Shown: in pieces, positions 1 to 20,735 of the stretch
Position numbering within the stretch: position 1 is the first letter of the stretch
Layout of the letters: each line of letters starts with the position of its first letter
Virus record (IMG/VR): IMGVR_UViG_3300032213_001977
Span: 1 to 20,735 of that record
Length of the DNA: 20,735 nucleotides
Reading direction: 5' to 3' (one strand)
Source of the DNA: a virus
Notes under the pieces: model-generated
The model's input: only the letters and a program-made list of their open reading frames with translations
Told to the model about the DNA's origin: nothing
The model's database searches: none
Position numbers and translations under genes: made by a program

Positions 1-188
1 CCCCAGGTTCTCGAAATGCTTTTAGCAGCACTCATTCCAGTCTTAACTTTGATAGCGTTATCGAATACAAACTCATAGACATATTTGTCAATTTTATAAT
101 GTTTAAAAATTTTACATAAATCATACGGCTCGCTTAATTTACCGCAATCGATAACGTATTTAGGAAAGCTATTCCAATCGTATTTCAT
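1..188 (-). CDS. Partial conserved phage protein, N-terminus only (possibly GIY-YIG-like)
   Basis: I translated the minus strand from the ATG at 188. It stays open for 62 codons to the left edge, so the C-terminus is missing. The ATG lies 1 nt after the phosphoribosyltransferase stop codon (TAA at 192-190), and a GGTGGA that could serve as ribosome binding site overlaps the end of that gene. The protein begins MKYDWNSFPKYVIDCGK. The visible end has the pattern Y-V-Y-E-F-V, then K-T-G-M-S and, a few residues on, R-T-W-G. This loosely resembles the Y-x-Y ... K-x-G-x-S ... R start of GIY-YIG nuclease-like domains. That match is only suggestive, because most of the domain is outside the window. 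Confidence 0.7.
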   Translation of the reverse strand, partial: MKYDWNSFPKYVIDCGKLSEPYDLCKIFKHYKIDKYVYEFVFDNAIKVKTGMSAAKSISRTW

Positions 189-189
189 A

Positions 190-705
190 TTACATCCACC
201 AATTTTCGTAAGGAAAAACTATACGTTCTTTTTTACTCTTAGTGATTTCTTCTCCACAGAAGTCTACAGTGACTTTTGATTTGCTGCTAACATTATCATA
301 GATAACAGCAAACTTAACGTTATTATTCCAAACTTCTTTCCAAGTTGGATCATTGGGTAAACATCCGGAACGCCAATCTTCCATGAGATTGTTAATAGTG
401 TTACCAGTATCGTTAATATCATTGACAATTAGAATATTTTTTCTAGACTCGGATATACTGGCAACATTTACATCACTGCGATTGTTTTTATCGATATACC
501 CAAATGCATCTTCTGCCATCCATAGGTTGCTTTCTTCTTTACTTAACGCATTTACGGGAATATTAAAATAGTTACCGATCATTACAGCAGGAATAAGTCC
601 GCCTTGAACCATACCTACAATGTAGTTAGGCCGCCAATCACTAACAGCAATATCCCTGCAAATTTTTGCAACAAGACCGTGATATTCTTTATTAGTAATA
701 TTCAT
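190..705 (-). CDS. Phosphoribosyltransferase-family protein (type I PRTase fold)
   Basis: This is a 171-residue protein if started at the ATG at 705; an in-frame TTG at 711 is the alternative. Residues about 91-102 (ILIVNDINDTGN) form the PRPP-binding loop of type I phosphoribosyltransferases, where the usual form is V-D-D-I-x-D-T-G. Residues 31-40 (GMVQGGLIPA) match the earlier loop that contacts pyrophosphate. In this family the enzyme joins a nucleobase to PRPP, most often a purine (xanthine or hypoxanthine types) in salvage. The base specificity is not readable here. The first acidic residue of the PRPP loop is Asn (VND), a common variant. The start overlaps the end of the upstream 112-residue gene by about 14 nt, which suggests translational coupling in the cupin operon. 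Confidence 0.8.
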   Translation of the reverse strand: MNITNKEYHGLVAKICRDIAVSDWRPNYIVGMVQGGLIPAVMIGNYFNIPVNALSKEESNLWMAEDAFGYIDKNNRSDVNVASISESRKNILIVNDINDTGNTINNLMEDWRSGCLPNDPTWKEVWNNNVKFAVIYDNVSSKSKVTVDFCGEEITKSKKERIVFPYENWWM

Positions 706-1030
706 TTTCAATTCTTTCCATATGTTCTTTGAGATTGTGATTTGTTACGTTGTCTAAAAACTTAATTAAAAACATAGATGCAATACTAGCATCTTCTCCA
801 TTAAAATGCAACCTAGTGCCGCCTTCGCCGTTTTGATGATGATGACACCACTTGCCACGTCCGTATGCCACATATACATTAGAATGTTCGCGGCCTCGAT
901 GATTCCAATATGTATCTACTTTCTGGCGACCACCTATTTGTTCGTACCAATCTATAATAGATTTAGTTAATTCATCGACGTCTATCCATATAGGATAAAC
1001 TACGGTACAGCCTGGGGGTAGTGCTATCAT
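692..1030 (-). CDS. Small conserved phage protein, unknown function
   Basis: This 112-residue protein starts at an ATG that overlaps the stop of the cupin gene as ATGA, so the two are translationally coupled. I do not recognise a catalytic domain. Visible features are an N-terminal hydrophobic stretch with PPG, a central segment rich in aromatic and basic residues ending in K-W-C-H-H-H-Q-N-G-E-G-G (around residues 60-71), and an acidic C-terminus. The CHHH cluster could bind metal, but nothing else supports an enzyme assignment. It is the second gene of the transcript started by the promoter at 1508-1536. Confidence 0.75.
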   Translation of the reverse strand: MIALPPGCTVVYPIWIDVDELTKSIIDWYEQIGGRQKVDTYWNHRGREHSNVYVAYGRGKWCHHHQNGEGGTRLHFNGEDASIASMFLIKFLDNVTNHNLKEHMERIENEYY

Positions 1031-1476
1031 TTTGTTCTACTAGCCAAATACTGTTCCCACTGTACCCACTGGCCTTTACTTAAAAAGCCCCATTCTTTCT
1101 GTTGCGGGCCTGGGCAAAATAAAGTCCAGCAAGTTATATCTGGGTCAAGTTCGATTCTATGATAGCTAGATGCTTTAGAAAATCTAAAATGACCTACTCC
1201 CCGCCATACTGCGACTTCTCCAAATTTTTCGCCTTTTGAATTAAACTGAGGAATCCATTCCCAATACCCGCCGCGAAGAATCAAAGTGAAGTAAGGCCAA
1301 GGATGATCATGTAAATCGTCAGGGTCTGACTTTAGAAATTTATGTAAAAATACATTGAAAGGAAAACGCTTTCGGTCTTTAAGAAACAAATAATATCGTT
1401 CTAGATATGGTTCATCGTTAACGCGATCCATTACGATACGTTTTCGGTCAAGACGTTCGAGTAGTTTAAGTAGCAT
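1027..1476 (-). CDS. Cupin-fold protein
   Basis: This is a 149-residue protein. Residues 53-73 (D-D-L-H-D-H-P-W ... L-R-G-G-Y-W-E) match cupin motif 1: H56 and H58 are the HxH metal ligands, with the turn GG and a Glu after it. H106 in S-S-Y-H-R-I-E is the likely motif 2 histidine. Small single-domain cupins bind Fe, Mn or Zn and include dioxygenases, isomerases and binding proteins. The substrate cannot be read. Proteins of this kind are frequent in marine myophages. The ATG at 1476 has an AAGGA ribosome binding site about 8 nt upstream. It is the first gene downstream of a near-consensus sigma-70 promoter, and its stop overlaps the next gene by ATGA. Confidence 0.75.
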   Translation of the reverse strand: MLLKLLERLDRKRIVMDRVNDEPYLERYYLFLKDRKRFPFNVFLHKFLKSDPDDLHDHPWPYFTLILRGGYWEWIPQFNSKGEKFGEVAVWRGVGHFRFSKASSYHRIELDPDITCWTLFCPGPQQKEWGFLSKGQWVQWEQYLASRTK

Positions 1477-1507
1477 GATGCATCCTTCAATAAAACATTA
1501 CTGTGAT

Positions 1508-1536
1508 ATTTTACTGAATATTTTGATTATTGTCAA
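1508..1536 (-). promoter_or_regulatory. Sigma-70 promoter for the cupin operon
   Basis: The minus strand reads TTGACA (1536-1531), a 17-bp spacer, then TAAAAT (1513-1508). The -35 box is a perfect consensus and the -10 matches 5 of 6. The -35 box overlaps the last codons of the upstream gene. Transcription should start near 1501, giving a leader of about 25 nt with an AAGGA before the ATG at 1476. A host-type promoter like this fits early expression of the cupin, small protein and phosphoribosyltransferase genes. Confidence 0.75.
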
Positions 1537-1817
1537 TTACGTAGCAAGCTCATGCTAACGATTTCGGAGACTCGATGTGCCACATCTTCATCGTCGTGAA
1601 TAACATGCACAGTATTTTCGGAAGTATCTTTTTTTCTATTGTAATTTCGAACAGACACAATAATTCCTCCCCTTGCAGGAGTAACCGAAAATCTCAGTGT
1701 ATTGTCTTCGTTGTAATCATCACTACTGGTTACCGACAGTCTATTAGAAGATACTAATTCTGCTTCATCTCCGGGGTATAAAAAATTCTTAAATTTTTGT
1801 CTTAGCCAATTAGTCAT
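1533..1817 (-). CDS. Small hypothetical phage protein
   Basis: I place the start at the ATG at 1817 (MTNWLRQKF, 94 residues). A GGAG sits 6 nt before it, and it overlaps the upstream gene's stop by a few nt. The ATG at 1820 is equally in frame, and starts further upstream would lie deep in the previous gene. The protein has a basic N-terminal helix-like stretch (WLRQKFKNFLYPGDE), a middle with beta-strand character (LRFSVTPARGGIIVSVRNY) and an acidic-His segment near the end (VHVIHDDEDV). I do not recognise the family. Confidence 0.65.
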   Translation of the reverse strand: MTNWLRQKFKNFLYPGDEAELVSSNRLSVTSSDDYNEDNTLRFSVTPARGGIIVSVRNYNRKKDTSENTVHVIHDDEDVAHRVSEIVSMSLLRN

Positions 1818-2229
1818 CATTATCTCCAAAGAATTCTTCTCCTGTGTCTGCATTGGTCAATTGAATAGGACCATAAATCCAATGCTCAGTATCATCGTTT
1901 GACCACCCATCGCTTTCCATACCTTCGTACCAATCTTCGTCCCAAAGAGCCTGGATACGTTCTTGTTCTTCTTCGGGCATATCGTCGGGAAATGTCCACT
2001 CAACCCAGCAGCCGTCATCCATTGAATCCATTTCCCAATCATGGTCAGTAGACATAACTTCATAACCATCTGGATTCTCGAGATCAATATCGGGTTGTTC
2101 TTCGCTGTCGCAGGTCCAAGTTCCCCAACGAAAGCCTTCTTCTTTAATAACAGTAACACCGTCTTTGGTCCAAAATTGACGTTCAACAGCATTCTTTTTA
2201 TGTTGATTGCTAATTTTCCACACAGCCAT
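1810..2229 (-). CDS. Highly acidic hypothetical phage protein
   Basis: This 139-residue protein is very rich in Asp, Glu and Trp. Examples are W-T-C-D-S-E-E, D-H-D-W-E-M-D-S-M-D-D-G and W-D-E-D-W-Y-E-G-M-E-S-D-G-W. The strong negative charge resembles the DNA-mimic type of phage protein, but no family is recognised and charge alone does not establish mimicry. The ATG at 2229 follows the stop of the preceding 69-residue gene by 2 nt. The stop overlaps the next gene's start region (AATGATGACTAA), indicating one translated unit with its neighbours. Confidence 0.7.
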   Translation of the reverse strand: MAVWKISNQHKKNAVERQFWTKDGVTVIKEEGFRWGTWTCDSEEQPDIDLENPDGYEVMSTDHDWEMDSMDDGCWVEWTFPDDMPEEEQERIQALWDEDWYEGMESDGWSNDDTEHWIYGPIQLTNADTGEEFFGDNDD

Positions 2230-2231
2230 GA

Positions 2232-2441
2232 TTAACTATCCCTGTCCATTTCGCCTGCTTCTTTGACCAATGCCAGCATTTCATCTAATGTGTTACACAA
2301 AATCTTAGCATTAACATAGTCGCCTTTTTTATTGCGACCGCTGGCTTCTACCATGAATCCATTGTCATACATATTAATTGTAAATGATTCGTTTACCTTT
2401 GTTAATTTATCGCCGAGTTTGTTTACGGTTTTTGTTACCAT
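2232..2441 (-). CDS. Small conserved phage protein
   Basis: I chose the ATG at 2441 (MVTKTVNKLGDKL, 69 residues) because AAAGGAAA lies about 7 nt upstream. The longer reading from 2468 has no such site and would begin inside the hairpin region. The protein has the pattern N-K-L-G-D-K-L-T-K-V-N-E-S-F-T-I-N-M-Y-D-N-G-F-M-V-E, then a strand and a C-terminal helix (LDEMLALVKEAGEMDRD). From memory such short proteins recur in marine T4-like phages without a known function. It is the first gene after the 2469-2488 hairpin. Confidence 0.7.
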   Translation of the reverse strand: MVTKTVNKLGDKLTKVNESFTINMYDNGFMVEASGRNKKGDYVNAKILCNTLDEMLALVKEAGEMDRDS

Positions 2442-2468
2442 GATTGATTTCCTTTGATTAAAATTCAA

Positions 2469-2488
2469 TTGAGGCTAGGTAGCCTCAA
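2469..2488 (-). terminator. Perfect 9-bp inverted repeat; terminator or attenuator candidate
   Basis: The sequence is TTGAGGCTA, then a 2-nt centre, then TAGCCTCAA, a perfect inverted repeat. As RNA it would fold as about 8 bp with a 4-nt loop. It sits in the 82-nt gap between the 108-residue gene and the 69-residue gene. On the minus strand it is followed by TTGAATTTTAAT, a poor U tract. On the plus strand it is followed by ATTTTGAT. It could be a weak terminator, an RNA processing site, or an operator for a dimeric regulator. Confidence 0.5.
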
Positions 2489-2523
2489 ATTTTGATAAGA
2501 CAGATGTTAAAGTTGATATAACT

Positions 2524-2850
2524 TTATTCTTCGGGAGTCACTGACTCTGCTGCTTGTCGAGCTGCCAGTTGTTCTGCATGTAAAGTTTGTTCAGAGACAA
2601 TTAAACCTGACACATAATTTTGTACACGAGTTACTTCCTCAGAACCCAAATTATTCAAAATCCATTCTAGAATTAGTTCTCTAGTTACTTGATCGTAGGG
2701 CACCGAATTAGCCGGATCGTGTGTAAAAGTCATAGTGTTCAGCGACTCTTTCATAAACTGTCCGTCTCTGCAAAAGCAGCCATACAACGCAGACTGAACA
2801 ACGCCATTTTCTGCCCTAACATCGGTTAATACTTTCCATTCAAATTGCAT
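2524..2850 (-). CDS. Conserved small phage protein, unknown function
   Basis: The start is placed at the ATG at 2850 (MQFEWKVLTDV, 108 residues), because AAAGGTG lies 6 nt upstream. The GTG at 2859 that would extend the protein by three residues is itself part of that ribosome binding site. The protein opens with a beta-rich segment (FEWKVLTDVRAENGVVQSALYG), continues to a helix (TRELILEWILNNLG) and ends with an Ala/Glu-rich tail. I recall similar small proteins in marine myophages, without a known role. It follows folE after a 46-nt gap holding a late-promoter-like box. Confidence 0.75.
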   Translation of the reverse strand: MQFEWKVLTDVRAENGVVQSALYGCFCRDGQFMKESLNTMTFTHDPANSVPYDQVTRELILEWILNNLGSEEVTRVQNYVSGLIVSEQTLHAEQLAARQAAESVTPEE

Positions 2851-2871
2851 ATCAATCACCTTTATATCTGA

Positions 2872-2879
2872 TATTTATC
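2872..2879 (-). promoter_or_regulatory. T4-type late promoter-like box
   Basis: The minus strand reads GATAAATA here, differing at one position from the T4 late promoter consensus TATAAATA. It lies about 22 nt upstream of the ATG at 2850, in a short gap after folE. T4-like phages recognise this box with the gp55/gp33 sigma-like pair and the sliding clamp. In an AT-rich genome such a match is easily found by chance, so the position in a true intergenic gap is the main support. Confidence 0.4.
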
Positions 2880-2896
2880 TTGTTTACTATTAAAAA

Positions 2897-3646
2897 TTAT
2901 CGGGGTGCAAAGTCCTGTTGTAATTTAATATTGTCGAAAAACTCTTTCTTAGTGCCTGCATCATCTTTAAAAGCACCTTTTAGCACTGTGGTCTGTGTTA
3001 AACTACTATGTGCCATAATTCCTCGATTTTCGCAACACCCGTGTACCGCTTGAATGTAAACGCCTACGTCTTTCGCGCCAGTGGCTTTTTGTATTTCCCT
3101 AGCGATATCATTAGCCAGTTCCTCCTGGAGAGTGCCTCTTCTTGAACACCACTGTGCAATGCGTGTGTACTTCGATAAGCCAATAAGTTTCTCAGCGGCA
3201 ATAATACCAATATAAGCAACGCCAGCAACGGGTTGGTGATGATGACTACACATACTACGCAACTCACTACGAACAACCAACATGCCTTCATATCTATCCT
3301 CACTGTCATTTGGAAATGCTGTACAATCTGGGGGCGAATCATATCGGCCTGCCATTATTTCATTAAAGTACATTTTTGCAAGTCGCCTTGCTGTACCTTT
3401 ACTGTTAGGATCGTTTTCGCGATCAATAAGCAAACGGTCAAGCACTAGTTCGAATGCTTCTGTTGCTTCGTTAATGAGTTGATCTTTAGTCTTTTCATCA
3501 ACATATTCACTAATATTGTCGCCGGCCCAGAACCTTTTGTTATCACGTTTCATCTTTGCGCGAAGATAATTACCCAAGTATTTTTCTTCCCGATATCCGC
3601 CATCGCCGTACATGGCGTCTAATCCTGTTTCTTTTTTGTCTGTCAT
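2897..3646 (-). CDS. folE: GTP cyclohydrolase I
   Basis: This 249-residue protein has the family signature in full. C133-S-H135-H136-H, then G-L-S-K-Y-T-R-I-A-Q-W and R-R-G-T-L-Q-E-E-L, and H202-G-C204-C-E-N-R-G-I are all present. By family knowledge C133, H136 and C204 bind the zinc, and H135 and H202 act in catalysis. The usual Glu of C-E-H-H is Ser here. The enzyme opens GTP to 7,8-dihydroneopterin triphosphate, the entry to folate, biopterin and 7-deazaguanine (preQ0, queuosine) synthesis. The N-terminal 50 residues are longer than in compact FolE enzymes. The ATG follows the upstream stop by 1 nt, with a weak GGA. Phage folE is often linked to preQ0 synthesis, and a T-fold QueD-like gene is in the same operon. 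Confidence 0.93.
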   Translation of the reverse strand: MTDKKETGLDAMYGDGGYREEKYLGNYLRAKMKRDNKRFWAGDNISEYVDEKTKDQLINEATEAFELVLDRLLIDRENDPNSKGTARRLAKMYFNEIMAGRYDSPPDCTAFPNDSEDRYEGMLVVRSELRSMCSHHHQPVAGVAYIGIIAAEKLIGLSKYTRIAQWCSRRGTLQEELANDIAREIQKATGAKDVGVYIQAVHGCCENRGIMAHSSLTQTTVLKGAFKDDAGTKKEFFDNIKLQQDFAPR

Positions 3647-3647
3647 A

Positions 3648-4268
3648 TTAATCCGTAATAGTAAATTGTCTTAGATCAGCATATTCTACATGTTTAGGGG
3701 TAGGTTTGTCAACCCTTATTCCTTTCATTAATGCCAATCCCCATTCTGCTTCTTCGGGTGTTGGTTTATAGTGATAACCAACTTTAAATTCTTTTTGAAC
3801 AGTCCATGGTCTATTATTTAGGTCTCGACCATCGTATCGCATTAAAATTATTGATTCATATGCAACTTTATCATCTAATAGAATAGCACCACCACGGCCA
3901 ATATGCAAAGGTTTATCGTGTCCAAAGCTTAAACATTGCATCATTCCGGGCCGATACATATTTTCTTCTAGACGGCGAGCACTATCCCAAATACGGGTAA
4001 GTTCGAACTTATATTCTCCGACCCATTGTTGTCTATGCGGTAAGTAATCGGGGAAATAATCGTACTTGATATTCAACTTATGCATTAGCATTGGAATACT
4101 AATGTAAGTGTAAGGTGTGAAACTGACTTCTTTCACATTATCGTATCGTAGACAAAGCTCGATAGCGTGAGTACAGCAATCAGTCATGATTGCATACGGT
4201 GCACCTGTGAAATCTGCCAGTTCTTGTTCAAATTGATAAATTCTATCGAATGCGTTTAAGGAGTTCAT
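3648..4268 (-). CDS. Short DegT/DnrJ/EryC1-type PLP aminotransferase-like protein
   Basis: This is a 206-residue protein if started at the ATG at 4268; a GTG at 4274 is in frame. The N-terminal part (F-E-Q-E-L-A-D-F-T-G-A-P-Y-A-I-M-T-D-C-C-T-H-A-I-E) matches the start of DegT-family sugar aminotransferases (E ... F ... V-x-S-G-T-x-A-L). A central W-D-S-A-R-R-L-E-E followed by L-S-F-G-H-D-K-P-L-H-I-G-R-G-G-A-I matches the D-x-A and S-F ... K ... G-x-G-G blocks, where the Lys carries PLP. Family members are usually 360-400 residues. This one lacks a segment between the two blocks and most of the C-terminal domain. It could be a minimal enzyme or a binding protein. It overlaps the glycosyltransferase gene by 26 nt, consistent with a shared sugar pathway. 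Confidence 0.65.
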   Translation of the reverse strand: MNSLNAFDRIYQFEQELADFTGAPYAIMTDCCTHAIELCLRYDNVKEVSFTPYTYISIPMLMHKLNIKYDYFPDYLPHRQQWVGEYKFELTRIWDSARRLEENMYRPGMMQCLSFGHDKPLHIGRGGAILLDDKVAYESIILMRYDGRDLNNRPWTVQKEFKVGYHYKPTPEEAEWGLALMKGIRVDKPTPKHVEYADLRQFTITD

Positions 4269-5340
4269 TTGCACTAAAAAAATTATCTGTTAAATGTTTT
4301 GACAAGACTTTTAACTGTGGCAGTCGATTTTCATAATGATCCATGTGTTGTGTAATAGCAAAACATAGATTAGATCGTTTATCAATGTATTGATCCCAAT
4401 TTTCAGTCCAGTCTGACGGATATTTAAAAATGTCAGGGTACATTTCTTTGTAGCTTAATCGATCGGGCACCATGGGGATGGCGTCTACTAGCGCACCTTC
4501 ATAGCAACCTATACCCAGTGTTTCTTGAAGACTGCAACTAAACACAATCTTAGCACGGCCTAATAATTTGTGATATTCGTGTTTGTCTAATTGTTGATCC
4601 TGACACACAACAAATTCATATTGCGGTAATTGTTTAGCTAAGTCACGGAAGATCTCAACTTGTTTCTCTGGTGCGATACGATGTGGGAACAAGATAAGAT
4701 CGCGCTTGGGACTGGTGTTATAGTTCTCCAAGGCATCTCCCATATATTCCATGGGCCAACCAGTACGCACTATTTTGCCGCTATCATAACGTTCGGCCCA
4801 GTCTTCTTCGTACCACGGGTTTTCTGTAGGGTAACCATCTTCTAATAGTTCGTCAAAGAATAACTTAACATGGAATTCTGTGGCAAAGTAGTTGTGATCA
4901 AATGCGTGGAAGAAACTCTTTTCAGCATGCCTGACCCATCTCTTTTTACCTACAAGACGTCCTAAGAAGTCTTGTGGGTCGTAACTGCCAGCATGCCAAA
5001 GTCCGTGTGTAATTACTGGAATGTTCAGTAACTCGCTCATATACTTTAAGTTGATAATGCCAGGATGCCAAGCATCTGTAAAGATAAAGTGGTCACCAGC
5101 AACCACTTTACCGTCGGTGAAGAGTCTACCCATTTGCTCAACTTGGCTAGCCTTGTAGATGTTGGTGCCGCCAAAATTAAGAAAGGCACCAGGAGTAGTA
5201 GCATTTGGGATATCAGTAGGACCTGAAATAACATGGACATCATGACCTGCTTCCTTTAGTAAATTAGGTACATGCGATTTCCATTGGGCAGTGTACCTAG
5301 TTTCAACTGGCTCCAAATCAACAACAAAAACTTTGGCCAT
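4243..5340 (-). CDS. GT-B-fold glycosyltransferase (GT4-like)
   Basis: This 365-residue protein has two-domain GT-B character. The N-terminal domain reads M-A-K-V-F-V-V-D-L-E-P, then L-L-K-E-A-G-H-D-V-H-V-I-S-G, the usual first strands of retaining glycosyltransferases. The C-terminal domain has L-F-P-H-R-I-A-P-E-K-Q (around residues 217-227) and S-C-S-L-Q-E-T-L-G-I-G-C-Y-E-G (around 270-284). In GT4-type enzymes this E-x-x-x-x-x-x-x-E region binds the nucleotide-sugar. It transfers a sugar from an activated donor, but the acceptor is unknown: DNA, a virion protein or a surface glycan are all possible. There is no signal peptide or membrane segment. The ATG follows the previous stop by 2 nt with no clear ribosome binding site, so translation is likely coupled. 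Confidence 0.8.
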   Translation of the reverse strand: MAKVFVVDLEPVETRYTAQWKSHVPNLLKEAGHDVHVISGPTDIPNATTPGAFLNFGGTNIYKASQVEQMGRLFTDGKVVAGDHFIFTDAWHPGIINLKYMSELLNIPVITHGLWHAGSYDPQDFLGRLVGKKRWVRHAEKSFFHAFDHNYFATEFHVKLFFDELLEDGYPTENPWYEEDWAERYDSGKIVRTGWPMEYMGDALENYNTSPKRDLILFPHRIAPEKQVEIFRDLAKQLPQYEFVVCQDQQLDKHEYHKLLGRAKIVFSCSLQETLGIGCYEGALVDAIPMVPDRLSYKEMYPDIFKYPSDWTENWDQYIDKRSNLCFAITQHMDHYENRLPQLKVLSKHLTDNFFSANELLKRIR

Positions 5341-5342
5341 TA

Positions 5343-5555
5343 TTAAGAATTGTTCTGATGTTTATCGAATTGTTTATTTTGCCAGTTACGATGCTTTTCA
5401 AATTTGCGATATTGTTCGGATTTATACAAATCTCGCTCATCGAATTTTAACATATTAAGCCTGCAATAATCCCGATACCCGTCGAGATCATTAAAAATTC
5501 TATCAACTTCAGGTTTTGTACGAAGATATTTTTCAATATATTTAGGTTGTGCCAT
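5343..5555 (-). CDS. Small charged hypothetical protein
   Basis: This 70-residue protein is rich in Lys, Arg, Asp, Tyr and Asn (for example L-R-T-K-P-E-V-D-R-I-F-N-D-L-D-G-Y-R-D-Y). It is probably all helical and has no recognised domain. A good AAAGGAAA ribosome binding site lies 7 nt before the ATG at 5555. It sits 11 nt after the T-fold gene and 2 nt before the glycosyltransferase gene, so it belongs to the same operon. Confidence 0.7.
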   Translation of the reverse strand: MAQPKYIEKYLRTKPEVDRIFNDLDGYRDYCRLNMLKFDERDLYKSEQYRKFEKHRNWQNKQFDKHQNNS

Positions 5556-5566
5556 TTTAATTTCCT

Positions 5567-6010
5567 TTAAATTTTAATACGTTGAATAGGCTGGTGAGTC
5601 TCATATTTAATAAGAGCGCCGTTTTCACCATCTTCAGAAACTTCAATCCAAACTACTCGTCCTGGGTATTTTGCAGTAATTTGAATATAAAGGTCATCGG
5701 ACATCATTTCGCATGATTTGTAATCAAGCTTAAGCGTTCCATCTTTGTAAAGATTTTCTAACCATCGTTTAAATTGAATAAACTCTATATCCCGATCATT
5801 ATGTAGTACATTAATCCAAACTTTGAAATGGAAAATATGTCTGTGCGGGGAGCCTAAGAAGCTTACATCATATTCGTCTCCGGTTGCTAGCATGGGATCT
5901 GTTGCTGCTGCCGGATAACAATGAATTCCCTCTTTACGAAAGGTTACCCAAATTTTTCTTTCTGCGCGATCTATAATAGAATTTGCTTGTTCACGATTTT
6001 CTTGATTCAT
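5567..6010 (-). CDS. T-fold protein resembling QueD/6-pyruvoyl-tetrahydropterin synthase
   Basis: The start is taken as the ATG at 6010 (MNQENREQ, 147 residues), because GAGGA lies about 7 nt before it and the longer reading would run into the previous gene. The order of motifs follows the PTPS/QueD family. E-G-I-H30 gives a first His. H56-R-H58-I-F-H-F corresponds to H-G-H-N-Y. D-I-E-F-I-Q-F-K-R-W-L resembles G-M-V-I-D-F-x-x-L-K. L-D-Y-K-S-C resembles L-D-H, and W-I-E-V-S-E-D-G-E-N-G resembles the final V-x-V-x-E. The zinc histidines therefore look kept. The catalytic Cys four residues before H-x-H is Leu, and the gap between first and second His is longer than usual. QueF-like or pterin-binding roles are possible. 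folE lies further along the same operon. Confidence 0.5.
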   Translation of the reverse strand: MNQENREQANSIIDRAERKIWVTFRKEGIHCYPAAATDPMLATGDEYDVSFLGSPHRHIFHFKVWINVLHNDRDIEFIQFKRWLENLYKDGTLKLDYKSCEMMSDDLYIQITAKYPGRVVWIEVSEDGENGALIKYETHQPIQRIKI

Positions 6011-6014
6011 TATT

Positions 6015-6545
6015 TTATTCCTCGGACTCTTTAGGAAAAACGGGAGTATCACCGATATAGTCTTTCCAGTCAGTATATACTCGACGTTTTAATAATTCAT
6101 TAAGTGGATAACACCATACTCCTGGGTTAGTGTCCCCCCAAGTGTTATCGTCGATTTTAACTGTGGCATGATAATTATATAATTTAATATATGGAATTTT
6201 AACACTGATCATAGGAATAAAATTATTATATTCGCACCATGCTTCTTCATGCAAATCTTTACAGTATTGTACATCAAAATCCAGCGTAACAAAATAATTT
6301 TTAATTAGTAAAGGTTTGATCATTTCATCCCATTGTACCCAATCATAGGAATTGACGGGATGAAAACTTTGACTAGTCCCAAAATAAATGTGTCGAATGT
6401 TATGTTCTTGGGCCAATTTAGTAATTTCGTCTACAGATTTAATGCCTACTACAAACAAGGTCTTTTCACCCTTCATAATAGTATTTTCTACTTCTGTACC
6501 AACAAAATAGTCTACTTGCTGCCGTGCATCTGTATTAAGAGCCAT
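6015..6545 (-). CDS. Conserved phage protein of unknown function
   Basis: I place the start at the ATG at 6545 (MALNTDARQQVDYFVGTEVE, 176 residues), 11 nt inside the end of the dehydrogenase gene. The longer reading would overlap that gene by over 130 nt. It has alternating strands and helices: T-L-F-V-V-G-I-K-S-V-D-E-I-T-K-L-A-Q-E-H-N-I-R-H-I-Y-F-G, then Y-F-V-T-L-D-F-D, then F-I-P-M-I-S-V-K-I-P-Y-I-K-L-Y-N-Y and T-N-P-G-V-W-C. This looks like an alpha/beta fold. I have the impression of similar proteins in marine myophages beside the T-fold gene, but I know no function. The fixed pairing suggests the two products work together. Confidence 0.75.
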   Translation of the reverse strand: MALNTDARQQVDYFVGTEVENTIMKGEKTLFVVGIKSVDEITKLAQEHNIRHIYFGTSQSFHPVNSYDWVQWDEMIKPLLIKNYFVTLDFDVQYCKDLHEEAWCEYNNFIPMISVKIPYIKLYNYHATVKIDDNTWGDTNPGVWCYPLNELLKRRVYTDWKDYIGDTPVFPKESEE

Positions 6546-7440
6546 TATTCTTCCAATAAATGTAGCCTCTGCTGTATCCAGCGGGCCTGTTGTTGCTGTC
6601 TCTGAACGCTTGTTGCCATTCAGTGTCTCTATTATAACCTTTTGTCCAGAAACTGTCAATATTGATATCACCGTTGGTTATCCAATATTCAGCTTGTTTC
6701 ATACAGTCATAGAATTTGTTTGTTCTTGGACTAGGAAACATCATGGTACAGGCTTTCCAAAGAAGTGTACCAAAATCAGTTGATACTTGCTTTTGCGAAC
6801 CAAATACTACTAATGCTTCATCGTTTACTATAGGGCAATCGAACACATACGTGGTGCTACTCAAATCTATAACAACATCATATGTACCAGAATAGTCGTT
6901 GCTTAATTTATCCTGCCAAAGTTCTTTGTTCGACTTGCCTACTACTGTAATTTCGAAATCTAAATGATTTAACTTAATGGTATTATAAGCAATCCAAGCA
7001 AGAAACCCAGATCCAAGTATTAATAATCTTCGTCCTGGCCCTGCTCGTTCAGCAATCTCCCGTAAGGGTTGGTGAATAACATTAATTCCGCAGGCCACAG
7101 GCTCTAATATATAGCGTGGGTGTGCTTCGGGCACAGGAACATATTCTCGATGTCGTACATTATAGTAATCTGCATATGCAGGTTCTCCCCGTGTAGCAAC
7201 ATAGTCTCCGACATTTACGTCTGTGATATTAGCACCGATGTCAATGACACAGCCCAGTCCTTCGTGCCCTTGCATATGCAAAGGCAGCGGACCGAAATCA
7301 CCGTTCATCATATCAATATCGCTGCGGCATAAACCTGTCATAACGCTACGCACACGAATTTCGTCAGATGTCAATGATGGGAGTTCATATTCAGATTCGG
7401 TAAATTCACCGTTACTGACAGTTTGTAGTATACGATTCAT
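6535..7440 (-). CDS. Zinc-type alcohol dehydrogenase-like (MDR) oxidoreductase
   Basis: This 301-residue protein has the medium-chain dehydrogenase layout. C38 (G-L-C-R-S-D-I), H59-E60 (Q-G-H-E-G-L-G) and E113/C117 (L-E-P-V-A-C-G) are the expected catalytic zinc region. The four-Cys structural zinc loop near residues 85-110 is absent, as in several non-alcohol MDR groups. A Rossmann segment L-L-I-L-G-S-G-F-L-A follows at about 138-147 and binds NAD(P). It is shorter than the usual 330-380 residues. It overlaps the Gfo/Idh gene by ATGA. MDR and Gfo/Idh enzymes are known as fused bi-domain proteins in sugar and surface-polysaccharide clusters, so a joint reaction on a sugar substrate is a fair inference. 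Confidence 0.8.
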   Translation of the reverse strand: MNRILQTVSNGEFTESEYELPSLTSDEIRVRSVMTGLCRSDIDMMNGDFGPLPLHMQGHEGLGCVIDIGANITDVNVGDYVATRGEPAYADYYNVRHREYVPVPEAHPRYILEPVACGINVIHQPLREIAERAGPGRRLLILGSGFLAWIAYNTIKLNHLDFEITVVGKSNKELWQDKLSNDYSGTYDVVIDLSSTTYVFDCPIVNDEALVVFGSQKQVSTDFGTLLWKACTMMFPSPRTNKFYDCMKQAEYWITNGDINIDSFWTKGYNRDTEWQQAFRDSNNRPAGYSRGYIYWKNNGS

Positions 7441-8303
7441 AGATTAATTTTTTTGTGTATCCAGCAATCGATTTCAAATTGCTCTCTCCAAAAGTTATCA
7501 TTATTTAGATTATTAACAGCATCTGAAATCATATTTTTATAAGCACTTTCGGGACACAACCCCAACGGCACAACATGATCATCGAAATAAATTGCAATAT
7601 CATCGTGACTGTTATTGCGCCAATTTGCTCGAATAACCCATTTATGATCGCTGACATGACCTTCGAGCTCAACTCGATCATCAACGTCATAGGTGCCATT
7701 CATATCAACATCGCCATAATCGCTGTCTTTAAGATCGTCTAAGGTCCATTTTTGCCACATCTGTTTATAAACCCAGCTGGTATTTTTAAAGTTAGGTTCT
7801 AGTGCTATGAATAAACTCAATAAATGCGGCAATAAGTCCCTACTTACTCCGCCGTATGACAGCGACTTAGTAGTAAACCAACTACCCGGTTTAGGTACAC
7901 GATTTTTATTAATCCAATTTAAATTGATGTTTTTACATTTAACATAGTATGCTCGCATTTCATTTAAGTTGTCGCGCCACATATTATTTTTGACCATCAT
8001 GAATCTAGTTTTAGGATAGTCTTTAACTAATTGTTTCCATGATTCTTCGTTGGCAACTCCTGGCTTCTCGATAAACACAATCTTACTGCAAGCCGCAATT
8101 TTTCTAGCAATATTGACATGCGTAAAATTTGGTGTACAGATATGCACAGTATCGAATCGACCATGAATTCGAAGAGCACTGTCAACATCTTTGTGTTGTG
8201 CTTTAGACAGATCTAAATCAACAGTGACGACAGCGTGGCCAAGTTCTTTTAGCACCGACTCATAGAGTTGACCGATGCCCATTCCTATAATTAGACTTTT
8301 CAT
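7437..8303 (-). CDS. Gfo/Idh/MocA-family NAD(P)-dependent oxidoreductase
   Basis: In this 288-residue protein, residues 1-12 (M-K-S-L-I-I-G-M-G-I-G-Q) form the dinucleotide-binding turn. V-H-I-C-T-P-N-F-T-H at about 53-62 and E79-K80-P81-G82 are the hallmark motifs of the family, where the Lys sits in the active site. S-Y-G-G-V-S-R-D-L-L-P-H matches the G-G-x-x-x-D-x-G-x-H block, with Leu-Pro before the His. Members oxidise or reduce sugars and nucleotide-sugars. It heads the second transcript: a sigma-70 promoter ends only about 7 nt before the ATG, and no ribosome binding site is visible, so the message may be leaderless. Coupling to the MDR gene downstream is by ATGA. Confidence 0.82.
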   Translation of the reverse strand: MKSLIIGMGIGQLYESVLKELGHAVVTVDLDLSKAQHKDVDSALRIHGRFDTVHICTPNFTHVNIARKIAACSKIVFIEKPGVANEESWKQLVKDYPKTRFMMVKNNMWRDNLNEMRAYYVKCKNINLNWINKNRVPKPGSWFTTKSLSYGGVSRDLLPHLLSLFIALEPNFKNTSWVYKQMWQKWTLDDLKDSDYGDVDMNGTYDVDDRVELEGHVSDHKWVIRANWRNNSHDDIAIYFDDHVVPLGLCPESAYKNMISDAVNNLNNDNFWREQFEIDCWIHKKINL

Positions 8304-8309
8304 TGTTAT

Positions 8310-8338
8310 ATTATAACAGACTTATCGATCATCGTCAA
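8310..8338 (-). promoter_or_regulatory. Sigma-70 promoter for the oxidoreductase/folE operon
   Basis: The minus strand reads TTGACG (8338-8333), a 17-bp spacer, then TATAAT (8315-8310), preceded by TGT to give an extended -10 (TGTTATAAT). The -35 matches 5 of 6 and the -10 matches 6 of 6. It overlaps the 3' end of the DUF465-like gene. The expected start point, about 7 nt downstream, falls on or next to the A of the ATG at 8303. The -10 also lies in a small inverted repeat, GTTATA-A-TATAAC. Confidence 0.75.
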
Positions 8339-8534
8339 AATCAACAGTCTCGTGATCATGTTCCCACTGTAACCGTTCTAATCGTCGGATTTCGTTTTCA
8401 AATGCAAGTTGTTGTTTTTTCCATTCTTGTACAGTCTGACTTTCTGTACCCGGGTGGAGTTTTTCGTGTTCGTCAATTCGATTATCTAATACACGATGAC
8501 TTTCCTTCAAATGCTTAATACGATTTTCGTACAT
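8322..8534 (-). CDS. DUF465/YdcH-like small coiled-coil protein
   Basis: This 70-residue, highly charged helical protein contains H-L-K-E-S-H-R-V-L-D-N-R-I-D-E-H-E-K and W-K-K-Q-Q-L-A-F-E-N-E-I-R-R-L-E. The pattern H-x-x-L-x-x-x-I ... K-K-x-x-L-x-x-x-D/E-E-I is that of DUF465 (YdcH family), small antiparallel helical proteins of unknown role. An unusually strong AAGGAGC ribosome binding site lies 6 nt before the ATG at 8534. It sits 1 nt after the radical SAM gene. Its last codons contain the -35 of the next promoter. Confidence 0.65.
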   Translation of the reverse strand: MYENRIKHLKESHRVLDNRIDEHEKLHPGTESQTVQEWKKQQLAFENEIRRLERLQWEHDHETVDFDDDR

Positions 8535-8535
8535 T

Positions 8536-9675
8536 TTATGCTCCTTGAGTGAGTTTATAAAAATTTTGATTTCGGATCCGATCTACTGTTGCGGTAAATT
8601 CAATAAATTTAGCTCGCAGAAGTTCGTCGCTGGTATTTAAAATTTTAAGAGTGTTTTCTAATATGTCTATGGCCAATGGCGGGTTGTCAGTTACCTTGGA
8701 TAACAATTGTATAGCATTTTGAATTTTAATCCTAGCATTATGGCTTAGTTGGGCATCTAATACTGAAGGATTTAAATATTTCGGCTGCATACACATATGA
8801 AACATGAGTTCCAACGGCCCTTGAGCTATTTTTTTAGAATTAACAAAAAATGACACCAGATTATCGATGTCCAGCACACTATAAGAAGATAGTACAGTGT
8901 TAAATGCCACACTATGTCTTCTGGACAAAATGTCTTTAATATTTTTTTCAATTTGAGCCCACACACTACCGTATCTTATATATTCTGCATACGGTCCTAC
9001 TCCATCTATACTAATAGTCCAATGTACAGTTTGAAATTGAGATAATAAAGATAGCCATTGCGGGTTAATCACGCTGGCATTAGTAGTGATCATAATTTCA
9101 CAATCAATTCTTCCTAAATGTAATAACTCAGTTAATATTTTAATATTGTCTTTGATTAAAAGAGGTTCTCCACCGGTAAAATTTATTCTTTTAACTGTGG
9201 GCAATATGTCTTTAAGATCTTGTGCAATTTCTGAATAAGCATTATTTTTATTCACTAGCGAATAAAACGCTTTTAATTCAGGATGTTGGTCTATTTCATT
9301 AATAATTTTAGTACTAAATGATGGCTCGCAAGTTCTACAAGCAAAGTTACAGAGATTACTATACCTTAGATCTAAATATTCTATTTGCGATTTGATGTTT
9401 GTTGGGGTGAGGTCTTTATAGAACTCCACCGACTCTTGTCTGGTACTTGTAAAGCCTTTGCTTTCCATGTTAGTACAGTGTCGGCAGTTACTATGCAATT
9501 TGTTATCTAAAATAGACTGCCTAACAGAATTGATTAAATCAGATTTAAAAAATTTTGACGGACTAGTCGATTCTAACTGCAAACCCTGGCAACAAGTCTT
9601 AATGCCATCTGGTACAATAAACTGATGTACCCATGGTAAAGGGCACCAAGTGTCAGACGTCTTGTTCGAGTTCAT
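8536..9675 (-). CDS. Radical SAM protein with extra N-terminal Cys cluster (twitch/SPASM-like)
   Basis: In this 379-residue protein, C109-N-F-A-C113-R-T-C116 is the radical SAM CxxxCxxC motif holding the 4Fe-4S cluster. F-T-G168-G-E170-P is the GGEP strand that binds S-adenosylmethionine, and T-T-N-A-S with W-T-I-S-I-D-G-V follow the expected barrel order. Before the core lie C11 (C-P-L-P-W-V-H), C28-C29 and C64-x2-C67, which resemble the auxiliary-cluster Cys found with twitch or SPASM domains, but placed N-terminally. The substrate is unknown. It is longer than QueE (about 220-250 residues) and lacks its short form, so I do not call it QueE. The ATG lies 23 nt inside the end of the TGT-like gene, so the two are translated together. 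Confidence 0.8.
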   Translation of the reverse strand: MNSNKTSDTWCPLPWVHQFIVPDGIKTCCQGLQLESTSPSKFFKSDLINSVRQSILDNKLHSNCRHCTNMESKGFTSTRQESVEFYKDLTPTNIKSQIEYLDLRYSNLCNFACRTCEPSFSTKIINEIDQHPELKAFYSLVNKNNAYSEIAQDLKDILPTVKRINFTGGEPLLIKDNIKILTELLHLGRIDCEIMITTNASVINPQWLSLLSQFQTVHWTISIDGVGPYAEYIRYGSVWAQIEKNIKDILSRRHSVAFNTVLSSYSVLDIDNLVSFFVNSKKIAQGPLELMFHMCMQPKYLNPSVLDAQLSHNARIKIQNAIQLLSKVTDNPPLAIDILENTLKILNTSDELLRAKFIEFTATVDRIRNQNFYKLTQGA

Positions 9676-11227
9676 CTAATTTAGATTCGTCTAAATCGCT
9701 GTCGTCTCGGTGAAAAGTTTCCAGATCTTCCTGTGTAAACAAGTTATTAAACATTGTTCCAGAATTCACAGTCTTCTTGCCAACAGCCCCACGAGTACCC
9801 ACAATGCTCATCCAATATTTGTTATAGTGTTCAATGATTTCCTCAGCCTTGCCACGGTCACTAGTAGCAAAAATATCATTTACAATGTCTCTAAAAAAGT
9901 TTCGATCATATTGTCTAAAACTCTTTTTGTCGGCAGTACTAGATACTAACATTTCAGGATACTTGCCTGAGTCGTATTGACGATTAGCTTCCTGAACTGC
10001 ATGTATATGTGTCCACACATTATGACCCATTTGCAGAGTGTAACTAAAACTGTCCCAGCTAGTGCGACCTTCCTTGCCAATTTTATTTAAGTCTCCGGGC
10101 TTGTAATAACATACATCGTTAATTTTCAATCGTTCGCTGATGGGACTTTGTAAAAATGTATCAAAGATTTTATCTTGTAATACTGCATCACGGAATGGTT
10201 GTGTATCTGTGGCATATTTTTTATTATCTACACTGGGCTGCATTTGATAACTCCATTTGGCTCTGTCTGGAGTAACCACGTCATAATAAATTTGACCATT
10301 TGCAGTAGCTAAAAATGGACTAGCACAATCAAACGATATTGTAAAGTTTTCATTATGATATTTGCGTACTGCACGTTGGACATCTGTTAATAAAGTAGCC
10401 CACTCTAATTTACTAGTACCGAGGAAGTGCATCCAGTCATGCAAACCTGGTTCTAGTAGACCATCAAAACGCAATGCCACAAGTCTACGTAATAGCAAAT
10501 GAACATCACACATATTTTGACCACCCATAGCCCAACCGTTAAATGGTTGACTGTATTGTTTAGGATCGCAGTATTTTTTCATACGATCATACCAGTCATC
10601 TGCTTCTGTGTGATTTTCGCCCTGGAGGACATTTAAGAATTTACAACGACCTGTTCGATTGGCCATAAAATAATCGTTGTTTATATATGTGCCCTGAACT
10701 GCTTCGGCATAGGTACTAATACCTGTGGCTTTTTGTCCCGCAGGGCTACGAGCGACCCACGCAGGGATATCTAAAATCATACCCCTGTCCATGTAAGCAT
10801 CCATCCATGCAAGAACTTGTTCACGTTTCTTTTGTGCTTTGGGGCAAGCTGGATCTTTCCAATTACCTTCCCATACGCCTTTACCAATTTGAAATCCGCC
10901 ACTGTCGCCTAGGACGAATGTGTTAGGATCACGGTTACGGACCATATCCTCTTTGGGATCAAATTTGTTAGTGTCTAAGTTGGCATGACCTGCACTGTAC
11001 AATGCCCATTTATAATGAAAATACCCTTGTTTATTATTAAGCCAATTTAGTCCTTCAACGCCGTTTTCAAAATCTGCAGGCAAACGCTGTGCATCAATGT
11101 AAGTGGAGTCGTGACGTTGCTTGCCTACATAAGTGGCGTAGAAACTACTTAGTGCAGGCAAAAAAACGGCATAGTCATTTTGCTTGCTAGTTAAGTCATC
11201 TATTGTATTTGACTTTTGTTCTTTCAT
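9653..11227 (-). CDS. tRNA-guanine transglycosylase superfamily protein, DpdA-like
   Basis: This 524-residue protein shows the TGT motifs in order. D108-S-G-G-F-Q matches the TGT D-S-G-G-F-Q, where Asp acts in base exchange. I-L-D153-I-P is followed by N-V-L-Q-G-E-N (199-205, the V-Q-G strand) and G-W-A-M-G-G-Q (231-237, like Y-A-I-G-G). H-F-L-G-T-S-K (267-273) is like L-M-G-V-G-T-P. F-D300-C-A-S-P-F matches M-F-D-C-V-L-P with the nucleophilic Asp. The usual CxCxxC...H zinc site after it is not visible. Phage and bacterial DpdA proteins of this superfamily exchange guanine in DNA for a 7-deazaguanine such as preQ0. A tRNA role is possible but less likely for a 524-residue phage form lacking the zinc Cys set. 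The start overlaps the clamp stop as TAATG. Confidence 0.75.
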   Translation of the reverse strand: MKEQKSNTIDDLTSKQNDYAVFLPALSSFYATYVGKQRHDSTYIDAQRLPADFENGVEGLNWLNNKQGYFHYKWALYSAGHANLDTNKFDPKEDMVRNRDPNTFVLGDSGGFQIGKGVWEGNWKDPACPKAQKKREQVLAWMDAYMDRGMILDIPAWVARSPAGQKATGISTYAEAVQGTYINNDYFMANRTGRCKFLNVLQGENHTEADDWYDRMKKYCDPKQYSQPFNGWAMGGQNMCDVHLLLRRLVALRFDGLLEPGLHDWMHFLGTSKLEWATLLTDVQRAVRKYHNENFTISFDCASPFLATANGQIYYDVVTPDRAKWSYQMQPSVDNKKYATDTQPFRDAVLQDKIFDTFLQSPISERLKINDVCYYKPGDLNKIGKEGRTSWDSFSYTLQMGHNVWTHIHAVQEANRQYDSGKYPEMLVSSTADKKSFRQYDRNFFRDIVNDIFATSDRGKAEEIIEHYNKYWMSIVGTRGAVGKKTVNSGTMFNNLFTQEDLETFHRDDSDLDESKLDELEQDV

Positions 11228-11958
11228 TACTTGGTCTGTGCTGGCAAAATATAATTGTACTCTGCGATACCGCTGTCAACAGTGATCATTGCAGCACCTT
11301 CGTCGCTGATCTTAAAAGTCTTATCGCCTGGTAAGCTGAGGATGCTGATAACTACAGCCACTGGCCATGCCCATGCTTTGGATAATTTTCCACTAACACC
11401 TGATTGGAAAACAAAATTACCTGCGTGACTACTGTGGTCACCGAAGTAAAATTTTAAATCGTTGTTTTCTGTTTTAGCAATAAAGTTATTTTCTTCGCTG
11501 TTTGCACTAGCTTGAAATTTAAGACGCTGAATACTAGCTGCGCTGGGAGTAATATCTATGTTCCATGCAACTTGTTTCATACGCACAGTTTTAAGTTTGT
11601 CGTTGACAATTTCAGCACTCATAAAACGATAATCGTTTTTAAAATCGCCAGTTTTATTTTCGAAATGAACTCCTACTGGAACTGTTTCGTCATTCTTATT
11701 TTGAGTACTAACAGTAATAACGGCATTTTCTTTATATTCTGGAATGTTAAGCACTGTGTTTAGCTTACCTAAATTTGGCATACCAAAAGTTCCGATAAAG
11801 TCTGCAATTGGTCCTTTAAATTTAGCTTGTAGAATAACACTGCGATTTTCTGCAATTGCTTCTAATATAGTTTCATTTTCTGTGCCTACAATCTTAACTA
11901 GATCAATAACTCCTAGTCCATGAGTATGTTGCACGATGTCTAATAGGTGGTCTTTCAT
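11227..11958 (-). CDS. 45: DNA polymerase sliding clamp (gp45-like)
   Basis: This 243-residue protein is close to the length of T4 gp45 (228). I recognise the second half as the marine T4-like clamp: Y-F-G-D-H-S-S-H-A-G-N-F-V-F-Q, then W-A-W-P-V and L-P-G-D-K-T-F-K-I-S-D-E-G-A, and the ending A-E-Y-N-Y-I-L-P-A-Q. The clamp forms a trimeric ring on DNA, tethers the polymerase and, in T4, is needed for late transcription. The ATG at 11958 has a good CGGAG ribosome binding site. A 45-nt gap before it holds promoter-like boxes, so it may be transcribed on its own as well as with the polymerase. Confidence 0.85.
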   Translation of the reverse strand: MKDHLLDIVQHTHGLGVIDLVKIVGTENETILEAIAENRSVILQAKFKGPIADFIGTFGMPNLGKLNTVLNIPEYKENAVITVSTQNKNDETVPVGVHFENKTGDFKNDYRFMSAEIVNDKLKTVRMKQVAWNIDITPSAASIQRLKFQASANSEENNFIAKTENNDLKFYFGDHSSHAGNFVFQSGVSGKLSKAWAWPVAVVISILSLPGDKTFKISDEGAAMITVDSGIAEYNYILPAQTK

Positions 11959-11978
11959 AAGTTCTCCGATAATGTGTT

Positions 11979-12007
11979 AGTGTATATAAGTTATTTAGAA
12001 AAATCAA
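11979..12007 (-). promoter_or_regulatory. Promoter candidate upstream of the clamp gene
   Basis: Two readings overlap in this short gap. The first is a weak sigma-70 pair, TTGATT (12007-12002), 17 bp, TACACT (11984-11979). The second is a CTAAATA box at 11998-11992, similar to late-promoter motifs proposed for marine T4-like phages. Either would leave a short leader carrying the CGGAG ribosome binding site of gene 45. The matches are imperfect and the region is AT-rich. Confidence 0.4.
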
Positions 12008-12963
12008 GTCCTGCGGTGAATAATTTCACCCATTGACTGACCGGCTTTTACCGTTTTAAGATCGCCTGGCTTTTTAACTTTAATCCAGTAAAATCCGGAT
12101 ACTAAGTCGTTAGTATCCAAAATTTCAAGTCCTGTTTCTTGACAAATTTTAATTAGTAATTCTTTAGTCATCCAACTCTTAAAACCAGTTTCAGCATAAA
12201 CAGCAGCATTACTAAATTCACAATTATTATAGCTAAACATCATTATGCCACCTGGTCGCAATAAATTAAAACATTGTTCTAAATATAATTTAGTTTTATC
12301 CAAAGGAAAAAAGTCAAACACTTGCCAGGAAAATATAAACCCAAATTGATTTTGCGGAAGTATGCTTAAATCGTCCTTGGGAACTCCATGCCAGCCTGTT
12401 AGATATGTTCTTAATCTTCTTTGATATTCTATAGGAAACTTAGATTTCGTAGATTCTATAAATTCTGGATGAATGTCGACAACGTATAACGGATCTCCAG
12501 CCACAATAAATTCGGTCCATTGTCCATCTCCTGGTCCAATTTCTAAAGCTGGATATTTTGGATTAGTGTATCTCCGTATGTCTGTAATTATAGTTTGTTT
12601 AACATCGTCGTTACATATTACTGTTCTGTATTGTCTTTCGTTATGAACATCAGTTTCGCTAGTATATTCAATACCGTTTATCAGATAACCTTCTTTGTAA
12701 AAGTCTTTAACTTTTTCTTCGATTGAATTTTCAGTAAACGCAATTAAGTCGGCAATTAGTTTGTCTGTGTGTTTTATCTGTGAATCCAATTGAATCAACT
12801 GATTGGCAAGATTAGTTCTTAATTCTCCAAATACAAAAGAACTCAGCATATTATCTACATATATTGATGTTTCTTTAAATTTAGATTCGATAAAAGTTGA
12901 AAAAGTCGGAGATTTAAACTTCAACAATTGTTCTTTTATTCTTACTAGTTCGCTTATTTTCAT
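12004..12963 (-). CDS. Class I SAM-dependent methyltransferase with N-terminal helical domain
   Basis: In this 319-residue protein the first 90 or so residues are helical and charged, with no motif. From about 138 the methyltransferase core begins. A-L-E-I-G-P-G-D-G-Q (139-148) is motif I, which binds S-adenosylmethionine. D163 ends strand 2 (Y-V-V-D-I-H-P). F-G-F-I-F-S-W-Q-V-F-D-F-F-P is the motif IV region, and L-L-R-P-G-G-I-M-M-F is the post-motif strand typical of small-molecule and sugar methyltransferases. It has no N/DPPY motif, so it is unlikely to be a DNA adenine methyltransferase. It sits between the polymerase and clamp genes with an 18-nt gap and no clear ribosome binding site. 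Confidence 0.8.
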   Translation of the reverse strand: MKISELVRIKEQLLKFKSPTFSTFIESKFKETSIYVDNMLSSFVFGELRTNLANQLIQLDSQIKHTDKLIADLIAFTENSIEEKVKDFYKEGYLINGIEYTSETDVHNERQYRTVICNDDVKQTIITDIRRYTNPKYPALEIGPGDGQWTEFIVAGDPLYVVDIHPEFIESTKSKFPIEYQRRLRTYLTGWHGVPKDDLSILPQNQFGFIFSWQVFDFFPLDKTKLYLEQCFNLLRPGGIMMFSYNNCEFSNAAVYAETGFKSWMTKELLIKICQETGLEILDTNDLVSGFYWIKVKKPGDLKTVKAGQSMGEIIHRRT

Positions 12964-12981
12964 TTTTAATAAATTTTAGAT

Positions 12982-15648
12982 TCAGTCTGAAAAGTTAAAC
13001 AAAGTATCAAATGTACTATTGATGTCTGTGTTTTCTGAAATTTCCCATTTCAATACACCTAATAAATTTTCTACTTTTTGGTCCACAATGCCTTCTTCCA
13101 TCAGGTTGTCGTCAAAAGGCAAATCTTTAAACCATTGAGGGATATGTGTTTCGTCTGTGGGATAAGCTACGCTGGTATATCCTAGTGGATTATTTTTCAG
13201 TTTGCAAACAATAACTTTCATGCCATCTACGATTTGCATACTATAGTTGTCACTGTGCATACGACGCAGATTGTTCCAGTTCATAGCCGCTCGTACATGA
13301 CCGGGCATGTTTGCTTTACCTTGTTTGGCTTCATCGGCAGTATACTTGGTTAAGTTATTAACTCGTTTAGGAGTTCCTTTTTCCCATGCCGGCCGCTCTT
13401 GAAATTTAATTTTAAATTCTTTTACTTTTTCGATAATAGATTCACGTTCAGCACCAGTAAGTACATCCAATAAAATTTCACTTAAAAAGTCTTGTACTAC
13501 TTTTGGAGTATCGCTTCTTTTTAAGTCTAGGCCCATGGCTTTTACTTTGCCCTCTGCGCCTTTGACATCTAGCCGTTTGCCTTCTTTGTCGTAGATAAGA
13601 ACCGCATATCGCTTTTTCTTAATAAACAAACCAGAAATGGCCACAAGCTCTCGACCACCTTTAATAATAGATCCATTTTGTCGGGGGCAATGAAATGCTC
13701 GTTCCATGAAACCTGGAAAGCTTTGATTAACTTGTTCTCCAATACTGTCGTATAGTTGAACAGCAATGTCTTTGTTCCATTCCATACGACCAGCTTCAAC
13801 ATCTGCTTGCACGGCCGGCCATGCACTGAAATAAACAGAATCAGTGTCACCATAGATAATAGCATCTCCCACATGATCATATTTGCCGAATATACATTCG
13901 TTGACAAAACTGTCCATGTGTTTGGCAATAGCTCGGCCAGTTAGTGTAGTGCTTTGACCGATTCTGTTATCGAAAAATCTGCATCCTGGATTAAGAATAG
14001 CGCCGTACAAACTGTTCAAATTAATTTTCTTAACCAGTTGTCGTTTATCCCAGTATTCCTGATCTTCGGGCGTGGCGGATTCTTTAAGTTTGGCCTGCAT
14101 TTGTTTACGCTCGGCATACCATCTTTCCAATAAACCCGGAATAATACCTTTATGCTCGCTGGTAAAAATAGTGCCGTTAGCACTTAAAATCCACGGCTTA
14201 TTACTGTCAAATATAATACGCCATACATCGGCGGCACTGCATACATCGCTGGTGCCATCTGCTTCCCAGTCAATGGTAATTTCTACTCCGGGATCTCCAC
14301 GCATTACTGCTTCGTATTCCAAGCTACCAAACAATCCTTCCCATGCAGACGCAAAGCTATCTCCCCCATCTATTTTTTCTTTAATGTAACGATCTGTCAT
14401 TACAGGACGTAATTGTCCTACGATTGTTTCTGGCCCCATGTTAAGAGATCGGATGGCCGAAGGATAGAGGCTGTTGATGTCAATTGCTCCGATATATTTG
14501 TGCATCCCGACTTTGGGATAAGCAACATAGGCACCTGCCGCTTGGGTGTCTCCATCTTCTTCTCTGCCCTTCCTGTTAGGAACGACCAATCCTTGACTGT
14601 GTGCTTCATTGATAATTGCCTGTTCTGTGGTTGCAACTGCGCCCATTGTTGTCTGCAATAACACCGTGTTATCGTGAGCAATGGTATTCGCCAAATCCAA
14701 GAAACGTAGCTTCTTGTCTAGTTTAGCAAGCAAGCGAGTGTCTTGCCTGTTATATTCTAAAAATGTTTCAAAGTCTTTATTATATAGTTGATCTAATGTA
14801 CCTTCGTAGGCTGTCTTACGTTCTTCTAATTCATATTCGCCAATAGCGTCCAGACTATAGCTGTGACGTTCTTCGTAGGTATACTTTCGATACAATTGCA
14901 TATAGTCCAGATGAACTCTGCCAATTAAATCAAAAGTAATATTAGTGGCGCCGAATCGATCAAATTCTCGCTGTTTGGGAAATTGTCCCCATAGGCAAAG
15001 TCTTCGGGTATCGTCTTTGCTTAATACTCGAGTAATACGGCCAACAGTATAGGGAATATCATATCCTTCGCTGTTCCACCCACTTAAGATGTCTGCGTCA
15101 TCGATGAGATTAAGAAATGTATCTAACATATCTTCTTCTCTGTCGAAAATGTAACAGTCACTAAACTTAGCGCAAAGTTCCTCCGCAGTTTCCCAGCTCA
15201 TTGACTTTGGGGGGATAGCCAGTGTTACTAGTTTATCTAACCAATCTAAATAGATACTAATAGCAGTGATTTTGTTAAATGGGTCCGAGACTGGACTAAA
15301 TCCTCGCTGCGGATCAAAGTCGACTTCAATGTCGAAGAATGCCGTCTGTAACTTAGGCGGTTCAGCACCGAGATAGTTTTCTTCAAGGCATCTAAATACA
15401 GGTTTAAAATCGCTTTCCCATAGTTTTTTACCATTCTGCATCCGTAATTCTTTTTGAAATTCCTTACCATTGCGGGTGGCAAATCTGGTTACAGGAGTGC
15501 CGTATATAGTTCTATGTTTTCCCTTAGGGTCATCATAATAAAATATATAGTTGACTGGATATTCCTTATATTCTCGAGAGCCATTGATACGCTCTACAAC
15601 ATGAATACGATCTTTTTGTTTATCAAATAATGCGTCTACGTAACTCAA
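12982..15648 (-). CDS. 43: Family B DNA polymerase (gp43-like)
   Basis: This 888-residue protein compares with 898 in T4. The proofreading domain has F-F-D106-I-E108 (Exo I), G-W-N-S-E-G-Y-D197 (Exo II) and Y-N-R-Q-D303 (Exo III). The polymerase domain has A-I-D390-I-N-S-L-Y-P-S (motif A), K-K-I-N-L-N-S-L-Y-G (540-549, motif B) and Y-G-D-T-D-S (599-604, motif C). All catalytic acids are present, so it should replicate DNA with proofreading. The C-terminal T-L-F-N-F-S-D resembles the short clamp-binding tail of T4 gp43. The start is a TTG at 15648, overlapping the upstream stop as TTGA. A stop codon lies directly upstream in frame, and the next sequence (SYVDALFDKQKDRI) is what I expect for this polymerase group. 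Confidence 0.96.
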   Translation of the reverse strand: MSYVDALFDKQKDRIHVVERINGSREYKEYPVNYIFYYDDPKGKHRTIYGTPVTRFATRNGKEFQKELRMQNGKKLWESDFKPVFRCLEENYLGAEPPKLQTAFFDIEVDFDPQRGFSPVSDPFNKITAISIYLDWLDKLVTLAIPPKSMSWETAEELCAKFSDCYIFDREEDMLDTFLNLIDDADILSGWNSEGYDIPYTVGRITRVLSKDDTRRLCLWGQFPKQREFDRFGATNITFDLIGRVHLDYMQLYRKYTYEERHSYSLDAIGEYELEERKTAYEGTLDQLYNKDFETFLEYNRQDTRLLAKLDKKLRFLDLANTIAHDNTVLLQTTMGAVATTEQAIINEAHSQGLVVPNRKGREEDGDTQAAGAYVAYPKVGMHKYIGAIDINSLYPSAIRSLNMGPETIVGQLRPVMTDRYIKEKIDGGDSFASAWEGLFGSLEYEAVMRGDPGVEITIDWEADGTSDVCSAADVWRIIFDSNKPWILSANGTIFTSEHKGIIPGLLERWYAERKQMQAKLKESATPEDQEYWDKRQLVKKINLNSLYGAILNPGCRFFDNRIGQSTTLTGRAIAKHMDSFVNECIFGKYDHVGDAIIYGDTDSVYFSAWPAVQADVEAGRMEWNKDIAVQLYDSIGEQVNQSFPGFMERAFHCPRQNGSIIKGGRELVAISGLFIKKKRYAVLIYDKEGKRLDVKGAEGKVKAMGLDLKRSDTPKVVQDFLSEILLDVLTGAERESIIEKVKEFKIKFQERPAWEKGTPKRVNNLTKYTADEAKQGKANMPGHVRAAMNWNNLRRMHSDNYSMQIVDGMKVIVCKLKNNPLGYTSVAYPTDETHIPQWFKDLPFDDNLMEEGIVDQKVENLLGVLKWEISENTDINSTFDTLFNFSD

Positions 15649-15935
15649 TTAATCATCATCCTTATTAGTCCAACTGCGTCGATGGTGGTTAACAATAGAT
15701 AGTTTGCTAGCATCCCAAATGACCGCCGAGTCCAAGCAGCCCAAGCGTACATAGCACAACCGCTAATCCAAATTGGATAAAGAACAATAAGCGGTGGGTT
15801 GGGGACGGTGACTGCCATAGTGATACTACAGCCAATACTAAGCCCCCAAGCAAGCAACTCGACAGCAAAACGTATAGGATTGCTGTTCCAATCATTTTTT
15901 ATCCAAGTAACAGTATTATACAACAAATCGTTCAA
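15645..15935 (-). CDS. Small membrane protein, unknown function
   Basis: This 96-residue protein has about three hydrophobic segments: F-A-V-E-L-L-A-W-G-L-S-I-G-C-S-I-T-M-A-V (around 23-42), L-I-V-L-Y-P-I-W-I-S-G-C-A-M-Y-A-W-A-A-W (around 49-68) and a final A-N-Y-L-L-L-T-T-I-D-A-V-G-L-I-R. The layout and the closing N-x-x-L-x-x-x-D-x-x-G-L-x-R loosely recall small PnuC- or SWEET-like transport proteins, but it is too short for a firm call. The start must be the TTG at 15935: no ATG is in frame before the upstream stop codon, and the TTG overlaps the stop of the DsbA-like gene as TTGA. Confidence 0.7.
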   Translation of the reverse strand: MNDLLYNTVTWIKNDWNSNPIRFAVELLAWGLSIGCSITMAVTVPNPPLIVLYPIWISGCAMYAWAAWTRRSFGMLANYLLLTTIDAVGLIRMMIN

Positions 15936-16198
15936 AGAGTCTTGCCCACTGTTTCCAAAATAGTATTAAGTTCGTCGTGGTCTCTATTTGTTTCGCCTAG
16001 TTTGGCTTTGTGTGCAATTTTAACGGCTTTTTTTAATGTAGCAGGTTTAATTTCTAGTTCTTCTGCAATGGCTTTGATAGTTTCGTTCAGACCGGTATTC
16101 AAGTCTTCGATTTCTTGAAGAACAGTCATACCTTCGTTAATAAGTTGGGTCAACTTGATTTTTGCGTCGCCATTAAAACTTCGATTGTAATCGCTCAT
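15932..16198 (-). CDS. dsbA: DsbA-like double-stranded DNA-binding protein
   Basis: This 88-residue helical protein is similar in size and layout to T4 DsbA (89 residues), which binds DNA near late promoters. Features are an early L-T-Q-L-I-N-E-G-M helix, a central helix L-N-E-T-I-K-A-I-A-E-E-L-E-I-K-P-A-T-L-K-K-A-V-K-I-A-H-K with many Lys, and an acidic tail. The symbol refers to the phage protein, not the disulfide enzyme. The ATG at 16198 has a strong TAGGAG ribosome binding site about 7 nt upstream. It lies just before the polymerase genes. The identification rests on size, charge pattern and the K-P-A-T-L-K-K-A block and is moderate. Confidence 0.6.
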   Translation of the reverse strand: MSDYNRSFNGDAKIKLTQLINEGMTVLQEIEDLNTGLNETIKAIAEELEIKPATLKKAVKIAHKAKLGETNRDHDELNTILETVGKTL

Positions 16199-16216
16199 AT
16201 ATGCTCCTAAAAATGT

Positions 16217-16245
16217 ATTATATATTAAATTTACTCGTAGTACAA
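16217..16245 (-). promoter_or_regulatory. Weak promoter candidate for the dsbA-polymerase genes
   Basis: The minus strand reads TATAAT (16222-16217), 17 bp downstream of TTGTAC (16245-16240). The -10 is a perfect consensus but the -35 matches only its first three positions. It overlaps the 3' end of the upstream gene. The predicted start, near 16210, would leave a very short leader that just includes the TAGGAG site. It could add transcription of the polymerase genes to that from 17360-17388. Confidence 0.4.
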
Positions 16246-17325
16246 GTATTCTTTTGTGTGATTATTGATCCAGTTTGCCGGGGGATAATTAGAATCATCA
16301 AACCGGGCGCCTACGTGAAACCAATTTACATTTACTCTAGTCATTTGTAGTAGATGTGTGTCGTAGGCTTGATTCATTTTCGATTGGTCGACCTCGGCGG
16401 AAATATCTGTTTGTTTAATGTATGATTTCCAGAATAGTGGTAACTCATCTAGAGTATATCGATAATCGGTGCCTTTTTCGTGATCAACTGTATAAAGTTG
16501 TTCAGCGGTTGGGTTAATATTGACAGCGTCTTGCTGTCTGTCGCTGTAGCCATAACGAACAGTCATACCATCGAAAAATCCTTGTGGAATCTCCAATGGG
16601 GGACAAGTATCTGCGCCTACCTGCACATGAGCATATCCGTCAAAGTGTCTAAACTGTTCTTTAGTGGGAATATATAACTTATTGGATAAAATACCAATGT
16701 TGTTCCAATGCTCAGTTCTGAAAAGCAATGCGTCAGAATTTTTTGCAGTATCTAGATACCATTCAAAATATTGCTTCTTCATAACCCGAATGGCATCGTT
16801 GTTAACCATTTCATAACTGACATAGTTACCACAACTGCTGGGAGTGCCTTTGAAATAATGTGCAGCCCTAATGCTTTCTGGATAATGACTGGTCATCAGT
16901 GTGGCATAAGGATAAGGGTCTTGTTTAATAAGTTCTAATCCACGTTTGAATACTTCGATGTTACTGTCTAAGAAAATATGATCCTCATTGCCTGCAGGGA
17001 AAATTAAATCATCCCCAATTTGATCAATTTCTTCTTTAATTTCCTGCCATTGAGCAATGTTGTTTGCTCTATACCAATGGATACTTAATTTGTCAGCAGG
17101 AAAAATTCCTTTAAGCCACGCTTCCATTTCTGCCTGTCGACCACTGTGACTGTCCACCAGTTCGAGATTAAAAATAAACTTGCTGGTCAGAGGCTCTAAA
17201 GGCGCAAAGCTGGCAAAACTATATTTTGCGATATCAAACCTGTTGTCGTCTCTGAGATTATATCTAATTATACTTTGGGGGTTAAGTCGTTGATCTGTAA
17301 TTTTACAATTGAACCAAATTATCAT
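16231..17325 (-). CDS. Conserved phage protein, possibly GT-A-like glycosyltransferase
   Basis: This 364-residue protein has no membrane segment. The N-terminal third has the order seen in GT-A-type glycosyltransferases: a strand F-I-F-N-L-E-L-V-D, a charged helix, a strand L-S-I-H-W-Y-R-A-N-N-I and then D-D-L-I-F-P-A-G-N-E-D-H-I-F-L-D-S, where D-H-I-F-L-D could stand for the metal-binding D-x-D. The rest is rich in Trp, Tyr and His and shows no domain I know. The glycosyltransferase idea is therefore an inference from pattern order only. It is the first gene after a near-consensus sigma-70 promoter, with a leader of about 28 nt but no visible ribosome binding site before the ATG at 17325. 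Confidence 0.75.
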   Translation of the reverse strand: MIIWFNCKITDQRLNPQSIIRYNLRDDNRFDIAKYSFASFAPLEPLTSKFIFNLELVDSHSGRQAEMEAWLKGIFPADKLSIHWYRANNIAQWQEIKEEIDQIGDDLIFPAGNEDHIFLDSNIEVFKRGLELIKQDPYPYATLMTSHYPESIRAAHYFKGTPSSCGNYVSYEMVNNDAIRVMKKQYFEWYLDTAKNSDALLFRTEHWNNIGILSNKLYIPTKEQFRHFDGYAHVQVGADTCPPLEIPQGFFDGMTVRYGYSDRQQDAVNINPTAEQLYTVDHEKGTDYRYTLDELPLFWKSYIKQTDISAEVDQSKMNQAYDTHLLQMTRVNVNWFHVGARFDDSNYPPANWINNHTKEYLYYE

Positions 17326-17423
17326 AATAGTTGAAGTTTAAAAAGTTGCTACACTCTAGATTATACAGTAGCGAATTGTATAAGTCAAGGCAGTAGCCGC
17401 CCACCCGGTCCTAAGGCACAGGT
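17326..17423 (-). other. Intergenic control region with GC-rich island
   Basis: At 98 nt this is the longest gap in the window. Going with transcription it has a GC-rich stretch (about 17423-17388) that stands out from the AT-rich surroundings and includes a short stem GGCGG-CTA-CTGCC with no U tract after it. The sigma-70 promoter (17388-17360) comes next, then an AT-rich leader. It separates late-type genes (virion protein, Dps) from the replication block, as a transcription boundary would. I see no tRNA in it. Confidence 0.6.
17360..17388 (-). promoter_or_regulatory. Strong sigma-70 promoter for the replication block
   Basis: The minus strand reads TTGACT (17388-17383), a 17-bp spacer, then TATAAT (17365-17360). 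This is 5 of 6 in the -35, a perfect -10 and ideal spacing. The start point should be near 17353. It lies in a true intergenic gap and points at the 364-residue gene, followed by the dsbA-like, polymerase and clamp genes. This fits early or middle expression by host RNA polymerase. Confidence 0.85.
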
Positions 17424-17990
17424 CTATTTTGTTCCAATTACCAAATACGCATCATATTCAGTTTCGGGATCTTCGAACGTTCTCTGACCAGAAAACAAAA
17501 TTTTGGTTAATGGATAAGTAGAAGAAAATTCTTCTATGCTATTGAATTTATGCACAGCACCTGGATCATTGTTTCTTCCTGATAAAAGCACCATGGTATC
17601 AGAGGGAATACGTTCAAACCAATCATAGCCGGAAATGTTAGTGCAACTAAAATTAACTACTAACCCATCAGGGCCTAGGCGTCTATAATCTAAACGGTTA
17701 GCGTCTTTGTGCATGGATTTTATCCTAGTGTCTTTTTGCAATGTTGCAAGTTGACCACTGACCTTTAACATGTTTTTATTTTTTTCAACATTAATGATTT
17801 CGTCGAATTCAAATCTAGGATCCATGCTGAGTAACAAGCCAGCATTTCCGTACCAACTACCTAATATGTAAATAGTATCAAACTTATTTTTAATCTCACT
17901 GAGCTCAGTGAATGCCCAAAATTTGTTTTCTGTCAGATTGCCGCCTAGACTGCCTTTTAAAGAAAGAGAATTTACTTCGTTGATTCTCAT
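17424..17990 (-). CDS. Small methyltransferase-like Rossmann protein
   Basis: In this 188-residue protein, residues 39-51 (T-I-Y-I-L-G-S-W-Y-G-N-A-G) look like motif I of class I methyltransferases (G-x-x-x-G). I-I-N-V-E-K-N-K at about 66-73 gives the acidic end of strand 2. L-V-V-N-F-S-C-T-N-I and P-S-D-T-M-V-L-L-S-G-R follow as later strands. The core is short, with no target-recognition domain, so the substrate is unknown; similar small proteins are common in marine T4-like phages. The ATG overlaps the desaturase stop by 1 nt (TAATG). It is the last gene before the control region at 17326-17423. Confidence 0.65.
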   Translation of the reverse strand: MRINEVNSLSLKGSLGGNLTENKFWAFTELSEIKNKFDTIYILGSWYGNAGLLLSMDPRFEFDEIINVEKNKNMLKVSGQLATLQKDTRIKSMHKDANRLDYRRLGPDGLVVNFSCTNISGYDWFERIPSDTMVLLSGRNNDPGAVHKFNSIEEFSSTYPLTKILFSGQRTFEDPETEYDAYLVIGTK

Positions 17991-18697
17991 TACAGTGTCC
18001 TTATTTTTAATAAACCTGTAAATTTAAAAATTTGTATCCAAATCCAACCCATGTCAACTTCAAACCAACGACGACTTAATTTAGGATTTCCAGGTTCTAA
18101 ATGATGATTATTGTGAAGCTCTTCACCACCAATGATAACCCCTATTGGACTAATGTTAGTACTGCGATCTTTAGAATTACCATTACGATATCCCCACCAG
18201 TGTCCGAGTCCGTTAACTACACCTGCTGCCCAGAAAGGTATCCAAATCATTTGTATGGCCCAGATTAACAATCCCCACCAGGAAAAAAATAGTAAATTTA
18301 AAGCCAATAACAAACTAACACCTAAACGACTGTGTTTAGCATAGACATTTTTTTCTAACCAATCATCAGGAGTTCCTACGCCAAATTGATTTACCATGAC
18401 GTTGTCTTTACTGGCTTGATGATATAAGAATGCTCCACCAAACAACACGGGGATAATTCCAAATATATATGGACTATGGGGATCGCCTTTTACATCTGTG
18501 TCTTTGTGATGCTTGCGATGTATGGCCACCCATTGTTTAGTTACCATGCCTGTGGTTAACCACAACCAGAATCTCATTAAATGACTTAGTACAGGACTAA
18601 AAGTTAATCCTCGATGTGCTTGTCCTCGATGTAAAAAAACAGTAACGCATACAATGGTAATATGAGTTGCTATAAGAAGATATAAAAATTCAGCCAT
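17990..18697 (-). CDS. Membrane fatty acid desaturase (delta-9 type)
   Basis: This 235-residue protein has the three His boxes of the acyl-CoA/acyl-lipid desaturase family: H23-R-G-Q-A-H28, H60-R-K-H-H64 and H195-N-N-H-H199, which bind the di-iron centre. G-H-W-W-G-Y-R-N at about 165-172 and the later S-T-N match the conserved H-x-W-G block. Hydrophobic stretches at 4-22, 78-92 and 125-162 fit four membrane passes. It would introduce a double bond into membrane lipid acyl chains with oxygen. It is shorter than typical bacterial forms (about 270-300) but all His are kept. Phage-encoded desaturases may adjust host membrane fluidity during infection. The ATG is 5 nt after the Dps stop, with no clear ribosome binding site. 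Confidence 0.9.
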   Translation of the reverse strand: MAEFLYLLIATHITIVCVTVFLHRGQAHRGLTFSPVLSHLMRFWLWLTTGMVTKQWVAIHRKHHKDTDVKGDPHSPYIFGIIPVLFGGAFLYHQASKDNVMVNQFGVGTPDDWLEKNVYAKHSRLGVSLLLALNLLFFSWWGLLIWAIQMIWIPFWAAGVVNGLGHWWGYRNGNSKDRSTNISPIGVIIGGEELHNNHHLEPGNPKLSRRWFEVDMGWIWIQIFKFTGLLKIRTL

Positions 18698-18702
18698 TGA
18701 GC

Positions 18703-19137
18703 TTATTTTAAACTGGCTCTTAACATCCAGCTGTGTTTATCATGTGCGTCCATGCGTTCTGCCAGGAAGTTACTGATGCCATGTTTTCCTTCACGTTCTG
18801 CTAGATCGTAGACCATTTTAAATAACTTGGCAGTTTTATCGCTGTCGGCTAATAGTTCTTGAATCATTGTCATAGCAGGCTGAACTTCGATTTCATCATT
18901 GACCTGTGACAGCATACTAAAACGAGTATAGCTACCTGGAGTATAGCTGCCTAACTTGCGAATGTTTTCAGCAAATGTATCAATGCTGCCATATACTTCT
19001 TCGTAGATACCGCCGAATAAACTGTGATATTCTTGAAAGTCTGGTCCTTCTACATTCCAGTGATAGAAATGTGCTTTTAGGTAAAAACTAAACTCTGTAG
19101 CAAACGCTATCTTCATTGCTTTAATTAATTCATCCAT
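18703..19137 (-). CDS. dps: Dps-family ferritin-like protein
   Basis: This 144-residue protein has the Dps core: A22-H23-F-Y-H26-W-N-V-E-G-P, then Y-H38-S-L-F-G-G-I-Y-E-E, and D53-T-F-A-E57-N-I-R. The spacing H26-H38 (12) and D53-E57 (4) equals that of the known ferroxidase ligands. The acidic ligand four residues after the second His is Gly (G42). Dps proteins form 12-subunit shells that oxidise and store iron and shield DNA from peroxide. There is no long Lys-rich N-terminal tail, so direct DNA binding is less likely. Dps-like genes occur in some phages, where protection of DNA or iron supply has been suggested. The ATG is 1 nt after the upstream stop. Confidence 0.9.
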   Translation of the reverse strand: MDELIKAMKIAFATEFSFYLKAHFYHWNVEGPDFQEYHSLFGGIYEEVYGSIDTFAENIRKLGSYTPGSYTRFSMLSQVNDEIEVQPAMTMIQELLADSDKTAKLFKMVYDLAEREGKHGISNFLAERMDAHDKHSWMLRASLK

Positions 19138-19138
19138 A

Positions 19139-19567
19139 TTAATCTGCCTTTTTTCCTTTGTCTTTTTCTGTTATAGGACCACCAGTGACCCAAGCTTTAC
19201 AACTTCTGCTGCCCGCACATTTAAAATGTAAAAAATTACAGTAACCCAAGTCGGCTAAATTGATACTGGCATTCGCATCTATATTCTTTTCTGTGCCTTT
19301 GATACCGTCTGACATACATTGTCTCATGCTATTACTGACATCAAATGCTGCACAATTGCCACAAAGCATAGTTTTTGCTGTAGCTGTAGTTACATTAAAA
19401 ATTTTAGCAGACTTATCCCAATAGTCGCCGGGCTTATCGGGATTGGCTGGCCCATAATTGTAGTTATCTATAGCAGCCTGTCTGTTTTTTAAATTAACAT
19501 CGATGTCGTGCGTAGCAATAGGACATCCTTTGCTAGCTGCTTCCATAATATTAATTAAATTTCTCAT
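19139..19567 (-). CDS. Cys-rich conserved phage protein (possible Fe-S or zinc protein)
   Basis: This 142-residue protein has Cys at 15, 69, 72, 84, 110, 117 and 123, within M-L-C-G-N-C-A-A-F-D, R-Q-C-M and L-G-Y-C-N-F-L-H-F-K-C-A-G-S-R-S-C-K-A-W. The C-x2-C-x11-C-x25-C-x6-C-x5-C pattern suggests a metal or Fe-S centre. It has a faint likeness to high-potential iron-sulfur proteins, where the last Cys follows G-W/Y, but the spacing differs. From memory, proteins with this ending are widespread in marine myophages beside virion genes. The start overlaps the previous stop as ATGA. I cannot name a function. Confidence 0.7.
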   Translation of the reverse strand: MRNLINIMEAASKGCPIATHDIDVNLKNRQAAIDNYNYGPANPDKPGDYWDKSAKIFNVTTATAKTMLCGNCAAFDVSNSMRQCMSDGIKGTEKNIDANASINLADLGYCNFLHFKCAGSRSCKAWVTGGPITEKDKGKKAD

Positions 19568-20735
19568 TTTTTGTATTGCGATCTAGTTTGAGACCCAACT
19601 GGACTAATAACGTTATCTTCACCTTTGGTCTGCGTACCACCACTGAATGCAGATAGATCGTATTCTTTTAATTTAGGACTGCCGAATGCTCTGTATGCGT
19701 CTAGTTTATGTTTTGGAGTAGCTCCTTCTCTAAGGTACCATCCGAAACGATCTTTAGACATGTTAAAATCTTGTCGTAAAGACTTTGAGTCTGTGCTCAT
19801 AACATTATAATATTCTCGGCTTTCTGACAGATTTTTGAATAATTTCAAACGTTTAGCAGTCATTCCTTTAGCTGCAATATTTCCATTGGGTAACTTAATT
19901 GTGTTATTGGAACCAAAGGGAAGTTTATATCTACCGGGTCCAGACTGTCTTACTACATTGCCATCAGAATCAAATTCATACCAGTCATCGTCATTGATAT
20001 TGCTATAGTTATATTCTGCTGTTTCTTCAAGTTCTGGGCGGCCAAATGGGAATACTTCTACCCATCGGGTGCCTTGCTTCTGAACCCATTTTGTAGGATT
20101 AAATTTACTGCGTATAATTCCATGTGCTCTGAGAGCCTGCTCTGGCGTATCTTTAAAACCTTGAGCAAACGCTTGACGTTCATCGTAATTACTGACCATT
20201 CTTTGTTTAAGTCTGTCATCTGACGGGTCATATATATAATATAAGTTGGCTTCGTCATTTTGAAATGCTTCTGTCACGTCTTCATTTTTCTTTTTTCCGT
20301 CACAGTGAGCACGCTGACTGAACCCTTTGGGATTACTGCAATTAATACTGCTTTTATATTTTTGACTCCACTTTTCTGCTAATTGATTCTGATCTGTGTC
20401 TTCGTTTTTAACTTTTTTGCCCTGTACAGCAGTGGTCTTATTTGGATCTTCCGCTGGTCCGACTTTTGCGTTAGGCATAAATTTATTGATAGATTTAAGT
20501 GTAAGTGGTCCTAATACTCCGTCAACATCTAAATTGGCACCGAACTTATCATTTAACATTTTTTGTATTCTGCGTGTTGCTTCTTGTTTTTTGTTCGAGC
20601 CTTCCGCTACATCTTGCTCTCTAACTTGACCGCCCCAACGAGCATATAGACCGTTGTCAGTACCACCATCTTCGGGATGAAGTCTACTGTAGATTGCCAG
20701 ACCTTTTTGTATTGACTGTAATTCACTTTTATCCG
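19564..20735 (-). CDS. Partial virion-associated protein with peptidoglycan-binding-like repeat
   Basis: The reading frame is open from 20733 to the stop at 19564 (389 residues visible), so the N-terminus lies beyond the right edge. The ATG at 20559 is internal, because it would cut a domain in half. That domain, E-A-T-R-R-I-Q-K-M-L-N then D-V-D-G-V-L-G-P-L-T-L-K-S-I-N, matches the PG_binding_1 repeat (I-Q-x-x-L ... D-G-x-x-G-P-x-T). After a linker comes K-Y-K-S-S-I-N-C-S-N-P-K-G-F-S-Q-R-A-H-C, a short motif I recall from several marine phage virion proteins. The C-terminal half is polar and unassigned. A cell-wall-contacting tail or baseplate part is a reasonable inference. No lytic active site is visible in this part. 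Confidence 0.75.
   Translation of the reverse strand, partial: DKSELQSIQKGLAIYSRLHPEDGGTDNGLYARWGGQVREQDVAEGSNKKQEATRRIQKMLNDKFGANLDVDGVLGPLTLKSINKFMPNAKVGPAEDPNKTTAVQGKKVKNEDTDQNQLAEKWSQKYKSSINCSNPKGFSQRAHCDGKKKNEDVTEAFQNDEANLYYIYDPSDDRLKQRMVSNYDERQAFAQGFKDTPEQALRAHGIIRSKFNPTKWVQKQGTRWVEVFPFGRPELEETAEYNYSNINDDDWYEFDSDGNVVRQSGPGRYKLPFGSNNTIKLPNGNIAAKGMTAKRLKLFKNLSESREYYNVMSTDSKSLRQDFNMSKDRFGWYLREGATPKHKLDAYRAFGSPKLKEYDLSAFSGGTQTKGEDNVISPVGSQTRSQYKK

Follow-up and report, generated by a model that had tools for sequence, protein, structure and literature searches.

Cui et al. reportedly concluded in 2023 that the insertion of 7-deazaguanine bases into phage DNA is post-replicative, and are said to have named the subfamilies DpdA3 and DpdA4. 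Modification levels differ between described phages: the DNA of Vibrio phage nt-1, which encodes a DpdA2 enzyme, contains about 0.11% dPreQ0 per G, while CAjan reaches 32% (PMC6884629). DpdA2 is described as lacking the conserved His196 of DpdA (PMC6884629; Hutinet et al. 2019). In phage T4, gp43, gp55 and gp33 bind the T4 clamp via interchangeable hydrophobic-acidic C-termini (PMC2988020), and the alpha-glucosyltransferase co-purifies with gp45 (PMC13216743).

The window analysed here is a 20,735-nucleotide stretch of viral DNA. Taken as a whole, the evidence from its enzyme gene and surroundings is probably best explained by a clamp-docked transglycosylase that belongs to a new clade related to DpdA2 and would exchange guanine in DNA for a 7-deazaguanine base. 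The gene and its catalytic codons are:

9653..11227, minus strand: putative DpdA-like DNA guanine transglycosylase gene (ORF with ATG start; 524 aa; assigned from fold, DpdA2 profile link and tree)
10904..10906, minus strand: codon of D108 (DSGGFQ), invariant, aligning with E. coli Tgt D89 via DpdA2
10328..10330, minus strand: codon of D300 (ISFDCASP), invariant, aligning with E. coli Tgt D264 via DpdA2

A first-pass annotation had described this ORF, its order of tRNA-guanine transglycosylase (TGT) motifs and both catalytic aspartates, and the ORF list and an alignment of relatives bear this out. The motifs lie at D108-S-G-G-F-Q113, V200-L-Q-G203, G231-W-A-M-G-G236, L269-G-T-S272 and F299-D300-C-A-S-P304. 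In an alignment of 43 family members, each with 67% or more identity to the window copy, D108, D153, Q202, G203 and D300 are the same in all 43. In E. coli Tgt, D264 is the nucleophile. The annotation's assignment to the TGT superfamily is likewise supported by the predicted fold, together with profile comparison against the published DpdA2 group. With the AlphaFold2 model (pLDDT 84, pTM 0.84), Foldseek returned five PDB matches at E <= 0.001, only TGTs (best 1p0d, E 2.1e-6), and among the VIA-align matches listed 50 of 50 were TGTs (Z 17.2-18.4; top match 2ash_B, Z 18.4, rmsd 4.4, 301 aligned). Because the predicted fold matches TGTs, the motif order is not due to chance. Structure prediction, which the annotation had named as a check, came out in its favour; in HMM comparison, also named, the profile link to DpdA2 stood, and the curated Pfam and NCBIfam TGT profiles gave nothing above chance. 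The enzyme was unrecognised by curated profiles (Pfam, PHROGs, NCBIfam), with a chance-level match only in Pfam and none in NCBIfam. PDB sequence searches with the single protein and with an alignment of six diverse members returned chance matches only and no TGT.

The CxCxxC zinc motif, reported missing in the first pass, is indeed absent from the enzyme sequence and its alignments (43 relatives; six diverse members). Seven aligned DpdA2 proteins lack it too, so that its absence is not peculiar to the window enzyme. Going by motif order, all that is left of a possible zinc site is C373 and H402-N403, where E. coli Tgt has CDCYTC...IHN; the six diverse members all keep C373, and H402 is replaced by Q in the Vibrio phage 2.275 copy. 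Judged from sequence, the window enzyme has probably lost its zinc.

Profile-profile comparison links the window type to DpdA2 (probability 96%, E 3.4e-9, 193 columns). A first comparison, of 43 close relatives with nt-1 DpdA2 alone, was weak, as was that of the window type with E. coli Tgt alone (probability 17%, E 0.0015). Ten aligned DpdA2 and window-type proteins have an invariant D, DSGG-Q, M..D.P, G, H.LG and IS.D. In the tree, the window enzyme and the PA5oct/Paride, Vibrio phage 2.275 and Phosso proteins form their own clade, apart from DpdA2 (98/98 against 100/99). By tblastn, nt-1 DpdA2 does not find the window type at E 0.1, nor does the reverse search succeed at 0.01, and the bacterial DpdA profile NCBIfam NF041059 does not match the window enzyme. 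A new DpdA2-related subfamily, the "new DpdA subgroup" of the first pass, is therefore supported against DpdA1 (CAjan), DpdA2 and the NCBIfam bacterial DpdA, the three groups to which the comparison was confined. It is unlikely that the enzyme belongs instead to DpdA3 or DpdA4, the names attributed above to Cui et al. 2023: in tblastn, the window protein and the 2.275 copy each retrieved one and the same set of 13 records and nothing more, although the collection contains QueC-encoding phages of Campylobacter, Cellulophaga and Haloarcula, which we take to carry DpdA3 or DpdA4. In viral_contigs, exact peptide patterns of the PA5oct and 2.275 enzyme copies found nothing, and the pattern of the Phosso copy found two loci.

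Next to the enzyme gene of this proposed subfamily lie replication genes and a methyltransferase-like gene:

11227..11958, minus strand: predicted PCNA-type sliding clamp gene (phrog_12062, unannotated), from predicted fold
12004..12963, minus strand: methyltransferase-like gene between clamp and polymerase (Pfam Methyltransf_23, E 2.5e-7)
12982..15648, minus strand: family-B DNA polymerase gene (Pfam DNA_pol_B, E 1e-37)

The clamp stop codon overlaps the enzyme start codon (TAATG). The AF2 model of the 11227..11958 product (pLDDT 92.5) matches 6e49_C in Foldseek (E 1.9e-11; VIA Z 18.6), and the product is accordingly modelled as a PCNA-type sliding clamp; this identity rests on the fold, since Pfam and PDB profile searches with the sequence gave nothing. 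In 77 of 80 loci the clamp gene lies upstream of the enzyme gene and in the same orientation, the gap ranging from -3 to 1913 bases (within 60 bases in 31 loci), and the three loci without an upstream clamp start less than 500 bases from the locus edge. The methyltransferase-like protein is variable among relatives (22-95% identity). Phosso was rejected as a further clamp-enzyme neighbourhood: the protein before its enzyme homologue ("virion structural protein", L084) shows no similarity to the window clamp. Phosso does have a clamp homologue at another place, next to its polymerase, along with phrog_17812, glycosyltransferase and FolE.

The enzyme and the polymerase have similar tails:

9737..9751, minus strand: putative sliding-clamp-binding peptide, residues F493-N-N-L-F497, in a low-confidence tail (residues 480-517, pLDDT < 50)
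12997..13011, minus strand: F-D-T-L-F of the polymerase C-terminal tail STFDTLFNFSD, from sequence

The C-terminal MFNNLF of the enzyme, which lies 27 residues before the protein end and not at it, resembles STFDTLFNF in the adjacent polymerase. This was spotted by eye first and search patterns were set afterwards. Of 80 enzymes, 73 have the pattern [FY]..[LF]F within their final 50 residues (the misses being L043, which is truncated at the edge of its contig, L048, L051, L056, L057, L076 and L077), and 72 of 72 polymerases have it within their final 30; among 530 other conserved ORFs of at least 100 aa, 7 match. Polymerase and enzyme tails read, respectively, FNNFF/YNKFF in L035, FDSLF/FNSLF in PA5oct, NTDLF/NNDLF in 2.275, LDDLF/LDELF in ACP17, LEDLF/LDDLF in Marzo and LDDFF/LDSFF in ZZ01. 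Four of the seven DpdA2 tails examined match the polymerase-type tail (in ACP17, TTLDELFE in DpdA2 and PSLDDLFE in the polymerase); the tail is absent from the DpdA2 of nt-1, KVP40 and pf16 and from a third TGT-like type, and ambiguous in Phosso (EGLF) and L086/L087 (GGIFS). Among 246 frames of at least 150 aa from 13 loci, nine end in the motif: five DpdA, three polymerases and one glycosyltransferase-like protein. Permutation of the polymerase/enzyme tail pairs gave p 0.001 over eight lineages, of which the window and L035 are kin, and p 0.019 within types; rows for pf16 and nt-1 (enzyme without motif), X1 (without polymerase tail) and KVP40 (same as nt-1) were dropped.

Whether such a short motif is a clamp tether at all may be doubted, since it is absent or ambiguous in several DpdA proteins and the loose pattern is frequent in another small family (96 aa, W15645-15935; 21 of 52 copies). 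The likeness to the polymerase tail would then reflect chance or some other shared partner. Given how rare the motif is in other ORFs, that all but one of the motif-ending frames are DpdA or polymerases, and the eight-lineage permutation, we think this quite unlikely. By sequence, the enzyme carries the kind of short hydrophobic-acidic peptide that marks clamp clients, similar to the end of the polymerase. Given this resemblance to the polymerase's clamp tag, the phage may well be disguising its DNA during copying.

The window also encodes an enzyme of the 7-deazaguanine pathway:

2897..3646, minus strand: GTP cyclohydrolase I (FolE) gene (Pfam, E 3.8e-39)

FolE is the sole pathway gene visible in the 20.7 kb window record. 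Nine of the 13 searched records contain FolE and QueE, and the four that do not are fragments of 57-72 kb; PTPS/QueD is present in 6 of 10. In Vibrio phage 2.275, QueF, YhhQ, QueC and FolE lie directly downstream of the enzyme homologue, and in PA5oct QueE is near it; a 2021 paper already credited PA5oct with a deazaguanine synthesis/incorporation system. The role in DNA that the first pass had put forward is supported, rather than one in tRNA, because the clamp and family-B polymerase adjoin the gene, 7-deazaguanine genes occur in the same genomes, and the tail is clamp-binding-like. A phage transglycosylase acting on tRNA like host Tgt, and so aiding translation, would suit the nearest solved folds, which are tRNA enzymes, and a host-tRNA role has been proposed for some phages with 7-deazaguanine synthesis genes and no DpdA (PMC6884629). 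It is nonetheless very improbable given the missing CxCxxC motif, the coupling of the gene to the clamp, the tail, and the closest sequence kin, DpdA2, whose nt-1 member comes from a phage with modified DNA.

Three further genes bear on which base a DNA-acting enzyme would insert:

4243..5340, minus strand: glycosyltransferase-like gene (X1 homologue above Pfam cut-off; present in 36 of 36 loci)
5567..6052, minus strand: phrog_17812 gene, encoding a conserved His/Glu-rich protein (phrog E 8.6e-36; 36 of 36 loci)
6015..6671, minus strand: conserved gene of the same module (34 of 36 loci reaching far enough)

The last of these encodes a relative (30%, E 1.4e-13) of ACP17_402, whose gene is just before ACP17 DpdA2. 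With QueC scored over its cut-off, five of 12 phage genomes have QueC and exactly the other seven have the glycosyltransferase and phrog_17812, a split that spans two DpdA types. Its chance odds are 1 in 792, ignoring kinship; G001 and G002 in the set are contigs (157 and 158 kb) that may be incomplete. In ACP17, X1 and ZZ01 the glycosyltransferase and phrog_17812 flank DpdA2. X1 and one IMG/VR contig give sub-threshold QueC matches, and D479 has phrog_17812 plus a partial QueC-family match over the cut-off (32.8 bits, positions 133-201). Nor need the glycosyltransferase and phrog_17812 always go together, because I1_18, Ahp1 and Bakedbeans have phrog_17812 without QueC and with no glycosyltransferase among tblastn matches at 1e-8. 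The ZZ01 glycosyltransferase-like protein itself ends SLEDFFND. Weak glycosyltransferase matches were also seen in Xanthomonas PhiXhv-12/15/16 and Erwinia Ep032. A QueD/T-fold for phrog_17812, suggested by its H..., HRH and CE motifs, was rejected after a negative comparison with four phage QueD (probability 1.8%, 16 columns), and phrog_17812 matched no PDB chain. Neither the clamp nor the tail peptide had been noticed in the first-pass annotation, nor had the alternation of QueC with the glycosyltransferase and phrog_17812.

We propose that the enzyme, anchored by its tail peptide, rides on the sliding clamp in the wake of the replication fork, where D300 would attack C1' of deoxyguanosine with D108 assisting; guanine would leave and a 7-deazaguanine base replace it, presumably for protection from host nucleases. 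In a weaker step of the proposal, the inserted base may derive from 7-carboxy-7-deazaguanine and be further decorated, possibly by sugar, because QueC-less phages of this group keep FolE/QueE and carry the glycosyltransferase and phrog_17812. More tentatively, in PA5oct, Phosso, ACP17, X1, ZZ01 and the window family these two may replace the QueC route, so that the DNA would contain a glycosylated 7-deazaguanine made from 7-carboxy-7-deazaguanine. A clamp-held base-exchange enzyme would insert this base at the fork, and in some phages (ZZ01) the glycosyltransferase would be tethered as well. The base may instead be ordinary preQ0 (or preQ1), the phages relying on host QueC and using the glycosyltransferase and phrog_17812 for other ends such as surface sugars. 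QueC and QueF are both encoded by Vibrio phage 2.275, whose enzyme is of this type, QueC is common in hosts (control genomes), and the DegT, Gfo/Idh and ADH genes of the window would fit sugar metabolism; the exact seven-genome pattern across two DpdA types and the flanking of DpdA2 in three phages tell against it, and we hold it possible without expecting it.

A clamp-binding tail would directly answer how the enzyme reaches its guanines and is easily tested. It would tie two unrelated hypermodification strategies, T4 glucosylation and 7-deazaguanine insertion, to one platform. The tail could also help explain differing modification levels, the tail-less DpdA2 of nt-1 going with a low level; it is not the sole factor, because CAjan DpdA1 reaches its high level without a clear tail. 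The alternation of QueC with the glycosyltransferase and phrog_17812 suggests a still undescribed base in culturable phages (PA5oct, Paride, ACP17, ZZ01 and Phosso). In the open-access literature, the scope of our search, no paper linked DpdA with a sliding clamp or deazaguanine with a glycosyltransferase.

Among known systems, bacterial Tgt (E. coli/Zymomonas) has the fold, both catalytic aspartates and the QG, LG and D-C motifs in common with the window enzyme, but has CxCxxC, and the window gene sits in a DNA-replication context. DpdA1 of Escherichia phage CAjan (306 aa, ending MELF) is alike in function by analogy and its gene is also near a polymerase and processivity factor, although BLAST gives no link to the window family. 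The T4 clamp clients gp43 (ending SLDFLFG), gp55 (ending SLDFLYEAND), gp33 and alpha-glucosyltransferase have a C-terminal hydrophobic-acidic peptide as in the window enzyme, and the literature passages naming them include no base-exchange enzyme. DpdA2 (Vibrio phage nt-1 YP_008125322 and kin) has the same TGT-like barrel motif order and, like the window type, is encoded alongside FolE/QueD/QueE. The window enzyme is about 60-130 residues longer than DpdA2, and the ACP17 member is 15-17% identical to window-type proteins in the ten-protein alignment and reaches tgt_general at 29 bits, below its 47.6 cut-off.

The first-pass annotation described the product of 9653-11227 as a relative of tRNA-guanine transglycosylase (TGT) and of phage DpdA, and the motifs it claimed do stand at the positions it gave, in a 524-residue open reading frame on the minus strand. 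The genes of the window considered here are as follows.

190-711: phosphoribosyltransferase
5567-6052: phrog_17812, listed as of unknown function
8536-9675: twitch-domain radical SAM protein
9653-11227, minus strand: DpdA-like enzyme
11227-11958, minus strand: predicted sliding clamp
17990-18697: fatty acid desaturase
18703-19137: ferritin-like protein of the Dps type

No Pfam, PHROGs or NCBIfam profile picks out the enzyme, its sole Pfam match being at chance level. An AlphaFold2 model built from 43 family members (pLDDT 84) agrees with the proposed TGT-like barrel: each of the five PDB structures matched at E <= 0.001 is a TGT, as are 50 of the 50 VIA-align matches listed (Z 17.2-18.4). Matches in the viral structure library at E <= 0.001 include R9TGF0 of Vibrio phage nt-1, which has the length of published DpdA2, and the TGT of Achromobacter phage Motura; the best is a 596-residue protein, as long as the Vibrio phage 2.275 copy. 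The relation to DpdA was also upheld by profile comparison, in which an alignment of six diverse homologues of the window type matched one of seven DpdA2 proteins over 193 columns (probability 96%, E 3.4e-9). In an alignment of ten proteins drawn from the two types, DSGG-Q, M..D.P, H.LG and IS.D are conserved, together with a Gly in the QG motif. Against E. coli Tgt, the DpdA2 profile gives a probability of 88%, and the window type by itself a weak 17%. In a maximum-likelihood tree the window type (98/98) and DpdA2 (100/99) form separate clades, with CAjan DpdA1 and E. coli Tgt as long branches of unsure placement.

A tblastn search found window-type homologues in 13 of 50,697 phage records. 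Eleven are records of Pseudomonas jumbo phages from the PA5oct group, Paride among them, and the other two are Vibrio phage 2.275.O and Sinorhizobium phage Phosso. Every copy is annotated 'hypothetical protein'. At least 599 IMG/VR stretches also match, the best 80 of which were used as loci.

Of 13 records searched for them, 9 encode FolE and QueE and the remaining four are 57-72 kb fragments; QueD is encoded in 6 of 10. QueC scores over its cut-off in Vibrio 2.275, nt-1, pf16, Marzo and KVP40; none over cut-off was found in PA5oct, Phosso, ACP17, ZZ01, X1 and two contigs of 157 and 158 kb. Exactly those seven carry a glycosyltransferase family and phrog_17812, a split that cuts across both enzyme types. 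In ACP17, X1 and ZZ01 these genes lie on either side of DpdA2 or next to it; in PA5oct they follow the window-type enzyme gene, and both are present in 36/36 IMG/VR loci reaching 5.5 kb downstream. Four further phages also have phrog_17812 beside FolE. Three of them encode, at most a few genes away, a TGT-like protein of a third type (motif DNSGFE or DNSAFE); three lack QueC, and D479 has a partial match to it. phrog_17812 may be a general 7-deazaguanine pathway protein. By the established pathway, FolE, QueD and QueE acting without QueC yield 7-carboxy-7-deazaguanine, which would be the product here unless QueC comes from the host. Cui and colleagues (2023) reportedly found dCDG and 7-deazaguanine in phage DNA. 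The glycosyltransferase suggests that the base may carry a sugar. Directly after the DpdA-like gene of Vibrio 2.275 (11723-12835 of its locus) is a protein resembling Amidoligase_2 (E 1.8e-4, just below cut-off), which might act on the modified base.

For the gene immediately upstream (11227-11958) the sole family match is phrog_12062, which has no assigned function. By predicted fold its product is a PCNA: the model has pLDDT 92.5, all 50 of the Foldseek matches listed are PCNA chains (best E 1.9e-11), and VIA gives Z up to 18.6. Clamp stop and enzyme start codons overlap as TAATG. Of the 80 best IMG/VR loci, 77 have a clamp homologue upstream of the enzyme gene and on its strand, at gaps of -3 to 1913 bases (31 within 60 bases); the remaining three include under 500 bases of upstream sequence. 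Homologues also stand just upstream of the enzyme in PA5oct (37% identity) and Vibrio 2.275 (32%), and the clamps of two IMG/VR loci, L035 and L038, have diverged to 32 and 36% identity with the window clamp. The PA5oct homologue, EST35_0314 (L082:8939-9685), nevertheless carries the annotation of virion structural protein (ESI-MS/MS).

Several other neighbours were recorded. The radical SAM gene (NF033640, 289 bits against a cut-off of 170) overlaps the 3' end of the enzyme gene, and few related loci have one. The window phosphoribosyltransferase has 24% identity to one in the PA5oct cluster (L082:13973-14407), where a gene with the annotation Hef-like homing endonuclease divides the DNA polymerase gene (L082:3632-8858) in two. 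Phosso encodes a 177-residue 'glycosylase' (L150:6011-6544) between clamp and phrog_17812, about where the DpdA-like gene sits in other phages.

Past residue 480 the enzyme model is of low confidence except for a short helix (489-496), where T-M-F-N-N-L-F is located; conservation among family members is at least 90% at T491 and F497. The neighbouring DNA polymerase ends in STFDTLFNFSD. The loosely defined pattern [FY]..[LF]F occurs, across the 80 best loci, within the last 50 residues of 73/80 enzymes and the last 30 of 72/72 polymerases; it is found in 7 of 530 other conserved frames of at least 100 residues (five from one phosphoribosyltransferase family) and in 21/52 copies of a 96-residue family upstream of the polymerase. 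Some enzymes end on the motif as polymerases do (FGNLFEEV in locus L062, YNKFFE in L035). Polymerase and enzyme tails are FNNFF/FANFF and YNKFF/YNNFF in L035/L038; the pairs are NTDLFDW and NNDLFGW in Vibrio 2.275, FDSLFGW and FNSLFDV in PA5oct.

Similar putative clamp-binding tails end published DpdA2 proteins and their polymerases, respectively, in ACP17 (TTLDELFE, PSLDDLFE), Marzo (NSLDDLFG, SSLEDLFGW) and ZZ01 (ASLDSFFD, STLDDFFS). X1 DpdA2 ends in QSLEELFG; no such tail is present in DpdA2 of nt-1 and KVP40, nor in that of pf16, which ends in VTLDLMCA. The pattern [LFYN][DEN].[LF]F, chosen after the tails had been seen, was matched against the ends of 246 frames of at least 150 residues from 12 named phages and one IMG/VR contig (13 loci). 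Of the 9 that fit, five are DpdA, three are polymerases and one is a ZZ01 protein. This last (L118:1653-2996 of Synechococcus phage BUCT-ZZ01, beside DpdA2) is a second glycosyltransferase-like protein (E 3.4e-5, below the family cut-off) whose end, SLEDFFND, resembles the ZZ01 polymerase tail; it is possibly a clamp-tethered DNA glycosyltransferase. Within phages, paired tails are identical at 28/40 positions (permutation p 0.001, 8 lineages; p 0.019 when permuted only inside enzyme type).

Phage DpdA and its role are already known (PMC6884629), and a 2021 comparative study credits PA5oct with a deazaguanine synthesis and incorporation system (PMC7824862), so the function has already been proposed for PA5oct. 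The open-access literature seen, including part of PMC10893344 for the clamp, yielded no link between DpdA and a clamp and no glycosyltransferase that targets 7-deazaguanine in DNA. What appears to be new here, judged from sequences and models, is the separate clade, the predicted clamp and the putative clamp-binding tail, and the putative QueC-less module. A parallel exists in T4, in which alpha-glucosyltransferase co-purifies with gp45 and the beta enzyme does not, the ratio of the two sugars being credited by the authors mainly to expression (PMC13216743). The T4 proteins gp43, gp55 and gp33 dock on the clamp through interchangeable C-termini, and an internal version is functional (PMC2988020); the C-terminus of gp43, SLDFLFG, is like the tails of the DpdA2 proteins and polymerases described here.
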